Assembly: GCF_000716605.1 (NCBI RefSeq)
Contig: NZ_JNXE01000001.1
Span: 372,001 to 436,000, forward strand
Source: Streptomyces sp. NRRL F-525
Lineage (GTDB): Bacteria > Actinomycetota > Actinomycetes > Streptomycetales > Streptomycetaceae
Direction: 5' to 3'
DNA length: 64,000 nt
Made by a program: the position numbers and the translations under genes. This document shows positions 1 to 64,000 of the stretch, in pieces. Position 1 is the first letter of the stretch, and each line of letters opens with the position of its first letter. The notes under the pieces were generated by a model. That model searched no databases, had not been told where the DNA came from, and saw only the letters and a list, made by a program, of their open reading frames with translations.

Positions 1-1175
1 CCCTCGTCACCACCGGCGCCCTGCTCGCGGGCGCCGTCCTGCTGTGGTGGCTGCTCCCGGCGCCCTGGCGGTCCGGCGCCACCGCCGTGTGCCTCGGCTT
101 CGGCTTCCTGCCGGGCTACGCCTACTCCGGCTACCCCGCCGTCCTCGCCCTGGCGCTCCTCATCCCGGTGGTGGTCCGCTGGCCCGACACCGGAGCCGGC
201 GGCCGGCTCGGACTCCCCGGCGTGGCCCAGGCTCTCTGCCTCGGCGCGGCCTGCGCCACCCAGCAACTCGCCTGGTTCCTCACACCGTTCCTCCTCATCG
301 GCCTCTACGCCGTCCGCCGCGGCGACCTCGGCCCCCGGCCCGCCCTCGGCGTGATCGCCCGCTACACCGGCACCGCCGCCCTCACCTGGGCCGCGATCAA
401 CGCCTACTTCGCCACCCAGGACTTCCACACCTGGCTGCACGGCCTGCTGCTCCCGCTCACCCAGAAGGCGATCCTGCACGGCCAGGGCCTCATGGGGATC
501 TCGTACTACTTCACCGCGGGCAGCAGGCACCTCGACTACTACTCCTACGGCAGCCAGCTGCTCCTGTTCGGCCTGCTCGCCGCCACGCTGCTCTTCGTGA
601 GGCGGCTCGGACCGGCGATCACCGTGCTGCCCTGGCTCAGCTTCTACCTGGCCACCCGGTCCCAGGACGGCTACTTCCTGATGATGACCCCGCTGTGGCT
701 CGCGGCGGCCGCGACCGTCCCGGCCTCCGCGTTCGCCTCCGCCTGGCAGCCCCGCATCCCGCACATCACCGGCCACCGGGCCAAGGCCGTCCTGGCGGCG
801 GGACTCGTCACGCCCGCCGTGGTGTGCGCGGCGGTCGCCGCGGCCAGTGCTCCGCCGCTGAGGATGAACGTCACACCAAGCTTCGCGGAGCGGGCCGGCC
901 ACCTGGACATCACCGGTCTCGCGGTCCGGGTCGTCAACATCACCGGCACCCGGCTCACCCCTCACTTCGCCAGCCGCCTCGGACAGGGCGCCTCCGACTG
1001 GTGGACCGCCTCCGGAGGCCCCGCGACCCTCGCCCCGCACGCCTCCGCGACCTACGAGGTGAAGCCGCCCGGCGGTGTGCGGCGGGCCCCGGGAGGGTCG
1101 CATCCGCGCTTCTACCTCATCGCCGTGACCGGTACCCCGATGACCATCACCACCGCACGGATTCCGATTAGTTGA
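1..1175 (+). CDS. Polytopic membrane protein, possible GT-C-type glycosyltransferase (5' truncated)
   Basis: The reading frame is open from base 3, so the N-terminus lies outside the window. The visible part has at least seven hydrophobic segments rich in Leu, Ala and Trp (for example at bases 200-340, 540-610 and 660-760), followed by an extracytoplasmic-looking C-terminal domain of about 110 residues with no catalytic motif I know. The pattern of many helices followed by a small soluble tail fits GT-C or DUF2029-like mannosyltransferases of actinomycete envelopes, but the loop carrying the catalytic acidic residue would be in the missing part. It is followed by a gene for a cell-wall LCP protein, which weakly supports an envelope role. 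The specific function is unknown. Confidence 0.6.
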   Translation, partial: LVTTGALLAGAVLLWWLLPAPWRSGATAVCLGFGFLPGYAYSGYPAVLALALLIPVVVRWPDTGAGGRLGLPGVAQALCLGAACATQQLAWFLTPFLLIGLYAVRRGDLGPRPALGVIARYTGTAALTWAAINAYFATQDFHTWLHGLLLPLTQKAILHGQGLMGISYYFTAGSRHLDYYSYGSQLLLFGLLAATLLFVRRLGPAITVLPWLSFYLATRSQDGYFLMMTPLWLAAAATVPASAFASAWQPRIPHITGHRAKAVLAAGLVTPAVVCAAVAAASAPPLRMNVTPSFAERAGHLDITGLAVRVVNITGTRLTPHFASRLGQGASDWWTASGGPATLAPHASATYEVKPPGGVRRAPGGSHPRFYLIAVTGTPMTITTARIPIS

Positions 1176-1205
1176 CCGAGTTTGACGTAAAAGGATATCC
1201 CGTAA

Positions 1206-1232
1206 ATGAGAAAGGCCCTACAGGGTTCTCAT
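1206..1232. terminator. Possible hairpin in the spacer before the LCP gene
   Basis: A perfect 7-base inverted repeat (ATGAGAA / TTCTCAT) encloses a second small repeat (CCCT / AGGG). It could end transcription of the membrane-protein gene or be an operator for the LCP gene. No T-run follows. A TATATT hexamer at 1243-1248 could be a -10 element for the LCP gene, but no good -35 is visible. Confidence 0.3.
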
Positions 1233-1362
1233 CTGAGATTGTTATATTGCGCAACCACGCAAGAGAGAGCGGACCCCCGCCTCGCCCGACCCGACACGGC
1301 CGCGCGCCCCTGGCCGCAGCATCGAACGGCCTGAACGGCCCGACCGTACGTGGGAGTGCCAG

Positions 1363-3096
1363 ATGACCGACCTCGGGGACGGCCCCGTGGGACACGCCAC
1401 GCGCAGCCGCACACGAGGCGTGCCGAGACCGCGTGCCGGTGAGGCCGACGAGCCGCTGCCCACCGGCGGCCGGGCCGCCGCCCGTGCCGCGGCCCGGCAG
1501 GCCCCGCGCGGCGGATCCCGCGCCCGCGGCCGCACCGCCTCGCGCCGCCGCGTCAAGCAGAGCGCGGGCGGCAAGCGGGTGCTGAAGATCAGCGCGATAT
1601 CCCTGTCGGTGCTGATCATGGTGACCGCGGGTGCCGGCTGGTGGTTCTACGAGCACCTGAACGGCAACATCAACAGCATCGCGATCGACGACGGCGCGGG
1701 CGGCAAGGAGAAGGCCGACGCCTTCGGCCGTACGCCGATCAACCTCCTCGTGATGGGTAGCGACGCCCGCAGCAGCGCGACCGACTGCAAGCTCGGCGGC
1801 GGCTGCTCGACCACCGGCGTGCAGACCGGGAACGGCAACGCGGACGTCGAGATGGTGGTCCACATCTCCGCCGACCGCTCGAACGCCACCGTGATGAGCA
1901 TCCCGCGCGACACCATGACCCAGGTCCCCGCCTGCAAGGACCCGGACAGCAGCCAGTCGACGGCCGGTTACTACGGCCAGATCAACAGCGCGCTGCAGTA
2001 CGGCCAGGAGTGCCAGGTCAAGACCGTGCACGCGCTCACCGGCATCACCATCGACCACTTCGTGCAGATGGACTTCTCCGGCGTGGTGAAGATGTCCGAC
2101 GCGGTCGGCGGCGTCTCGGTGTGCGTGAACGCCGACGTCTACGACACCTACTCGCACCTGAAGCTCGCCAAGGGCACCCACACCCTCAAGGGCAACGCGG
2201 CGCTCGAGTTCGTCCGCTCCCGGCACGGCTTCGGCGACGGCAGCGACCTCGGCCGTACCGTCTCGCAGCACCTGTTCCTGAGCGCGATGATCCGCAAGTT
2301 CAAGAGCGCCGGCACGCTCACCGACCCCCAGGCGGTCTACAACCTGGCCGACGCCGCCACCAAGGCGCTCACCGTGGACACCGGCCTCGGCACCGTCAAG
2401 AAGCTCATCGGGCTCGCCGCGGACCTGGACAAGGTCCCCACGAAGCGCATGACCTTCACCACGATGCAGACCGGCGCCGACCCGAACAACGCGGACCGCG
2501 TCGTGCCCGCGACGGCGGCGAAGAGCCTGTTCGCCACCATCGCCAACGACCAGTCGCTGACCACCTCTTCGGGCAAGAAGTCCTCGGCGGCCACCGCGAC
2601 CGCCACGGCCGTCGCCGTCCCCGCCGCGCAGATCGCCGTGACGGTGGAGAACGGCACCAGCATCAGCGGACGCGCCTCCACGGTCGCGACCTCCCTGATA
2701 GACGGCGGCTTCAGCTCCGGCACCACCACGGGCAACGCCTCCGTCAGCGCGACCACGACCACGCTCACCTACGGCACCGGGCAGAAGGCCGAGGCCCAGA
2801 CGGTGGCGAGCGCGATCGGCCTCTCCTCCTCGCACCTCAAGCAGGGCACCGGCACCGGCCTGACCCTGGTGATCGGCACGGACTGGCCGAGCGGCACGAC
2901 GTTCCCCGGCGGCGGTTCGTCCCCGGCCCCCGCCGACACCAAGGCGGCCACCTCCAACGCCCAGGCCTCGACCGCCGACCAGTCGAAGTCCTGCGCCAAG
3001 GTCAGCACGTACAAGACGGTCAGCCTGAACGGCGTCGCCATGACCCCGACCGAGGCGTACCGGCTGGCGACGAACAAGAAGGACTCGGCGTCCTGA
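1363..3096 (+). CDS. LytR-CpsA-Psr (LCP) family protein with LytR_C domain
   Basis: LCP proteins transfer undecaprenyl-linked polymers such as teichoic acids or glycopolymers onto peptidoglycan outside the membrane. The 577-residue product has a basic cytoplasmic tail of about 70 residues rich in Arg and Ala. One membrane anchor follows at about 74-95. The LCP domain starts near residue 125 (NLLVMGSDAR, then ADVEMVVHISADRSNATVMSIPRDT at about 160-184) and includes the pyrophosphate-binding Arg/Asp segment with FVRSRHGFGDGSDLGR. A LytR_C domain lies at about 420-508 (IAVTVENGTSISGR). The ATG start at 1363 has GGGAG six bases upstream. This two-domain form is common in Streptomyces, which carry several paralogues, so the polymer cannot be named. 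Confidence 0.92.
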   Translation: MTDLGDGPVGHATRSRTRGVPRPRAGEADEPLPTGGRAAARAAARQAPRGGSRARGRTASRRRVKQSAGGKRVLKISAISLSVLIMVTAGAGWWFYEHLNGNINSIAIDDGAGGKEKADAFGRTPINLLVMGSDARSSATDCKLGGGCSTTGVQTGNGNADVEMVVHISADRSNATVMSIPRDTMTQVPACKDPDSSQSTAGYYGQINSALQYGQECQVKTVHALTGITIDHFVQMDFSGVVKMSDAVGGVSVCVNADVYDTYSHLKLAKGTHTLKGNAALEFVRSRHGFGDGSDLGRTVSQHLFLSAMIRKFKSAGTLTDPQAVYNLADAATKALTVDTGLGTVKKLIGLAADLDKVPTKRMTFTTMQTGADPNNADRVVPATAAKSLFATIANDQSLTTSSGKKSSAATATATAVAVPAAQIAVTVENGTSISGRASTVATSLIDGGFSSGTTTGNASVSATTTTLTYGTGQKAEAQTVASAIGLSSSHLKQGTGTGLTLVIGTDWPSGTTFPGGGSSPAPADTKAATSNAQASTADQSKSCAKVSTYKTVSLNGVAMTPTEAYRLATNKKDSAS

Positions 3097-3102
3097 CGGG
3101 CG

Positions 3103-3582
3103 CTAGACGACGCTCTCGGCGGTCCAGGTGATGTGCGGGGGATCCACCCTCGCGCACAGCGGGCCGCCGTTCGCGTCCGTCAGCCCGAGCCGCCCGACCA
3201 GCAGACCGTCGGGCGCGGCGGCGGCCAGGACGTCGTCCGGCACCGAGTCGAGCATGAGCTTGGCCCGCCGGAACATCGTGAAGAGACCGGCCGCGTCGAC
3301 CGTCCCCCACGACAGATACACGAACCGCAGACCCATCCGGTGCTGCACATAAGGGCCCGTGACCACGACGCCGTCCGGCGTCACCTCCGCCGCGCACTCC
3401 AGCGTCCAGCTCGCGGACGAGCCGTCCCCCGGCTGCGGTTCGAGGAGTTCGACCGGCCGGTCCCGGCGCTGCACGGCGACATGGACGTTGTCGTACGTCG
3501 CGACGGGCTTGTCGGCGGGTGCGGGGAAGGTACGGCCGGGCAGGTCGACGGCGTCGATGCGGAGGTGCATACGGGCCATCAT
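3103..3582 (-). CDS. DUF5990 family protein
   Basis: A 159-residue soluble protein without a signal peptide or membrane segment. Its beginning (RIDAVDLPGRTFPAP, then YDNVHVAVQRRDRP) and end (FTMFRRAKLMLDSVP, LVGRLGLTDANGGPLCA, PPHITWTAE) match the conserved layout I remember for DUF5990 of actinomycetes. No function is known for this family. It starts with two adjacent Met codons, and a later ATG at 3570 is also possible. It is 21 bases downstream of the OppF-type ATPase gene, so it may be read from the transporter operon. It ends tail to tail with the LCP gene. Confidence 0.75.
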   Translation of the reverse strand: MMARMHLRIDAVDLPGRTFPAPADKPVATYDNVHVAVQRRDRPVELLEPQPGDGSSASWTLECAAEVTPDGVVVTGPYVQHRMGLRFVYLSWGTVDAAGLFTMFRRAKLMLDSVPDDVLAAAAPDGLLVGRLGLTDANGGPLCARVDPPHITWTAESVV

Positions 3583-3604
3583 GCAGGGTCCGCCCGCCGC
3601 ACCC

Positions 3605-4608
<1,004 letters not shown>

Positions 4609-4612
<4 letters not shown>

Positions 4613-5652
4613 GGTGTCGCCTCTCGTTCCAGGTCCGGTACGTCCGTCGCCGCAGCGCGGGAGGTCAGGCGCAGGGAGGCGCGGTCGTCGTCGGGCAGCC
4701 AGCAGGCGTCGCGGTGGGGACCCGCCCCGGTCGACAACTCGGGCCGCTCCTCGCACCGTTCGTGCCGCAACCGGCACCGGGGCGCGAACGCGCACCCCTC
4801 CGGCAGGCTCCCCGGCGCGACGGGCATCCCCGCGATGGTGGGCAGCCGCCGCAGCCGGGGCCCGCCCACCCGGGGCACCGAATCCAGCAGCCCCCAGGTG
4901 TACGGATGCCGCGGTCCGTGGAACACCGCCCGGCGTGGTCCCTCCTCGGCCGCCCGGCCGCCGTACATGACGAGGACACGGTCGGCGATCTGCGAGATGA
5001 CGCCCATGTCGTGCGTGATGAGGATGACGGCCGAGCCCTGCCCGTTCAACTCCCGCATCAGGTCCAGGATTTGAGCCTGGACGGTGACGTCCAGCGCCGT
5101 GGTCGGCTCGTCGGCGATCAGTAGTGCCGGGCCGCAGGACAGGGCCATGGCGATGACCGCGCGCTGGCGCATGCCGCCGGAGAACTCGTGCGGGTAGGCG
5201 TTCGCGCGGGAGGCCGCGTCCGGGATGCCGACGTCGGAGAGGAGGCTGACGGCACGCGCGTGGGCCACCTTGCGGGACACCTTCTCGTGCGCCCGGATCT
5301 GCTCGGCGATCTGCCAGCCCACGGTGTACACGGGGGTGAGCGCGGTCATCGGGTCCTGGAAGACCATGGCGATCTCCCGGCCCCGTACCGCCCGCATCTC
5401 CTTGTCGGGAAGGGCGAGCAAGTCCCGGCCGCGGAAGCGGACTTCGCCCTCGACGGTCACGTTCGGACTGGTGAGCAGGCGCAGCACGGCGAGCATCGAG
5501 ACGCTCTTGCCGGAGCCCGACTCGCCCACCACGCCCAGGATCTCACCGGGTGCCACCGAGAAGGACAGGCCGTCGACGACGGTGACGGAGCCTCGGCGGG
5601 TGCGGAACGACACCCTCAAGTCACGTACGTCCAGCAGGGGTTGGTCAGACAT
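4609..5652 (-). CDS. Oligopeptide/dipeptide ABC transporter ATP-binding protein (OppD/DppD type)
   Basis: Second ATPase of the peptide importer, 347 residues. Walker A is GESGSGKS at about 43-50, followed by the Q-loop [10 protein letters not shown], the signature FSGGMRQR and Walker [14 protein letters not shown]. The oligo_HPY region near the C-terminus has [14 protein letters not shown], the Cys pattern of this subfamily. It overlaps the upstream permease gene by 8 bases and the downstream ATPase gene by 4, as expected for translationally coupled subunits that dimerise. Confidence 0.93.
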
Positions 5653-6613
5653 GGCGGGCCCTCGGGTCGAGTCGGGCGTACAGGATGTCCACCAGCGCGT
5701 TGGCGAGGACCACGAAGAACGCCGCGTACAGGACGGTGCCCATGATCACGGGGAGGTCCAGGTTCTGCAGGGCGTCGAAGGTCAGCTTGCCTATGCCGGG
5801 GAGGCCGAAGACCACCTCGGTGAGCAGCGCGGCGCCGCCCACCAACGCGCCGAAGTCCAGGCCGAACAGCGACACGATCGGGATCAGGGAACAGCGCAGG
5901 GCGTGCCGGATCAGGATGCGCCGCTCGGAGAGGCCCTTGGCGCGCGCGGTGCGGACGTAGTCCTCGTTCAGGGCGGTGACGACCTCGCCGCGCAGCAGCC
6001 GGGCGTAGATCCCGGCGTAGAGCAGTGCGAGGGTCAGCCAGGGGAACAGCAGGTGCAGGGCCCACTGGCCGGGGTCGTGGCCGATGCCGACGTAGCCCGG
6101 TGGCGGGACCCAGGAGAAGACCGAACTGTGCAGCTGCTTCTGGGTGATGAGGTTGACGACCTCGCCGAGCCAGTAGGCGGGGAGGGAGACGCCGACCACG
6201 CCGACGAGCATGATGACCGGGTCGGCCGCCTTGCCGCGCAGGGCCGCGGCCGCCGTGCCCATGATGATGCCGGCCGTCATCCAGATCAGCGCGGCACCGA
6301 TGACGAGCGACAGGGTCACCGGGGTGGCCTGCACGATCTGCGGGATCACGCGGGAGCCGCGGTTGACGAACGACTCCAGGTCGCGGTCGATGAGAAGGTG
6401 ACGCATCATCAGCAAGTAGCGGATGGGTATCGGGCGGTCGAGGCCGAAGGAGTGTCGGACCTGGGCGAGCGTGGCCGGGTCGGCGTTGCGGCCCGCGATG
6501 CGGGCGGCGGGGTCGACTCCCGGTGTGGCGAAGAAGATCAGGAAGACCAGCACACTGATCGCGAACATCACCAGCAGGGCGGACGCGAAGCGCTTCACGA
6601 TGAACCGGAGCAT
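5645..6613 (-). CDS. Peptide ABC transporter permease (DppB/OppB type)
   Basis: A 322-residue inner-membrane subunit with a first helix right after the start (MLRFIVKRFASALLVMFAISVLVF), a periplasmic loop and about five further helices. The EAA loop that contacts the ATPases reads ARAKGLSERRILIRHALR, the classic DppB form. The ATG at 6613 lies five bases after the stop of the partner permease and is preceded by a GGGGTG stretch. A longer upstream reading frame exists but would overlap the partner gene fully. Confidence 0.92.
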   Translation of the reverse strand: MLRFIVKRFASALLVMFAISVLVFLIFFATPGVDPAARIAGRNADPATLAQVRHSFGLDRPIPIRYLLMMRHLLIDRDLESFVNRGSRVIPQIVQATPVTLSLVIGAALIWMTAGIIMGTAAAALRGKAADPVIMLVGVVGVSLPAYWLGEVVNLITQKQLHSSVFSWVPPPGYVGIGHDPGQWALHLLFPWLTLALLYAGIYARLLRGEVVTALNEDYVRTARAKGLSERRILIRHALRCSLIPIVSLFGLDFGALVGGAALLTEVVFGLPGIGKLTFDALQNLDLPVIMGTVLYAAFFVVLANALVDILYARLDPRARHV

Positions 6614-6618
6614 CGGAG

Positions 6619-7647
6619 TCACACCCCTCCGCGCAGCCGGGCGCCCGGGTCGAGCGCGTCGCGCACGCCGTCGCCGAGGACGTTGAGGGCCGCCGTGGTC
6701 AGCGCGATCAGGAGGCCGGGCGCGATCGTCACGGCGGGGCGGGTGTAGAGCAGCCCGAGTCCGTCCTCGATGATCGTGCCCCAACTGGCGTCCGGCGGCT
6801 GGACCCCGACGGACAGGAAGGACAGCGCCGACTCGGTGAGCATGGCGAGCGCGGTCATCAGCGGCACGAACACGATCGCCGTCGGCAGGACGTTGGGCAG
6901 TACCTCGCGGCGCAGGATGCGCACGGTTGGCGCCCCGGAGCCGATGGCCGCCTGGATGTACTCCTTGTTGCGCAACACCAGCACCTGACCGCGCAACGGC
7001 CTTGCTATGTACGGCACATAGATCGCCGCGATGATCGCGACGGGCAGCCACAGACTCCCCGCCTCGACGGTGAGCGGTCCGAGGTGCAGTCCGTCGGTGA
7101 GGAGGACGACCGAGAGGCAGATCGCCAGCAGGTACACCGGGAACGCCCAAATGACGTCCAGGACGCGGGAGATGACGGCGTCCACCACCCCGCCCGCGTA
7201 CCCGGCGACGACTCCGACGACCGTACCGAGGGCGCAGGTCACCAGCGCAGCCGTGAACCCGATGAACAGGCTCGTGCGGCCGCCGTAGAGCAGGCGGGCC
7301 ATGACGTCGCGGCCCTGGTTGTCGGCGCCGAGGAAGTAATGGGCGGGGTCCCAGGTCGGGCCGATCGGGGTGACGCCGAGGCCGAGGCCGGTGCTGCTCG
7401 GGGTGAGCACCGGCACGGTCTTGCCGTCGACGACCGTGGTGCCCGAGACATGGGACTGGAAGGGGTCGGTGTGGGCGATGTGGTGCGCGTACAGCGGTGC
7501 GCACAGGCTCGCCAGGACGACGAGGAAGAGGACGACGGCCGCGGCCAACGCCGACCTGTTGTGCAGCAGGTCGGCGCCGGCCGTCCGCCAGGGGCCCGGC
7601 GAGCGCCGGGCCTCGACGGTGGCCGACTCGGGTGCGGCGGTGCTCAC
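6619..7647 (-). CDS. Peptide ABC transporter permease (DppC/OppC type)
   Basis: A 342-residue membrane subunit. It has a cytoplasmic N-terminal stretch, a first helix (ALAAAVVLFLVVLASLCAPL), a large extracytoplasmic loop containing FLGADNQGRDVMARLLYGGRTSL (a hallmark of DppC) and five further helices, with the EAA loop around AIGSGAPTVRILRREVLPN. I chose the GTG at 7647 because it makes a GTGA overlap with the stop of the binding-protein gene. An ATG at 7656 is the alternative and adds three residues. In this operon DppC precedes DppB, the reverse of the usual order. Confidence 0.92.
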   Translation of the reverse strand: MSTAAPESATVEARRSPGPWRTAGADLLHNRSALAAAVVLFLVVLASLCAPLYAHHIAHTDPFQSHVSGTTVVDGKTVPVLTPSSTGLGLGVTPIGPTWDPAHYFLGADNQGRDVMARLLYGGRTSLFIGFTAALVTCALGTVVGVVAGYAGGVVDAVISRVLDVIWAFPVYLLAICLSVVLLTDGLHLGPLTVEAGSLWLPVAIIAAIYVPYIARPLRGQVLVLRNKEYIQAAIGSGAPTVRILRREVLPNVLPTAIVFVPLMTALAMLTESALSFLSVGVQPPDASWGTIIEDGLGLLYTRPAVTIAPGLLIALTTAALNVLGDGVRDALDPGARLRGGV

Positions 7648-9371
7648 TTGACCCATGTCTGGCCGACGAGCATGTAGAACTGCTTGCTGAACTGGTAGTT
7701 GCCCAGCCGCTTCGACGTGAAGTCGATGATCTTCGGGTTGATCAGCGGGACGACCGGCGACTGCTGCATGATTGACTGGTCGATCGCGCCCCACTGCTTG
7801 TTCGCCGCCGTCGGGTCGGTCTGGGCGGTCTTCAGCGCGGTCTGCATCTTGGCGTCGATGCCCTTGTCGCAGAAGCCGGAGATGTTGATGCTGGAGTCGC
7901 TGCCGGGGTGGAACGCGGCGCAGGACAGCAGCACGTTGAGGAAGTCCGAGGCCGCCGGATAGTCCTGGTACCAGGACGTCAGGGCGAGTTGGACTTTGTT
8001 CTTCGTGTTCTGGATGTACGTGAACTGGATGTTCGCCGACAGGGGCTTGAGCGTCGCCTTGTAGCCGAGCTGGGTGAGCAGGCTCTGCAGGTACTGCCCG
8101 ATCGACTTGTTGACGTCGTCGTCCTGCACGACGATGCCGACCGCCTGCCCCGCCGTACCGGACTGCTTCACCAGCGCCTTGGCCTTGGCCAGGTCGGCGG
8201 CCGTCCAGGTCGTGCCGCCGCCCTTGGTGTAGTCGCACGAGTCGACGTGCCCGGGGAAGCCCGGCGGCAGGATCGTGCACGCGGGGGAGGCGAGGTTGGT
8301 GCCGCCGTAGAGCCGCACCACGGCCGACCGGTCCACGGCCCAGTTGATCGCCTGGCGCGCCAACTTGTTGTTGAACGGGGCCGAGTTGACGTTCAGCGTC
8401 GCGTACCAGAACGCGGTCAGCGGGTTCACATGTGCCTGGGACGTGTACTTGGTGCCGATCTCGTTGAGGCGGTCGGCGGGCGGCGGGTCGAACATCCAGT
8501 CCGCCTGGCCGTTCTCGACGGCGGTCACCTCGGACTCGACGGTCTGCCCGAAGGTGTAGTCGATCTGGTCCGGGTAGCCCTGCGGCTCGGCCTCCCGCGA
8601 CCACTCCTTGAAGTGCGGGTTGCGCACCAGCTTCAGCGCACGGTTCGGGTCGTAGGAGGCCGCCATGTACGGGCCGGTCGTCGGCAGCGGCTTCGTGCCC
8701 GCGTCCTTCGTCGGTGAGCCCTTCGGCAGGATGCTGGCGTGCGGGACGGCCAGCTTGTAGGGGAACTCCGAGTCCGCCGACGTCAGGTTGATGGTGACGG
8801 TGTTCGCCTTCGCGTCGCCGGTCACACCGCCCTTGAGCGTGCAGGACGCGGGCGTCTTCAGGCAGGCGGTGGCGCCGACGATGCCGTTGTAGAAGGTGCC
8901 GGCGGTGGGGCTGGAGACCTTGAAGATGCGCTGGAAGGACGCCACCACGTCGTCGGTGGTCAGCGCCTTGCCGTTGGAGAAGCTGATGCCCTTGCGGAGT
9001 GTGAAGGTGTACGTCTTCCCGCCGTTGGTGACCTTCGGCAGCGCCGCGGCGAGGTCCGGGACGACCGTGAACGACTCCTGCCCGCCGACCTTCTTGAACG
9101 ACAGCAGCCCGTCGTACATCGACTGGTACAACTGCCAGTACTGGAGCGTGTAGTTGACCTGCGGATCGAGACTCCCGGCGGCCGCGTGGGCGACCAGCTT
9201 CAACGTCCCGCCCTTGTGCTGGGGTTGGAACGCGGTGGAGCCGGACGCCGACGAGGACGACGACGTGGCCGGGTCGGCGGAGCCGCTGTCGGAGGACGAA
9301 CAGGCGGCGGTGGTCAGGGCGAGGGCGACGGTGGCGGCGGCGAACGCGCTCCGTCTCGTGGTGCGGGACAT
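7644..9371 (-). CDS. Peptide ABC transporter substrate-binding lipoprotein (SBP_bac_5)
   Basis: A 575-residue family 5 extracellular solute-binding protein. The N-terminus is a lipoprotein signal: SRTTRR, a hydrophobic Ala/Leu stretch and lipobox TTAAC with Cys24. A Ser/Gly linker to about residue 45 follows, then the mature domain (GGTLKLVAHAAAGSLDPQ; YTFTLRKGISFSNGKALTTDDV, the family signature). It captures oligopeptides or similar cationic ligands and delivers them to the two permeases encoded just downstream. The ATG at 9371 has GGGAG about eight bases upstream. It follows the iminopeptidase gene by 58 bases on the same strand. Confidence 0.93.
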   Translation of the reverse strand: MSRTTRRSAFAAATVALALTTAACSSSDSGSADPATSSSSSASGSTAFQPQHKGGTLKLVAHAAAGSLDPQVNYTLQYWQLYQSMYDGLLSFKKVGGQESFTVVPDLAAALPKVTNGGKTYTFTLRKGISFSNGKALTTDDVVASFQRIFKVSSPTAGTFYNGIVGATACLKTPASCTLKGGVTGDAKANTVTINLTSADSEFPYKLAVPHASILPKGSPTKDAGTKPLPTTGPYMAASYDPNRALKLVRNPHFKEWSREAEPQGYPDQIDYTFGQTVESEVTAVENGQADWMFDPPPADRLNEIGTKYTSQAHVNPLTAFWYATLNVNSAPFNNKLARQAINWAVDRSAVVRLYGGTNLASPACTILPPGFPGHVDSCDYTKGGGTTWTAADLAKAKALVKQSGTAGQAVGIVVQDDDVNKSIGQYLQSLLTQLGYKATLKPLSANIQFTYIQNTKNKVQLALTSWYQDYPAASDFLNVLLSCAAFHPGSDSSINISGFCDKGIDAKMQTALKTAQTDPTAANKQWGAIDQSIMQQSPVVPLINPKIIDFTSKRLGNYQFSKQFYMLVGQTWVK

Positions 9372-9429
9372 CCAGGGAACTCCCGTCGGGGGAAGGGCTG
9401 TCGGGGCGGCCGGGGGAGGGGCCGAAGGC

Positions 9430-10326
9430 TCAGTCGGTGGAGTCGAGGAAGGTGCCCACGACCCGGAGGTAGAGCTCCTCCTCCTCGACGTGGGGCATGT
9501 GGCTGGAGCGCTCGAACATGTGCCAGCGCACGTCGGGGATGTGGTCGGCGAACGGGCGCAGGGTCTCGGGAGTCGCCTCGTCGTACCGGCCGGACACCAG
9601 CAGGGTCGGCGCCTCGACGAGATGCAGCCGGTCGACCACGGTCCAGTCCTTCATGGTGCCGACGACATGGAACTCGTTCGGCCCGTTCATCGTGTGGTAC
9701 ACGGTCGGGTCGGCCGCGATGTTCTCCCAAGTGGCCTGCACCTCGGGCGGGTTGGGGTTCAGCCGGCACACATGGCGCTCGTTGAAGACCTGCTCGGCGG
9801 CGAGGTAGTCGGGGTGGTCGGTGGTCCCGGCCGCCTCGTGGGCGAGCAGGGTGCGCTGGACCTCGGGCGGGAGCTGGGCGCGCAGTTCGGCCGCCGCCGC
9901 GAGCCAAAGCTCCATGGACGCGGGGGAGTTGGCGATGACCAGACCGCGCAGCCCGGCCGGGCGGCGTACCGCGTGCTCGGCGGCGAGCATGCCGCCCCAG
10001 GACTGGCCGAGGAGGTGATAGGAGTCGGCGATGCCCAACTCCTTGAGCAGGTTGTCCAGTTCGTCGAGGAAGAGCTGGACCGTCCAGAAGTCGGCGCCCT
10101 CGTCGGGCAGATGGGTGGACAGCCCGGTGCCGAGCTGGTCGTAGTGCACCACTTGGCGGCCCTGTTCGGCGATGCCCGCGATGCTGAGCGTGTAGTTGTG
10201 ACCGGCGCCGGGTCCGCCGTGCAGGACGACCAGCGGTGTCCTGCCGGGTTCGCCCGTGATCCGGTACCAGGTCGAATGGCCGTTGAAGTCGACGGTGCCG
10301 GTGTGGTTCGGTGCGGGAATCGCCAC
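9430..10326 (-). CDS. Proline iminopeptidase-family alpha/beta hydrolase
   Basis: An S33-family peptidase that removes N-terminal proline from peptides. In the 298-residue form starting at GTG 10326, the oxyanion-hole motif HGGPG is at 36-40, the nucleophile is Ser109 in GQSWGG, and Asp250 (GRYDEATP) and His277 (SSHMPH) complete the triad. A cap domain lies at about 130-235. GGGAGG seven bases before the GTG supports this start. It is the first gene of a run that continues into a peptide ABC transporter, suggesting that imported proline-containing peptides are the substrate. It lacks a signal peptide, so it is probably cytoplasmic. An amino-acid amidase or epoxide hydrolase is less likely. 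Confidence 0.88.
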   Translation of the reverse strand: MAIPAPNHTGTVDFNGHSTWYRITGEPGRTPLVVLHGGPGAGHNYTLSIAGIAEQGRQVVHYDQLGTGLSTHLPDEGADFWTVQLFLDELDNLLKELGIADSYHLLGQSWGGMLAAEHAVRRPAGLRGLVIANSPASMELWLAAAAELRAQLPPEVQRTLLAHEAAGTTDHPDYLAAEQVFNERHVCRLNPNPPEVQATWENIAADPTVYHTMNGPNEFHVVGTMKDWTVVDRLHLVEAPTLLVSGRYDEATPETLRPFADHIPDVRWHMFERSSHMPHVEEEELYLRVVGTFLDSTD

Positions 10327-10413
10327 GCGAGGGCCTCCCAGACGGGCCGGACGCGAGCCGGCCTCTGGCGGAATCGGAAAAGGAAGTGACGGATGGCTGT
10401 GATGGTGATTGGG

Positions 10414-10440
10414 TAAAAGGTCAGCGCACAAGACCTTTTA
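10414..10440. promoter_or_regulatory. Candidate operator between the peptide-uptake operon and the FadR-type regulator
   Basis: A perfect inverted repeat, TAAAAGGTC then nine bases then GACCTTTTA, sits in the divergent spacer, 87 bases upstream of the iminopeptidase start and 80 upstream of the regulator start. The AT-rich arms stand out from the surrounding high-GC sequence. The regulator beside it is the obvious candidate to bind, but that is an inference. Confidence 0.55.
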
Positions 10441-10520
10441 GTGGGGACTGGGCAAGACGTAACGGCGAGTTCACGTGGCCCGCCCGCGTTTACAGAAGTG
10501 GCACCGAAGGGGGAGGACAG

Positions 10521-11327
10521 CTGACATCCGTACCTGAGGCATCCGAAGCGGGGGACGAGTTCTCCCGCGTCCTCGACCGCGTCCTCCTCGGCGGCTCCCC
10601 GTCCTCCGCGCTGCGCCCGGTGCGGGTGGCCTCGGCGGTCGACGAGGTGTCCGACCGGCTGCTCACCGCGATCGCCGTCGGCGACTTCCTGCCCGGCGAA
10701 CGGCTACCGGCCGAGCGGGAACTCACCGGCCTGCTGCGGGTCAGCCGCCCCACCGTCCGCGAGGCGGTCGCCCGCCTCCAGGCCGTCGGCGTGGTCGAGA
10801 TCCGCCGCGGGCGCAACGGCGGGACCTACGTCCGCGACAGCTGGACCGACTCGACGGCCGCCGCCGTCCGGCACACCCTGCTGCCCCGCTGGGAGGAGTT
10901 CGAGCAGCTCTTCGACCTGCGCGGCCTGGTCGAGGGCATGGTCGCCGCGACGGCGGCCCGACGCCGGAGCGGCAAGGACCTCGAACCGATGCGGGACGCC
11001 CTGTCCGCCTACCTCTCCGCGAAGACCCAGCGCGACGCCCACACCGCCGACAGCGCCTTCCACCAGGCCGTCCGCACTGCCACGGGCAACCCGCAGATCG
11101 TCAACCTCAGCCAGGACCTGCTGGCCCGCATCAGCCTCGGCTTCCCGGTCGAACCCTGGGGCAAGGGCGAACAGGCCCACTTCCACCAGGGCGGCGAGGA
11201 CCACAAGGCCCTGTACGAGGCCATCGCCGCGGGCGAGCCCGAGCGCGCCGAGGAGATCGCCCGGGGCCACTTCACGATCAGCGCCGACCTGATCCGGGAC
11301 GTACTGGAACGGGTCCGGGCCCGTTAG
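10521..11327 (+). CDS. FadR/GntR-family transcriptional regulator (FCD domain)
   Basis: The winged-helix domain begins SAVDEVSDRLLTAIAVGDFLPGERLPAERELTGLLRVSRPTVREAVARLQAVGVVEIRRGRNGGTYV, a textbook GntR DNA-binding segment. The all-helical FCD ligand domain follows, with the metal-site residues spread over DLRG, DSAFHQAVRTATGN and EDHKALYEAIAAG. The start is uncertain. A CTG at 10521 sits four bases after a strong GGGGGAGG, giving 268 residues, while an in-frame ATG at 10311 would overlap the divergent hydrolase gene. It is divergent from the peptide-uptake operon and probably controls it. It runs tail to tail into the PhzF-like gene with a four-base overlap. Confidence 0.88.
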   Translation: MTSVPEASEAGDEFSRVLDRVLLGGSPSSALRPVRVASAVDEVSDRLLTAIAVGDFLPGERLPAERELTGLLRVSRPTVREAVARLQAVGVVEIRRGRNGGTYVRDSWTDSTAAAVRHTLLPRWEEFEQLFDLRGLVEGMVAATAARRRSGKDLEPMRDALSAYLSAKTQRDAHTADSAFHQAVRTATGNPQIVNLSQDLLARISLGFPVEPWGKGEQAHFHQGGEDHKALYEAIAAGEPERAEEIARGHFTISADLIRDVLERVRAR

Positions 11328-12166
11328 ACGGTCAACTCCCGTACGGCACCGGCGACTTCCGCGACACCGCCCAGCCGCAGCACAGGTCGCGCGCTCGCGG
11401 TGATCGTCGCCGGGCTGCCGAGCGCGTCGCCCATGTCGACGGCGATCTCGGTGATGCCCCGACCGGCCAGGTCGGCGGCGAGGCAGGCGGTGCTGTTGGC
11501 GTTGGCGATGTCCTCCGGGACGCCGATCGAGGGCGCGAACATGCGTGCCGCGAGCCGGCCGGAGCGCGTCGGCACCGAGTAGACGTAGCAGCCGAGGAGT
11601 CCGAACCGGTCGCAGGCCGACCGGAGATCCTCGAAGTCCGGTGCCAGTGCGGCGAGTTCGGAGCGCGACACGACCGGGACGAGCAGGCGCGCCCGGCCGA
11701 CCGAGGCCACACGGGCACCCGGAGCGAGCGTGTCCGAGGTGACGCCCAAGGCGGGCAGGACATGTGCGCACTCGTCCGGGGTCGGCTCGCGCGACTCGAC
11801 GGGACCCGGCTCGAAGACGGCTCGGAACCGCGTCCCCTCCCGAACCGCCCGGCCGGCGAACGAACGCCCCGCGGCACGCAGGGTGCCCCGGTACTCCGAG
11901 CCTGGGGCGCGTGCCGCAAGGAAGGCCAGCGCGGCGACCGTGCCATGACTGCAGGCGGGCAGTTCGCCCGCGGCGGTGAAGAAACGGAGCGAGACCTCGG
12001 ACGCGCGCACCGACACGAACACGGCGTGCGAGGTCCCCGCGAGGACCGGCACCCGACACCGTTCGTCGTCGCTCAACGGCACCTCGTCCAGCACCGCGGT
12101 GGGACTCCCGCCGGTACCCGCACGCAGACACGCGCGGACGATGCTGACGGACAGTCGGCTGATCAC
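11324..12166 (-). CDS. PhzF family isomerase-like protein
   Basis: 280 residues with the two-fold DAP-epimerase-like fold expected of PhzF proteins. The first half has the GSPTAVL segment (usually GNPTAV) and FFTAAGELPACSHGTVAALAFL, the region carrying the catalytic Glu (Glu68 here) and the G-H-A/G-T turn. The second half has RMFAPSIGVPEDIANANSTACLAADL, matching the R-x-F-P-x-x-G-x-x-E-D-x-A-x-G-S motif with Asn replacing Gly. Substrates vary widely in this family and no phenazine genes are nearby, so the reaction is unknown. GTG start. The gene is divergent from the permease gene at 12216. Confidence 0.82.
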   Translation of the reverse strand: MISRLSVSIVRACLRAGTGGSPTAVLDEVPLSDDERCRVPVLAGTSHAVFVSVRASEVSLRFFTAAGELPACSHGTVAALAFLAARAPGSEYRGTLRAAGRSFAGRAVREGTRFRAVFEPGPVESREPTPDECAHVLPALGVTSDTLAPGARVASVGRARLLVPVVSRSELAALAPDFEDLRSACDRFGLLGCYVYSVPTRSGRLAARMFAPSIGVPEDIANANSTACLAADLAGRGITEIAVDMGDALGSPATITASARPVLRLGGVAEVAGAVRELTV

Positions 12167-12215
12167 ACGAGAACCGTACTATCTTCTGTCACAACATCAG
12201 ACATTCGGAGCAAAT

Positions 12216-13259
12216 ATGCCAAAAACGGATGAGCTGCTTGATGTGACGGAGACGGTGTTCCCGGCCGCCGTCCGCCCACCCGAGCGACGGCGCCGCGTCC
12301 TCCGCAGGCCCCCGCCGACCACGGCGCTCGTCATCGCGCTCGGCCTCGCCGTGGCCGTCCTCCTGCTGTCGGGCACGCCATGGCTGAACGACCCCGCCGT
12401 GGCGGCCTGGCGGACGGTCTGCCTGGCCATCACCGTGCAGGCGCTGCCCTTCCTCCTCCTGGGCACCGCCCTGTCCGGGGCCATCAACGCCTTTGTCCCG
12501 GCTGACCTGTTCACCAAGGTGCTGCCCAAGCGGGCCGCGCTCGCCGTCCCGGTCGCGGGTATCGCGGGCGCGGTCCTGCCGGGCTGCGAATGCGCGTCCG
12601 TGCCGGTCGCGAACAGCCTGATCCGACGCGGCGTCACCCCGGCCGCCGCCTTCGCGTTCCTGCTCTCGGCGCCCGCGATCAACCCGATCGTGCTGACCGC
12701 CACCGCCGTCGCCTTCCCGGGCAGCCCTGCCATGGTGCTGGCCCGGCTGCTCGCCTCGCTCGCCACCGCCGCCGTCATGGGCTGGCTCTGGCTCTGGCTG
12801 GGGCGCGAGGAGTGGCTGCGTCCCGTCGTACGGCACACCGGACACCGGTCGGGGCACAGCCGCTTCACGGAGTTCCGGCTCGGCTTCCAGCACGACTTCC
12901 TGCACGCCGGCGGCTTCCTCGTGCTGGGCGCGATGGCCGCGGCCACCTTCAACGTGACCGTCCCGCGCTCGGTCCTCGACACCTTCTCCGGCTCGCCCTG
13001 GCTGTCCGTGCTGTTCCTGGCCGGTCTCGCCGTCGTCCTCGCGGTCTGCTCCGAGGCCGACGCGTTCGTCGCCGCCTCGCTCACCGGCTTCTCGCCCACC
13101 GCCCGGCTGGCCTTCATGGTCGTGGGCCCGATGGTCGACCTGAAGCTGATCGCCCTTCAGGCGGGCACCTTCGGCCGGGCGTTCGCGGTGCGCTTCTCCA
13201 CCGCGACCACCGTCGTGGCCGTGGCCGCCAGCGTCCTGATCGGAGGCGCCCTGCTGTGA
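12216..13259 (+). CDS. COG0701/DUF318-type permease, copy A
   Basis: A 347-residue membrane protein with about eight helices. The signature PGCECASVPVANSLIRRGVTPAAAFAFLLSAPAINP (from residue 122) and the second-half CSEADAFVAASL and GPMVDLKL motifs define the COG0701 permease family, whose members have been linked to export or handling of metals and organoarsenicals. GGAG five bases before the ATG decides the start. Its 3' end overlaps the TIGR03943 gene by GTGA, forming a two-gene unit. An almost identical pair lies in opposite orientation at 28645-30383. The transported substrate is not known. Confidence 0.88.
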   Translation: MPKTDELLDVTETVFPAAVRPPERRRRVLRRPPPTTALVIALGLAVAVLLLSGTPWLNDPAVAAWRTVCLAITVQALPFLLLGTALSGAINAFVPADLFTKVLPKRAALAVPVAGIAGAVLPGCECASVPVANSLIRRGVTPAAAFAFLLSAPAINPIVLTATAVAFPGSPAMVLARLLASLATAAVMGWLWLWLGREEWLRPVVRHTGHRSGHSRFTEFRLGFQHDFLHAGGFLVLGAMAAATFNVTVPRSVLDTFSGSPWLSVLFLAGLAVVLAVCSEADAFVAASLTGFSPTARLAFMVVGPMVDLKLIALQAGTFGRAFAVRFSTATTVVAVAASVLIGGALL

Positions 13260-13993
13260 AGCGCACCGCCCAAGTACTCCTCCTGGTCCTGACCGGCCTG
13301 GGCCTCCTGCACACCGCCCTCTTCACCGACCTGTACCTGCGCTACGTCAAGGAGGGCCTGCGCCCGCTCCTGATCATCTCCGGCGCCCTGCTCCTGCTCC
13401 TCGGCCTGGCGCACGCGATGTTCGACCGCGGATCCGGCGACGCGGAGGACCACGAGCACGACCACGGTCATGGACACGACCACTCCACGGCCCCCCGCAT
13501 CGCCTGGCTGCTCTTCCTCCCCGCGCTCAGCCTCCTCTTCTACGCCCCGCCCGCCCTCGGCGCCTACACCGCCTCCCACGCGGGCAGCGAGACCGTCAAG
13601 AAACAGAAGGGGTTCGCCGCCCTGCCCGCGACCTCGCCCCTGCCGATGACCCTCACGGACTTCACCACCCGGGTCCAGCAGGACAAGGAGCTGGCCATCA
13701 AGGGCCGCAGCGTCGAGATGACCGGGTTCGCGACGCCGGTCCGGGGCGGCGGCTGGGATCTGACCCGGATCATCTTCACCTGCTGCGCGGCGGACGCCCA
13801 GACCGTGAAGGTGCACATGTACGGCACCCCCGCCCCGCCCGCCAACACCTGGCTGGCCGTCACCGGGACCTGGCACACCCAGGGCGCGCTCGGCACACGG
13901 ACCGCCGCGGCGGCCCTCGACGTCCACGCCACCCGGAACATCGCCCAACCGGTCAACGCCTTCACGGACGACCTGCCCCTGACCCCGTCCTGA
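13256..13993 (+). CDS. TIGR03943 family permease partner, copy A
   Basis: 245 residues. Two membrane helices at the N-terminus are followed by a His/Asp-rich stretch (HEHDHGHGHDH, about 64-74), which looks like a metal-binding loop. A third helix then leads into an extracytoplasmic domain with the conserved TGF..P....WDLTRIIFTCCAADAQ segment and its adjacent cysteines. The family is nearly always encoded next to a COG0701 permease, as here with a GTGA overlap. In Bacillus the homologous pair (YcgR/YcgQ) is in a zinc-responsive regulon, which suggests but does not prove a metal role here. Confidence 0.85.
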   Translation: MKRTAQVLLLVLTGLGLLHTALFTDLYLRYVKEGLRPLLIISGALLLLLGLAHAMFDRGSGDAEDHEHDHGHGHDHSTAPRIAWLLFLPALSLLFYAPPALGAYTASHAGSETVKKQKGFAALPATSPLPMTLTDFTTRVQQDKELAIKGRSVEMTGFATPVRGGGWDLTRIIFTCCAADAQTVKVHMYGTPAPPANTWLAVTGTWHTQGALGTRTAAAALDVHATRNIAQPVNAFTDDLPLTPS

Positions 13994-14004
13994 ACCCCTT
14001 CCCG

Positions 14005-14080
14005 CGGGCATGAACTCCGGCCGGCAGCAGGGGTGTTGTGCATCCCCTCTGCCGGTCCGTCCCGCCGGGTTCATGTCCCG
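14005..14080 (+). terminator. Nested GC-rich hairpins after the permease pair
   Basis: An outer inverted repeat (CGGGCATGAAC / GTTCATGTCCCG, with one bulged T) encloses an inner one (CCGGCAGCAGGGG / CCCCTCTGCCGG). It begins 12 bases after the TIGR03943 stop, so it most likely ends transcription of that operon. There is no T-tract, which is usual in Streptomyces. Confidence 0.55.
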
Positions 14081-14210
14081 ATCGCCTGGCATGTCCGAGA
14101 GTTAACGGGTCATTGGGGCACATGCGGTGTGAAGAGGGGGTCACCGCGTAAATCATCTTGTCATGGACCTGCTATCCGACGGGCGGATCGCGGTCTCATG
14201 GAGGTGTTGG

Positions 14211-14663
14211 ATGCACCGCAGACTCGCCACCGGTCTCGCCGCCTCGACTCTGGCCCTGGCAGCCGTCGTCGCCACCGCGACAGCCGCCACCGCCGCCCCC
14301 GCCGACAAGCCCCAGATCCTTTCCAGCTGGACCCAGACCAGCGCGTCGAGCTACACCCTCTGGGCCGCGGCCCGCGCCAACCAAGTCGCCTGGTCCGCCT
14401 ACGCGTTCGACTGGACCACCGACTACTGCTCCGACTCGCCCGACAACCCCTTCGGCTTCCCCTTCGCCACCTCCTGCGCCCGCCACGACTTCGGCTACCG
14501 CAACTACAAGGCCGCGAACGCCTTCAGCGCCAACAAGTCGCGGCTCGACAGCGCCTTCTACGACGACCTCAAGCGCGTCTGCGCGGGCTACAGCAGCGCC
14601 GTCGCGACCACCTGCAACAGCACGGCGTGGACGTACTACCAGGCCGTGAAGGTCTTCGGCTGA
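14211..14663 (+). CDS. Secreted prokaryotic phospholipase A2
   Basis: 150 residues with a Sec signal peptide (MHRRLATG, Ala/Leu-rich core, cleavage near ATAATAAPA at about 29-31). The mature part is about 120 residues, the size of the Streptomyces violaceoruber enzyme. It has the catalytic SCARHDFGYRNYK (His92-Asp93), a second acidic residue in RLDSAFYDDL (Asp113) and four cysteines (73, 89, 124, 135) for two disulfides. It hydrolyses the sn-2 ester of phospholipids in a calcium-dependent way outside the cell. GGAGG six bases upstream fixes the ATG at 14211. An in-frame ATG at 14163 lacks such a site. Confidence 0.92.
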   Translation: MHRRLATGLAASTLALAAVVATATAATAAPADKPQILSSWTQTSASSYTLWAAARANQVAWSAYAFDWTTDYCSDSPDNPFGFPFATSCARHDFGYRNYKAANAFSANKSRLDSAFYDDLKRVCAGYSSAVATTCNSTAWTYYQAVKVFG

Positions 14664-14749
14664 CCGACCCGGAACTGCTCAGGCGGTGCGGGAAGGGCTG
14701 GGGACCGGGCCGACCGATGAGTTCGGGCGGCGCGGGAGGTCTACCGGGC

Positions 14750-15340
14750 ATGAGCGAAAAAGTGATCTCCGGAATGTCCATGTCCCTCGACGGCTTCATC
14801 ACCGGCCCGGACGACACCCGCGCCAACCCCCTCGGTGTCGGCGGCGAACGCCTGCACCGATGGGTCCAGGAAATGGACGACACCGACGCCAAGGTCCTCG
14901 CCGAGATGGCCGACGGCGTCGGCGCCGTCCTCATGGGCCGCCACTCCTACGACATCTGCGAAGGCGAGGGCGGCTGGGGCGACGGAGGGCCCGTGGGGAA
15001 GGTCCCCTGTGTCGTGCTCACCCACCACGCCCCCGATCCGGCCGACGTCGTCGCCCCCGACGTGTTCACCTTCGTCACCGACGGCATCGAGTCCGCGGTG
15101 GCCCGCGCCAAGGAGATCGGCGCCGGCCGGGACGTCGGGGTCCACGGTGCGACCGCCGCCCAACAGGCCCTGAACGCCGGTCTGTTGGACGAGATCCACA
15201 TCATGCTCGTCCCGGTGCTCCTGGGCGCCGGCAAGCGGCTCTTCGACCACCTCGGCGGTCCCGTCGAACTCCGCCGGCTCTGGACGCGCGAGTCGCCGGA
15301 CATCACCCACCTGCGCTTCGAGGTCCTGACCAAGCACTGA
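14750..15340 (+). CDS. Dihydrofolate reductase family protein (RibD C-terminal fold)
   Basis: 196 residues with the RibD_C/DHFR-like fold: MSMSLDGFITGPDD at the start, VLMGRHSYDICEGEGGWG, VFTFVTDGIESAVARAKEIGAGRDVGVHGATAAQQALNAGLLDEIHIMLVPVLLGAGKRLFDHL. These motifs bind NADPH in YwjB/DfrA-like reductases of unknown physiological substrate. It is not the essential folate DHFR, whose folate-binding signature is absent. The ATG at 14750 has GGGAGG ten bases upstream. It is 87 bases after the phospholipase gene and has no obvious functional link to it. Confidence 0.88.
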   Translation: MSEKVISGMSMSLDGFITGPDDTRANPLGVGGERLHRWVQEMDDTDAKVLAEMADGVGAVLMGRHSYDICEGEGGWGDGGPVGKVPCVVLTHHAPDPADVVAPDVFTFVTDGIESAVARAKEIGAGRDVGVHGATAAQQALNAGLLDEIHIMLVPVLLGAGKRLFDHLGGPVELRRLWTRESPDITHLRFEVLTKH

Positions 15341-15366
15341 CCAGGGCTCACGGTGCCCCGCCGCCG

Positions 15367-16152
15367 TCACACGGCGACGACCCGCACCCCCGCCTCCTCG
15401 AACCGCCGCACCATGTCCGCCCCCACCCCCGCGTCCGTCACCAGCGTGTTCACCGCCTGGGCCGAGCAGATCCGGGCGAACGCCCGCTGCCCCAGCTTGC
15501 TGGAGTCGGCCGCGACGACCACACGCTCGGCGCGCTCGCACAGCAGCCGGTTGATGGCGGCCTCCGCCTCGTCGTGGGCCGCCGCGCCGTGTGTCACGTC
15601 GAAGGCCACCACACCCAGCACCGCCACATCGACGGTGATCTGCGAGAGCACCCCGTCCGCGAGCGGCCCGACGAGTTCGTACGACTGCGGTCGCGCGACC
15701 CCGCCGGTCAGCACGATCTTGAACTGGGGCCGTACGGCGAGCTCGTTGGCGATGTTGAGCGCGTTGGTCACGATGGTCAGCGCCGGTGTTCCGGAGGTGA
15801 GGTCGCTGCGCACGGCCAGGGCGCGGGCCACCTCCGTGGTCGTCGTGCCGCCGGTCAGGCCCACCGCCTCGCCGGGCGCGACGAGTTCGGCGACCGCGGC
15901 GGCGATGCGCTGCTTCTCGGAGGCGTGCCGGGCGGTCTTGTAGCGCAACGGCAGTTCGTACGACACCCCGTGCACGACGGCGCCGCCCCGGGTGCGCACC
16001 AGCATCTGCTGCTCGGCGAGCTGGTCGAAGTCACGGCGGATCGTCGCGGCCGACACCGCGAGGTCGGCCGCGGCCTCCTCGACATCCAGCCGGCCGCGCT
16101 CGACCAGCAGGTCCAGCAGCGCTTTCCAGCGGGCGTCGCGCGACATCCGCAC
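15367..16152 (-). CDS. DeoR family sugar-phosphate-responsive repressor
   Basis: 261 residues: an N-terminal HTH (RWKALLDLLVERGRLDVEEAAADLAVSAATIRRDFDQLAEQQMLVRTRGGAV) and a DeoR effector domain (AVGLTGGTTTTEVARAL, IVTNALNIANELA, VLTGGVARPQSYELVGPLA, ADSSKLGQRAF) that binds phosphorylated sugars. GTG 16152 or ATG 16146 are both acceptable starts. A GGAG lies seven bases before the ATG. It is divergent from the isomerase and aldolase genes at 16271-18067 and is very likely their regulator, in the manner of AgaR. Confidence 0.9.
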   Translation of the reverse strand: MRMSRDARWKALLDLLVERGRLDVEEAAADLAVSAATIRRDFDQLAEQQMLVRTRGGAVVHGVSYELPLRYKTARHASEKQRIAAAVAELVAPGEAVGLTGGTTTTEVARALAVRSDLTSGTPALTIVTNALNIANELAVRPQFKIVLTGGVARPQSYELVGPLADGVLSQITVDVAVLGVVAFDVTHGAAAHDEAEAAINRLLCERAERVVVAADSSKLGQRAFARICSAQAVNTLVTDAGVGADMVRRFEEAGVRVVAV

Positions 16153-16207
16153 TCTCCGTTCCTCGATTCTCCGGCGACCCTAGCGCACACGATCCTTCCT
16201 CAATTGC

Positions 16208-16235
16208 TTGATTGTGCTCGAAAGCTCGCTATATC
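16208..16235 (+). promoter_or_regulatory. Candidate vegetative promoter of the isomerase-aldolase operon
   Basis: TTGATT (16208-16213), a 16-base spacer and TATATC (16230-16235) form a good HrdB-like promoter ending 35 bases before the ATG. The related segments ATTGCTTG and ATTGTGCT around the -35 look like a direct repeat and could be the DeoR-family operator. Confidence 0.5.
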
Positions 16236-16270
16236 TTGCAGGAACAAGCATCAACGGGGAGGGGTACGGC

Positions 16271-17152
16271 ATGACCTATGTCGAGGACGAGCTGAACAGT
16301 CAGCCCGAGTGCTGGATACGCGCCGCGGCGGAGGCGCCCCGGTACCGGGACGTACTGCCGGCGCCGGGGGAGCGGGTCGCGATCGTCGGCTGCGGCACCT
16401 CGTACTTCATGGCCCAGGCGATCGCCGCCCTGCGTGAGGGGGCGGGCCAGGGCGAGACCGACGCCTTCGCCGCCTCGGAGTTCCCGCACGGGCGGACGTA
16501 CGACCGGGTCCTCGCCCTCACCCGCTCCGGCACCACCACCGAAGTGCTGGAACTCCTGCGGGAGTTGAGGGGGCGCACCCGCACCACCGCGATCACCGCC
16601 GACCCGCACACCCCCGTCATGACGGCCGCCGACGACATCGTCGTGCTCGACTTCGCCGACGAACGGTCCGTCGTCCAGACCCGGTTCGCGACCACCGCCG
16701 TCACCCTGCTCCGCGCGCACCTGGGCCTGCACACCGATGCCGCGGTCGCCGACGCCCGCACCGCGCTCACCGCCGACCTGCCCCAACAGCTCGTCGCCTG
16801 CACCCAGTTCACGTTCCTCGGCCGCGGCTGGACCGTCGGGCTCGCCAACGAGGCCGGGCTGAAGATGCGCGAGGCCTCACTGTCCTGGACCGAGGCCTAC
16901 CCGGCGATGGAGTACCGGCACGGACCGATCAGCATCACCACCCACGGCACCGCCACCTGGATGCTCGGCGAGGCACCCGAGGGACTCGCCCAACAGGTGG
17001 GCGCCACCGGCGGGTTGTGGATCGAGGGCGGCCTGGACCCGCTCGCCGAACTCGTCCGCGCCCAGCGCCTCGCGGTCGCCGTCGCCGCGTACCGCGACCT
17101 GGACCCGGACCGCCCGCGCCACCTCACCCGCTCGGTGATCCTCGCCCCCTGA
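16271..17152 (+). CDS. SIS-domain sugar-phosphate isomerase/deaminase (AgaS/GlmS-like)
   Basis: 293 residues with two SIS domains. The first has VAIVGCGTSYFMAQAIAALRE and LTRSGTTTEVLELL, where the Ser/Thr bind the sugar phosphate. The second has FLGRGWTVGLANEAGLKMREASLSWTEAYPAMEYRHGP, the MEYRHGP motif being the catalytic Glu/His region of the GlmS isomerase-like family. A GGGGAGGGG sits ten bases before ATG 16271. With the aldolase 33 bases downstream and the divergent DeoR regulator, it fits amino-sugar phosphate (galactosamine-like) or keto-sugar catabolism. No kinase or transporter of that pathway is adjacent. Confidence 0.88.
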   Translation: MTYVEDELNSQPECWIRAAAEAPRYRDVLPAPGERVAIVGCGTSYFMAQAIAALREGAGQGETDAFAASEFPHGRTYDRVLALTRSGTTTEVLELLRELRGRTRTTAITADPHTPVMTAADDIVVLDFADERSVVQTRFATTAVTLLRAHLGLHTDAAVADARTALTADLPQQLVACTQFTFLGRGWTVGLANEAGLKMREASLSWTEAYPAMEYRHGPISITTHGTATWMLGEAPEGLAQQVGATGGLWIEGGLDPLAELVRAQRLAVAVAAYRDLDPDRPRHLTRSVILAP

Positions 17153-17185
17153 AGCCCGCGACTCCAGGCCAGGAAAGGAAAGCCC

Positions 17186-18067
17186 GTGCCCCTCGTCACC
17201 ACCGGCGAGCTCGTCACCCGCGCCGCCGAGGCCCGCTCCGCGGTCGCCGCCTTCAACATCATCACGCTGGAACACGTCGAGGCCGTCATCGCCGGCGCCG
17301 AGTCCACCGGCGCCCCCGTCGTCCTCCAAGTCAGCGAGAACGCCGTCAAGTTCCGCTACGGCCGCCTCCTCCCGCTCGCCCGCGCGGCCGTGGCCGCCGC
17401 CGAACGGGCCGCCGTACCAGTGGCGTTGCACCTCGACCACGTCCAGAGCGACGACCTGCTGCGACAGGCACAGGCCGCCGGTTTCAGCTCCGTCATGTAC
17501 GATGCGGCCCGCCTGCCCTACGCCGAGAACCTCGCCGCGACCCGCGCCGCCGCCGACTGGGCCCACGCCCAAGGGCTGTGGATCGAGGCCGAGTTGGGAG
17601 AGGTCGGCGGCAAGAACGGCGAACCGCCCCTCGACGCCCACGCCCCCGGCGCCCGCACCGACCCCGCCCAGGCCCGCGCCTTCGTCGCCGACTCCGGCGT
17701 GGACGCACTGGCCGTGGCCATCGGCAGCTCGCACGCCATGACCACCCGCACGGCCACCCTCGACCACGACCTCCTCAAGCGGCTCACCGCCACCCTGGAC
17801 GTCCCCCTCGTCCTGCACGGCTCCTCGGGAGTCCCCGACGACGAACTGACCGCGGCCGTCGCCGGCGGCATCACCAAGGTCAACGTGGGCACGGCCCTCA
17901 ACCAGGCGATGACCGGCGCGATCCGCACGTTCCTCGCCGATCACCCCGAGGCGGTCGACTCCCGCAAGTACCTGAGCGTGGGCCGGGAGGCGATGGCCGG
18001 GGCGGTGGCCCGGATCATCGGCGTGCTCGCGGGAGGCGGGACTTTGCGGACACGGCCTAGCGCTTGA
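17186..18067 (+). CDS. Class II fructose/tagatose-bisphosphate-type aldolase
   Basis: 293 residues of the zinc-dependent class II aldolase family (GatY/KbaY/AgaY branch). Visible motifs are AFNIITLEHVEAVI, VALHLDHVQSDD with catalytic Asp84 and zinc ligand His85, EAELGEVGGKNGE, the later zinc-ligand segments AIGSSHAM and LVLHGSSGVPD, and the phosphate-binding GGITKVNVGTAL. It cleaves a ketose bisphosphate to dihydroxyacetone phosphate and glyceraldehyde phosphate. GTG start, 33 bases after the SIS gene, same operon. Its last 11 bases overlap the convergent rlmG gene. Tagatose versus fructose specificity cannot be read from the sequence. Confidence 0.88.
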   Translation: MPLVTTGELVTRAAEARSAVAAFNIITLEHVEAVIAGAESTGAPVVLQVSENAVKFRYGRLLPLARAAVAAAERAAVPVALHLDHVQSDDLLRQAQAAGFSSVMYDAARLPYAENLAATRAAADWAHAQGLWIEAELGEVGGKNGEPPLDAHAPGARTDPAQARAFVADSGVDALAVAIGSSHAMTTRTATLDHDLLKRLTATLDVPLVLHGSSGVPDDELTAAVAGGITKVNVGTALNQAMTGAIRTFLADHPEAVDSRKYLSVGREAMAGAVARIIGVLAGGGTLRTRPSA

Positions 18068-19211
18068 CGGCCTTCAGCACCACGAACTTCGCGTCGCTGG
18101 CGACCAGTTGGCTGTTGCCGAAGAGCCGCTTCAGCTTCACGTGGTAGGCGAGATGACGGTTGCCGATCACCCACAGCTCGCCGCCCGGCCGCAGCGCGCG
18201 CCGCGCCCCGCTGAACATCCGCCAGGCCGTCGCGTCGGTCGTCGCCTGGTGGGAGTGGAACGGCGGATTGTTCAGCACGAGGTCCACGCTGTCGGCCGGG
18301 ACCCCGACCAGCCCGTCCCCGACCCTGAACTCGGCATGCCCGGGTGCGCCGTTGGCCTTGTACGTCGCCTCCGCCGAGGCCACGGCCTGGAACGACTCGT
18401 CCACGAACAGGACTTCGGCCTCCGGATCGGCCAGCGACACCGCCGTACCGACGACTCCGTTGCCGCACCCGAGGTCAACGACCTTGCCGAGCCCACGATT
18501 TGAGGGCAGATGCTGGAGGAGGAAACGAGTCCCGATGTCGAGGCGCTCGGCGCAGAACACACCGGCGTGATTGACCACGGTCCGCCCCGAGACGACACCG
18601 ATGCCGTCGGGCAGGGCGTAGCTGTGCGGCCAGGGGTTGGTGCCACGTGCCCCTGACGACCGGGGCGTGCAGTGGATCAGCCGGGCCTTCTTCTCGGCCA
18701 GCGAGGTCCGGGTGGGGCCGAGGATCCGCTCGAACAGCTTCAGCGTCGAGGTGTGGATCTCCTTCACCATGCCGGTCCCGACGACGACGGTGTCGGCGTG
18801 CACCGCGGGCGCCAGCCGCAGCAACTGGTCCTCGAGCAGCGCGAGGCTCTTCGGCACCCGGACCAGCAGCACGTCGACGCGCTCGGGCGGCGGGTCCTGG
18901 GTGGTGAGGAGCTGTACGGAATCAGCGTCCACCTCGTTGCGCGCGAGGTTCGCCCTGGTCGCCTCCTGGGTGAGGAACGAGTCCGTGATCTGCACCGGAC
19001 CGTGCGCCGCGAGCGCCGTGGCCAGGGCGCCCCAGCGGTCGCCCACGATCACGACCGTGCCGGACAGTGGTGTGTCCTGTTCCGCGAGCTGCCGCAGAAG
19101 GTATTCGTCGGAGGCATCCCAGGCGCGCAGCCGGTCGCGCGGGTCCTCGGGGAAGCGGGCCAGGGCGCGGTCGCCCCACGGAGTCGTCATTCGGTCGATA
19201 TGGTCGTCCAT
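18057..19211 (-). CDS. rlmG: 23S rRNA (guanine-N2)-methyltransferase RlmG-like
   Basis: 384 residues with the duplicated RsmC/RlmG architecture. An inactive N-terminal methyltransferase-like domain (residues about 30-190) precedes a functional C-terminal domain. That domain has SAM-binding motif I VVDLGCGNGVVG near 242-253 and catalytic motif IV NNPPFHSH near 315, which marks N2-guanine base methyltransferases. The N-terminal domain presumably recognises rRNA near G1835. RsmC (16S G1207) is the main alternative, since the two share this layout. It lies downstream of the small peptide gene on the same strand but is separated from it by a strong hairpin. Confidence 0.85.
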   Translation of the reverse strand: MDDHIDRMTTPWGDRALARFPEDPRDRLRAWDASDEYLLRQLAEQDTPLSGTVVIVGDRWGALATALAAHGPVQITDSFLTQEATRANLARNEVDADSVQLLTTQDPPPERVDVLLVRVPKSLALLEDQLLRLAPAVHADTVVVGTGMVKEIHTSTLKLFERILGPTRTSLAEKKARLIHCTPRSSGARGTNPWPHSYALPDGIGVVSGRTVVNHAGVFCAERLDIGTRFLLQHLPSNRGLGKVVDLGCGNGVVGTAVSLADPEAEVLFVDESFQAVASAEATYKANGAPGHAEFRVGDGLVGVPADSVDLVLNNPPFHSHQATTDATAWRMFSGARRALRPGGELWVIGNRHLAYHVKLKRLFGNSQLVASDAKFVVLKAVKR

Positions 19212-19277
19212 CGTGCGCCAAGGCTAACCGAGCGCCAGCTCATGGCCGATCGGACCGCCGGGGGCGGCCGCCCTGGA

Positions 19278-19330
19278 GCGGCGGCCCCGGAGTCCGCCCG
19301 TCCGTCGCACGGGAGTCCCGGGGCCGCCGC
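19278..19330 (-). terminator. Strong hairpin downstream of the small peptide gene
   Basis: A perfect 13-base inverted repeat, GCGGCGGCCCCGG and CCGGGGCCGCCGC, with a 27-base loop, starts 22 bases after the peptide stop in the direction of its transcription. It separates the peptide gene from rlmG, so the peptide is probably made from its own short mRNA. Confidence 0.6.
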
Positions 19331-19352
19331 GTTCGTGCCGTCGCTCAGGTTC

Positions 19353-19427
19353 TCAGTTGCTGCCGCCCTGACTCAGGTCGGTGGTCTCCTTCTTGTCGAG
19401 CGGCCGGATCGTGATCTTCTTGATCAT
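19353..19427 (-). CDS. Candidate RiPP precursor or carrier peptide, 24 aa, ending in GGSN
   Basis: A small frame that starts MIKKITIRPL, continues DKKETT and ends DLSQGGSN before TGA. GGAGG lies five bases before the ATG, the best ribosome binding site in this neighbourhood, and a strong hairpin follows the stop. The N-terminal two thirds alternate basic and branched residues and look like a leader helix or strand. The C-terminus is Gly-Gly-Ser-Asn with no Cys. The gene faces an E1-like enzyme gene across a 98-base spacer. Two readings are possible: an MccA-like substrate whose terminal Asn is activated, or a peptide trimmed to Gly-Gly and then activated. I do not recognise it as a named class. 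Confidence 0.6.
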   Translation of the reverse strand: MIKKITIRPLDKKETTDLSQGGSN

Positions 19428-19525
19428 GGGTGCCTCCATCGAAAGACGGGCAGAACCTTGTCACGTGGTTCACGAGTGGACCAGTATGTCATGTGCGCGT
19501 CAAGTGAGGCGAGGGGGATGCCCGG
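19428..19525. promoter_or_regulatory. Divergent promoter region of the candidate RiPP locus
   Basis: This 98-base spacer must hold both promoters. On the minus strand a TTGACG hexamer (19503-19498) could be a -35 for the peptide gene. On the plus strand TTGTCA (19458-19463) with CAGTAT 18 bases on is a weak candidate for the ThiF gene. GAGGGGG at 19512-19518 is the ribosome binding site of the ThiF gene. Confidence 0.3.
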
Positions 19526-20689
19526 GTGACGGAACCTGTCCTGTGGGAGCGGAACGCGACCTCGCCCTGGCGGCCCCGGGTGAAGCCGGAGCACCGTCCC
19601 TACGTGACTCGCGACGGCCATGTCCGCATCGGGAGCGTCGTCCACGGGATCGGCGCCGAGATCGAGGACCCGGACGGCTGGGTGTGGCCGCTGACCCAGG
19701 CTCTGGACGGCATCCGCACCGCGCCCGAGATCGCCGCCGCCGTCGCCGCGGCCCACCCCGGACTCACCACCGACGACGTCCTGGGAGCCATCGCCGATCT
19801 CGCCGAGGCCGGGTTCCTGGAGGACGCGTCCGCCCCGCTGCCCCCGGAGTTCACCGAACGCGACCGGGAGCGCTACGGCCGCGGGGTCGCCCTGCTGCGC
19901 TGGATGGACCTCTCGCCCCGCACCGGGAGCTGGGAGGTGCAGCGCGGGCTGGCACACGCGCGCGTGCTGCTCGTCGGACTCGGCGGCGCCGGCGGTGGCG
20001 CGGCCCAGGGGCTCGTCGCCTCCGGCATCGGTCACCTGCGCTGCCTGGACCCCGACGTCGTGGAGCTCTCCAATCTCAACCGGCAGGTCCTCTACCGGGA
20101 ACGGGACATCGGCCGGCCCAAGGTGGACGCGGCCCTGGAGTCCCTGCGTGCTCTGAACTCCGATGTCGAGATCACCGGCGCGCGGCAGCGGATCGACAGC
20201 CCCGACGAACTGGAGGCACTCCTGGGCCCGGGACCAGGTGGCGGCGGCCCCGACCTGCTCGTGCTGAGCGCCGACCATCCGCCCGAGATCCGCCACTGGG
20301 CCAACCATGCCTGTCTGCGGACCGGCACACCGTGGATCGAGGGCGGCTACCGGGGACCGTACGTCACGGTCGGGGTGTTCGCGCCCGGCCGTGGCGCCTG
20401 CTTCGAGTGCCACCGCGACCAGGACGCCGACTCCCGCGATCTGCGCCTCGCGCCCGGCCAGGACCCGGAGTCGGTGTCGCCGCGGATGGACTGGGGCCCC
20501 GTCAACGCGGCGACCGCCACCCTCTCGGCCGGCCTGCTCGTCCACGCGGCGATCAGCCTCCTCACCGGCGTGCCGGCGGTCGAACCGGGCTACCGGTACG
20601 GCATCAACCTGATGCTGCCGGGAGAGGCGGAGCTGAACCGCTACCCCCGGCGACCCGCCTGCCGGTCCTGCGGCGGGAACGCGCCGTGA
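19526..20689 (+). CDS. ThiF/E1-like adenylyltransferase with N-terminal RRE-like domain
   Basis: 387 residues. Positions 28-105 form a small winged-helix-like domain (GHVRIGSVVHGIGAEIEDPDGW, then helices to AEAGFLED) resembling the PqqD-type recognition element and the peptide clamp of MccB. The E1 core follows: nucleotide loop VLLVGLGGAGGGAAQG at 147-162, LDPDVVELSNLNRQ with the catalytic Asn/Arg at 183-187, Lys199 in GRPKV, Asp250, and a Cys4 zinc site (CFEC 292-295, CRSC 379-382). Such enzymes adenylate a peptide C-terminus. No YcaO partner and no rhodanese domain are present. GTG start with GAGGGGG upstream. It overlaps the protease gene by GTGA. Confidence 0.85.
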   Translation: MTEPVLWERNATSPWRPRVKPEHRPYVTRDGHVRIGSVVHGIGAEIEDPDGWVWPLTQALDGIRTAPEIAAAVAAAHPGLTTDDVLGAIADLAEAGFLEDASAPLPPEFTERDRERYGRGVALLRWMDLSPRTGSWEVQRGLAHARVLLVGLGGAGGGAAQGLVASGIGHLRCLDPDVVELSNLNRQVLYRERDIGRPKVDAALESLRALNSDVEITGARQRIDSPDELEALLGPGPGGGGPDLLVLSADHPPEIRHWANHACLRTGTPWIEGGYRGPYVTVGVFAPGRGACFECHRDQDADSRDLRLAPGQDPESVSPRMDWGPVNAATATLSAGLLVHAAISLLTGVPAVEPGYRYGINLMLPGEAELNRYPRRPACRSCGGNAP

Positions 20690-21903
20690 GCGACGGCGCG
20701 GCGACGACGATCGCGGTGGGGGCGGCCTCCCGGGTGCGGCTGCACGACTTGACCCGGCGGCCGGACGGTGGGGAGTGGATCGTCGGACGCCGCGAGACCC
20801 GGACGTTCGTGGCCGTACCCGAAGCCGGTATCCGCGTCATCCGGCTGCTGGAGCGGGGCCTGAGCGTCGAGGAGTCCCAGGAGCGGCTGCTCGCGGAGAC
20901 CGGCGAGGAGGTCGACGTGGCCGACTTCGTCCGCGACCTCATCGCCCTGGGCTTCGTGGCCGAGGCGGAGGGCCGCCCGCTGGCCACGGACCCGGTACGC
21001 CCGGCGTCCCTCGCCGGACTGCGGCCCGCACACGTGCGCTTCCTGCTGAACCCATGGCTCCCGCTGCTCCCGGCCGCCCTCGTCCTCGCCGCCCTGACCG
21101 CCTTCCTACGGCATCCCGAACTCATGCCCACCTACCACGACCTGTTGTGGAGCGACCGGGGAAGCGTCGTGATCCTCACCGGTGCCGTCGTGGGCTGGTC
21201 GATCGTCCTGCTGCACGAGCTGGCGCACCTCGCCGTGGGCCGGGCCGCAGGCGTCCCCGGCCGGATCGGATTCGGGACCAGACTGCAGTTCCTGGTCGTC
21301 CAGACGGACATCAGCGGCATCGAACTCGCCCCCAGACGCCACCGGTTGACGGCCTATCTCGCCGGCATCGCCGTCAACCTCGGCGTGGCCGCCACCGCGT
21401 TCCTGCTCCTCACCGTGACAACGCCCGGCTCGGCCGCGCACCGGCTGCTCGCGGCGACGGTCCTGTGGGCGCTGCTGCCGCTCACCTTCCAGCTGATGAT
21501 GTTCATGCGCACGGACGTCTACTTCGTCCTGCAGGACCTGACCGGCTGCCGGGACCTGTACGGGGACGGCCGCGCCTACGCCCGTCACCTGACCAGGCGC
21601 CTGCTGCGCCGGGAGGACCCCGCGGCCGACCCCAGCCGCCCGCTGCCGCCGGCCGAACGGCGTGCCGTGCGGGTCTACAGCGCGGTCCTGGTCGTCGGAA
21701 CCGCCCTCTGCCTGGCCGGACTCGCGTTCTACACCGCTCCCGCGGACGTCCGGCTCGCCGTCCGCGCGGTGGCCCACCTGCGCGCGGCGCACACGGGCGC
21801 CGACCTCGCCGACGCGCTCTTGACCCTCGCCTCGCTGGCCGCTATCCACGTGCTGTGGCTCACCACGCGCTGGCGCAACCGCCGGTCCCGTCGCGGAAGT
21901 TGA
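20686..21903 (+). CDS. PqqD-like domain fused to an M50-type membrane metalloprotease
   Basis: 405 residues. The first 100 residues form a PqqD-like winged helix (WIVGRRETRTFVAVPEAGIRVIRLLERGLSVEES, then DVADFVRDLIALGFVAE). The rest is a membrane protein with about seven helices. It carries HELAH at 177-181 in one helix, and FMRTDVYFVLQDLTG in a later helix, which corresponds to the TDGYYVLxDL motif giving the third zinc ligand in M50 peptide zinc metalloproteases. This family commonly sits in RiPP loci and is thought to cut or export modified peptides. GTG start inside the ThiF stop indicates translational coupling. Confidence 0.85.
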   Translation: MSDGAATTIAVGAASRVRLHDLTRRPDGGEWIVGRRETRTFVAVPEAGIRVIRLLERGLSVEESQERLLAETGEEVDVADFVRDLIALGFVAEAEGRPLATDPVRPASLAGLRPAHVRFLLNPWLPLLPAALVLAALTAFLRHPELMPTYHDLLWSDRGSVVILTGAVVGWSIVLLHELAHLAVGRAAGVPGRIGFGTRLQFLVVQTDISGIELAPRRHRLTAYLAGIAVNLGVAATAFLLLTVTTPGSAAHRLLAATVLWALLPLTFQLMMFMRTDVYFVLQDLTGCRDLYGDGRAYARHLTRRLLRREDPAADPSRPLPPAERRAVRVYSAVLVVGTALCLAGLAFYTAPADVRLAVRAVAHLRAAHTGADLADALLTLASLAAIHVLWLTTRWRNRRSRRGS

Positions 21904-21920
21904 CCGAAAGGTGTCCCCGC

Positions 21921-22532
21921 ATGTCAGACCTGTTCCCGGCCACCGGGGGCACATACCTCGACCAGGACGCGTACATCGCCGACTTCGACCGCCGCTTCTG
22001 GCGCACCGACGCCGAGGGCTTCTGGAAACTGGAGCGGATGCAGAGCTACGACGAGGGGGACTTCCCCAGCTGGCAGGCGCTGCGCCACGGCGACTGGGAC
22101 CAATCCCTGCGCCTGATCGAGGAGTTGCGCCCCGAGTACGAGGAGCACTACGGCAAGATCGCGGCGGCGGGCTTCGCGATGCACCGGGTCCGTGTCGTCG
22201 AGACCCCGCTCATCCCGTACATCCAGTGGGAGTTGACCATCCTCCACACCAAGTTCGGGTACGGGGAGCGCGTCAACGTACTGGACGCCGCGGAGGTGGC
22301 GGGGGAGGAGACCGAGGGCCCTCTGCCGGAACTCTGCGTGATGGGCACCGACGCGGTGTACGTCCTCGACTACTCCCCGGCGGACGAGCCCAACGGCGCC
22401 GTCCGCCACACCGACCCCGCCACGGTGACCCGGGCCCGCACCTTCATTCAGCGCCTCTACGCGGCCGGCGAGGCCCTGGACACCTATTTCCCGCGCGAGG
22501 TGGCCGGACTGCCGGCTCCCCGCGGTCTGTGA
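21921..22532 (+). CDS. DUF6879 family protein
   Basis: 203 residues, soluble and acidic. It contains the pattern I associate with DUF6879: FDRRFWRTDAEGFWKLERMQSYDEGDFPSWQALRHGDWDQSLRLIEE, then HRVRVVETPLIPYIQWEL. The family is frequent in Streptomyces, usually beside XRE regulators, and has no known activity. Here it follows the protease gene by 17 bases and is probably the last gene of the candidate RiPP operon, which would be an unusual setting for it. The ATG at 21921 has AAAGG upstream. Confidence 0.75.
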   Translation: MSDLFPATGGTYLDQDAYIADFDRRFWRTDAEGFWKLERMQSYDEGDFPSWQALRHGDWDQSLRLIEELRPEYEEHYGKIAAAGFAMHRVRVVETPLIPYIQWELTILHTKFGYGERVNVLDAAEVAGEETEGPLPELCVMGTDAVYVLDYSPADEPNGAVRHTDPATVTRARTFIQRLYAAGEALDTYFPREVAGLPAPRGL

Positions 22533-22548
22533 CGCCGGCCCGGGCAGA

Positions 22549-23199
22549 ATGGCGGGCATGGACGCCGAACTCTTCCCGAGGCTCCGGACGGAGGTCGCTC
22601 CCGGCGCCGTACACCTCCCGGACTGGCTCGACCCCGAGCACCAGCGCGACCTGCTGGAGGCCTGCCGCACCTGGGCCCGCCCACCCGCCGGCCTGCGCAC
22701 GGTCCACACCCCCGGCGGCGGCACGATGACCGCCCGGCAGGTCTGCCTGGGCTGGCACTGGTACCCGTACGCCTACTCCCGCACGGCGACCGACGGCGAC
22801 GGCACCCCTGTCAAACCCTTCCCGACCTGGCTCGACGAACTCGCCCAGCGGGCGGTCACCGACGCACTGGGGGCACCGACGGCGTCGTACGACATCGCCC
22901 TGATCAACTTCTACGACGGCGACGCCCGCATGGGCATGCACCGCGACAGCGACGAACACTCCGGCGCCCCCGTGGTCTCCCTCAGCCTCGGCGACACCTG
23001 CGTCTTCCGCTTCGGCAACACCGAGACCCGCACGAAGCCGTACACGGACGTCGAGTTGAGAAGCGGCGACCTGTTCGTGTTCGGGGGGCCGTCGAGGCTG
23101 GCGTATCACGGGGTGCCGAGGGTGTACGAGGGCACGGGGCCAAGGGAGTTGGGGCTGAGGGGGAGGTTGAACGTGACGCTGAGAGTGAGCGGCTTCTGA
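22549..23199 (+). CDS. alkB: AlkB-like 2-oxoglutarate/Fe(II)-dependent DNA repair dioxygenase
   Basis: 216 residues. The double-stranded beta-helix carries the iron ligands His and Asp in GMHRDSDEHSGAPVVSLSLGDTCVFRFG and the distal His in LAYHGVPRV. The Arg that binds 2-oxoglutarate is in LRGRLNVTLRVSGF, the standard AlkB C-terminus. It removes alkyl groups from damaged bases by oxidative demethylation. ATG 22549 is taken as the start, but ATG 22558 is equally possible and neither has a clear ribosome binding site. It follows the DUF6879 gene by 16 bases, though a functional link is unlikely. Confidence 0.9.
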   Translation: MAGMDAELFPRLRTEVAPGAVHLPDWLDPEHQRDLLEACRTWARPPAGLRTVHTPGGGTMTARQVCLGWHWYPYAYSRTATDGDGTPVKPFPTWLDELAQRAVTDALGAPTASYDIALINFYDGDARMGMHRDSDEHSGAPVVSLSLGDTCVFRFGNTETRTKPYTDVELRSGDLFVFGGPSRLAYHGVPRVYEGTGPRELGLRGRLNVTLRVSGF

Positions 23200-23215
23200 A
23201 CGGGGGGAGTGGGAC

Positions 23216-23252
23216 GCGCCCTGAAGGGGCGCGGGGAACTGCGCGACCAGCC
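23216..23252 (+). repeat. Streptomyces intergenic repeat, copy 1
   Basis: The segment with GCGCCC, five bases and GGGCGC followed by GGGGAACTGCGCGACCAGCC recurs with small changes, inverted, at 26195-26232. I recognise AGGGGCGCGGGGAACTGCGC as a motif scattered between genes in many Streptomyces. Its stem may act as a terminator after alkB. Confidence 0.65.
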
Positions 23253-23320
23253 CCCACCGGCCGTCACTGTGAACTCGACCTCCATCGGTTCTCTCCGCGG
23301 ATCATGGGAGACTCGCCCTC

Positions 23321-24562
23321 ATGAGCGGCGGCAAGGCGGACCCCCGGCCGGCGGGGGATGGAACCACCTCAAGGGCACGACTGGACCGGGGTCGCGGAGC
23401 ACTCGGCCCCGCACTCGAGCTCGTGCACACCGGCCGCGCCCCCACCCGAGCTGTACTCACCGCCGAACTGGGCGTGACCCGCGCAACGGCAGGCGCGGTA
23501 GCCGCCGAGCTGGAGGCCCTCGGCCTGATCAGGGTCGACGCCAGGCCCGGCGCCGCAGCCGGTTCACAGGGACGACCTTCGCACCGCCTCGCCCTCGCAG
23601 AGGACGGCCCCGTCGTCCTCGCGGCCCAGGTGCACGCAGACGGCTTCCGCGCCGCGCTGGTAGGCCTGGGCGGCCAGATCGTCGCGACCGCCCCCGGCTG
23701 CGAGGCCGTGGACGCCGACCCCGCGAAGGTACTGGGGTCAGTCGTCGAGGCCGGCGCGGATCTGCTGCGCGAGACCGGCCGGCGCTGCGTAGGCGCCGGA
23801 CTCGCCGTACCGTCCGCCGTAGCCGAGCCCGAGGGCCTGGCCCTCAACCCCCTCCACCTGGCCTGGCCCGCAGGCGCCCCCGTGCGGCGCATCTTCGCCG
23901 AGTGCGTGCGCGCGGCCGGCCTCACCGGACCCGCGTTCGCGGGCAACGACGTCAACCTCGCCGCACTCGCCGAACACCGGCACGGTGCCGGCCGCGGCGC
24001 CCGCGACCTGCTGTGCGTGGCGACCGGGCACCGGGGTGTCGGCGGCGCGCTGGTGCTCGACGGGCGTCTGCACACGGGGAGTTCGGGCCTCGCGCTGGAG
24101 GTCGGGCACCTCACCGTGAACCCCGAGGGCCGCCCCTGCTACTGCGGCAGCCGCGGCTGCCTGGACGTCGAGGCCGACCCGCTCGCGTTCCTCACCGCCG
24201 CAGGCCGTGAGCCCGGCCCCGAGGTGTCCCTGCTCCAGGAGTCCAACGAGCTGATCCGCCACCACTACGACGACCCGTCCGTCCGGAAGGCCGCCGAAGC
24301 GCTCATCGACCGGCTCGGACTGGGGCTCGCGGGCCTGGTGAACATCCTCAACCCCGACCGGATCATCCTCGGCGGACTGCACCGCACGCTCCTCGACGCC
24401 GACCCGGACCGGCTGCGCGCGGTCGTCGCCGACCGGAGCCTGTGGGGGCAGAGCGGGGGCGTGCCGATCCTCGCCTGCACCCTGGATCACAACAGCCTGG
24501 TCGGGGCAGCCGAGTTGGCGTGGCAGCCGGTCCTCGACGACCCGCTGGCCGCACTGTCCTGA
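23321..24562 (+). CDS. ROK family transcriptional regulator
   Basis: 413 residues. An N-terminal winged helix at about 30-80 (LELVHTGRAPTRAVLTAELGVTRATAGAVAAELEALGLIRVD) precedes a ROK kinase-like fold. That fold has GAGLAVPSAV, GNDVNLAALAEHRHGAGRGARDLLCVATGHRGVGGALVLDGRLHTGSSGLALEVGHL and the zinc motif CYCGSRGCLDVE. The presence of both parts marks an NagC/Xyl-repressor type regulator of sugar metabolism rather than a kinase. The inducer is unknown, and it sits alone between the AlkB and SPFH genes. Confidence 0.88.
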   Translation: MSGGKADPRPAGDGTTSRARLDRGRGALGPALELVHTGRAPTRAVLTAELGVTRATAGAVAAELEALGLIRVDARPGAAAGSQGRPSHRLALAEDGPVVLAAQVHADGFRAALVGLGGQIVATAPGCEAVDADPAKVLGSVVEAGADLLRETGRRCVGAGLAVPSAVAEPEGLALNPLHLAWPAGAPVRRIFAECVRAAGLTGPAFAGNDVNLAALAEHRHGAGRGARDLLCVATGHRGVGGALVLDGRLHTGSSGLALEVGHLTVNPEGRPCYCGSRGCLDVEADPLAFLTAAGREPGPEVSLLQESNELIRHHYDDPSVRKAAEALIDRLGLGLAGLVNILNPDRIILGGLHRTLLDADPDRLRAVVADRSLWGQSGGVPILACTLDHNSLVGAAELAWQPVLDDPLAALS

Positions 24563-24689
24563 CAGCGGACGCGGGCGCCCGGCGGCCGCCTGGAAGACGC
24601 CGTGGAAAAGGTGTGTGGTGGGCCCGTTGGGTCCGTGACCCGAGTGGGTCTATCGTCGGAAACCTAAGGCCAGAGGATGGAGGCGGCCG

Positions 24690-24944
24690 GTGATGCCGCA
24701 GGACGAGCCCGTGATCGGATGCACGGGAGAGGTGATCATCGAGACCCGGGGAAGCGCGGGGCCCGGCGAGATCCTCGTGCGGGTCCGGGGCGGCTCGGAG
24801 ACATTCCTGGCCTGGTCGGATGATCCCCTGCCCACGGGGGCCAGGGTGCTCGTGATCGAGTCCCGTGGACGACGTGCCGTGCACGTCATCGAGTGGGCGG
24901 ATCCATTGGACGCGCTGGACGGCGAACCCGCCGGCGCAGAGTGA
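24690..24944 (+). CDS. Small NfeD-like OB-fold protein
   Basis: 84 residues: IGCTGEVIIETRGSAGPGEILVRVRGGSETFLAWSDDPLPTGARVLVIESRGRRAVHVIEW. This reads like the soluble C-terminal OB domain of NfeD proteins (G.G.V/A..L.P.G.V.V......G..V.V), but the membrane helices of full NfeD are missing. NfeD genes typically pair with flotillin or stomatin genes, and an SPFH gene starts 10 bases downstream. GGAGG six bases before GTG 24690 (or nine before ATG 24693) supports translation. Confidence 0.7.
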   Translation: MMPQDEPVIGCTGEVIIETRGSAGPGEILVRVRGGSETFLAWSDDPLPTGARVLVIESRGRRAVHVIEWADPLDALDGEPAGAE

Positions 24945-24954
24945 GGAGCAAGAC

Positions 24955-26136
24955 ATGTTCGGTTACCGCGTTCCCGCCCCCGATGAGGCGATGCTGATCT
25001 CGGGTGGCAGGCGGGGACTGGGGGGCGCGCCGTTCCGAGTGGTGACGGGGCACGGAAAGTTCGTGCTGCCGGTCTTCCGCAAGACCCGTTTTCTCACGCT
25101 GTCGATGTGCGAGGCCGAGGTCACCGAGACCTGTGTGACCCGCCAGGGCATCGCGCTGCACGTCCGCGCCGTGATCGCGTTCAAGGTCGGCAACGACACG
25201 GAGAGCATCATCAACGCGGGCCAGCGTTTCCTCTCCGACCAGGACCAGATGTCGGTGCTGACCGGCCGGATCTTCGCAGGTCACCTGCGGTCCATCATCG
25301 GCTCGATGACGGTCGAGGAGATCGTCACGGAGCGGCAGAAGCTCGCCGCGGAGGTGCTGGACACATCGAAGGTCGAGATGGCGAAGATCGGCCTGATCGT
25401 GGACTCGCTGCAGATCCAGTCGATCGACGACGGCGAGGTCGGCTACATCGAGGCCATGTCCGCGCCGCACAAGGCGGCCATCCAGCGGCAGGCCCAGATC
25501 GCCCAGGCCCAGGCCACGCAGGCCTCCGTCGAGGCGGAGCAGGTCGCGGCACGTAACCAGGCCGAGTACGCCCGGCAGACCGCGGTCGTCAAGGCCGAGT
25601 ACTCGGCCGAGGTCGACCGCGCGCAGGCGCAGGCCGCGCAGGCCGGGCCGCTCGCGCAGGCGCACGCCCAGCAGGAGGTGCTGGCCGCGCAGACCGAACT
25701 GGCGCAGCGCCAGGCCGAGTTGCGGCAGCAGCAGCTCGTCGCCGAGATCGTGAAGCCGGCCGAGGCGGAGGCTCAGCGGATCAAGCTGCTCGCCATCGCC
25801 GAGGCGGATCGGATGAAGATCCAGGCGGAGGCGGCGGCGTCGTACGACCGCGTCGCGCTGGACCGGATGCTCATCGACCAGCTTCCGCAGATCGTGAAGG
25901 AAGCGGCGGGGGGTCTTGCGGGGGCCAACGTCAACGTCCTCAACGGGGCGGATGGGCTGGGCGAGATCGCCGCGGGGCTTGTTTCGCAGGGGCTGACGAT
26001 TCTGGACTCTGTGCGGGGGAACCTCAGCGGGGCGGACCCCGATGGGCGTCGGCCCGGCGAGGAGGTCAAGAACCTGCTTCAGTTGCAGGCGAAGAAGGAC
26101 GAGAAGAAGAATGACGGGCCGGTTGATCTGGACTAG
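24955..26136 (+). CDS. SPFH/flotillin-like membrane scaffold protein
   Basis: 393 residues. The SPFH (band 7) domain spans about 20-180 (PVFRKTRFLTLSMCEAEVTETCVTRQGIALHVRAVIAFKVG, then SIIGSMTVEEIVTERQKLAAEV and GLIVDSLQIQSIDD). A long Ala/Gln/Glu-rich coiled coil covers about 180-320. A tail with LAGANVNVLNGADGLGEIAAGLVSQGL matches bacterial flotillin ends. It has no N-terminal membrane helix, so it probably binds the membrane peripherally or through acylation. GAGGAG upstream fixes the ATG. Flotillins organise membrane microdomains, and the upstream NfeD-like protein is the expected partner. Confidence 0.88.
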   Translation: MFGYRVPAPDEAMLISGGRRGLGGAPFRVVTGHGKFVLPVFRKTRFLTLSMCEAEVTETCVTRQGIALHVRAVIAFKVGNDTESIINAGQRFLSDQDQMSVLTGRIFAGHLRSIIGSMTVEEIVTERQKLAAEVLDTSKVEMAKIGLIVDSLQIQSIDDGEVGYIEAMSAPHKAAIQRQAQIAQAQATQASVEAEQVAARNQAEYARQTAVVKAEYSAEVDRAQAQAAQAGPLAQAHAQQEVLAAQTELAQRQAELRQQQLVAEIVKPAEAEAQRIKLLAIAEADRMKIQAEAAASYDRVALDRMLIDQLPQIVKEAAGGLAGANVNVLNGADGLGEIAAGLVSQGLTILDSVRGNLSGADPDGRRPGEEVKNLLQLQAKKDEKKNDGPVDLD

Positions 26137-26194
26137 GCGCTTCGCTGGGGGTAGCGGGGCGGCGTGCGTCGTCTGTTTGCTGCGGCGCTGTCGT

Positions 26195-26232
26195 GGCTGG
26201 GCGCGCAGTTCCCCGCGCCCCTTTGGGCGCCT
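26195..26232 (-). repeat. Streptomyces intergenic repeat, copy 2 (inverted)
   Basis: On the minus strand it reads GGCGCCCAAAGG, then GGCGCGGGGAACTGCGCG, CCCAGCC, close to copy 1 at 23216-23252. GGGCGCG and CGCGCCC (26199-26205 and 26214-26220) make a hairpin between the convergent SPFH and LysR genes, a likely bidirectional terminator. Confidence 0.65.
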
Positions 26233-27082
26233 ACGGTGCTGTGAGGCTCCATAGGGCCGACACCAGTGGGCGGCGCAAGTCCGCTCGCCGTACGCACAGG
26301 CCGATCGGGAACGGCTCCGGGGGTGGGTCCGCGGGGATCACCGTCAGGCGTTCCCGTACGGCGCTGTTGTCCAGGACCAGGCGGGGTACCACGCCCGTGC
26401 CGCAGCCTAGGGCGACCAGGGTCAACAGGCCTTCGTGGCCGTCCGGTTCGCAGGCTACGTCGGGTGTTGTGCCCCGCGTGCGGAACCAGCGGTCGGCGGC
26501 CTCGCGGACCAGGCCCCGGTGGGGGAGGACGAAGGGGCCGTCGAGATGCGGGTCGGGACGGTCGTGGGCGGTGACCAGGACTAACTCGGTCACCGCGACC
26601 GTCCGGCTCACCAGTGATTCGGGTAGCCGGGTCGGGATGCCCGCGACCGCCACGTCCACCTCGCCCTCGTCGAGGCGGGCCAGCGCGGCCGCCGCGTCGC
26701 CGGTGCGCAGGTCGAGCCGTACCTGAGGGTGCGCGGCGCGGAAGGGCGCCAACAGGTCGGGGAGCAGGGCCTGGCAGGCGGTCACCGTGGCGAACAGGGC
26801 GAGTCTGCCGGTGAGTTCGGCCGGGTCGGGGTGCTCCTCGCGGTAGGCGCGCCACAACTCCAGTGACTGGACGGCGTATTCACGGAAGCGGTGGCCCTCG
26901 GCGGTCAGGGAGACCCCGCGTGCCCCGCGGTCGAACAGGCGGTGTCCGAGGTCGGCCTCCAGCCGTTGCACGGTCCGCGTCAGCGTCGCGGGGCTGACAT
27001 GGCAGTCGAGACTCGTCCGTCCGAAGTTCAGCGTCTGCGCCAGATGCAGGAAAAGGCGTAGCTCCCGATGGTCGTCCCGCAT
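26231..27082 (-). CDS. LysR family regulator, IlvY-like
   Basis: 283 residues. The N-terminus ELRLFLHLAQTLNFGRTSLDCHVSPATLTRTVQRLEADLGHRLFDRGARGVSLTAEG follows the E. coli IlvY pattern (LKTFLHLAESRHFGRSARAMHVSPSTLSRQIQRLE) closely. A periplasmic-binding-like effector domain follows at about 90-280. ATG 27082 has an AGG upstream. A TTG at 27112 would add ten residues. It is divergent from an ilvC-type gene, the same arrangement as ilvY-ilvC in enteric bacteria, where IlvY senses acetohydroxy acids and activates ilvC. Confidence 0.88.
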   Translation of the reverse strand: MRDDHRELRLFLHLAQTLNFGRTSLDCHVSPATLTRTVQRLEADLGHRLFDRGARGVSLTAEGHRFREYAVQSLELWRAYREEHPDPAELTGRLALFATVTACQALLPDLLAPFRAAHPQVRLDLRTGDAAAALARLDEGEVDVAVAGIPTRLPESLVSRTVAVTELVLVTAHDRPDPHLDGPFVLPHRGLVREAADRWFRTRGTTPDVACEPDGHEGLLTLVALGCGTGVVPRLVLDNSAVRERLTVIPADPPPEPFPIGLCVRRADLRRPLVSALWSLTAP

Positions 27083-27108
27083 GCCGTGACCTGGGCCTTT
27101 CAGCTCGT

Positions 27109-27144
27109 GCAACAGGCCGCTGCACAGGTTGCGCTTGCCGCAAC
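27109..27144. promoter_or_regulatory. LysR-type operator between the ilvY-like and ilvC genes
   Basis: GTTGCGCTTGCCGCAAC at 27128-27144 is a perfect 6-5-6 inverted repeat and contains a T-N11-A LysR box. A further GCAAC at 27109-27113 pairs with the same GTTGC, so there are three half sites, as expected for tandem IlvY operators that overlap the promoter. Confidence 0.6.
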
Positions 27145-27170
27145 GCTCGCCGGGAGCCTACAACTCCACC

Positions 27171-28640
27171 ATGACCTCGACCACGTACACCTCCGCCGTC
27201 TTCCCTCTCGAAACGATGGACGTGCCCGGCGGCACGGAGACCATCCTGCGCGGTGGCCGGCACCTCTTCCCGCTGCTCCCGCAGGCCTTCGCCGGCGTCC
27301 GCCGCATCGGCGTCATCGGCTGGGGGCCGCAAGGTCGGGCCCAGGCGCGCAACCTGCGCGACTCCCTCGCCGGTACGGACATCCGGGTGAGCGTCGGCCT
27401 GCGCCCCGGTTCGGCGTCGGCGGCGGATGCCCGCGCGCACGGCTTCACCGAGGCGGACGGCTCGCTCGGCGACTGGCTCGCCGTCGCCGCCGACAGCGAC
27501 CTGGTGATCCTGCTCATCGCCGACGCGGCCCTCGCCGCCCACCACGAGGAGATCTTCGCGGTCCTCAAGCCCGGGGCCACCATCGGCCTCTCGCACGGCT
27601 TCCTGCTCGGTCATCTCCGGGCCACCGGTGGGGAGTTCCCGCCCGGGCACGGAGTCATCGCCGTCTGTCCGAAGGGCATGGGCGACTCCGTGCGCCGGCT
27701 CTACGAACAGGGCGCCGAGATCAACGGCGCCGGAATCAACAGCAGTTACGCCGTCCACGCCGACCCCGACGGCAGGGCCGGCGACCGCGCGCTCGGCTGG
27801 TCGGTCGCGCTCGGGTCGCCGTACACCTTCCGTACCACCCTGGAGAGCGAGTACCGCTCCGACATCGTCGGCGAACGCGCCATCCTCCTCGGCGCCGTCC
27901 ACGGCATCGTCGAGAGCCTCTTCACGCGCTACCGCCTGACCGGCGATGACCCGGTGACCGCGTACGAGCGCTCCTGCGAGAACGTCACAGGACCCATCGC
28001 CCGCACCATCTCCCAGGCCGGACTCCGCGCCGTCCGCGAGGAGTTGGACCCGGCAGGGCGCGAGGTCTTCGACCGCGCGTACTCGGCGACCTACGGCCCC
28101 GCCCGCGAGATCGTCGCCGAGATCTACGACGAGGTCGCCGACGGCACCGAGCTGCGCAGCGTCGTCCTCGCCGAACGGCGGCTCGGGGCACGGGAGATGA
28201 GCGGTATTGGTGGATCGCCGATGTGGGCGGCCGGGGCGCAGGTGCGGGCGTGCCGGGCCGAACGGGCCCTGCCCGTCGAGGCGTTCACCGCCGGGGTGTT
28301 CGTGGCGACGATGACCGCCCAGGTCGACGAGTTCGCCGAGCGCGGCCACCCCTGGTCGGAGATCGTCAACGAGTCCGTCATCGAGGCGGTCGACTCCCTG
28401 CTGCCCTACATGCACGCCCGCGATGTGGCCTACATGGTCGACAACTGCTCCCGTACGGCCCGCCTGGGCGCCCGGCGTTGGGGCCCGCGCTTCCAGGCGG
28501 CCTACGAGCAGATCGCCTACCCGGCGGCCGAACTCCCGGCGGACGGTGCCCTGTTGGCGGCCTTCGACACCCACCCCATGCACGAGGCGCTGGCCGCGGC
28601 GGCGAAACTGCGGCCCTCCGTGGACATCTCGGTGGCCTAG
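27171..28640 (+). CDS. ilvC: Long-form (class II) ketol-acid reductoisomerase, plant-like
   Basis: 489 residues, far longer than the roughly 330-residue class I enzyme usual in actinomycetes. The NADPH-binding segment IGVIGWGPQGRAQARNLRDSLAGTDIRVSVGLRPGS, then DLVILLIADAA, GLSHGFLLGHL, VAVCPKGMGDSVRRLYEQG and INGAGINSSYAVH strongly resemble the chloroplast enzyme. The duplicated all-helical KARI domain follows (SDIVGERAILLGAVHGIVESLF, AEIYDEVADGTELRSVV, FAERGHPWSEIVNESVIEAVDSLLPYM) with the acidic magnesium ligands. It converts acetolactate to dihydroxy-isovalerate in valine and isoleucine synthesis. ATG 27171 is the likely start. No other BCAA gene is nearby. Confidence 0.88.
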   Translation: MTSTTYTSAVFPLETMDVPGGTETILRGGRHLFPLLPQAFAGVRRIGVIGWGPQGRAQARNLRDSLAGTDIRVSVGLRPGSASAADARAHGFTEADGSLGDWLAVAADSDLVILLIADAALAAHHEEIFAVLKPGATIGLSHGFLLGHLRATGGEFPPGHGVIAVCPKGMGDSVRRLYEQGAEINGAGINSSYAVHADPDGRAGDRALGWSVALGSPYTFRTTLESEYRSDIVGERAILLGAVHGIVESLFTRYRLTGDDPVTAYERSCENVTGPIARTISQAGLRAVREELDPAGREVFDRAYSATYGPAREIVAEIYDEVADGTELRSVVLAERRLGAREMSGIGGSPMWAAGAQVRACRAERALPVEAFTAGVFVATMTAQVDEFAERGHPWSEIVNESVIEAVDSLLPYMHARDVAYMVDNCSRTARLGARRWGPRFQAAYEQIAYPAAELPADGALLAAFDTHPMHEALAAAAKLRPSVDISVA

Positions 28641-28644
28641 TGCC

Positions 28645-29373
28645 TCAGTGTGGGGCCCCGAACGGCAGGGCGTCCTGGTAGGCGTTCACCGGCTTGGCGA
28701 CCTTCTCGACGGTGACGCCGTCGAGCGCGGCCACGGCGGAACTCGTCCCCAGGGTTCCGCTCGCGTGCCAGGTCCCGGTGATCGTCACCCAGGTGTTGGC
28801 GGACAGGGCCGGGATGCCGTAGACCCGCACCTTGATGGACTGGGCGTCGGCCGCGCAGCACGAGATCATGATGCGGGTCAGGTCCCAGTAGGCGGACCCC
28901 TTGTCGGGCGTGACGAAGCCGGTCATCTGGACGGTGCGGCCCTTGATGGCCCGCTTGCGGTCCTGCTGCACGCGGGTCGTGAAGTCGGTGAGGGTGATCG
29001 GCAGCGGTGAGGTCGCGGGCAGCGGATCGAAGGCGTCCTGCACGGGGACGGCCTTGGGGGCGGCGCGGGAGGCGGTGTAGGCGCCGAGGGCGGGCGGGGC
29101 GTAGAAGAGGAGGCTGAGCGCGGGGAGGAAGAGCAGCCAGGCGACTCGGGGGACCTTGGAATGGTTGTGGCCCGCGTGGTCGTCGCCTTCGTCCGGTCTC
29201 CGCCGTGACCACGCCTCCGCGATGCCGAGCAGGATCAGCAGGAACCCGGACACGACGAGCAGCGGGCGCATGCTCGGCTTGACGTAGCGCAGGCACAGGT
29301 CGGTGAAGAGCGAGGCGTGCAGCAGGCCCAGGCCGCTGAGGACGAGCAGGGTCACCTGGAGGGGGCGTCTCAC
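28645..29373 (-). CDS. TIGR03943 family permease partner, copy B
   Basis: 242 residues and colinear with copy A at 13256-13993. It shares two N-terminal helices, a shorter His/Asp loop (DEGDDHAGHNH), the string RVAWLLFLPALSLLFYAPPALGAYTASRA, and the CCAADAQ segment with paired cysteines. GTG 29373 overlaps the permease stop by GTGA, exactly as in copy A. It ends four bases after the ilvC stop, tail to tail. Substitutions are concentrated in the His loop and the C-terminal tail, so the metal-facing parts are diverging faster than the membrane core. Confidence 0.85.
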   Translation of the reverse strand: MRRPLQVTLLVLSGLGLLHASLFTDLCLRYVKPSMRPLLVVSGFLLILLGIAEAWSRRRPDEGDDHAGHNHSKVPRVAWLLFLPALSLLFYAPPALGAYTASRAAPKAVPVQDAFDPLPATSPLPITLTDFTTRVQQDRKRAIKGRTVQMTGFVTPDKGSAYWDLTRIMISCCAADAQSIKVRVYGIPALSANTWVTITGTWHASGTLGTSSAVAALDGVTVEKVAKPVNAYQDALPFGAPH

Positions 29374-30383
29374 AGCAGTACGGCTCCGATCAGCGCGCTG
29401 GACAGCACCGCGACGACCGTCGTGGCGGCGGAGAAGCGAGCCGCGAAGGCCCGGCCGAACGTGCCCGCCTGGAGGGCGATCAGTTTGAGGTCGACCATGG
29501 GGCCTACGACCATGAAAGCGAGCCGGGCTGTGGGGGAGAAGCCCGTGAGGGAGGACGCCACGAACGCGTCGGCCTCGGAGCAGACCGCGAGGATGATCGC
29601 GAGCGCGGCGAGGAAGAGCACCGAGAGCCAGGGCGAGCCGGCGAAGGTGTCCAGTACGGAGCGCGGGACCGCGACGTTGAAGGTCGCCGCCGCCATCGCG
29701 CCGACGACCAGGAAGCCGCCCGCGTGCAGGAAGTCGTGCTGGAAGCCGGTGCGGAACTCGGTGAAACGGCTGTGCCCCGGCCGGTGTCCGGTGTGCCGCG
29801 CGACCGGCCGCAGCCACTCCTCGCGCCCCAGCCAGAGCCACAGCCAGCCCATCACCACGGCGGTCGCGAGCGAGGCGAGCAGCCGGGCCAGCACCATGAC
29901 CGGGCTGGCGGGGAACGCGATCGCGGTGGCCGTGAGAACGACCGGGTTGATCGCGGGCGCGGAGAGCAGGAACGCGAACGCGGCGGCCGGGGTGACCCCG
30001 CGTCCGATCAGACTGTTCGCGACCGGCACCGACGCGCACTCACACCCCGGCAGCACGACCCCGGCCATCCCGGCGACCGGCACGGCGAACGCGGCCCGCT
30101 TGGGCAGTACCTTCGTGAACACCCGCGCCGGCACGAACGCGTTGATCGCTCCCGACAGAGCCGTGCCGAGCAGCAGGAAGGGCAGCGCCTGTGTGGTGAT
30201 GGCGAGACACACGGTCCGCCAGGCCTGCACGGCCGGCGCGTCCAGCCACCGTCCGACGACGAACAGCAGCAGCCCCGGAACGACAGCCGCCCCGAGCAGC
30301 ATGAGCGGCCAGGACCGGGGCCACCCGGACGCCGCGACATCCGTTTCCGCCGCTCTCGGCGGCTCCACCGTCGTCGTCTGCAC
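29370..30383 (-). CDS. COG0701/DUF318-type permease, copy B
   Basis: 337 residues. From the first conserved helix (WRTVCLAITTQALPFLLLGTALSGAINAFVPA) to the end it is by eye about nine residues in ten identical to copy A, including PGCECASVPVANS, CSEADAFVASSL and GPMVDLKLIALQAG. Only the first 60 residues differ strongly. GTG 30383 is preceded by GGAG. A compact inverted repeat lies just upstream, which copy A lacks in this form, so the two copies are probably controlled differently. Confidence 0.88.
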   Translation of the reverse strand: MQTTTVEPPRAAETDVAASGWPRSWPLMLLGAAVVPGLLLFVVGRWLDAPAVQAWRTVCLAITTQALPFLLLGTALSGAINAFVPARVFTKVLPKRAAFAVPVAGMAGVVLPGCECASVPVANSLIGRGVTPAAAFAFLLSAPAINPVVLTATAIAFPASPVMVLARLLASLATAVVMGWLWLWLGREEWLRPVARHTGHRPGHSRFTEFRTGFQHDFLHAGGFLVVGAMAAATFNVAVPRSVLDTFAGSPWLSVLFLAALAIILAVCSEADAFVASSLTGFSPTARLAFMVVGPMVDLKLIALQAGTFGRAFAARFSAATTVVAVLSSALIGAVLL

Positions 30384-30394
30384 ACGAGCTCCAC

Positions 30395-30418
30395 ATGTTC
30401 GATGTTCGCGTCGAACAT
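30395..30418 (-). promoter_or_regulatory. Candidate repressor operator upstream of permease copy B
   Basis: ATGTTCGCGTCGAACAT (30402-30418) is a perfect 7-3-7 inverted repeat, and a second ATGTTCG directly precedes it (30395-30401). The site lies 12-35 bases before the GTG, where a repressor would block transcription. ArsR- or other metal-sensor proteins use such short AT-containing repeats, but no regulator gene is adjacent. Confidence 0.55.
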
Positions 30419-30485
30419 AGCGGGCCCGCCTCAGCCCTCGGCGACCGCCTCCAGGGAGAGCGAGTCCGGCCTCACGGGATTTCCG

Positions 30486-31400
30486 TCAACGCCACTCGAC
30501 GGAGAACGCCCTGGCGGGGTTCTCCCTGAACACGCGCTCCACCAACTCCTCACCCAGCTCCACCGCGAGCCGCGGCCCCACCCGGCGCAGCAGATACGGC
30601 ATCCCCGGACCGCCGTCCGCCGAACGCGCCCCGGCGACCACCGTGTCCCCGCCGAGCAGCAGCCGGTCTCCGAACCCGGCCTCGGCCAGCGCCCGGACCG
30701 CGTCCGGCATCCGCCAGTCCGTGGCGTGGTGGGCGCGGGACGGGCCGTCGAACGCCAGATAGGCGCCCGCGTCGGCGGCCTGGCGCTGGACCACGAGGTC
30801 GGGGGAGCGGTTGAGATGGCCGAGGATCACCCGGTGCGGTTCGACCCCCAACGCGCCGCAGAGCAGGTCGAGTACGTCCAGTGCGCCCGTGCCCAGCTCC
30901 AGGTGCACGGCGATCGGCGCGCCCGTCGCCCGGTGGGCCTCGGCCGCGGCGGTCATCGTCCAGCGGGCGTGCGCGTCGAGGCCGTGGAAGCCGCCCGCGA
31001 CCTTGATGAGCCCGGCGCGGATCCCGGACGGACCGACGCCCTCCGTCAGCTCGGAGACGAAGACCTCGGCCAGCCCGCCGCGCAGACTCTCCAGCAACTC
31101 CGGGCTGTAGTGCGCCGCTTGGTGCAACCCGGTCGCGCAGACCACGTGCACCCCCGACGCCCGGGACAGCAGCGGCAGATCGGCGACCCGCCGCCCCAGC
31201 CCGTACGGCGTCCACTGCACGACACCGCCCCCGCCGACGGAACGGAACGCGTTCAGCTCGGCCCGCGCGGCCGAGGCGTCGCCCAGTTCCTGGCCGGGGA
31301 GCTGCGGGCTGCGGATGAAGAGATGGTCGTGCGCGTCGCACAGGCCCAACAGCCGCGGCTCCACATCCCCAAGTACCGTACGGATGAGGGCATTTACCAC
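30486..31400 (-). CDS. Phosphotriesterase-family amidohydrolase (lactonase-like)
   Basis: 304 residues with the TIM-barrel metal site of the phosphotriesterase family: LCDAHDHLF (His-x-His), GLIKVAGGF with the lysine bridging the two metals, IAVHLELG and VILGHLNRSPDLV for the later His ligands, and LLGGDTV for the Asp. These enzymes hydrolyse lactones or phosphotriesters. The GTG at 31400 overlaps the stop of the DUF4865 gene by seven bases (GTGGTAA), so it is the last gene of the TetR-led operon. The family also includes resiniferatoxin-binding-like proteins of unknown reaction, so the substrate is open. Confidence 0.85.
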   Translation of the reverse strand: MVNALIRTVLGDVEPRLLGLCDAHDHLFIRSPQLPGQELGDASAARAELNAFRSVGGGGVVQWTPYGLGRRVADLPLLSRASGVHVVCATGLHQAAHYSPELLESLRGGLAEVFVSELTEGVGPSGIRAGLIKVAGGFHGLDAHARWTMTAAAEAHRATGAPIAVHLELGTGALDVLDLLCGALGVEPHRVILGHLNRSPDLVVQRQAADAGAYLAFDGPSRAHHATDWRMPDAVRALAEAGFGDRLLLGGDTVVAGARSADGGPGMPYLLRRVGPRLAVELGEELVERVFRENPARAFSVEWR

Positions 31401-31978
31401 TGCCGACCTCGCGGTAGCTCGCCGCGCCCCGGCGCCGAGAGATGCAGCACCTGGAACACGTCCCCCTCCGCCTTCGGCGTCTCGTCCTCCCAGAGCGAGA
31501 AGTGGACGATCTCCCAGCGGTGCGGGTCGACGGCCGCCGCCGCGAGCACCGCGCCCTCCTCCCCGGCCAGCCGCCGGGTCTCACCCACCGCGTCCTCCAT
31601 GAACGCGGCCAACTCCACACCCTCCGCCAGCCGTTGGCGCCTCCGCACTGCGACGGCCGCCGGTGAGCCCGCGGCGCCGCCCTCCTCGTAGGCGAGACCC
31701 GTCCACTGCGCGACCTCCGGCCGCCCGAAGTCGTTGACGAGTCCCTGGAAGGCGCCGCCCCAGAGGAAGCGGTTCATGCCCTCGACCGTGTTCCACAGAT
31801 AGAAGGGCGCGTACTGGTTGACCGGCGATCCGTGCACCCCGCGCTCACGCAGCAGGAACGTCTTGAGGCCGAGCCCGCCCCAGTCGTCGAGCAGCTGGCC
31901 GACCCGGGCGACCCGGCTTCGGATGATGCCCGTGTCGTAGTCCGCGGGCAGGGTGAGTTCGTACTGCATCGCGTGCAT
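31394..31978 (-). CDS. DUF4865 family protein
   Basis: 194 residues. The beginning MQYELTLPADYDTGIIRSRVARVGQLLDDWGGLGLKTFLLRERGV and the centre NQYAPFYLWNTVEGMNRFLWGGAFQGLVNDFGRPEVAQWTGLA fit DUF4865, a dimeric alpha-beta barrel-like family often found with TetR or LysR regulators. No catalytic residues are known. ATG 31978 has GGGGG about seven bases upstream. It lies 11 bases after the cupin gene and overlaps the next gene, so the three are co-translated. Confidence 0.8.
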   Translation of the reverse strand: MHAMQYELTLPADYDTGIIRSRVARVGQLLDDWGGLGLKTFLLRERGVHGSPVNQYAPFYLWNTVEGMNRFLWGGAFQGLVNDFGRPEVAQWTGLAYEEGGAAGSPAAVAVRRRQRLAEGVELAAFMEDAVGETRRLAGEEGAVLAAAAVDPHRWEIVHFSLWEDETPKAEGDVFQVLHLSAPGRGELPRGRQW

Positions 31979-31989
31979 CAAGTGCCCCC

Positions 31990-32385
31990 TCAGGCAGGGT
32001 AGTCGGCGGCGTCGACATGCTCGTACCAGCAGGCGGTCGTACCGTCCTCCGCGGCCTCGACGACCGCGAGATGCGTCATGAACGTGCGTGGCGCCGCGCC
32101 GTGCCAGTGCCACTCGTCCGGTTCGATCCAGACGGTGTCGCCCGCGCGGATCGGCTCGACGGCACCGCCCTTGCGCTGCACCAGACCCTCGCCCTCCGTC
32201 ACGTGCAGCACCTGGCCGTGCGGGTGGGTGTGCCATGCCGTGTGCGCGCCCGGCGTGAAGTGCACGCTGAACATCCTTATGCGGGACGGCGGTTCGGGCG
32301 CGGCGAGTTCGTCGAGCCACACCGTGCCGGTGAAGTTCTCCGCCGGGCCCTGCCGGGTGTCGGGGCGCTTCCTGTTGATCCGCAC
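31990..32385 (-). CDS. Single-domain cupin protein
   Basis: 131 residues. Cupin motif 1 is TAWHTHPHGQVLHVTEGEGLVQRKGG (HxH, then Glu-equivalent spacing and Gly), and motif 2 is PDEWHWHGAAP with the last His ligand. It is a small metal-binding barrel of the quercetinase/carboxymuconolactone-associated type, found in many detoxification operons. GTG start. It sits 12 bases after the tetR stop and 11 before the DUF4865 gene. Confidence 0.85.
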   Translation of the reverse strand: MRINRKRPDTRQGPAENFTGTVWLDELAAPEPPSRIRMFSVHFTPGAHTAWHTHPHGQVLHVTEGEGLVQRKGGAVEPIRAGDTVWIEPDEWHWHGAAPRTFMTHLAVVEAAEDGTTACWYEHVDAADYPA

Positions 32386-32397
32386 GTACCTGGACTC

Positions 32398-32964
32398 CTA
32401 TCGGGAGGACATGGGCGAGAGAAGGGAGAGCAGGCCCCGGACACCGGCGTCGAAGGCGGCCGGAGACCCGGACGCGCGGGCGAGCACGTAACCGCCCTGC
32501 ACGGTCGCGAGGATGGTGGCGGCGATCTCCTCGCCGTCCAGCTCCGGCCCGAACTGCCCCTGTTCCTTGCCCTCTTCGACGATCCCGGCGAGCCGCTCAC
32601 GGATCGCGTCGAGCGTCGCGTCGACCGGCTCGCGCAGCTCGGCGCTGGCGATCACGTCCGGATCCATCGTCAGCCGCCCGACCGGACACCCGCGCAGCAC
32701 ATCCCGCTCGCGCCGCAGATACGCCTCGATCCGTTCGTACGGTGTGCCGGGCCCGTCGAGTACTCCCTCGGCGGTAGCCAGCAACTCCTCGGAGGTCCGC
32801 CGGATCGCGGCCAGCGCCAGCTCGGGTTTGCCCTTGAAGTGGTGGTACATGCTGCCCTGCCCGGCGCCCGCGCGTTCCAGGATCGCCTTGGGGCTGGTGC
32901 CGACGTAGCCGCGCTCCCACAACAGCTCACGGGTGGACTCGATCAGTCGATCCGAGGTGCTCAT
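32398..32964 (-). CDS. TetR family transcriptional repressor
   Basis: 188 residues. The HTH region is DRLIESTRELLWERGYVGTSPKAILERAGAGQGSMYHHFKGKPELALAAI, the standard TetR_N signature. The C-terminal domain (LRGCPVGRLTMDPDVIASAELREPVDATLDAIRERLAGIVEEGKEQGQF) has the GCPxG cysteine-containing segment typical of the YxaF/LmrA-like branch. ATG 32964. A palindrome eight bases upstream is probably its own operator. It leads the cupin, DUF4865 and phosphotriesterase-like genes on one transcript. Confidence 0.92.
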   Translation of the reverse strand: MSTSDRLIESTRELLWERGYVGTSPKAILERAGAGQGSMYHHFKGKPELALAAIRRTSEELLATAEGVLDGPGTPYERIEAYLRRERDVLRGCPVGRLTMDPDVIASAELREPVDATLDAIRERLAGIVEEGKEQGQFGPELDGEEIAATILATVQGGYVLARASGSPAAFDAGVRGLLSLLSPMSSR

Positions 32965-32971
32965 GGTAGGA

Positions 32972-32993
32972 CTGTACATACTAGTAGGTACAG
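32972..32993 (-). promoter_or_regulatory. TetR-type palindromic operator
   Basis: Arms CTGTAC (32972-32977) and GTACAG (32988-32993) flank the palindromic core TACTAGTA (32979-32986), so 20 of the 22 bases are symmetric. It ends eight bases before the tetR start, the position for autorepression. Confidence 0.75.
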
Positions 32994-33186
32994 AAGTCGA
33001 GGGGTTATCGACGGACGGCCGGAGCAGCCGGAACGACCCCGCGTACTCCCCGGGAGGTACGCACACTGCCGCTGGCCGTACGACGACCCGGACCCCTCCC
33101 GCGAGCCAGTCTCGATACATCACCGGACGTCACCGGATCACAGGAAGCCCCCTCCGGGGCTCCGGACCTCTTGGAGATGAATCGAC

Positions 33187-33495
33187 ATGCAGACTCTGGC
33201 GAACTGGCACGGCGGCGGCCCCGGCCCGTGGATCCTGTTCCTCCCGCTGATCTGGGCGGCCATGGTGGTCGGCGTGGTGACCGTCCTGCGCCGCACCGTC
33301 TGGCGCGGCCGGGGGATCGGGCGCGGCGGACCGTGGCGCGCGATGGCCGACACCCGCCCCACCGGCGACTCCCCGCTCGCCGTCCTTGGCCGCCGTTTCG
33401 CCTCCGGCGAGATCGACGAGGACGAGTACTGGCGCCGCCTGTCCGTCCTGGACGAGCAGTTCGGCCGCACCGCCGGCAAGGGCGGCCCGGCATGA
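33187..33495 (+). CDS. Small membrane protein with C-terminal SHOCT domain
   Basis: 102 residues. One hydrophobic helix at about 14-35 (WILFLPLIWAAMVVGVVTVL) precedes a basic linker. The SHOCT motif at 63-92 (PLAVLGRRFASGEIDEDEYWRRLSVLDEQF) is a short oligomerisation domain found on many bacterial membrane proteins. Its stop overlaps the start of the ATPase gene (ATGA), so it belongs to the ABC unit. A regulatory or assembly role is plausible but unproven. Confidence 0.82.
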   Translation: MQTLANWHGGGPGPWILFLPLIWAAMVVGVVTVLRRTVWRGRGIGRGGPWRAMADTRPTGDSPLAVLGRRFASGEIDEDEYWRRLSVLDEQFGRTAGKGGPA

Positions 33496-34244
33496 CCACC
33501 GCGACCACCACCCGCACGGCCGCGCGGGTCGTCAACGCCGTCAAGGTCTACGGCGTCGGCGACACCGCCGTACGCGCCCTGGACGGGGTGAGCGTCGACT
33601 TCCCGGCCGGCCGCTTCACCGCGATCATGGGCCCCTCGGGCTCCGGCAAGTCCACCCTGATGCACTGCGCGGCAGGTCTCGACACGCTCACCTCCGGCTC
33701 GGCCTACATCGGCGACACGGAACTGGGCTCCCTCGACGACCGACGCCTGACCCTCCTGCGCCGCGACCGCGTCGGCTTCGTCTTCCAGGCGTTCAACCTG
33801 GTGCCGACGCTGACCGTCGCGGAGAACATCACCCTGCCCCTGGCCCTCGCCGGAACAAGCGGCGACCAGGACTGGATCGACGCACTCGTCGACGTCGTAG
33901 GCCTGGGCGACCGCCTCCACCACCGCCCCTCCGAACTCTCGGGCGGCCAACAGCAACGCGTCGCCGTGGCAAGGGCGTTCGCGGGCCGCCCCGAGGTCGT
34001 CTTCGCCGACGAGCCGACCGGCAACCTCGACTCCCGCTCCGGCGGCGAGGTCCTCGGCCTGCTCCGCCGAGCCGTACAACAGACCGACCGCACGGTCGTG
34101 ATGGTCACCCACGACCCGGTAGCGGCCGCCCACGCCGACGAGGTCGTCTTCCTCGCGGACGGACACCTCGTCGACCGCATGCGGGCCCCCACGGCCGACA
34201 AGGTCCTGGACCGCCTGAAGGCATTCGAGGAGGTGAGGTCGTGA
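33492..34244 (+). CDS. MacB/LolD-type ABC transporter ATP-binding protein
   Basis: 250 residues. Walker A is GPSGSGKST, followed by the Q-loop FVFQAFNLVPTLTVAENI (the LolD/MacB form), the signature LSGGQQQRVAVARA, Walker B VVFADEPTGNLDS and the H-loop VMVTHD. This subfamily couples to FtsX-like permeases and drives mechanical export or membrane remodelling rather than classic uptake. It overlaps both neighbours by four bases (ATGA, GTGA). Confidence 0.93.
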   Translation: MTTATTTRTAARVVNAVKVYGVGDTAVRALDGVSVDFPAGRFTAIMGPSGSGKSTLMHCAAGLDTLTSGSAYIGDTELGSLDDRRLTLLRRDRVGFVFQAFNLVPTLTVAENITLPLALAGTSGDQDWIDALVDVVGLGDRLHHRPSELSGGQQQRVAVARAFAGRPEVVFADEPTGNLDSRSGGEVLGLLRRAVQQTDRTVVMVTHDPVAAAHADEVVFLADGHLVDRMRAPTADKVLDRLKAFEEVRS

Positions 34245-36802
34245 ACGCGTCCGTACGCCTGAGCATGTCCTCCCTGCGGGCCCACAAAAGGCGCTTCGCC
34301 GGTACGTTCCTCGCCGTGTTCCTCGGGGTGGCCTTCCTGGCCGGGACCCTCGTCATGGGCGACACCCTGCGCGCCAACTTCGACACCATGTTCGGCGACG
34401 CGACCAGCGGCACGGACGCGGTGGTCCGCAGCGCCGACGCCATCACAACACCGGGCGAGAGCCAGGGAGTTCGGCAACCGGTGCCCACGGCCCTGGTGAA
34501 GGCCATCGACCAGGTCCCCGGCGTGGCGGCCGCCGCCCCGAACATCCAGGGCGCGGGCCAACTCGTCGGCGCCAACGGCGAGGCCATCGGCGGCAAGGGC
34601 CCGCCCACCCTCGCCGGCAACTGGATCACCGACCCGCAACTCAACCCGTACCGACTCGCCGAGGGTCGAACTCCGGCCAGGCCGGGCGAGGTTGTCATCA
34701 ACCGGGGTGCCGCCGACAAGGGCCAGCTGAAGATCGGCGACACGACAACACTGCGCACCCCCGACCCCGTCAAGGTGACCGTCGTCGGCCTCGCGACCTT
34801 CGGCGGCGAGGACGGCATGGCCCAGGTGACCTTCACAGGCATGACCCAGTCCGACGCCGAGAAGTACCTCACCGCGAAGCCGGGCGAGGCGGCGACCATC
34901 CAGGTAAGGGCAGGCCCGGGCGTAAGCCAACAATCACTGGTCGACCGCCTGACTCCCGTCCTCCCCAAGGGAGTTGAGGCGATCACGGGTCAGCAGTCGG
35001 CGCAGGAGAACACGGACATGATCTCGTCCCAGTTCCTGACCATCTTCACCACGTTCCTCCTGGTCTTCTCCGGCATCGCCCTCCTGGTCGCGACCTTCTC
35101 CATCCACAACACGTTCGCGATCGTCATCGCCCAACGCGCCCGGGAGAACGCCCTGTTGAGGGCCCTCGGCGCCTCCCGCCGCCAGGTCACCGCGGCCACG
35201 GTCACCGAGGCGACCGTCGTAGCCGTGACCGCGTCGGCCGCCGGACTGGCGGGCGGCATCGGCATCGCGGCCGGCCTGAAGATGCTGTTCCCGGCGATCG
35301 GATTCCCTTTCCCTGGGGGCGACTTGGTGATCCGCACACTCTCCATGACCCTCCCCCTCGCAGTCGGCATCATCGTCTGCCTGGGCTCCGCACTCATGCC
35401 GGCGGTACGAGCGGGCCGCACCGCACCCCTGGCGGCCCTGCGCGAGACGGCCGTGGACCAGTCAGGCGCGTCCCCGGTCCGCGCGGTGACGGGAATGGCC
35501 CTCGCCGCCCTCGCGATCGGTGCCACCCTCACCGGCGTACTCATCTCACCGTCCCTGCTGCTGGCGGGACTTGGGGCGGTACTGGCCCTGGTCGCCTTCG
35601 TGGTCCTCGGCCCGGTAGCTTCCACCACGGCGGTCAGCATCCTGGGCAGCCCCCTCGACCGCGTGCGCGGCGTCACAGGTGGCCTCGCCCGCCGCAACGC
35701 CCTGCGCAGCCCCCGCCGTACGGCCGCGACCGCGAGCGCGCTGATGATCGGCGTGGCCGTGGTGTCCCTGTTCACCGTGTTCGGGGCCTCGTTGAAGGCG
35801 ACGATGGACCAGACGGTGTCCCGCTCCTTCGCCGGTGACGTGGCCGTGAGCACCCCGTCCTTCGGCGCGGGAGGCAGCGGCCTGAGCCCCCAACTCGCCG
35901 GAGCGATCGGCAAGTTGCCCGAGGTGGACACGGCAGTGGGACTGGGCCGGGGCGTAGCCGAAGTAGACGGAAAGGGACGGGCGCTGACAGTGACAGACCC
36001 CACCGCCCTGTCCCGCACCTTCGACCTGGGCACGGTCCACGGCTCCCTGAACTCCCTAGGCACGGACGGCATCGCCATCACCAAAGCAGAGGCCGACCGC
36101 CAACACCTGACCACCGGCAGCAAGGCCCAACTGGCCTTCACCGACGGCAAGAAGCAGACCTTCACGGTCCGAGCGGTCTACGGCGAGTCCGAACTGGCCG
36201 GTGACTACGTCATCACCCGCGCAGCCTGGGCCCCACACCGCACCCAGGACTCCGACACCCTGGTCGCCGTCTCCTTCAAGACCGGCGTGAGCACGGCCAA
36301 AGGCAAGGCGGCAGTCCAGAAAGCCGCCGCCCACTACGGCAACCCCCAAGTCCAGACCCGCCACGAGTACGCGCAGTCCTCAGCCGGCGGCATCGACATG
36401 ATGCTGACCCTCGTCTACGCACTGCTCGCCCTCGCCGTCCTCATCGCACTCCTGGGCATCGCCAACACCCTCACCCTGGCGATCCACGAACGCACCCGCG
36501 AACTGGGCCTGTTGAGGGCGGTAGGCCAGACCCGTTCCCAACTCCGGGCGATGGTCCGCTGGGAGTCGGTCCTGGTGGCGGCCTTCGGCACGCTCGGCGG
36601 CCTCTCCCTGGGCGCCTTCCTGGGCTGGGTCCTGGTCAAGGCCTCGGACGGCGCGAGCGACAGCGCCTTCGCCTTCGCACTCCCACCGGTCCAACTCGTA
36701 GTGGTGGCCCTGGTGGGCGTAGCCGCAGGCGCCCTTGCGGGCCTGCGCCCGGCACGCCGAGCGGCCCGGCTGGACGTACTGCGGGCGATCGCCACCGAAT
36801 GA
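34241..36802 (+). CDS. FtsX-like ABC transporter permease
   Basis: 853 residues with an N-terminal helix (RRFAGTFLAVFLGVAFLAGTLVMGDTL), a periplasmic MacB-PCD-like domain, and two FtsX blocks of about three helices each (near 265-390 and 725-850). The conserved stretch FSIHNTFAIVIAQRARENALLRALGASRRQV is mirrored by LGIANTLTLAIHERTRELGLLRAVGQTRSQLRAMVRWES in the second half. Ten helices overall is the DUF214/YknZ-duplicate form common in actinomycetes. Together with the ATPase it makes a complete transporter. The substrate could be a peptide, lipid or drug. Confidence 0.92.
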   Translation: MNASVRLSMSSLRAHKRRFAGTFLAVFLGVAFLAGTLVMGDTLRANFDTMFGDATSGTDAVVRSADAITTPGESQGVRQPVPTALVKAIDQVPGVAAAAPNIQGAGQLVGANGEAIGGKGPPTLAGNWITDPQLNPYRLAEGRTPARPGEVVINRGAADKGQLKIGDTTTLRTPDPVKVTVVGLATFGGEDGMAQVTFTGMTQSDAEKYLTAKPGEAATIQVRAGPGVSQQSLVDRLTPVLPKGVEAITGQQSAQENTDMISSQFLTIFTTFLLVFSGIALLVATFSIHNTFAIVIAQRARENALLRALGASRRQVTAATVTEATVVAVTASAAGLAGGIGIAAGLKMLFPAIGFPFPGGDLVIRTLSMTLPLAVGIIVCLGSALMPAVRAGRTAPLAALRETAVDQSGASPVRAVTGMALAALAIGATLTGVLISPSLLLAGLGAVLALVAFVVLGPVASTTAVSILGSPLDRVRGVTGGLARRNALRSPRRTAATASALMIGVAVVSLFTVFGASLKATMDQTVSRSFAGDVAVSTPSFGAGGSGLSPQLAGAIGKLPEVDTAVGLGRGVAEVDGKGRALTVTDPTALSRTFDLGTVHGSLNSLGTDGIAITKAEADRQHLTTGSKAQLAFTDGKKQTFTVRAVYGESELAGDYVITRAAWAPHRTQDSDTLVAVSFKTGVSTAKGKAAVQKAAAHYGNPQVQTRHEYAQSSAGGIDMMLTLVYALLALAVLIALLGIANTLTLAIHERTRELGLLRAVGQTRSQLRAMVRWESVLVAAFGTLGGLSLGAFLGWVLVKASDGASDSAFAFALPPVQLVVVALVGVAAGALAGLRPARRAARLDVLRAIATE

Positions 36803-37184
36803 CCAAACGCCGCTAGAGAAGCGAACGGCGTCATCCATCACCAGCGCTGCGGGCCCACCAAGTCCAACTGTCCCCACGTGGACGGCCGAGAGGGAGCCGT
36901 AGGGGCGCGCCGGTGTTGAGAGCCCCAGCGCGCGGAGGCGCGCAGCGCCGAGCACGGTGGGGCTCTCAACACCGGCTCCCAGCGCCCCGAAGGCGACCGA
37001 ACCAAAAGAGGTGCGCGCGGGGTGCGTTTTCAACACCGGTTCAGGTATGGCGAGTTCTCGATACCGGCCCAGGTAAGTCGTTGTCTGAACGCAGGCCTGG
37101 GTGTCGTTGTCTCAAGACTGACTTAGATGTCCCGTCCGTGACCGACTCTCCCCCCCCCGCAACCCATAACGAATCACCGCCCGA
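36803..37184. other. Structured 382-base spacer between convergent genes
   Basis: No gene-like frame is convincing here. Beyond the long repeat at 36909-36976, there is a further CAACACCGG at 37031-37039, GGTAT and ATACC (37044-37065 region) enclosing CGAG/CTCG, CCCAGG and CCTGGG arms, and a direct repeat GTCGTTGTCT at 37077-37086 and 37103-37112. It lies downstream of both the FtsX-like gene and the anti-sigma-like gene, so termination is the simplest role. Confidence 0.5.
36909..36976. repeat. Perfect 19-base inverted repeat with 30-base loop
   Basis: GCCGGTGTTGAGAGCCCCA at 36909-36927 is repeated exactly in inverse at 36958-36976. The loop is itself rich in GCGC repeats. The RNA would fold into a very stable hairpin on either strand, suitable as a bidirectional terminator. 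It may also belong to a dispersed repeat family. Confidence 0.75.
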
Positions 37185-37730
37185 TCAACCGGCAACGGCG
37201 GACCGGGCGGGAGCGTGTTGGGGCCGGTGGCCGTCGACCGGGTGCTCGACCTCGGTGACGAACCGGTGCGCGGTTTTCTCCGCGGCCGTACGACGCGGCG
37301 GACGAGCCGGCGCAGCCGTGGCGGACGAGGGCGCGGTCAGCGTGAACCACACGACCTTCCCGGACTCACCGTCCGCCCGCACCCCCCAGTTCTCGCTCAC
37401 CGCGGCGACCATCGCGAGCCCCCGCCCACAAGTGGCCGTAGGCGAAACCTCGTCGATGTCGCCCACCACCGGAAGCCGGGGATCGCGATCGCGCACCGAG
37501 ACCATGAGCTGGTCCAGCAGCAGCTCGATCTCGACGACGCACGTCTTGTCCGGCTGCGCGTGCCGGTGGACGTTGGTCAGAAGCTCTGTCACACCGAGCG
37601 CGGCCCGGTCGATCAGAGGGTCCAGATGCCAGTAGCGCAATTGCGCAGATACGATTCTGCGGACCTGGCCGATCCGCGACGGCAGGGCTTGGAGCTCCAC
37701 CGTGCAGTGCCTGCTTGGGTGACTGATCAC
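37185..37730 (-). CDS. RsbW-like ATP-binding anti-sigma regulator/serine kinase
   Basis: 181 residues. The HATPase_c_2 fold is recognised by CTVELQALPSRIGQVRRIVSAQLRYW, the N-box ALGVTELLTNVHRHAQP, VSVRDRDPRLP (G1 box) and CGRGLAMVAAVSENWG (G2). A disordered Ala/Pro-rich tail follows. Streptomyces have dozens of these proteins, some of which bind sigma factors or phosphorylate antagonists. No sigma or anti-anti-sigma gene is adjacent. GTG start. Confidence 0.88.
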   Translation of the reverse strand: MISHPSRHCTVELQALPSRIGQVRRIVSAQLRYWHLDPLIDRAALGVTELLTNVHRHAQPDKTCVVEIELLLDQLMVSVRDRDPRLPVVGDIDEVSPTATCGRGLAMVAAVSENWGVRADGESGKVVWFTLTAPSSATAAPARPPRRTAAEKTAHRFVTEVEHPVDGHRPQHAPARSAVAG

Positions 37731-38069
37731 GGCTGCGACTCCCCGACTGAGGTCCGGAAGAACACGGAGTTCGGATCCAGCGAGGTGGTCGGAGAAACGG
37801 CCGCCTGCTGTTGTGTCCGGCGGGCTGGTTCGCAGCGTTATCGCCGGTAAACCCAGAGTGACGTGAGACCAGAGTGACTCAGGGGCCGCGGTCCCGCAAC
37901 TCGCGGCCGGTCATTGCTCATCAATGGCGTGGATACGACGCTCCGCGGCGATCGGCTTTCCGGCACGCACGGGCTGCTGCATGGCGCTGCGGAGTTGCTC
38001 CACCGAACGGAGCGCCCACGGATCGGCCACCCCACCGCAGACCTAGCCCACACTGCTCGCCCCCACCGC
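37731..38069. other. 339-base spacer with no supported gene
   Basis: It must carry the promoter of the RsbW-like gene on the minus strand. A plus-strand frame from 37914 (LINGVDTTLRGDRLSG..., stop at a TAG in another frame nearby) has a somewhat natural composition but runs into the opposite-strand gene and lacks a ribosome binding site. I see no clear repeat or promoter. Confidence 0.4.
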
Positions 38070-38393
38070 TCACCCGCCCCGCCCCGCCGCCTTCCGCACA
38101 GCCTCGATGAACCGCCGTGCCGCAGGCGGCCCCGGCTGCCCGGGCGCTGGGTCATGCTCGCCGAGGGTCAACAGATACCTGTTGCCGTTGAGGTCGGCCA
38201 ACGCCCGATCCTCAGGCGCGAACCACGGCTTCGACGCACGCACCGCCTGCACCGGCGCGCTGTCGATCTCGCTGCCGTAACTGGTGAGCAACTCAAGCCT
38301 GCCGTCATTGATCCGGACCTGTCCGGCCCGGGTCAGCGACCGCAGCCGCTTCCCGATCCGCACGCCCGTGGCCGTGAACTCCGGCTCCGCCAT
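38070..38393 (-). CDS. Hypothetical actinomycete protein
   Basis: 107 residues, soluble: MAEPEFTATGVRIGKRLRSL, then INDGRLELLTSYGSEIDSAPVQAV, KPWFAPEDRALADLNGNRYLLTLG and a C-terminal helix ARRFIEAVRKAA. The alternating short strands and final helix suggest a small PH-like or YcxB-like fold, but I do not recognise the family. GGGGAAGC directly before the ATG is a good ribosome binding site and fixes the start. An upstream extension to 38663 is unlikely. Function unknown. Confidence 0.65.
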   Translation of the reverse strand: MAEPEFTATGVRIGKRLRSLTRAGQVRINDGRLELLTSYGSEIDSAPVQAVRASKPWFAPEDRALADLNGNRYLLTLGEHDPAPGQPGPPAARRFIEAVRKAAGRGG

Positions 38394-38755
38394 GCTTCCC
38401 CGCCCCCTTGGTCCAGGCATCTGGTGATCCAGTGTGCGCCCCCGTTCAGGACGTTCGTCCCGCTCCGGTGCAGTCTGCCCGCCGGGGCCGTCGAGCACCA
38501 GTGCGTACGACCCGGTCACGGTGAGTATCCGAAGCACTCGCGCGAGTGCGCCCCCGAGCCCTGCGGGCAGCCCATCGCAAACCCGTAGCAAAGCGAACGC
38601 AAACCCACCACGAGCCCACCGACACCCTGCCCCCAGGGCCGCCTTTGGGCCGCCCAAAGGCATGTTTATGCAGGTGAGAAGCGTGCGGAAGGTGCATATG
38701 ATCGAGGTGTCGGCCGCGCGAGGCGCCGTCGGCGCAACGCGTAAGGAGCCCCGCC
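38394..38755. promoter_or_regulatory. 362-base spacer with a palindrome and -10 element before the PLP-enzyme gene
   Basis: GCCTTTGGG and CCCAAAGGC (38641-38649 and 38653-38661) form a perfect inverted repeat with a three-base centre. A consensus-like -10, TATGAT, is at 38697-38702, without a clear -35. AAGGAG at 38743-38748 is the ribosome binding site of the gene at 38756. The rest, from 38394 to 38640, shows no gene and no other motif that I can support. Confidence 0.45.
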
Positions 38756-39880
38756 GTGAGCACCACCCCCCAGGCCCTGACCGGTGCCACCCTCGACGTC
38801 GACCGCAGTGACGACGCCTATCGGAGCTGGCTGAAAGAAGCCGTCCGCAAGGTGCAGGCCGACGCCAACCGCTCCGCCGACACCCACCTCCTCCGCTTCC
38901 CGCTCCCGGAGAGCTGGGGCATCGACCTGTACCTGAAGGACGAGTCGACCCACCCCACAGGCAGCCTGAAACACCGCCTCGCCCGCTCCCTCTTCCTCTA
39001 CGGCCTCTGCAATGGCTGGATCCGGCCCGCCCGCCCGGTGATCGAGGCGTCCAGTGGTTCCACGGCGGTCTCCGAGGCGTACTTCGCCAAGCTGATCGGG
39101 GTGCCCTTCATCGCGGTCATGCCGCGCACGACCAGTGCCGAGAAGATCCGCCTGATCCAATTCCACGGCGGGCAGTGCCACTTCGTGGACGACCCGCGCA
39201 AGATGTACGAGGAGTCGGCCGCCCTCGCGGTGGAGACCGGCGGCCACTACATGGACCAGTTCACCTACGCGGAGCGGGCCACGGACTGGCGCGGCAACAA
39301 CAACATCGCCGAATCCATCTTCCGCCAGCTGGAGTTGGAGCGTTTCCCGGAGCCGGCGTGGATCGTCGCGACGGCCGGCACCGGCGGTACGTCGGCCACC
39401 CTCGCGCGCTATGTCCACTACATGCAGCACGACACCCGCGTCTGTGTCGCCGACCCGGAGAACTCCTGTTTCTTCGAGGGCTGGACCACCGGCGATCCGG
39501 ACGTCACCCGTGACTGCGGCTCCCGCATCGAGGGCATCGGCCGCCCCCGCATGGAACCGAGCTTCGTCCCCGGCGCCATCGACCGCATGATGAAGGTCCC
39601 GGACGCGGCCAGCGTCGCCGCCGTGAGAGCCCTGGAACAAGCCATCGGCCGCAAGGCGGGCGGCTCCACCGGCACGGGCCTCTGGAGCGCCCTCAAAATC
39701 ATCGCCGAGATGGTCGCGGCGGGCCAACAGGGCAGCGTGGTAACCCTGTTGTGCGACCCGGGCGACCGCTACCTGGACAAGTACTACTCGGACACGTGGC
39801 TGGCGGAACAGGGCCTGGACATCACCCCGTACAGCAAGGCGATCACCTCGCTTCTGGCAACGGGAGTATGGCCGAGCTGA
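38756..39880 (+). CDS. PLP-dependent cysteine synthase-fold enzyme, Cds1-like cysteine desulfhydrase
   Basis: 374 residues of PLP fold type II. The PLP lysine is in [14 protein letters not shown], the substrate/PLP asparagine-loop equivalent is [27 protein letters not shown], and the phosphate-binding glycine loop is [14 protein letters not shown]. The [18 protein letters not shown] segment and the roughly 370-residue length fit the mycobacterial Cds1 group, which releases sulfide from cysteine, rather than CysK/CysM (about 310). GTG start with AAGGAG upstream. It stands alone, and the convergent XRE gene lies 72 bases further on. Confidence 0.85.
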
Positions 39881-39952
39881 GTTGACGGGAGTACGGCCAA
39901 CTCGCGCTGGATGAGCGCCGGTTGGTCAGCGTCCTTCTTCACGGGACAGTGC

Positions 39953-40840
39953 TCAGTGGTCGCTGCGGTGTTCGGAGTGGCTGTTCGGTTCGGCCGTGTG
40001 CGATCCGTCATGCATCTCGGTGTGAGCCGTCTGGGCCAAGGAGGCGAGGACCCGTAGCTTCTCATCGCTCTCACTGCTCTGGTCGGGGTAGTAGAGGACG
40101 AGGAGCAGCTCGCCGACGGGGAGTTTGTCCCGGTGGAGGCGGAGCTCGCCAACGACGGGATGGTTCACGGTGGTGGTGCCGCCGTCCAGGCCGCGGATGT
40201 CATGGCGTGCCCAGAGGGATCGGAACCGCTCGCTCGACAAGGCGAGTTCACCCACCAGTTCCACGAATCGCGGGTCGTCGACGTCGTCGCCGACGGACTT
40301 TCTGAAAGCGGCGATGAATCCTTCCGCGGAGCGCGTCCAGTCCTGCTGGAATGCCTGCTCCTCCGGATCGAGGAGCAGTGATCGCAGGCGGTTGTACCCG
40401 GGCTGAAGGCGCGGGGAGAGCGCGACTGCGAGCTGGTTGGACGCGAGCACATCGAACGCGCGCCCTTCCACGAACGCGGGAATCCGCACGCTTGCGAGCA
40501 GCTGGTGCAGCCGTGCGGGCACGCGTTCGGGCTTTCGGCGCCGCTGCGGCCTGGGGCGTGCGGCGGTGAGGCCGAGGAGGTATTCCTGCTCCACCTCGTC
40601 GAGTCGCAAGACTCGCGCGAGCGATTCGAGTACCTGGAGCGAGGGGTTGTTGTCGCGGCCGCGCTCCAGTCTCAGGTAGTAGTCGGCGCTGATGCCGGCG
40701 AGCAGGGCCACCTCTTCGCGGCGCAGTCCGGGAACACGCCGATGCGCACCCGAGGGAATGCCGGCACGCTCCGGAGTGACCAGCGCCCGCCGGGCCCGGA
40801 GATAGCTGCCAAGCAGGTTCGCGCGGTCATCGTCACCCAT
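39953..40840 (-). CDS. XRE family regulator with MmyB-type ligand-binding domain
   Basis: 295 residues. The HTH is GLRREEVALLAGISADYYLRLERGRDNNPSLQVLESLARVL, the fixed signature of this family. The MmyB-like LBD at about 100-270 contains PAFVEGRAFDVLASNQLAVAL, NRLRSLLLDPE and TVNHPVVGELRLHRDKLPV, a PAS-like fold thought to bind fatty-acid-like ligands. ATG 40840. It is divergent from an SDR gene 167 bases away, a very common pairing in which the regulator controls the reductase. Confidence 0.9.
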   Translation of the reverse strand: MGDDDRANLLGSYLRARRALVTPERAGIPSGAHRRVPGLRREEVALLAGISADYYLRLERGRDNNPSLQVLESLARVLRLDEVEQEYLLGLTAARPRPQRRRKPERVPARLHQLLASVRIPAFVEGRAFDVLASNQLAVALSPRLQPGYNRLRSLLLDPEEQAFQQDWTRSAEGFIAAFRKSVGDDVDDPRFVELVGELALSSERFRSLWARHDIRGLDGGTTTVNHPVVGELRLHRDKLPVGELLLVLYYPDQSSESDEKLRVLASLAQTAHTEMHDGSHTAEPNSHSEHRSDH

Positions 40841-41007
40841 AGTGAAAATCGTAGCCCCGGCGCCGTCACGGAAGGGGGGCCCTGAGAGGACCATGGAAGC
40901 CGGGGGTACTGCCTCGGGTCGGGGAACAGGTCGAAGCTGAAGGAGTCGCCTGATATCCACTGCGCCCGCAGCCTTGTCGCTGTCGGCGCCCTGAGCCGGG
41001 AGCAGCC

Positions 41008-41769
41008 ATGGACATCACCAGCCGCACCGTCTTCATCGCCGGGGCCACCTCGGGAATCGGCCTCGACCTCGCACGACGCTTCGCCACGGCCGGCAGTACC
41101 GTCATCGTCGGCGGCCGACGAACCGACCTGCTCGACCGGATCGCAGCCGAGGGGCCGGCCACCGTTCAGATCGACGTGACCGACCAGGACAGCGTCGACC
41201 GTGCCCGCGACACGATCCTGCGCACCCACCCGAACCTCGACACGATCGTGACGATGTCCGGGATCGGAGTCCCCGAGGACCTCCGCGATCCCACACACTT
41301 CAGTGCTGCCGAAAAGACGATCGACACCAACCTCCTCGGCACCATCCGCGTCATTGACGCGTTCACCCCCCACTTGATCGCGCGTGGCACCGGCACCATC
41401 GTCACGGTCACCTCGGGCATCGGGTTCCTGCCGTTCCCGGTCATGCCCACCTACGCCGCCTCCAAGGCCGGCGTGCACGCCTACTCCGAAGCACTGCGTG
41501 CGCAATTGGACGGAACCGGCATCGAGGTCGCCGAGCTCGTCCCTCCGGCCGTCGCCACCACACCGGAGCACGAACAGCGCAACCCCAGCGCGCTCAAACT
41601 GGCCGAATTCACCACCGAGGTGATGGACCTGCTCCAGACCAACCCCACTCCGCACGAGATCCTGGTGCAGGGCGTACTCATGCACCGCTGGGCCGAACGC
41701 GACGGCACCTACCCCGAGTTGGTCACCCGACGCTCGCAGGCACTCGCGATGCTCCCGAGCCGTCAGTGA
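41008..41769 (+). CDS. Short-chain dehydrogenase/reductase (DltE-like)
   Basis: 253 residues. The NAD(P) loop is GATSGIGLD at 11-19. The catalytic Ser and Tyr-x-x-x-Lys are in VTVTSGIGFLPFPVMPTYAASKAGVHAYSE. The NNAG position is degenerate (TMSGIG). The C-terminal third resembles DltE-type oxidoreductases. GGGAG five bases before the ATG. It is probably regulated by the divergent MmyB-type regulator. Confidence 0.9.
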   Translation: MDITSRTVFIAGATSGIGLDLARRFATAGSTVIVGGRRTDLLDRIAAEGPATVQIDVTDQDSVDRARDTILRTHPNLDTIVTMSGIGVPEDLRDPTHFSAAEKTIDTNLLGTIRVIDAFTPHLIARGTGTIVTVTSGIGFLPFPVMPTYAASKAGVHAYSEALRAQLDGTGIEVAELVPPAVATTPEHEQRNPSALKLAEFTTEVMDLLQTNPTPHEILVQGVLMHRWAERDGTYPELVTRRSQALAMLPSRQ

Positions 41770-41886
41770 GCACGAGGGCCCCTCACCGGACGCCGACCCA
41801 GGACCGCTGAACTCAGCAGAGCGATATCACCGAACTCTGATGCCGGTGTCGTCGAGCCGAACGGCTGGAAGGCCCGTTCCACGCCG

Positions 41887-42300
41887 CTGGACAAGACGTT
41901 CCGGGCGTTCACACCGGACCAGATGCTGCTGATGCCCATGTCATTCGACGACTGGCTGCCCAAGGCGCATCTGGCCCGGTTCGTCGCCGAGTTGGTCGAC
42001 GAGGTGCTGGACTTGACGGCGATCCGCACGTCCCGCACCGCGCGGCGCGACCACCCACCCTACGATCCTCGGTTGACGCTGCGGTCATTGCTCTACGGCT
42101 ACACCACCGGGGTTCGCTTGTCGAAGCCGAGATCGGCGCTCCTGAAGCCCGGGCTGCGACTGTGCTGGCCGATGCCGAGATCGCCGACACCACCGAGGAC
42201 CCGGAGTACGGGCCTTTCTCAGGTGCACGCCGACAACAGGCCCCAGCCGGAGCCTCGCAAGCGCCGACAGCGACAGCGGCGGCGACGATCGATCAACCGA
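41887..42300 (+). pseudogene. Remnant of an IS1182-type transposase
   Basis: The frame from 41887 reads LDKTFRAFTPDQMLLMPMSFDDWLPKAHLARFVAELVDEVLDL, then HPPYDPRLTLRSLLYGYTTGVR, the N-terminal domain of IS1182-type transposases. After about 42125 the frame breaks. In another frame (from about 42140) ATVLADAEIADTTEDPEYGPF matches a linker much further along these proteins. The catalytic DDE domain is missing. So this is an internally deleted, frameshifted fragment. I see no intact terminal repeats. Confidence 0.75.
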
Positions 42301-42342
42301 TCACGGGCAGCGAGGACACTTGCCCGTCACTGACCCACGCTC

Positions 42343-42813
42343 CTAGCGGGCCAACCGCCGGTCCAACTCCCTCACCGCACCCCTGAACGCCCGCCCCAAC
42401 CCAGGCCGAGCCACCCGCACAGCCCCCCGGAACACAGCCGTCCCATCCACGGCGAACGTCCACTGAACCCGAGTCCCACTCCCCGCAGGGCTCAGCCGCC
42501 ACTCCTCGGCCATCGCGCGGGCGCCCACCGCATTGGTGACGTCGACCCGATACGCGTACACCTCCGCCGACTTCGCCGCGATCACCGTCTCGCGAAAGTG
42601 CCCGCCGCCCCTGAGCCGGATATCCCGCCCCGCCCCGTCGTCGACGGCCCGCGCGCTCGTGACGGCCGAGAACCACTCCGCCCAGCCCGGCACATCGTCG
42701 TTGAGAGCATGGAAGACGGCATCCGGTGCCGCGGTCATCTCCTGCGTGAAGACCAGCCGTACCGGAGCGGTATCGATGAAGTCGAGCCCGACGGGCCGCA
42801 GTTGGTTGGCCAT
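42343..42813 (-). CDS. SRPBCC (START/Bet v1-like) family protein
   Basis: 156 residues. APDAVFHALNDDVPGWAEWFSAVTSARAVD is the first helix-strand signature of polyketide cyclase-like proteins, and a C-terminal helix (GRAFRGAVRELDRRLAR) would close the hydrophobic cavity. It probably binds a small hydrophobic ligand. Ligand and partner are not evident, since neighbours are a transposase remnant and a DeoR regulator. ATG 42813. Confidence 0.85.
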   Translation of the reverse strand: MANQLRPVGLDFIDTAPVRLVFTQEMTAAPDAVFHALNDDVPGWAEWFSAVTSARAVDDGAGRDIRLRGGGHFRETVIAAKSAEVYAYRVDVTNAVGARAMAEEWRLSPAGSGTRVQWTFAVDGTAVFRGAVRVARPGLGRAFRGAVRELDRRLAR

Positions 42814-42883
42814 GGACGCGAACCCCCTTGACGGTTAAGGGAAGTTGACCGGGATGGGCGACGTCACGATAGCTGGCGCACCG

Positions 42884-43714
42884 TCAGATGTCTGCCCCGT
42901 CACCGGCCGCTTCGCCCGCCACCACGAGCCGCAGATGCTCAGAGATATCGGCGCGCGCCTCCGCCGGCAACCCCGCGTCCGTCACGAGCGTGTCGACCTG
43001 TTCCAGCGCGGCGAACGAACTCAGCCCCACCGTCCCCCACTTGGTGTGGTCGGCGACGACCACGACCCGCCGCGCGGACTGCACGAGCCGGCGATTGGTC
43101 TCGGCCTCCGCGAGGTTCGGCGTCGACAGGCCCGCCTCGATCGATATGCCGTGCACACCGAGGAACAGCATGTCGAAGTGGAGCGCCGCGATCGCCTGGT
43201 CGGCCACCGGCCCCACCAACGAGTCGGAGGGCGTGCGCACTCCGCCGGTCAGCACGACCGTCGCCGCCCCCTGCCGCTGCCCCGAGGTGCGCTGCGCCGC
43301 GTGGAACACGTCCGCCACCCGCACCGAGTTGGTGACCACGGTGAGGTCGGGGACCTCAAGGAGGTGATGCGCGAGCGCGTACGTCGTCGTACCGCCCGAG
43401 AGAGCGATCGCCGTACCCGGCGCCACCAGTTCCGCCGCCGCCCGCGCGATGTCCTCCTTGGCGGTCAGCTCCAGCCCCGACTTCGCCTCGAAGCCCGGCT
43501 CGTGCGTGCTCGCCTCGACGACCGGGACCGCTCCGCCGTGCACCTTCTCCAGGACGCCCTGGCGGGCCAGCGCGTCGAGATCGCGGCGCACGGTCATGTC
43601 CGACACGCCGAGCTTGCGGGTCAGTTCGTTGACGCGGACGCCACCGCGGCGCCGGACCTCGTCGAGGATCAGGGCGCGCCGCTGCTCCGCGAGGAGGTTC
43701 TGATTCTCACTCAC
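42884..43714 (-). CDS. DeoR/GlpR family transcriptional regulator
   Basis: 276 residues. The HTH is RRALILDEVRRRGGVRVNELTRKLGVSDMTVRRDLDALARQGVLEKVHGGAV. The sugar-phosphate domain has AIALSGGTTTYALAHHLLEVPDLTVVTNSVRVAD, VLTGGVRTPSDSLVGPVAD and VADHTKWG. GGAG five bases before GTG 43714 fixes the start over a longer upstream frame. It is a paralogue of the DeoR protein at 15367-16152, but no sugar genes are adjacent, so it is either autoregulatory or acts elsewhere. Confidence 0.9.
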   Translation of the reverse strand: MSENQNLLAEQRRALILDEVRRRGGVRVNELTRKLGVSDMTVRRDLDALARQGVLEKVHGGAVPVVEASTHEPGFEAKSGLELTAKEDIARAAAELVAPGTAIALSGGTTTYALAHHLLEVPDLTVVTNSVRVADVFHAAQRTSGQRQGAATVVLTGGVRTPSDSLVGPVADQAIAALHFDMLFLGVHGISIEAGLSTPNLAEAETNRRLVQSARRVVVVADHTKWGTVGLSSFAALEQVDTLVTDAGLPAEARADISEHLRLVVAGEAAGDGADI

Positions 43715-43914
43715 GTACGCTCCGGTCCTTTCGCCGCAACCCGTCAGACTGCCCGTCGCGCCCGTCCCGACCAGGACATTTTCCCCGGCGGCGGTGCGCG
43801 GACGCCCCAATCCTCGCACGCCCCCGCAAGCACCGCGCCACCGCCTGTCCCGACGCGCACATGTCATTCGGTCATCATCCGTCGCTCGCGTGTCACACGG
43901 ATCGGGGAGATTCG

Positions 43915-46347
43915 GTGACGGGGCGTGTGCGACGCGCCGGAAAGGACGATCCTGGAGTGCACACGGACACGGACAGACAGTGCGTCACGGGGGATGTGCG
44001 AACAGTGGAGCGTGTACAGGAACACGCCGTCACGAGCGAGGCGAAGAGCCTCGCCGGACGGTCCGACCAGACCGAACCCGCCCTGGAACTCCTGGTCCAC
44101 GGAGTCGGCGGCGCCACACCCGAGGAGATGCTCGGCGATCCGCGCACGGTACGGATCACCGGCGACGACACCGCGGCCGTCTTCCGGCGCGCCGCCGACG
44201 TGGACGCCGAGTCCCGGCCCGCCGACCGGCGCACCGGACCGATCCGCGAGGCCTACGTCTGGTGCAACCTCACCTCCGGCAACGGCACGCGCGCGTTGTG
44301 GCTGTTATTGCTGCCGTTCATGGTCGTCAACCTCGCGCACTGGATGCGCCCCACCGCCCGCGACCGGAAACGGACGGTCCGTTTCTACGGCCTGCTGGTG
44401 CGGCTCGCGGGACTGACCCTGACCGTGCTGCTCGTCGCGGCGGCCTGCGAGGTCGCCCTGGACCTCGCCGCCTGGCAGTGCGCCGGCACGCGCGCGTGCG
44501 CCGAACGGCACACCTGGCTGGGCTTCCTGTCGCCCACGATGTCCCACGACAGCTGGTGGAGCCGCCCCGGCCGCCGCCTCGCGCTCGCCGCTCTGGTGCC
44601 GACCGCGCTCACCGTCCTCCTCTGGTACCTCTCCCGCCGCACCTGGAGCGAGTACGAGTCCCAGCAGCCGATGCCCCGCAGAGCCGAGCCCGACGACGAG
44701 CCCGACCGCAGTTCCCTGAGCCGCCCCGGCTTCTGGTACGGCCGCCGCCTGGTCGCCCGGCTGCGCGCCGCCCACACGGCGGCGGGCCTCCTCACGGTCG
44801 CCGCGGCCGTCACCGTCTCGGCCGCCCGCTTCGACCGCGGACCCGACGGCTCCGACCCACTGGCCCGCCTCGGCACCCTCCTGGAGACCGCACTCACCGG
44901 CCTCGCGTTCGTCGTGGTCTACGTAGTGTGCCGCCGGGGCCGCAGCGAGAACCGCCTCGACCAGGCCCTCGACCGCCGTCTCGTCCGCCGCCTGCCGCTG
45001 GGCGCACTCCTGCTGCTCGCCCTCTCCCTCCTCTACGCCGGCTGGTCGCGCCCGGGGTGGGAGTCGTCCGGGCGGCTGCCGGGCGACATGACGTTCGGCG
45101 GAATCGCCCTGGTTCAGGGCCTGTTGGTGGTCGCCCTGGCCGTCGTGGCGCATCTCCTGCACCGCACCCACCCCGATCCGCGGTCCGCGATGCGGGGCCT
45201 CGGCGGACCGGCCGTCGCGATGCTGGCCTGCGCCCTGGGCGGCGTGATGTCCGGCGGGGTCTCCCAGCGTGTCTCCGACTGGCTGGACGGCACCGGGACG
45301 TCCATCGCGGGCCCGCCCGTCCTGCTCACCTGGCAGGCCTCGGTGATCCCGACGCTGCTCGTCGTCGTCCTCGTCCTGTGCGCCGGGATCGGCCATCGCA
45401 CGTGGCGGCTGCGCCGTAGCGAACTGGCCGCGGTGGCGCGCGACTACCCGGGCGGGCGGAAGGACCGGGCGCGCACCGCCAAGATCGCGAGCACGCGCGC
45501 GATGGCCGCGCTCACCGACCGCGGACCCCTTCTCGTCGCGGTCATCTCCACCGCGACCCTGCTCCTGGGCGCCGGAGCGCTCGTCGGCGCCTTCACCACC
45601 GACCGGACACCGTCGCGGGCCGGAGAGGACGGGCACGCCTTCGTGCACGGTGCCGCCCAGACCTCGCAGGGCCTCGGGTCCTGGCTGATCGGGCTCGGGT
45701 TCATACTCTTCGTCACCTGGGGCAGGCGCGCCTACAAGGACGCCTCCGCGCGGCGCACGATCGGCATCCTGTGGGACGTCGGCACCTTCTGGCCGCGCGC
45801 CGCCCACCCCTTCGCCCCGCCCTGCTACGCCGAGCGCGCGGTCCCCGACCTGACCTGGCGGATGGCCACCTGGACCCGCGCCACCGGCGGCCGCCTCGTC
45901 ATCTCCGGCCACTCCCAGGGCAGCGTCCTCGCCGCCGCCGCGGCCTGGCAACTCAAGCCCGCCCAGCGCAAACGCGTAGCCCTGCTCACCTACGGCTCAC
46001 CCCTGGAGCGCCTCTACGGCCGCTGGTTCCCCGCCCACTTCGGACCGGCCGCGCTGACCCGGCTGCACCGCGAGGTGGACTGCTGGCGCAATCTGTACCG
46101 GCTCACCGACCCCATCGGCGGCCCGGTGCGCGTGTCCGGCGACTGCGGCCCCGAGGTCGACCACGAGCCGCCCCTCAAGGACCCCCAGGAGTACGGCCGT
46201 ACGGCACGGCATCCGCTGCCCGCGCCGATCCTCGGCCACTCCGACTACCAGGCCGACCCGGCGTTCGCGGAGGAACGCGAACGGCTGCTGGCCCGGCTGC
46301 GGCCCGAGGTGCCGCCTCAGGGCAGCTCGGGCAGGTCCTCCGCGTAG
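43915..46347 (+). CDS. Large membrane protein with alpha/beta-hydrolase-like domain and a TTA codon
   Basis: About 810 residues. An N-terminal LELLVHGVGGATPEEML segment resembles the lipase HGxG oxyanion region. A series of six to nine membrane helices follows (from LLLLPFMVVNLAHW onwards). The C-terminal domain has GRLVISGHSQGSVLAAAAAWQL, a GxSxG nucleophile elbow, and GHSDY, which could hold the His. So one hydrolase fold seems split by the membrane part. GTG 43915 has GGGGAG upstream; later GTGs at 43957 and 44005 are possible. The codon at 44305-44307 is TTA, which needs the BldA tRNA, so expression is probably restricted to differentiation. Confidence 0.75.
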   Translation: MTGRVRRAGKDDPGVHTDTDRQCVTGDVRTVERVQEHAVTSEAKSLAGRSDQTEPALELLVHGVGGATPEEMLGDPRTVRITGDDTAAVFRRAADVDAESRPADRRTGPIREAYVWCNLTSGNGTRALWLLLLPFMVVNLAHWMRPTARDRKRTVRFYGLLVRLAGLTLTVLLVAAACEVALDLAAWQCAGTRACAERHTWLGFLSPTMSHDSWWSRPGRRLALAALVPTALTVLLWYLSRRTWSEYESQQPMPRRAEPDDEPDRSSLSRPGFWYGRRLVARLRAAHTAAGLLTVAAAVTVSAARFDRGPDGSDPLARLGTLLETALTGLAFVVVYVVCRRGRSENRLDQALDRRLVRRLPLGALLLLALSLLYAGWSRPGWESSGRLPGDMTFGGIALVQGLLVVALAVVAHLLHRTHPDPRSAMRGLGGPAVAMLACALGGVMSGGVSQRVSDWLDGTGTSIAGPPVLLTWQASVIPTLLVVVLVLCAGIGHRTWRLRRSELAAVARDYPGGRKDRARTAKIASTRAMAALTDRGPLLVAVISTATLLLGAGALVGAFTTDRTPSRAGEDGHAFVHGAAQTSQGLGSWLIGLGFILFVTWGRRAYKDASARRTIGILWDVGTFWPRAAHPFAPPCYAERAVPDLTWRMATWTRATGGRLVISGHSQGSVLAAAAAWQLKPAQRKRVALLTYGSPLERLYGRWFPAHFGPAALTRLHREVDCWRNLYRLTDPIGGPVRVSGDCGPEVDHEPPLKDPQEYGRTARHPLPAPILGHSDYQADPAFAEERERLLARLRPEVPPQGSSGRSSA

Positions 46348-48752
46348 AGCAGGGTCAGGTCGTCCGTGCTCGGCTCCTCGAACTGGGCGACCCGGCTCGC
46401 GTGCCGCTCCACCATCGCCTCGAAGGTCTGCCGCGCGGTGCGGCCGTTGCCGAAAGCGGCGCCCTTGGGGATCGCCGTGAAGTACTTCGTCAGCCCCTCG
46501 GACGCGCCCTCCGCCAGCCGGTACTCGTGCTCCTCGGCCTGCTGCTCGACGATCCGGAGCAGTTCCTCGGGGTTGTAGTCGCTGAAGGTGATGGTCCGTG
46601 AGAAACGGGACGCCACACCGGGGTTGACGGACAGGAACCGCTCCATCTCGGCCGTGTAGCCCGCGACGATGACCACGACCGCGTCCCGGTGGTCCTCCAT
46701 CAGCTTCACGAGCGTGTCGATGGCTTCTTTACCGAAGTCGCGTCCCGAGTCCTCCGGAGAGAGGGCGTACGCCTCGTCGATGAACAGGACTCCGCCGCGC
46801 GCCTTGTCGAAGGCCTCCTGGGTGCGGATCGCGGTGGAGCCGATGTGCTCGCCGACCAGGTCGACGCGGGACACCTCGACGAGGTGGCCCTTCTCCAGGA
46901 CTCCGAGGGAGGCGAGGATCTCGCCGTAGAGCCGGGCGACCGTCGTCTTGCCGGTGCCGGGGGAGCCGGTGAAGACCAAGTGCCGTTTGACGGAGGCCGC
47001 CTTGAGGCCGGCCTGCTGGCGGCGGCGGCCCACCTCGATCATGTCGGTGAGGGCGCGCACCTCGCGCTTGACGCTGTCCAGGCCGACCAGCGCGTCGAGT
47101 TCACCGAGGACGGCCTTGGAGGAGCGGGACTCCTTCTCCGGGTCCGTCGCGGTGATCAGCGGGTCCTGCTCGGCCGTGCGCTGGGTGGGGATCGCGCCCA
47201 GCACGCTGGTGGACTGGCTCGCGGTCTCCACGGCCGTCTCGTGGGCGGTGGACGGCTTGAGGCTGCTCTCGTCGCTGGTGCAGTCCTCGACGACGGGTCC
47301 CGTGCCGGGTGCCGCGTCCGGTCCGGCGTCCGCGAACTCGTAACCGCCGCGCGCGCACCGCTCCGTACGGCACTTCTTGAGCGTCGTACGGCAGCCGTCG
47401 ATCACATGGAAGCCGTAGCCGCCGCTGCCCGTCACGCGGCAGCCCAGGAAGGTGCCCCGGCCGCCCGCGGAGACGTAGAAGCCCGCCTCGGCGGGGGAGT
47501 CGACCGTGCAGCGCTCGATGGTGGGGTCGGCGCCCTTGGTGACGATCACGCCGGTCTGGGTGGCGTCCACGGTGCAGTTGTTGAGGGTGCCGCCGCTGCC
47601 GTGGTCGCGGAACCACGCGCCCGTGGCCGCGTCCCGGATCCGGCAGTCGTCGAGCTGCGCGGTCGCGCCGTCGCTCACCGACACGGCGGTGTTGCGTACT
47701 TGGGAGATGTCGCTGTCGACGACGTCCGCGCGTGAGCCCCGGTCCAGCACGAACAGCGCGTCCGGTACGTCGTGCACCCGGCAGGAGTCGAGGACCGCGG
47801 TCGCGCCGTCGCTGACCCACACCGCCGGATAGTCGCCGGTGCTGTCGAAGATCTCGCACTGGTTGGCGTCCACGCGCGTGCCCGGGTCCCACACCGACAG
47901 TCCGTTGCGCCCGAACTGACGCACCGTCGTGCGGGTCAGCGTGAGCACCGAACGGGAACGCAGGTCCACCGCGTTCTCCGGGATGTCGTGGATGCGGCAG
48001 TCGGCCAGGGTCAGCACCGCGTCGGTGTCGAGCGTGACGCCGTCCGCGGCCGTACGGTGCACATCGCAGTCGGTGAGGTGCGCGGTGGCCCGGCCGGTGA
48101 TCTGGACGCCGCTGCCCCGCGTCTCGTAGACCTCACAACCGACCGCCTCCAGCGAGGAGTTCTCACCCGTGGCGGACAGACCCACGCCCGACGCGTGGTG
48201 GATACGGCAGCGCTCCAGGCGCGGGTGACCGCCGCCGCGGACCGCTACGCCCGCCTGGCCGGCCGAGACGACCTCGCACTCCTCGAACACCCCGCCACCG
48301 CCGTCGAGTACGGCGATGCCGATGCCGGCCGGGTTGTCGACCGTGCAGCGCCGCACGGTGGGGCGGGCACCGCCGCGGACCTCGATGCCGGACGCGGACC
48401 GCGTGACGATCCGAAGGTCCGTCAACTCCGGCGCGCCGTCCTCGACAAGGAGCGCGGGCGCGGCCGAGTCCTGGCCCTCGACATGCAGGTCCTGGACGAT
48501 CGCCGAGGCGCGGACGGTCAACGGCACGCCGTCCAGGGGCGCGATGCGCACCGAGCCGGGCGAACCCTCGGGGCCGCGCAGGGTCACCGACCGCGCTACG
48601 ACGAGGTTCTCCCGGTAGGTGCCGGGGGCGACGGTGAGCACGTCTCCCTCGGCCGCGGCCTCCAGGGCGGCGGCGAGCGACGCGTACTCACCTGTGCGGC
48701 GCCGCCACCGCGATGTACCGGTGTGCGTCACCTGGACCGTGCCCTGTGCCAT
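46317..48752 (-). CDS. Right-handed beta-helix repeats fused to CbxX/EccA-like AAA+ ATPase
   Basis: 811 residues. Residues about 20-500 are a long beta-helix of NosD/CASH type: repeated units of about 22 residues such as RCTVDNPAGIGIAVLDGG and DCRIHDIPENAVDLRSRS. A Ser/Thr-rich linker leads to an AAA+ domain with Walker A TGSPGTGKTT near 590-599, Walker B GGVLFIDEAYAL near 652 and sensor regions (VVVIVAGYTAEMERF, NPGVASRFSRTITF), the CbxX/CfxQ type related to EccA of type VII secretion. It is a cytoplasmic ATPase with a binding scaffold. ATG 48752. Its 3' end overlaps the convergent hydrolase gene by 31 bases. Confidence 0.88.
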   Translation of the reverse strand: MAQGTVQVTHTGTSRWRRRTGEYASLAAALEAAAEGDVLTVAPGTYRENLVVARSVTLRGPEGSPGSVRIAPLDGVPLTVRASAIVQDLHVEGQDSAAPALLVEDGAPELTDLRIVTRSASGIEVRGGARPTVRRCTVDNPAGIGIAVLDGGGGVFEECEVVSAGQAGVAVRGGGHPRLERCRIHHASGVGLSATGENSSLEAVGCEVYETRGSGVQITGRATAHLTDCDVHRTAADGVTLDTDAVLTLADCRIHDIPENAVDLRSRSVLTLTRTTVRQFGRNGLSVWDPGTRVDANQCEIFDSTGDYPAVWVSDGATAVLDSCRVHDVPDALFVLDRGSRADVVDSDISQVRNTAVSVSDGATAQLDDCRIRDAATGAWFRDHGSGGTLNNCTVDATQTGVIVTKGADPTIERCTVDSPAEAGFYVSAGGRGTFLGCRVTGSGGYGFHVIDGCRTTLKKCRTERCARGGYEFADAGPDAAPGTGPVVEDCTSDESSLKPSTAHETAVETASQSTSVLGAIPTQRTAEQDPLITATDPEKESRSSKAVLGELDALVGLDSVKREVRALTDMIEVGRRRQQAGLKAASVKRHLVFTGSPGTGKTTVARLYGEILASLGVLEKGHLVEVSRVDLVGEHIGSTAIRTQEAFDKARGGVLFIDEAYALSPEDSGRDFGKEAIDTLVKLMEDHRDAVVVIVAGYTAEMERFLSVNPGVASRFSRTITFSDYNPEELLRIVEQQAEEHEYRLAEGASEGLTKYFTAIPKGAAFGNGRTARQTFEAMVERHASRVAQFEEPSTDDLTLLYAEDLPELP

Positions 48753-48858
48753 GGCGCTGCTGTGCCCCCACCTCGTGGTACGCGGGTTGATGCCGAAGCC
48801 TTCGCCGGTCCACCGTAGCGTGCGTGCGGGCGGTGGGTTGACCAGAGCCGGAAGGCCG

Positions 48859-49464
48859 TCAGCTGCCGGTGCCGGTCCTGCCCCAGTCCGGGCCCGCCCG
48901 CTCCCATGCCCGGTCCCAACGGGCGTACCTGCGGCGGACCATGCGCCACAGCACGAACCGTCTGCCGCTGTCGACGAGCCCGGCGGTCAGCAGTGCCGCG
49001 CCGAGCCCGGCGAGCACGGCGTGCGTCGTCGCCGTGGCCGAGTCCAGCGGGCGGGCCACTATGTGTCCCTGCTGGTCCGTCCAGAGCCGGAAGTGGTCGC
49101 CCGCGTGCGGGGTGTTGAGGCTCGCCATCACCGCGCCGTGCTGGGCGGTGCCGTCCGGGGCGGTCCAGTTGGCGAGGACCTTGCTGCGGATGTCCCGCGC
49201 GGTGGACGAGTCGGGATCGGGGTCCAGCTCGGCCCCCTTGAGCTTCTTGACCACGGTCGCCGTCACGGCGTGCCGGTCCGCGCGCTGCTCCCGCACCGAC
49301 CGCTGCAGGCTGTCCTGCGCGACCGCGCCGACGAGCGAACCGATCACGGGTGCGGCGACCAGGACCAGCAGCAGGACCACGAGGGCCAGCCAGGCCTCGA
49401 CCAGATCGGTCGCGCGACGCAGCGGATTGCGCCGCCAGCGCCACACACCCCTGATTGCTCCCAC
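48859..49464 (-). CDS. Rv1733c family membrane protein
   Basis: 201 residues. RWRRNPLRRATDLVEAWLALVVLLLVLVAAPVIGSLVG is the fixed N-terminal start and first helix of this family. The extracytoplasmic middle part carries TATVVKKL and HFRLWTDQQGHIVARPLDSATA. A second helix (AVLAGLGAALLTAGLV) and a basic tail RRRYARWDRAWERAGPDWGR close it. Function unknown; the mycobacterial homologue is a dormancy-regulon antigen. GTG 49464 is chosen because the conserved family start begins just after it. Confidence 0.85.
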   Translation of the reverse strand: MGAIRGVWRWRRNPLRRATDLVEAWLALVVLLLVLVAAPVIGSLVGAVAQDSLQRSVREQRADRHAVTATVVKKLKGAELDPDPDSSTARDIRSKVLANWTAPDGTAQHGAVMASLNTPHAGDHFRLWTDQQGHIVARPLDSATATTHAVLAGLGAALLTAGLVDSGRRFVLWRMVRRRYARWDRAWERAGPDWGRTGTGS

Positions 49465-49664
49465 CGTCCCGCACCCCCTTCCCGCTCCGTGATAACTCCA
49501 GGCGTGGCCGTTCACCCAAGAGCCCCGGCAAAGAGAGAGCGAAATCACCTCTCCCAGGGCCTCTCATGAACTTCTCACGGGATCTCAACGACCGGGCCCA
49601 CGGGGAGGGTTCCCGCCTCCCGCGCTCTTCGGCGGAACCTCGTGCGCTCTCGGCTGAACTCCGC

Positions 49665-50489
49665 CTACGCGAGGATCCGGACCGGATCACCGACGCGGAT
49701 CGTGCCGGTCGACCGGGGCACCAGGTTCTGCCCGAAGACGAGCTTGCCGCCGATACGGCGGTGCCGGGCCAGGGTGCGCAGGGGCTCCTTGCCGCGCTCG
49801 GCGGTGCCCTGGTCGGTGGTGGTCACGACGCAGCGCCCGCACTTCTTCGCGACCCGGAAGACGACCTCGCCGATCGTGACGCCCGACCAGTCGTCCTCGG
49901 CCCAGGCGGCGGTGCCCGCGACGACCACATTGGGCCGGAACCGGTTCATGGGCAGCGGCCCCTCGGCGGGGTGATCCCCTTGCGTGACAAGGGAGTTGAG
50001 GGCGTCGAGAGAGGCCTCGGAAGTCAGCAGCAGCGGATAGCCGTCGGCGAAACCGACGGTCTCACCGGGAAGCGCGTAGTCCGGGTCGACGGGTCTGCGC
50101 GTGGCGGGATCGTCCATGTGGACGAGACGTACGCCGAAGCCCAGATAGTCGCTGCGCCAGATGTGCGCTGTGTCCGGCCCCGGCACGGCGTCGACCTTGG
50201 TACCGAAGATCTCCATCGCCACGGTGGTGACCGGCTCCGGAACGGGCACGGTCAGCGGGTCGTGGCCGGGCGCCGACAGACGAACACCGCCGCCGGGCAG
50301 AAGCTCGGCGGCGGCCAGTGCGAGACGCGGGTGCTCGCGTTGCGTGACGACCTTTCCCCCGTCGTCGATCAGTGCCCAGCGTCGGTCCCCGGCCAGTCCC
50401 CAAGGCTCCACGAGAGCCTCCCGGGGCGAGAAGCCCCGGAGCGCCTTGACCGGATGAACGTGGATCGACCGCAGCTCCGCATTCCCCAT
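49665..50489 (-). CDS. MOSC domain protein (mARC/YcbX-like molybdenum cofactor sulfur-ligand protein)
   Basis: 274 residues. A MOSC_N beta-barrel begins ELRSIHVHPVKALRGFSPREALVEPWGLAGDRRWALID. The MOSC domain follows, with NRFRPNVVVAGTAAWAEDDWSGVTIGEVVFRVAKKCGRCVVTTTDQGTAERGKEPLRTLARHR. The Cys in KKCGRC is the molybdenum ligand in mARC-type N-reductases. It probably reduces N-hydroxylated compounds with an electron-transfer partner encoded elsewhere. ATG 50489. Confidence 0.9.
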   Translation of the reverse strand: MGNAELRSIHVHPVKALRGFSPREALVEPWGLAGDRRWALIDDGGKVVTQREHPRLALAAAELLPGGGVRLSAPGHDPLTVPVPEPVTTVAMEIFGTKVDAVPGPDTAHIWRSDYLGFGVRLVHMDDPATRRPVDPDYALPGETVGFADGYPLLLTSEASLDALNSLVTQGDHPAEGPLPMNRFRPNVVVAGTAAWAEDDWSGVTIGEVVFRVAKKCGRCVVTTTDQGTAERGKEPLRTLARHRRIGGKLVFGQNLVPRSTGTIRVGDPVRILA

Positions 50490-50531
50490 CGCTCCATCGT
50501 GCCAGGTGGCACCGACAACGCAGGGTGCGGA

Positions 50532-50966
50532 TCAGTAACCGCGGTACTGCTGCTGCTGGTTGTTGTACGGGTCCTGCTGGTACGGCGCCGGGGCCGGGCG
50601 GGGAGCCGCCGGACGCATCGCCTCGTAACCGGCCGGAGCCGCCATCGGGCGCGGCTGCTGTTGCTGCTGCCCGGGGTAACCGCGCGGCGGGGCCTGCTGC
50701 GGGATGTAGGCGGCGGGCGCCTGCTGCAGCGGGGCGGGCTGCTGAGCCTGCGGATAGCCGTAGTTCTGCGAGGGACCCGCCGGCAGAGCGGGCAGTGCCG
50801 ACGGCAGCGCCGGCAGGTTGCTCCCCGGCATGTCGTAGGCGGCGGGGACCCGGATCGGGGCGATCTGCGGGGTACCCCGCTCGGCCACGAGGGAGTCGTA
50901 GATCGGGGTGTCCGGGAAGGAGGCGGAGTAGTAGCCGCCGCCATAAGTGGAGCGGGGGGAGGTCAT
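50532..50966 (-). CDS. DUF6643 family Gln/Pro-rich protein
   Basis: 144 residues. A conserved head MTSPRSTYGGGYYSASFPDTPIYDSLVAERGTPQIAPIRVPAAYD fits DUF6643 of Streptomyces. The rest is disordered and rich in Pro, Gln and Ala with runs such as GQQQQQPRP. No catalytic features. There is no ribosome binding site before ATG 50966. Instead TAACTT lies seven bases upstream of it, so the mRNA may be leaderless. Function unknown. Confidence 0.78.
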   Translation of the reverse strand: MTSPRSTYGGGYYSASFPDTPIYDSLVAERGTPQIAPIRVPAAYDMPGSNLPALPSALPALPAGPSQNYGYPQAQQPAPLQQAPAAYIPQQAPPRGYPGQQQQQPRPMAAPAGYEAMRPAAPRPAPAPYQQDPYNNQQQQYRGY

Positions 50967-51258
50967 GGCACATAAGTTAAGCCCACGATGTGCTGGTTGG
51001 GGAGACCGATTAGAGGGTTGTTTTCCGTGTCGGGGGTGGCACGGGATCCCCAATGCGAGCGAACTTGCCAAAAAAGGGCATCGACCTGTGTTCGGATCGG
51101 GTAAAAGCCTAGTTCCCGGCGGGTTACCAGCGGTTGGCCGACGCTGTTGACGCGCTCCTGATGGGCGTTCGCCGCCCCGGGGAATAGGTTGTGCGGTAGA
51201 CACCCGATGGGCTGCCGGGGCGTGTCCTGGCACGGTGAGACGTGATATGGGGGCAGAC

Positions 51259-52578
51259 ATGTCGATGCCGAAGGGATCGAATGTTCCGGTGCCGACGACG
51301 GCACTGCGCGTCGAATTGGGCTGGCGGTCCGGACCCGGCGTCCCGGACGCGGACGCCTCGGCCCTGCTGCTGGTCGGCGGGAAGGTCCGTTCCGACGGCG
51401 ACTTCGTGTTCTACAACCAGCCGGCGCACTCCTCCGGCGCGGTCCGCCACGAGGGCAAGGGCACCGCCGGCGGGAAGGTGACCGACAGCCTCCTCGTCGA
51501 CCTCGCGCGCGTGGAGCCCGCCGTCGACCGCATCGTCCTCGCCGCCTCCGCCGACGGCGGAACGTTCGGCCGGGTCCCCGACCTGTACATCGAGGTCCGG
51601 GACGCCGTGCAGAACACCGCGGTCGCCCGCTTCGACAGCACGGGCGCGACGGTCGAGACCGCCTTCGTGCTCGGCGAGTTCTACCGCCGCCAGGGCGCCT
51701 GGAAGTTCCGGGCCGTCGGCCAGGGCTACGACAGCGGACTCGAGGGCCTGGCGACCGACTTCGGCATCACCGTGGACGAGCCGCAGCAGGCGGCACCGGC
51801 CGCGACCATGGCGCCGCCGGCCGGCCCACCGGTGCACATGCCGCCGCCGTCCGGGCCGCCCGTGAACCTGCCGCCGCCGGTCCAGCCGCCCGTGACCATG
51901 CCGCCTCCTCCAGCGAGCCCGCCCCCTTCGGTGACCCCCGTGCGGCTCTCCAAGGTGACGCTCACCAAGGCAGCCCCCTCCGTCTCGCTGACGAAGCAGG
52001 GCGGCACTTCGGGTGCCATGCGCGTGAACCTCAACTGGGAGGTGCGCAAGCAGTTCTCGGGCTGGGGCAGCAAGCGCGGCCGCGCGGTCGCGATGCACGC
52101 GGACCTCGACCTCGACCTGTGCGCCCTGTACGAACTCGCCGACGGCCGCAAGGGCGTCGTCCAGGCACTCGGCAACGCGTTCGGCTCCCTGCAGCGGCCC
52201 CCGTACATCCATCTCGACGGCGACGACCGCAGCGGCGCGTCGGCGAGCGGCGAGAACCTCACCGTGAACCTCGACCACATCAAGGACTTCCGGCGCATCC
52301 TCGTCTTCGTGACCATCTACGAAGGCGCCCGTTCCTTCGCCAACCTGCACGCCACGGTCACCCTCCAGCCGCAGCACGGCGCCGCGATCGACTTCTCGCT
52401 CGACGAGTGCACGGTGCCCTCCACGGTGTGCGCGCTCGCCCTGATCACCAACACCGGGGGCGACCTCGTCGTCCAGCGCGAGGCCCGCTACCTCGTCCCG
52501 GATCGCGGGGTGAGCCCGCAGCGGACCGTGGACCGCGTCTACGGGTGGGGCATGAACTGGACCCCGGGCCGCAAGTGA
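51259..52578 (+). CDS. Double TerD-domain protein (tellurium-resistance/Ca-binding family)
   Basis: 439 residues. TerD domain 1 (about 5-180) has [54 protein letters not shown] and [37 protein letters not shown] Pro-rich linker of about 40 residues follows, and then a second, more divergent TerD-like domain ([27 protein letters not shown]). TerD domains bind calcium and are linked to stress and membrane-associated response complexes. GGGGG five bases before ATG 51259 decides the start. Other ter genes are not present here. Confidence 0.88.
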
Positions 52579-52582
52579 GCCC

Positions 52583-53761
52583 TCAACTCTCCTCGCCGAC
52601 AACGGCGTCGGGACGCGCGTAGGTGCGGCCCTTCCAGGCCGCACCGCGTCCCCTGTAGTGCTGCACCGCGGAATCGACGGTCATCAGGAGGTACAGAAAC
52701 GCGGTGAACGGCAACAGGGGAGCGAGCCACAGCGGCTGCCCGTAGTAGCGCAGCATCGGGATGTACGTCCCCGTCATCACCAGCCACGCGAGACCGCCGA
52801 GGACCGCGGTCCCCGTACTCCCGACGGCCAGACCGGTGAACAGGGCAACCGGCGGCACCAGATACACCAGCGCCAGCCCGAGGACGGTGCCCAAGAGGAG
52901 CAGCGGGTTGTGCCGCAGTTGCGCGTACGCGCTGCGCGAGACCATCCGCCACAGGTCGTGCAGCCGCGGATACGGGCGCAGGCTGTCCACCCGCTCGGCG
53001 AGCCCCAGCCAGATGTGACCCCCGCCGCCCTTGACGGCACGCGCGAGCGCCACGTCGTCGATCACCGCCTGCCGGATGGCGTCCGGGATCCGCGCCCGCT
53101 CGGCGGCGTCGACGCGCAGCAGGACGCAGCCGCCCGCCGCGGCCGCGGTTCTCGCCGACCGCTTGCCGATCCGGCGGAACGGATACAGCTGCGCGAAGAA
53201 GTAGACGAACGCCGGTACCACGAGCCGCTCCCACAGGCTCTCCACGCGCAGCCGCGCCATCAGCGACACGGCGTCGAAGCCACCGGAGCGGGCCGCCGCC
53301 ACCAACTCCCGCAAGCTGTCCGGGGCGTGCGCGATGTCCGCGTCTGTCAGCAGCAGGTACTCGGGGTCACGCGCGCGTGCCAGAGCGATGCCGTGCCGTA
53401 CGGCCCACAGCTTGCCCGTCCAGCCCGCGGGCGGTTCGCCGGGGGAGTCCACGGTCAGCGGCAGCCCGCCGTGCCGGGACGCCAGCTCGCGGGCCAGTTC
53501 CCCGGTGCCGTCCGAACTGCCGTCGTCGACAAGGAAGATCTCGGCCCGCCCGGGATAGTCCTGGGCGAGGAGTGAGGGCAGGCTCTCGGGGAGTACGGCG
53601 GCCTCGTCGCGGGCCGGGACGACCACGCACACCGACGGCCAGTCGTCCGGGTCGGTGCGGGCCGGGAGTCTGATGTCGGTGCGCCAGAAGAAGCCCTGAC
53701 AGAGCAGCAGCCACAGCCAGGCGGCGAGTGATCCGGCGGCGATCCACACGATGGCGCTCAC
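52583..53761 (-). CDS. HpnB-like family 2 glycosyltransferase
   Basis: 392 residues. An N-terminal helix (AIVWIAAGSLAAWLWLLLCQGFF) is followed by a GT-A domain with PSVCVVVPARDEAAVLPESLPSLLAQDYPGRAEIFLVDDGSSDGTGELA, the metal motif LLLTDADIAHAP and VIDDVALARAVKGGGG. Three or four helices lie near the C-terminus. This layout matches hopene-associated glycosyltransferase HpnB, but no squalene-hopene genes are nearby, so the acceptor is uncertain. GTG 53761 is chosen to match the first helix. The gene is convergent with the TerD gene, four bases apart. Confidence 0.85.
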   Translation of the reverse strand: MSAIVWIAAGSLAAWLWLLLCQGFFWRTDIRLPARTDPDDWPSVCVVVPARDEAAVLPESLPSLLAQDYPGRAEIFLVDDGSSDGTGELARELASRHGGLPLTVDSPGEPPAGWTGKLWAVRHGIALARARDPEYLLLTDADIAHAPDSLRELVAAARSGGFDAVSLMARLRVESLWERLVVPAFVYFFAQLYPFRRIGKRSARTAAAAGGCVLLRVDAAERARIPDAIRQAVIDDVALARAVKGGGGHIWLGLAERVDSLRPYPRLHDLWRMVSRSAYAQLRHNPLLLLGTVLGLALVYLVPPVALFTGLAVGSTGTAVLGGLAWLVMTGTYIPMLRYYGQPLWLAPLLPFTAFLYLLMTVDSAVQHYRGRGAAWKGRTYARPDAVVGEES

Positions 53762-53818
53762 GGCCGCAGTCTGCCCCACGGCGGCGGATCCACCGAGGCC
53801 ATCGTCTATCGTGGCCGG

Positions 53819-54604
53819 GTGAAGATCGCGCTGATGGACTCCGGAATCGGCCTTCTGGCGGCCACCGCCGCGGTACGGCGGGTGCGCCCCGACGCGGATC
53901 TCGTGCTGTCCCTGGACCCCGAGGGCATGCCGTACGGGCCGCGGACACCGGAAGACGTCGCCCAGCGCGCGCTGGCCGTCGCCGAGGCCGCCGCCGCGCA
54001 CCGGCCCGACGCCCTGATCATCGGCTGCAACACCGCGACCGTGCATGCCCTGACGGTCCTGCGTGAGCACCTGGAGCCCGGTATCCCGGTCATCGGCACG
54101 GTCCCGGCGATCAAGCCGGCCGCCGCCGGTGGCACGCCCTTCGCGATCTGGGCGACGCCCGCCACCACCGGCAGCCCCTATCAGCGCGGCCTCATCAAGG
54201 ACTTCGCCGACGGTGTGCCGGTGACCGAGGTCCCGTGCTGGGGACTGGCCGAAGCGGTGGAGCACGGGGACGAGGCGGCCATCGACGCCGCCGTCGCCGC
54301 GGCCGCCGAGCTCACCCCCGACGATGTAACGACCGTCGTCCTGGGCTGCACCCATTACGAGTTGGTCGCCGAACGCATCCGCGCCGCTGTCCAGCGCCTC
54401 GACCGCCCGCCACTCGTCCTGCACGGCTCCGCCGACGCGGTGGCCGCCCAGGCACTGCGCCGGATCGGTGAGAAGCCCGCCCCGGAGGCGCTGCCCGACG
54501 GCACCGTCACGGTGCTCCTGAACGGCCGCGAGGGCGCGCTGCCCGCCGCCGCGTCGGTCTACGCCGAGGGCCGGCTCCTGCGGGCCGTCACACCCGCCCA
54601 CTGA
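53819..54604 (+). CDS. Glutamate racemase-like protein
   Basis: 261 residues of the Asp/Glu racemase superfamily. MDSGIGLLA replaces the usual FDSGVGGL, GMPYGPRTPEDV matches the YPYGxK/R segment, and the two catalytic cysteines are Cys70 (IIGCNTATV) and Cys176 (VVLGCTHYEL). It would interconvert L- and D-glutamate for peptidoglycan. The changed first motif and the isolated setting suggest an accessory copy rather than the essential MurI. GTG start, 57 bases from the divergent glycosyltransferase. Confidence 0.82.
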   Translation: MKIALMDSGIGLLAATAAVRRVRPDADLVLSLDPEGMPYGPRTPEDVAQRALAVAEAAAAHRPDALIIGCNTATVHALTVLREHLEPGIPVIGTVPAIKPAAAGGTPFAIWATPATTGSPYQRGLIKDFADGVPVTEVPCWGLAEAVEHGDEAAIDAAVAAAAELTPDDVTTVVLGCTHYELVAERIRAAVQRLDRPPLVLHGSADAVAAQALRRIGEKPAPEALPDGTVTVLLNGREGALPAAASVYAEGRLLRAVTPAH

Positions 54605-54709
54605 CCACGGCGACGCCCGCGATCCTGTGCGTTCGCCGTGTCGCCCCACAAAACGGTCACCCTCCGCAACGGCATACCCGCGCAGCGAAACCTGAGTAGT
54701 CTCGTAGGC

Positions 54710-55255
54710 ATGAGGGACCACCCCCGCGACGAAATCTTCCCGCAGAGCGAGATCTGGACCGGACGTGCCACGAACCGGTTCCAGTGGCTGCTGGCGCTCG
54801 CCGGTGCCGCCTGCATGGCGCTCGGCATCGAGCTGGCCGTGGACTCCACCTGGACGTCCGGCATCGCCCCGCTCGTCATGTCCGTCGTCGGGTGCATCGC
54901 GGCCGGGCTGCTCATGCTGTTCGGCACGCTCGCCTTCGTGCACGTCGGCCTGAAGGTGGACACGGAGTCCCTCGAAGTGCGCTGCGGCCACATCGGTGTG
55001 CCGCGCCGCCGCATCCCCCTCGCGAGCGTCGCGGGCGCCGAGTTCGCCCCGCACGTCACCCCGCGCCAGTGGGGCGGCTGGGGCTACCGCTGGCGGCCCG
55101 AGAAGGGCACCGCGGTCGTTGTACGGCGTGGTGAGGGCATCGTCCTGCGGCTGTGGGACGGGCACACGTTCACGATCACCGTGGACAACGCGGAGACGGC
55201 CGTACGGATCATCACGGACCGGCTGGCGCCGCCCAAGCCCGGCGCGGTGCTCTGA
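54710..55255 (+). CDS. Membrane protein with PH-like domain
   Basis: 181 residues. Two adjacent helices (WLLALAGAACMALGIELAV and IAPLVMSVVGCIAAGLLMLFGTLAF) precede a C-terminal beta-rich domain: VDTESLEVRCGHIGVPRRRIPLASVAGAEF, WGYRWRPEKGTAVVVRRGEGIVLRLWDGHTFTITVDNAETAVRII. That order is typical of bacterial PH-domain membrane proteins, close to DUF3093. ATG 54710 is the first Met before the charged N-terminus. Function unknown. Confidence 0.72.
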   Translation: MRDHPRDEIFPQSEIWTGRATNRFQWLLALAGAACMALGIELAVDSTWTSGIAPLVMSVVGCIAAGLLMLFGTLAFVHVGLKVDTESLEVRCGHIGVPRRRIPLASVAGAEFAPHVTPRQWGGWGYRWRPEKGTAVVVRRGEGIVLRLWDGHTFTITVDNAETAVRIITDRLAPPKPGAVL

Positions 55256-55270
55256 CGCGTTCCTCGTGCG

Positions 55271-56353
55271 TCACGGGGCCAATCGGTCGCCACGCGCGTG
55301 TGCGTCCGGCGCGGTGCGTGCGGCCTCCTCGGCGAGCGGGTGGGCCGTGGCCAGCCCGGCCAGGAAGCCCGCGCCGACCGACACCGAGGTGAAGCTCAGC
55401 GCGTTGCCGACCGCGGCGACGATCGCGAGCCCCGTCAGCGCCGCCCCCGCCGTGAGCGCGATCGGCGTGGAGCGCGTGGTGCGCCACAGCGCGTGCAGCA
55501 CCCAGCCGTAGGCCGCCGCCAGCAGGAGCACGCCGACGATTCCCTGCTCGGCCGCCAGCTGAAGCGGCGCGGAGTGCGGCTTGCCGTCCGGGAGCAGGGC
55601 CTCGGCCGCCGCGCTGCTCAGCTCTCCGAAGCGCCCCGGACCCACCCCAAGGGCGGAATCCTGGTGCGCCATGTGCAGGGCGTCCTGCCACAGCTGGACC
55701 CGGTGCGGGGTCAACTGGCCCTCCAGGGATGCGGTCAGCCCGTCCGGGAGGACGTTCCCGGCCACGGCCCAGGTCGCGCCGGTCACCAGCGCCGTGGCCA
55801 GGCCCAGGCCCGCGATGCCCAGACCCCGGCGCCGCATGCGGCCGGCGGCGAGCGAGCACAGCAGCACCGCCGTGCACAGGACGAATCCCGAGAGCGAGCC
55901 CAGGACGGCCGCGACGACCGTGATCCCGGCCGCCAGCAGCCGCAGCGCGAGCCGCAGGGCCGGTGCCGGGGCGGCCCAGGCCGAGCAGCACGCGGCACCC
56001 ACGGCCAGCGTCAGCAGGGCCGCGGTCGCACCGGCGTGGCCCAGCGGTACGGCGAACTGGGGGCCCGGGGCGAGACGCGGTTCGGCCAGCGCCATACCGA
56101 GCCCGGCCACCGCCCCCACACAGGGCGCGGCGACCGGTACGAGCGCCCCGGAGATCCGCCCCGACGCGTAACCGGCGGCGACCGCCAGGACCGCGAGCAG
56201 CACGCCCTCGGGCCGGCCGTCGTGCATGGCGGCGGTGATCAGCGACCACGCGGCGCAGGATCCGAGCACGGCGATGCCCGCCGCATCGGAAACGTTTCGT
56301 CTTTCACTGTCGGCGTCCGGACCGGTCGCCGACGCCATCCCCGTGGAACCCAC
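55271..56353 (-). CDS. O-antigen ligase (Wzy_C)-like membrane protein
   Basis: About 360 residues with ten or more helices. The diagnostic segment is a periplasmic loop ending HRVQLWQDALHMAHQDSALGVGPGRFGELSS and HSAPLQLAAEQGIVGVLLLAAAYGWVLHAL, the Wzy_C pattern (R..W..A......P..G.G...F, H......... E.G). Such proteins ligate or polymerise envelope glycans. Start uncertain: GTG 56353 has AGGGGG seven bases upstream, and ATG 56338 is the alternative. It may act with the nearby glycosyltransferase, but they are not in one operon. Confidence 0.75.
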   Translation of the reverse strand: MGSTGMASATGPDADSERRNVSDAAGIAVLGSCAAWSLITAAMHDGRPEGVLLAVLAVAAGYASGRISGALVPVAAPCVGAVAGLGMALAEPRLAPGPQFAVPLGHAGATAALLTLAVGAACCSAWAAPAPALRLALRLLAAGITVVAAVLGSLSGFVLCTAVLLCSLAAGRMRRRGLGIAGLGLATALVTGATWAVAGNVLPDGLTASLEGQLTPHRVQLWQDALHMAHQDSALGVGPGRFGELSSAAAEALLPDGKPHSAPLQLAAEQGIVGVLLLAAAYGWVLHALWRTTRSTPIALTAGAALTGLAIVAAVGNALSFTSVSVGAGFLAGLATAHPLAEEAARTAPDAHARGDRLAP

Positions 56354-56573
56354 CCCGCCGCCCCCTGAACCGGGCCTCCCCGACCCGTGACCGGCCCCGG
56401 CCGTCCTGGCCTGGACCGACCGCACGACTGGGGCTCCGGCACACCGTAACGGCTGATGACCGATTTGTGGACGAGTTGCGCAGGAACGATGCTGCTGCGG
56501 CCCTGCTCAGTGCCCCGGGCTGCCATCCGGACCGTGCTGTCGGCGCCGAGGATTACCGCCGTACACTCCCGGA

Positions 56574-58184
56574 GTGACCGTCACCGCAACTTCCGCGGGC
56601 GAGTCGGACCAGCTGGAGCCGCAGGCCGCGCCCACATCGCGCCTCGCCCGCCTCGTCCGTCTGGTCCCGGCCGCCGTAGCCGCACTCTCCGGAGTGCTGC
56701 TCTACGTCAGTTTCCCGCCGCGCACCCTGTGGTGGCTGGCGCTGCCCGCGTTCGCCTGTTTCGGGTGGGTGCTGCGCGGCCGCAGCTGGAAGGCGGGCCT
56801 CGGTCTCGGCTACCTCTTCGGCCTCGGATTCCTGCTGCCGCTGCTGGTGTGGACCGGCGTCGAGGTCGGCCCGGGGCCCTGGATCGCGCTGGTCGTGGTC
56901 GAGGCGATCTTCGTCGCGCTGGTCGGCGCGGCCATCACCGCGGTCTCGAAGCTGCCCGCCTGGCCGCTGTGGGCGGCGGCACTGTGGATCGCCGGTGAGG
57001 CGGTACGCGCGCGTGTCCCCTTCCACGGCTTTCCCTGGGGCAAGATCGCGTTCGGCCAGGCGGACGGCGTCTTCCTGCCGCTCGCCGCGGTGGGCGGCAC
57101 CCCGGTCCTGGGTTTCGCGGTCGTCCTGTGCGGCTTCGGCCTGTACGAGATCGTGCGCCTGGCCCTGGAGACCCGCGACACCCGGGTCGTACGGCGGTCC
57201 GCCGCTGCCGTGGCGCTGCTGAGCGTGGCCGTACCCGTGGTCGGTGCGGTCGCCGCGCGGGGGCTGGTCAGTGACAAGGCCGAGGACGGCACCACGACGG
57301 TCGCGGTCATCCAGGGCAACGTCCCGCGCGCGGGGCTGGAGTTCAACGCCCAGCGGCGGGCCGTGCTCGACTACCACGTCAAGGAGACCCTGCGGCTGGC
57401 CGCCAAGGTCAAGGCGGGCAAGGTCGCCAAGCCCGATGTCGTCCTGTGGCCGGAGAACTCCTCCGACGTCGATCCCTTCGCCGACGCGCAGGCGTACACC
57501 GACATCGACGCGGCGGCCAAGGCGATCGGCGCGCCCATCTCGGTCGGCGGTGTCGTCGAACGGGGTGGCAAGCTCTACAACGAGCAGATCCTCTGGGACC
57601 CGGTGAAGGGCCCGACCGACACCTACGACAAGCGGCAGATCCAGCCGTTCGGCGAGTACCTCCCGATGCGCTCGCTGCTCGGGGCGATCAACAAGAACTG
57701 GACCAGCATGGTCCGCCAGGACTTCAGCCGGGGCACCAAGCCGGGCGTCTTCACCATGAACGGCGCCAAGATCGGCCTGGTCACCTGCTACGAGGCCGCC
57801 TTCGACTGGGCCGTGCGCTCCGAGGTCACCGACGGCGCCCAGTTGATCTCCGTGCCCAGCAACAACGCGACCTTCGACCGCAGCGAGATGACCTACCAGC
57901 AGCTCGCCATGTCCCGGGTCCGCGCGGTCGAGCACAGCCGGACCGTCACCGTCCCGGTGACCAGCGGCGTGAGCGCGATCATCATGCCGGACGGGAAGAT
58001 CACCCAGAAGACCGGCATGTTCGTCGCCGACTCCCTGGTCCAGAAGGTGCCGCTGCGCTCCTCGGAGACCCCGGCCACCAGGCTCGGCATCCTGCCCGAG
58101 ATGGCCCTGGTGCTCATCGCCGCGGCCGGTCTCGGCTGGGCGGTCGCCGCCGGTGTGCGCGGGCGGCGCGCGGGCGACGTGTAG
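56574..58184 (+). CDS. lnt: Apolipoprotein N-acyltransferase
   Basis: 536 residues. Six to seven N-terminal helices (to about 240) include PFHGFPWGKIAFGQADG, a hallmark of Lnt. The nitrilase-like domain then has the Glu-Lys-Cys triad: Glu294 (LWPENSS), Lys353 (YDKRQIQPFGEYLPM) and Cys405 (VTCYEAAFD). A final helix anchors the C-terminus. Lnt adds the third acyl chain to lipoproteins at the membrane. Active Lnt homologues are known in Streptomyces and mycobacteria. GTG start. The Nudix gene follows 77 bases later. Confidence 0.93.
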   Translation: MTVTATSAGESDQLEPQAAPTSRLARLVRLVPAAVAALSGVLLYVSFPPRTLWWLALPAFACFGWVLRGRSWKAGLGLGYLFGLGFLLPLLVWTGVEVGPGPWIALVVVEAIFVALVGAAITAVSKLPAWPLWAAALWIAGEAVRARVPFHGFPWGKIAFGQADGVFLPLAAVGGTPVLGFAVVLCGFGLYEIVRLALETRDTRVVRRSAAAVALLSVAVPVVGAVAARGLVSDKAEDGTTTVAVIQGNVPRAGLEFNAQRRAVLDYHVKETLRLAAKVKAGKVAKPDVVLWPENSSDVDPFADAQAYTDIDAAAKAIGAPISVGGVVERGGKLYNEQILWDPVKGPTDTYDKRQIQPFGEYLPMRSLLGAINKNWTSMVRQDFSRGTKPGVFTMNGAKIGLVTCYEAAFDWAVRSEVTDGAQLISVPSNNATFDRSEMTYQQLAMSRVRAVEHSRTVTVPVTSGVSAIIMPDGKITQKTGMFVADSLVQKVPLRSSETPATRLGILPEMALVLIAAAGLGWAVAAGVRGRRAGDV

Positions 58185-58261
58185 CCGTACGCCTGCTGTA
58201 CGCCCGCCGTGCGCACGGTAGTTCGTGGAGTGGCCATGGATCGTCCCGTTAGGGTCGGAGC

Positions 58262-58741
58262 ATGGCTACTCCTGATTTCATCCGTACGATCCGGGCCTCC
58301 GCGGGGCATCAACTGCTCTGGCTTCCCGGGGTCAGCGCCGTCGTCTTCGACGACGCGGGTCGCATCCTGCTGGGCAAGCGGGCGGACAACCACGAGTGGG
58401 CGCTGCCCTCCGGCATCCCCGACCCCGGTGAGCAGCCCGCGGTCTGCGCGGTGCGCGAGGTGTTCGAGGAGACGGCCGTCGAGTGCGTCGCGGAGCGGGT
58501 CGTCATGGTGAAGGCCGGGGGACCGATCAGCTATCCCAACGGCGATGCCTGCCAGTTCATGGACATCACGCTGCAGTGCCGGGCCGTCGGTGGTGAGGCG
58601 GCCGTGAACGACGACGAGTCGCTGGAGGTCGGCTGGTTCGAGCTGGACGCGCTGCCCGAGCTCAGCGATCACCAGCTGTTGCGGATCAAGCAGACCCTGG
58701 CCGACGCACCCACATGGTTTGACACCACGAGTTCCGACTGA
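58262..58741 (+). CDS. NUDIX hydrolase
   Basis: 159 residues. The Nudix box reads GIPDPGEQPAVCAVREVFEETAV, matching Gx5Ex7REUxEExGU except for the last Gly, with the metal-binding glutamates intact. Before it is the strand VSAVVFDDAGRILLGKRADNHEWALPSG. It would cleave a nucleoside diphosphate linked to another moiety, with substrate unknown. ATG 58262. It sits 54 bases before the dehydrogenase gene, so the two might share a transcript. Confidence 0.9.
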   Translation: MATPDFIRTIRASAGHQLLWLPGVSAVVFDDAGRILLGKRADNHEWALPSGIPDPGEQPAVCAVREVFEETAVECVAERVVMVKAGGPISYPNGDACQFMDITLQCRAVGGEAAVNDDESLEVGWFELDALPELSDHQLLRIKQTLADAPTWFDTTSSD

Positions 58742-58795
58742 AGTATGTGCTCGGCCCATATGCGGTAGGGCGGGGCCGCTGTCTAGGCTCGCCCC

Positions 58796-59596
58796 ATGAC
58801 CGTGCCCAACGCCCTCCCGGGGACCCACGCGAACCTCCTCGACCTCAGCGGCCGTACCGCCCTCGTCACCGGTGCCGCCGGCGGTATCGGCCGCGCCTGC
58901 ACGCTGCGGCTGGCGGCGGCCGGGGCGAAGGTCAGAGCGGTCGACGTGGACGCCCCGGGACTGGCGGCGCTCGCCGAGCAGGCGCAGGGCCTCGCCGGCA
59001 CCGTCGAACCGCACGTCCTCGACCTCACCGACCTGGACGCCGCCGAGCACGCCGCCGCCGGTACGGACGTCCTGGTGAACAACGCGGGGCTCCAACTGGT
59101 GCGCCCCATCGAGGAGTTCCCGCCCGACGTCTTCCACACGGTGCTCACCGTGATGCTGGAGGCGCCCTTCCGGCTCATCCGCGGGGCCCTGCCCCACATG
59201 TACGGGCAGGGCTGGGGGCGGATCGTCAATGTGTCCTCCGTCCACGGGCTGCGCGCCTCCGCCTTCAAGTCCGCGTATGTGGCCGCCAAACACGGTCTGG
59301 AGGGACTCTCCAAGACCGCCGCCCTCGAAGGCGCACCCCACGGCGTCACCTCGAACTGTGTGAACCCCGCCTATGTGCGCACCCCCCTGGTCGAGCGACA
59401 ACTCGCCGACCAGGCACAGGCGCACGGCATCCCCGAGGAACGCGTGCTGACCGAGGTGCTCCTGCAGGACAGCGCGGTCAAACGGCTCATCGAACCGGAG
59501 GAGGTCGCCGAGGCCGTCGCCTATCTCTGCGGCCCGCACGCGTCCTTCGTCACCGGCACCTCGCTGGTACTGGACGGCGGCTGGACCGCGCACTGA
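58796..59596 (+). CDS. 3-hydroxybutyrate dehydrogenase-like SDR
   Basis: 266 residues. VTGAAGGIGRA is the NAD loop and DVLVNNAGLQLVRPIEEFP is the NNAG motif. VNVSSVHGLRASAFKSAYVAAKHGLEGLSKTAALEG holds the catalytic Ser, Tyr and Lys. NCVNPAYVRTPLVERQLADQAQAHGIPEERV and the tail FVTGTSLVLDGGWTAH follow the D-beta-hydroxybutyrate dehydrogenase pattern. It interconverts 3-hydroxybutyrate and acetoacetate. ATG 58796. A PucR-type regulator gene follows 71 bases later on the same strand. Confidence 0.88.
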   Translation: MTVPNALPGTHANLLDLSGRTALVTGAAGGIGRACTLRLAAAGAKVRAVDVDAPGLAALAEQAQGLAGTVEPHVLDLTDLDAAEHAAAGTDVLVNNAGLQLVRPIEEFPPDVFHTVLTVMLEAPFRLIRGALPHMYGQGWGRIVNVSSVHGLRASAFKSAYVAAKHGLEGLSKTAALEGAPHGVTSNCVNPAYVRTPLVERQLADQAQAHGIPEERVLTEVLLQDSAVKRLIEPEEVAEAVAYLCGPHASFVTGTSLVLDGGWTAH

Positions 59597-59667
59597 AGCA
59601 CCGGGCGCGCAGGCGATTCTCGAGTTATCCACAGGCCTGACCGGCCGGCCCGGCGATGGGGAATCCT

Positions 59668-61626
59668 GTGAGCATGTCCAGCGATCACGTGCAGTCCGCC
59701 GAGCGCTCCGCCACCGCCACCGGTGCCGCAGCGCGACCGAGCAGTGCCGAGACGCCGTTCCTCGACCTGCTGGCCCGGGGCGCCTCCGCCGACGCCTACG
59801 AGCAGCCGGTGCTGCTCGCCCGCGCCGACGGAAGACCGGCCGAGGCGATCGCCGGGCTCGAACACGCCAAGGTGCTCGCGCTGCGCGTGCGTTCGGAGCT
59901 GGAGGAACGCCGACGGCGCGAGGCCGAGCTGTCCGCGCTCTTCGAGACGGCCCACGACCTCGCAGGACTGCGCGACCTCGACGCCGTACTGCGGGCGATC
60001 GTCCAGCGCGCCCGGTCGCTGCTCGGCACCGACATCGCCTACCTCAGCCTCAACGACCCGGCCAGGGGCGACACTTACATGCGGGTGACCGAGGGCTCGG
60101 TCGCGGCCCGCTTCCAGCAGCTGCGGCTGGGCATGGGGGAGGGGCTCGGCGGACTCGTGGCCCAGACGGCACGGCCGTACGTCACCGACGACTACTTCAA
60201 GGACGACCGCTTCCAGCACACCCTCACCATCGACACCGGGGTGCGGGACGAGGGGCTGGTGGCGATCCTCGGGGTGCCGTTGATGCTCGGGCACCGTGTC
60301 ATCGGGGTGCTGTTCGCGGCGGACCGGCGGGCGCGGGTCTTCGAGCGGGAGCAGATCGCGCTGCTCGGCTCCTTCGCCGCGCTCGCCGCGGCCGCCATCG
60401 ACACCGCGAACCTGCTCACCGAGACGCGCTCGGCCCTGGCCGGTCTGGAGCGCGCCAACGAGATCATCCAGGACCGCAGCGGAGTCATCGAGCGCGCGTC
60501 GGACATCCACGACCGGCTGGCCGAACTCGTGCTGCGCGGCGGCGGAGTCCACGACGTGGCTGCCGCCGTCTCCCAAGTCCTCGACGGAGTGGTCGAGTTC
60601 ACCGAGATCGACGCCGCTCCCACGAAGGCGCTGGAGGCGTCCCGCGTCGAAGGTCACGCGGTGCGGCACCGGGACGACTGGATCGCCGCCGTGGCCGCCG
60701 GCGGCGAACTGCTCGGCGCGCTCGTGCTGCGCGGCCACCCCGGCCTCGACCCCGTCGACCAGCGCACCCTGGAGCGCGCCGCCATGGTCACCTCCCTGCT
60801 CCTGCTCGCCCGGCGGTCGGCCGCCGAGGCCGAACAGCGCGTGCGCGGCGAGCTGTTGGACGATCTGCTCGACGCCCGTGACGGTGACCCACGGCTGTTG
60901 CGGGAGCGTGCGTCCAGACTGGACGCCGACCTGGACGCCACCCATGTCGTCCTCGCCGCCCGGCTGGACGGCACGGCCGGCGACGCAGACCAGGAGGCCG
61001 CCGCCCGCAGACGCCTGTGGTCCGCCGCCTCGCACCTCGCCGGGACCCGGCACGGACTGGCCGCCGCCCGCGACGGCGGCACGGTTCTCCTGCTGCCACT
61101 CGACCCCGGCGACACCGCCACGGACCTGGCCCGGCGCACCGCCGCCCACCTGGGAGCGGCGGTCCACGAAGCGGTCACCGTCGGCGCCTCCGCCCCCGTC
61201 GAGAAACCCGGTGCCCGGCCCGACGTAGTGGTCGCCGCCTACGAGGAAGGGCGTCGCTGCCTCGACGCCCTGCGGCTGTTGGGCCGTACGGGAGACGGCG
61301 CCGCCGCCGAGGACTTCGGCTTCCTCGGACTGCTCCTCGCCGGGGACCGGGACATCGGGGGCTTCGTCGAGCGGACCATCGGGCGGCTCGTGCGGTACGA
61401 CGAGCGGCGCCGTACGGATCTGCTGCGCACGCTGGACGCCTACTTCGCCTGCGGCATGAGCCCGGCCCGGACGAAGGACGATCTGCACGTCCACGTCAAC
61501 ACCGTCGCCCAGCGGCTGGAGCGGGTGGGCCGGCTCCTCGGCGAGGACTGGCAGGAACCGGGACGTGTCCTGGAGATCCAACTCGCCCTGAGACTCAGGA
61601 GGTTGGCTGCTCCGGCGCGGCGGTGA
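59668..61626 (+). CDS. GAF-domain regulator with PucR-type C-terminal HTH
   Basis: About 652 residues. A short helical head leads into a GAF domain at about 95-250 (LFETAHDLAGLRDLDAVLRAIVQRARSLLGTDIAYLSLND, then LGVPLMLGHRVIGVLFAADR). A central region resembling the CdaR/GGDEF-like part follows. The C-terminus is a PucR HTH (LLRTLDAYFACGMSPARTKDDLHVHVNTVAQRLERVGRLLGEDW). GGGGA five bases before GTG 59668 decides the start. It follows the hydroxybutyrate dehydrogenase gene and may regulate it. Confidence 0.85.
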   Translation: MSMSSDHVQSAERSATATGAAARPSSAETPFLDLLARGASADAYEQPVLLARADGRPAEAIAGLEHAKVLALRVRSELEERRRREAELSALFETAHDLAGLRDLDAVLRAIVQRARSLLGTDIAYLSLNDPARGDTYMRVTEGSVAARFQQLRLGMGEGLGGLVAQTARPYVTDDYFKDDRFQHTLTIDTGVRDEGLVAILGVPLMLGHRVIGVLFAADRRARVFEREQIALLGSFAALAAAAIDTANLLTETRSALAGLERANEIIQDRSGVIERASDIHDRLAELVLRGGGVHDVAAAVSQVLDGVVEFTEIDAAPTKALEASRVEGHAVRHRDDWIAAVAAGGELLGALVLRGHPGLDPVDQRTLERAAMVTSLLLLARRSAAEAEQRVRGELLDDLLDARDGDPRLLRERASRLDADLDATHVVLAARLDGTAGDADQEAAARRRLWSAASHLAGTRHGLAAARDGGTVLLLPLDPGDTATDLARRTAAHLGAAVHEAVTVGASAPVEKPGARPDVVVAAYEEGRRCLDALRLLGRTGDGAAAEDFGFLGLLLAGDRDIGGFVERTIGRLVRYDERRRTDLLRTLDAYFACGMSPARTKDDLHVHVNTVAQRLERVGRLLGEDWQEPGRVLEIQLALRLRRLAAPARR

Positions 61627-61672
61627 CCCTCGTAGGCGCGGGGCGTACGAGGGCCGGTGCCGCGCACGGTGG

Positions 61673-63085
61673 TCAGGCGGTGCGGGCGTCCGCGGCGTCC
61701 TTCGCGGGAGCGGTCGTCGCGGCCCGGTCGTCGGTGGTGGACTCGATCTCGGTCAGGTCGCGGTGCCGGGTCTCCTTGGCCAGGCCCACCGCGATCAGGG
61801 TCAGGACGACCGCCGCGATCACATACAGGGCGATCGGGGTCGAGCTGCCGTAGTCGGCCAGCAGGGCGGTGGCGATCAGCGGGGCCGGGGCGCCCGCCGC
61901 GACCGAGGCGAACTGGGCGCCGATGGAAGCGCCGGAGTACCGCATCCGGGTCGCGAACATCTCGGAGAAGAAGGCGGCTTGGGGCGCGTACATCGCGCCG
62001 TGCAGGACCAGGCCGACGGTCACGGCGAGGACCAGGTTGCCGAAGTCGCCGGTGTCGATCAGCGAGAAGAAGGGGAACATCCACAGCCCGATGCCCACCG
62101 CGCCCAGCAGATACACGGGCCGGCGTCCGATCCGGTCCGACAGGGCGCCCCAGGCCGGGATGACGGCGAAGTGCACGGCGGAGGCGATGAGTACGGAGTT
62201 CAGGGCCGTCTGTCGGGAGACGCCGGCCGAGGTGGTGGCGTAGACGAGGATGAAGGCGGTGATCACGTAGTAGCTGATGTTCTCCGCCATGCGGGCGCCC
62301 ATCGCGACGAGGATGTCGCGCCAGTGGTGGTGCAGTACGGAGACGAGCGGGAGTTGCTCGGGGGCGGTGCTTCCGGATGTTGTCCGGGCGGCGGCCTTGC
62401 GGGCCTGTGCCTGGGCCAACGCCTCCTGGAACACCGGGGATTCATCGACGGACAGACGGATCCACAGACCGACGGCGACCAGGACACCGGAGAGCAGGAA
62501 CGGGATGCGCCAGCCCCAGCTGCCGAAGGCCTCGTCCGAGAGGACGGCGGTGAGCAGGGACAGCACGCCTGTCGCGAGCAACTGCCCCGTGGGGGCGCCG
62601 GTTTGGGGCCACGACGCCCAGAAGCCGCGCCTGCGGGCGTCTCCGTGCTCCGAGACGAGCAGGACGGCTCCGCCCCACTCGCCGCCGAGCGCGAAGCCCT
62701 GCACCAGGCGCAGCGCGGTGAGCAGGACCGGGGCCGCAGCTCCGACGGTCGCGTGGGTCGGCAGCAGCCCGATGGCGAAGGTCGCCCCGCCCATCAGCAG
62801 CAGGCTCAGCACCAGCAGCTTCTTGCGGCCGAGCCGGTCGCCGTAGTGCCCGAAGACGAGGGCACCGAGGGGGCGGGCCGCGAAACCCACGGCATAGGTC
62901 AGGAAGGAGAGCAGGGTGCCGACGAGCGGGTCGGAGTCGGGGAAGAACAGCTTGTTGAACACGAGGGCGGCCGCGGAGCCGTAGAGGAAGAAGTCGTACC
63001 ACTCGATGGTGGTGCCGATGAGGCTGGCGGCGACGATGCGTTTGAGGTTGGCGGGGGGTGGGGGAGCGGGGGTTGCCGAGGCCAT
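61673..63085 (-). CDS. MFS transporter of the metabolite:H+ symporter family (ShiA/KgtP-like)
   Basis: 470 residues and 12 helices. ASLIGTTIEWYDFFLYGSAAALVFNKLFFP is the first-helix signature of the MHS family, and GHYGDRLGRKKLLVLSLLLMGGATFAIGLLP is the A-motif loop. ALRLVQGFALGGEWGGAVLL and WASWPQTGAPTGQLLATGVL follow. Substrates in this family are carboxylates such as shikimate, citrate or alpha-ketoglutarate. ATG 63085 is preceded by AAGGAAG. It is convergent with the PucR-type gene. Confidence 0.9.
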   Translation of the reverse strand: MASATPAPPPPANLKRIVAASLIGTTIEWYDFFLYGSAAALVFNKLFFPDSDPLVGTLLSFLTYAVGFAARPLGALVFGHYGDRLGRKKLLVLSLLLMGGATFAIGLLPTHATVGAAAPVLLTALRLVQGFALGGEWGGAVLLVSEHGDARRRGFWASWPQTGAPTGQLLATGVLSLLTAVLSDEAFGSWGWRIPFLLSGVLVAVGLWIRLSVDESPVFQEALAQAQARKAAARTTSGSTAPEQLPLVSVLHHHWRDILVAMGARMAENISYYVITAFILVYATTSAGVSRQTALNSVLIASAVHFAVIPAWGALSDRIGRRPVYLLGAVGIGLWMFPFFSLIDTGDFGNLVLAVTVGLVLHGAMYAPQAAFFSEMFATRMRYSGASIGAQFASVAAGAPAPLIATALLADYGSSTPIALYVIAAVVLTLIAVGLAKETRHRDLTEIESTTDDRAATTAPAKDAADARTA

Positions 63086-63221
63086 GTGCGCCACTTCCTT
63101 GGGTGCCGTGGGGACGGGTACGTGATGGCACACGGTAGGAAGGGGCACGTCAGCGGCACATGTGGTGGGACACCATAGTTCTGGGGGACGAAGTGCGTGC
63201 GGCGACTATGAGTTGAGGGCG

Positions 63222-64000
63222 CTAGGGCAGGATCGAGTCGATGTATCCGCCGTCGACGCGCAGGGCTCCGCCGGTTGTGGCCGAGGCCTGGTCGGAGCTG
63301 AGGTAGACGACCATGTGGGCGATCTCCTCGGGCTCGATCAGCCGTTGCAGCAGGGACTGCGGCCGGTGCTTCCGCATGAACTCGCGCTGGGCCTCGTCCC
63401 AGGGCAGGTCGCGGTCGACGAGTTCGTAGACGAAGTCCTCGACGCCGCCGGTGTGGGTCGGGCCGGCGATGACCGAGTTGACCGTCACGCCCGTGCCCGC
63501 CGCCTGCTTCGCGAAGCCGCGGCCGACGGCGAGGAGGGCGGTCTTGGACATGCCGTAGTGGATCATCTCGGCCGGGATGACGACCGCCGAGTCACTGGCG
63601 ATGTTCAGGATCCGGCCCCAGCCGCGTGCCGTCATGCCCGGCAGGTACATGCGGGTCAGCCGGACCGCGGCCAGCACGTTCACCTCGAAATAGCGCCGCC
63701 ACTCCTCGTCGCTGATCTCCAGCGGGTCGGCGGAGCCGAAGATGCCCAGGTTGTTGACGAGGATGTCCACCTCGGGCAGCGACTCCAGGACGCGCTGGGC
63801 GCCCTCCTCGTTCGCGACGTCGGCGGCCACGGGGACGAAGTCCGCGCCGGGGACCTCCGCCGCGAGCCGCGCCACACCCTCCGCGACCCGTTTCTCGTCC
63901 CGGCCGTTCACCCCGACCCGGGCGCCGGAGCGCGCGAGTCCGGCGGCGATCGCGGCGCCGATGCCCTGCGTCGAGCCCGTCACCAGGGCGGTGCGTCCGG
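63222..64000 (-). CDS. Short-chain dehydrogenase/reductase (5' end beyond window)
   Basis: At least 258 residues are visible. The frame is open to the window edge, where it reads GRTALVTGSTQGIGAAIAAGLARSGARVGVNGRD, so the true start is outside. DILVNNLGIFGSADP is the NNAG motif with Leu. ILNIASDSAVVIPAEMIHYGMSKTALLAVGRG holds Ser, Tyr and Lys. A C-terminal GGALRVDGGYIDSILP closes the fold. The substrate is unknown. It runs in the same direction as the MFS gene but 136 bases separate them. Confidence 0.9.
   Translation of the reverse strand, partial: GRTALVTGSTQGIGAAIAAGLARSGARVGVNGRDEKRVAEGVARLAAEVPGADFVPVAADVANEEGAQRVLESLPEVDILVNNLGIFGSADPLEISDEEWRRYFEVNVLAAVRLTRMYLPGMTARGWGRILNIASDSAVVIPAEMIHYGMSKTALLAVGRGFAKQAAGTGVTVNSVIAGPTHTGGVEDFVYELVDRDLPWDEAQREFMRKHRPQSLLQRLIEPEEIAHMVVYLSSDQASATTGGALRVDGGYIDSILP

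Follow-up and report, generated by a model that had tools for sequence, protein, structure and literature searches.

A putative RiPP locus of the RRE-fused ThiF-like kind with a conserved short precursor in Streptomyces sp. NRRL F-525

Described ThiF-like systems and the NRRL F-525 locus

E1-type enzymes activate peptides as in ubiquitin activation. Known RiPPs made by RRE-fused ThiF-like adenylyltransferases include microcin C, pantocin A, GRC, enterofaecin and IndF, and the ThiF-like RiPP enzymes described in the accessible literature come from enterobacteria, bacilli, streptococci and enterococci. According to the accessible part of a review (PMC12250964), IndF, EnfB and GrcB, from streptococci and enterococci, are RRE–ThiF enzymes that adenylate a peptide carboxylate and so close small rings with Trp-Ile, imide and Glu-Cys links, and the leader motif reported for EnfB is (V/I)RKA. 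Also in that part, PaaA of the pantocin A pathway is reported to recognize the motif FxxLxxRI, the core of its precursor PaaP is Glu-Glu-Asn, and the pathway includes the 2OG oxygenase PaaB and the exporter PaaC (PMC12250964). PaaA combines an RRE with an E1 domain and acts on a short precursor with a leader, a central motif and a tail. The microcin C7 enzyme MccB (3h5n, 3h9g) acts on MccA, a peptide ending in Asn.

The locus studied here, from the soil bacterium Streptomyces sp. NRRL F-525, lies in a stretch of 64,000 nucleotides that was analysed as a whole (the window). Its features are as follows.

19278..19330, minus strand: inverted repeat downstream of the peptide gene, 13-bp perfect arms (19278-19290/19318-19330), possible terminator without a T-run
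19353..19427, minus strand: putative precursor peptide gene, 24 aa, MIKKITIRPLDKKETTDLSQGGSN (ORF translation, motif conservation, same peptide in sister locus L176)
19433..19437, minus strand: Shine-Dalgarno GGAGG of the peptide gene (CCTCC as read on the forward strand, ahead of the ATG)
19428..19525, no strand: divergent intergenic region, 98 bp, presumably holding both promoters (position only)
19526..20689, plus strand: RRE-fused E1/ThiF-like adenylyltransferase, 387 aa, PaaA/MccB type (Pfam, PaaA alignment, structural model)
19571..19825, plus strand: N-terminal RRE-like recognition domain of the E1 enzyme, about residues 16-100 (PaaA and MccB alignments)
20686..21903, plus strand: M50 intramembrane metalloprotease with a weakly matched PqqD-like domain, 405 aa, likely leader protease (HELAH, M50 match)
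21921..22532, plus strand: DUF6879 protein, 203 aa, predicted phospholipase-D-like fold (Pfam E 3.2e-34, fold prediction)

This arrangement confirms the layout given by an earlier sequence-only reading: a 24-codon ORF with GGAGG on the minus strand, divergent from a ThiF-like gene 98 bases away, which overlaps the protease gene by GTGA, with the DUF6879 gene 17 bases further on. The hairpin terminator of that reading survived in part. The inverted repeat is there and its 13-bp arms are perfect; a terminator role is weak, as the repeat has no T-run, no terminator was scored there and its fold is unexceptional against shuffles (z -1.55). No sigma-70-like site was found in the 98-bp divergent region.

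The enzyme matches Pfam ThiF (PF00899) with an E-value of 5.9e-45. PaaA (5ff5) is its closest solved sequence (E 7.6e-31), in an alignment that starts at residue 16, and a structural model of the enzyme aligns with MccB from residue 15 and with PaaA from residue 20. The predicted fold thus resembles MccB and PaaA, recognition domain included, which bears out the proposal of a ThiF-like enzyme with an N-terminal recognition domain. In profile searches of this region, PF21475 was matched at E 3.9e-4, below cut-off, and Pfam PaaA-like_N was found in 23 of 53 family members at E<=0.01, the window's match lying below the curated cut-off. The ATP-site residues R186 and K199, which align with NRQ...GKNK of PaaA, are invariant in 53 sequences. 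D250 and the cysteines at 292, 295, 379 and 382 are also invariant.

Conservation of the peptide beside the enzyme

Searches for ThiF homologues, each with its own E-value limit and each counting the window's own genome, returned them from 24 of 199 relatives, from 35 of 392 genomes sampled in the window's genus, from 53 of 394 in its family and from 13 of 394 in its class. A contig collection yielded six loci, and the named close homologues are mostly from Streptomyces. Flanks were fetched around ThiF for all but 7 of the places from the family search; with 3 duplicate contigs dropped, 107 loci were compared.

Beside the RRE-E1 homologue, 94 of these 107 loci carry a short ORF that has a ribosome-binding-like sequence and matches the family motif I-x-[IV]-R-x-L-D-[KR]-x-E-T-[TI] exactly or closely, giving 106 precursors. 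The motif ORF is missing from L048, L052-L055, L059, L130, L132, L133, L183, L198, L207 and L212; L052-L055 encode another short peptide, L183 starts at a contig start and in L212 the motif is shifted. A pattern written after the first peptides had been seen gave 70 hits near ThiF, in 59 of 69 loci (0.277 per kb); over 415 kb of outer flanks the same pattern gave 2 (0.0048 per kb). Third codon positions account for 9250 of 17935 differences, a descriptive figure given the relatedness of the sequences. In the locus of a sister species (L176), the peptide is identical, its 75-base gene showing only 2 changes, each of them silent; the flanking gaps differ at 17 of 141 (12%) and 19 of 98 (19%) bases, and ThiF, which is 93% identical, at 65 of 1164 bases.

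In the NRRL F-525 peptide, numbered from M1 to N24, the family motif divides into a recognition stretch, I5-x-I7-R8-x-L10, and a conserved segment, D11-K-x-E14-T-T16 (K12 and K13 in this peptide); the tail, DLSQGGSN, runs from D17 and L18 through S19, the candidate nucleophile, and Q20 to N24. The alternating hydrophobic residues of I-x-I-R-x-L resemble a strand of the kind bound by an RRE. Of the 49 unique motif windows in the first 69 precursors, 47 have Arg at -2, 47 have Leu at 0 and 47 have Glu at +4. At the position of Glu14, 101 of the 106 precursors have Glu and 5 have Gln: L056/L057, plus L098, L195 and L200, these three beside M14 genes, the L200 motif having drifted elsewhere too. 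The strict pattern demands E or Q at this position; a looser leader pattern that did not demand it gave extra matches, among which no convincing precursor had another residue there. The Asp11 position is replaced in L032, L106 and L200 and holds Glu in several precursors. The GGSN end, which had been singled out as notable, is not constant in the family: among the 106 precursors, only that of the window and that of its sister species have it. No model of Pfam or NCBIfam was matched by the window's precursor, and none of NCBIfam by eight further precursors; one 41-aa precursor has five database relatives, of which three have a name, in each case hypothetical protein.

By these comparisons, the 24-aa ORF is a conserved gene. 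The sequence-only reading had proposed looking for the peptide next to ThiF homologues, where it was found in 94 of 107 loci as described above, and for the gene block elsewhere; 13 of the 107, window included, combine ThiF with M50 and DUF6879. We are highly confident that the pairing of peptide and enzyme is genuine, and we infer that the peptide is the substrate of the E1 enzyme. Since the same pairing recurs in many Streptomyces relatives, the locus very likely makes a modified peptide.

Partner genes and relation to known classes

The protease had been called a PqqD-M50 protein. Its M50 half stands: HELAH lies at residues 177-181 and the M50 match, at 25.6 bits, narrowly misses the Pfam cut-off of 27.2. 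The PqqD match is weak (E 0.1) and does not reach the cut-off. A homologue of this protease lies near ThiF in 65 of 107 loci. The commonest accessory is an M14 carboxypeptidase, encoded on the peptide's strand in 54 of 107 loci and absent from the NRRL F-525 locus; DUF6879 is a minority accessory (14 of 107 loci, in the window's clade). M14 and DUF6879 never occur together in the 107 loci (Fisher p 2e-5), a p-value that overstates their exclusivity because few clades stand behind the counts. Substitution of M14 by DUF6879 as a C-terminal peptidase is not supported by the phospholipase-D-like fold that is predicted for DUF6879. Nor is M14 an exclusive mark of the system, as M14 homologues (E<=1e-60) occur in 22 of 61 relatives, most without a reported ThiF homologue. 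The window's genome encodes M14 at four other places, in one case with 77% identity to the L036-locus M14, which weakens the case for a real loss of M14; flanking stretches, three in number, of these other M14 genes held no precursor motif and no significant ThiF match. A rule linking Asn-ended tails to DUF6879 fails in both directions: L195, L200, L204 and L205 (M14) and L202 (neither) end in Asn, and the DUF6879 loci L119, L120 and L129 do not. An AlkB-like gene (22549-23199) was weighed as a partner because pantocin uses a 2OG oxygenase; this gene and an RlmG-like gene (18057-19211) occur in none of the 107 loci apart from those of the window and its sister species, and both were set aside.

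With an adenylation domain whose ATP site is intact, a fused N-terminal recognition domain and an adjacent precursor conserved in 94 of 107 loci, the locus is very likely a RiPP locus of the RRE-fused ThiF-like adenylyltransferase kind. It therefore fits a known kind, contrary to the earlier view that it belongs to no standard class, though it is none of the named types. The pantocin A system shares the RRE and E1 domains and the general plan of the precursor, but in the window's family the core is K-x-E-T-T followed by a nucleophile and the partners are M50 and M14 or DUF6879. No pantocin-type Glu-Glu-Asn-like core is present: the NRRL F-525 peptide has KKETT, and Glu-Glu occurs only in L032 and L179 of the 106 precursors. 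Whereas MccA ends in Asn, the last residue varies in the window's family. The EnfA leader motif (V/I)RKA, as given in the accessible part of PMC12250964, resembles [IV]R of the family, and IndF, EnfB and GrcB are set apart by their precursors and partners as described there.

Daptide loci also contain a membrane M50 protease, but the window's protein scores 29.4 bits against a cut-off of 300 for the daptide model (NF041824). Membership with the E1-like partner of azole RiPPs (TOMM) was likewise rejected (TIGR03882, 18 bits against a cut-off of 36.9). An E1-E2 defence system, which would have E2 and JAB partners, found no support in a scan of the ThiF, M50 and DUF6879 proteins: PADLOC E1-E2 models match the adenylation stretch only, and the M50 and DUF6879 proteins have no PADLOC match.

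From sequence comparison, the unit of precursor and RRE-E1, usually with PqqD-M50 and with M14 or DUF6879 in addition, is apparently an undescribed actinobacterial subfamily. The review PMC12250964 does not mention Streptomyces, M50, M14 or carboxypeptidases, and the accessible parts of PMC12250964, PMC12150305, PMC12710340, PMC7470986 and PMC6495379 hold no description of such a precursor or gene set. In the open-licence literature searched, LDKKETT, KETTGDS, RPLDKKE and KKETTG were not found, and a description elsewhere could exist. The accessible part of PMC12150305 notes that other clusters of the ThiF network may encode new RiPP chemistry (Figure S1), so enzymes of the window's type may sit in that network.

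Site of activation and ring closure

In our proposed mechanism, residues 5-16 (ITIRPLDKKETT) would bind the recognition domain as a beta-strand, and the E1 domain would adenylate one of the peptide's carboxylates while it is bound, most likely that of the C-terminus. Three residues past ETT, Ser19 would then attack this carboxylate to give a 19-atom macrolactone (S19-N24), with Cys, Thr or Lys taking its place in other family members. Leader removal would fall to the membrane M50 protease, perhaps with guidance from its PqqD-like domain, and the ring would be exported; DUF6879 would be an accessory, perhaps a binding or regulatory protein. Taken as a whole, from binding through lactone to leader removal, we hold this scheme tentatively, at somewhat under an even chance. 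Activation of the C-terminal carboxylate as such is slightly favoured, and a 19-atom Ser lactone in the NRRL F-525 peptide is plausible but falls a little short of being probable.

Across the 61 unique tails, 84% have a chemically able residue at the third position after ETT (S in 37, K in 9, C in 3 and T in 2), and this exchange is the pattern expected of a nucleophile. Other tail positions counted from the motif have S/T/C/K in 15-31% of these tails, and the best position counted from the C-end, -6, in only 61%, which favours the leader as the anchor for the nucleophile. In an argument that arose after inspection of the data, a ring to the C-terminal carboxylate would have 19 atoms in 39 of 61 unique tails, namely 27 Ser tails of 8 residues, one Cys tail, all nine Lys tails (7 residues) and both 9-residue tails, in which an extra residue ahead of Ser leaves the spacing from Ser to the C-end unchanged. 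Another 11 tails, mostly of the GGNGG class, would give 22 atoms and 5 would give 13, 16 or 25; 6 have no S/T/C/K at position 3 or 4. The constancy of 19 atoms is suggestive and no statistical proof: all Lys tails belong to one clade, which leaves only a single Ser-Lys switch and two insertions as informative events. Three points make C-terminal activation less likely. The residue at the C-end varies widely (N, A, S, G, T, R and others), odd for an enzyme that activates it; the carboxypeptidase in 54 loci could remove it; and Glu14 is the most constant acidic residue, as if modified.

The last of these leads to the main alternative, which we consider rather unlikely. As with PaaA and GRC, the E1 enzyme would adenylate the side chain of E14, and Ser19 (Cys, Thr or Lys elsewhere) would attack it, or a pantocin A-like rearrangement would follow, the tail being a follower trimmed by M14 or other peptidases. 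PaaA, the closest solved sequence, acts on an internal Glu between leader and follower, according to the accessible part of PMC12250964. Glu is nearly constant in the precursors, the nucleophile lies five residues past it more tightly than it keeps to the C-end, and trimming by M14 suits a follower. However, five precursors have Gln in its place, the two insertion tails alter the Glu-Ser spacing while preserving that from Ser to the C-end, and the uniform shortening of the nine Lys tails by one residue is not predicted.

Conversion of Asn24 to a nucleotide phosphoramidate (peptide-AMP or -CMP), as in microcin C, is improbable. The NRRL F-525 peptide does end in Asn, but only 12 of 61 unique tails do; M50 and M14 are absent from the review of ThiF-like enzymes (PMC12250964), and rough gene calls up to about 5 kb from the window's ThiF showed no transporter. 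Most improbable is a ubiquitin-like logic without a ring, in which trimming would bare a C-terminal Gly that the E1 enzyme activates and then joins to another molecule or loads with sulfur: Gly is second from the end in 36 of 61 unique tails, the M14 carboxypeptidase and the E1 fold would fit, and Cys263 is nearly invariant besides two CxxC pairs, but a beta-grasp domain needs more than 24 residues, a counterpart of Cys263 exists in MccB, which needs no thioester according to the accessible part of PMC12250964, and the PADLOC result given above speaks against it.

Extending closure between the C-terminus and one side chain to the family gives a bolder and rather unlikely proposal: an undescribed class of small cyclic peptides whose ring, mostly of 19 atoms and with an exchangeable nucleophile (Ser lactone, Cys thiolactone, Lys lactam), is closed by an RRE-E1 enzyme and released by M50, in Streptomyces, Actinacidiphila, Microbispora and Glycomyces. 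Autoinducing peptides have similar small rings; here, the ring would be closed by an enzyme of the ubiquitin-activation type. The 106 precursors amount to a direct prediction of the residues joined, with natural Ser, Cys and Lys variants. If true, this would connect E1 chemistry with the closure of small peptide rings within a major genus of antibiotic producers.

Exporter, regulator and precursor variation among the compared loci

At loci L047, L115, L116, L214 and L105, the ThiF/peptide pair is adjoined by genes with the predicted names ABC exporter, S26 peptidase-like and thioredoxin-like; a predicted MauE-like gene is also found in the first four of these loci and is absent from L105. Genes predicted to be SARP regulator-like lie close to several of the loci whose precursors carry Lys third after ETT. 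The Glycomyces locus L033 harbors two ThiF-like genes and three differing precursors, together with one M50 protease gene.

Drifted precursors and another ThiF subfamily

Drifted precursor motifs were observed beside M14 and ThiF genes in two loci (LGKKETA in L106 and LAKKQTA in L200), and these precursors are possibly decaying. Loci L052–L055, which lack the precursor motif, carry a ThiF-like gene of another subfamily, with short peptides of the MTTRKASIAG... type, each with an RBS, upstream of it and a gene read as MFS transporter-like downstream; in L054 the peptide gene is present in two copies. Perhaps these loci represent another RiPP type.

M14 and DUF6879 copies elsewhere in the genome

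The flanks of three stand-alone M14 homologues elsewhere in the genome holding the window (L145, L146 and L147) contained neither a significant ThiF match nor the precursor motif. The EamA-like and aminopeptidase-like neighbors of L147 are common to loci L039, L044 and L045, and L147 appears as if the remainder of a locus had been lost there. Further DUF6879 copies of this genome (L149 and L150) are adjoined by genes read as XRE-type regulator-like, and the DUF6879 family may be part of regulatory pairs.
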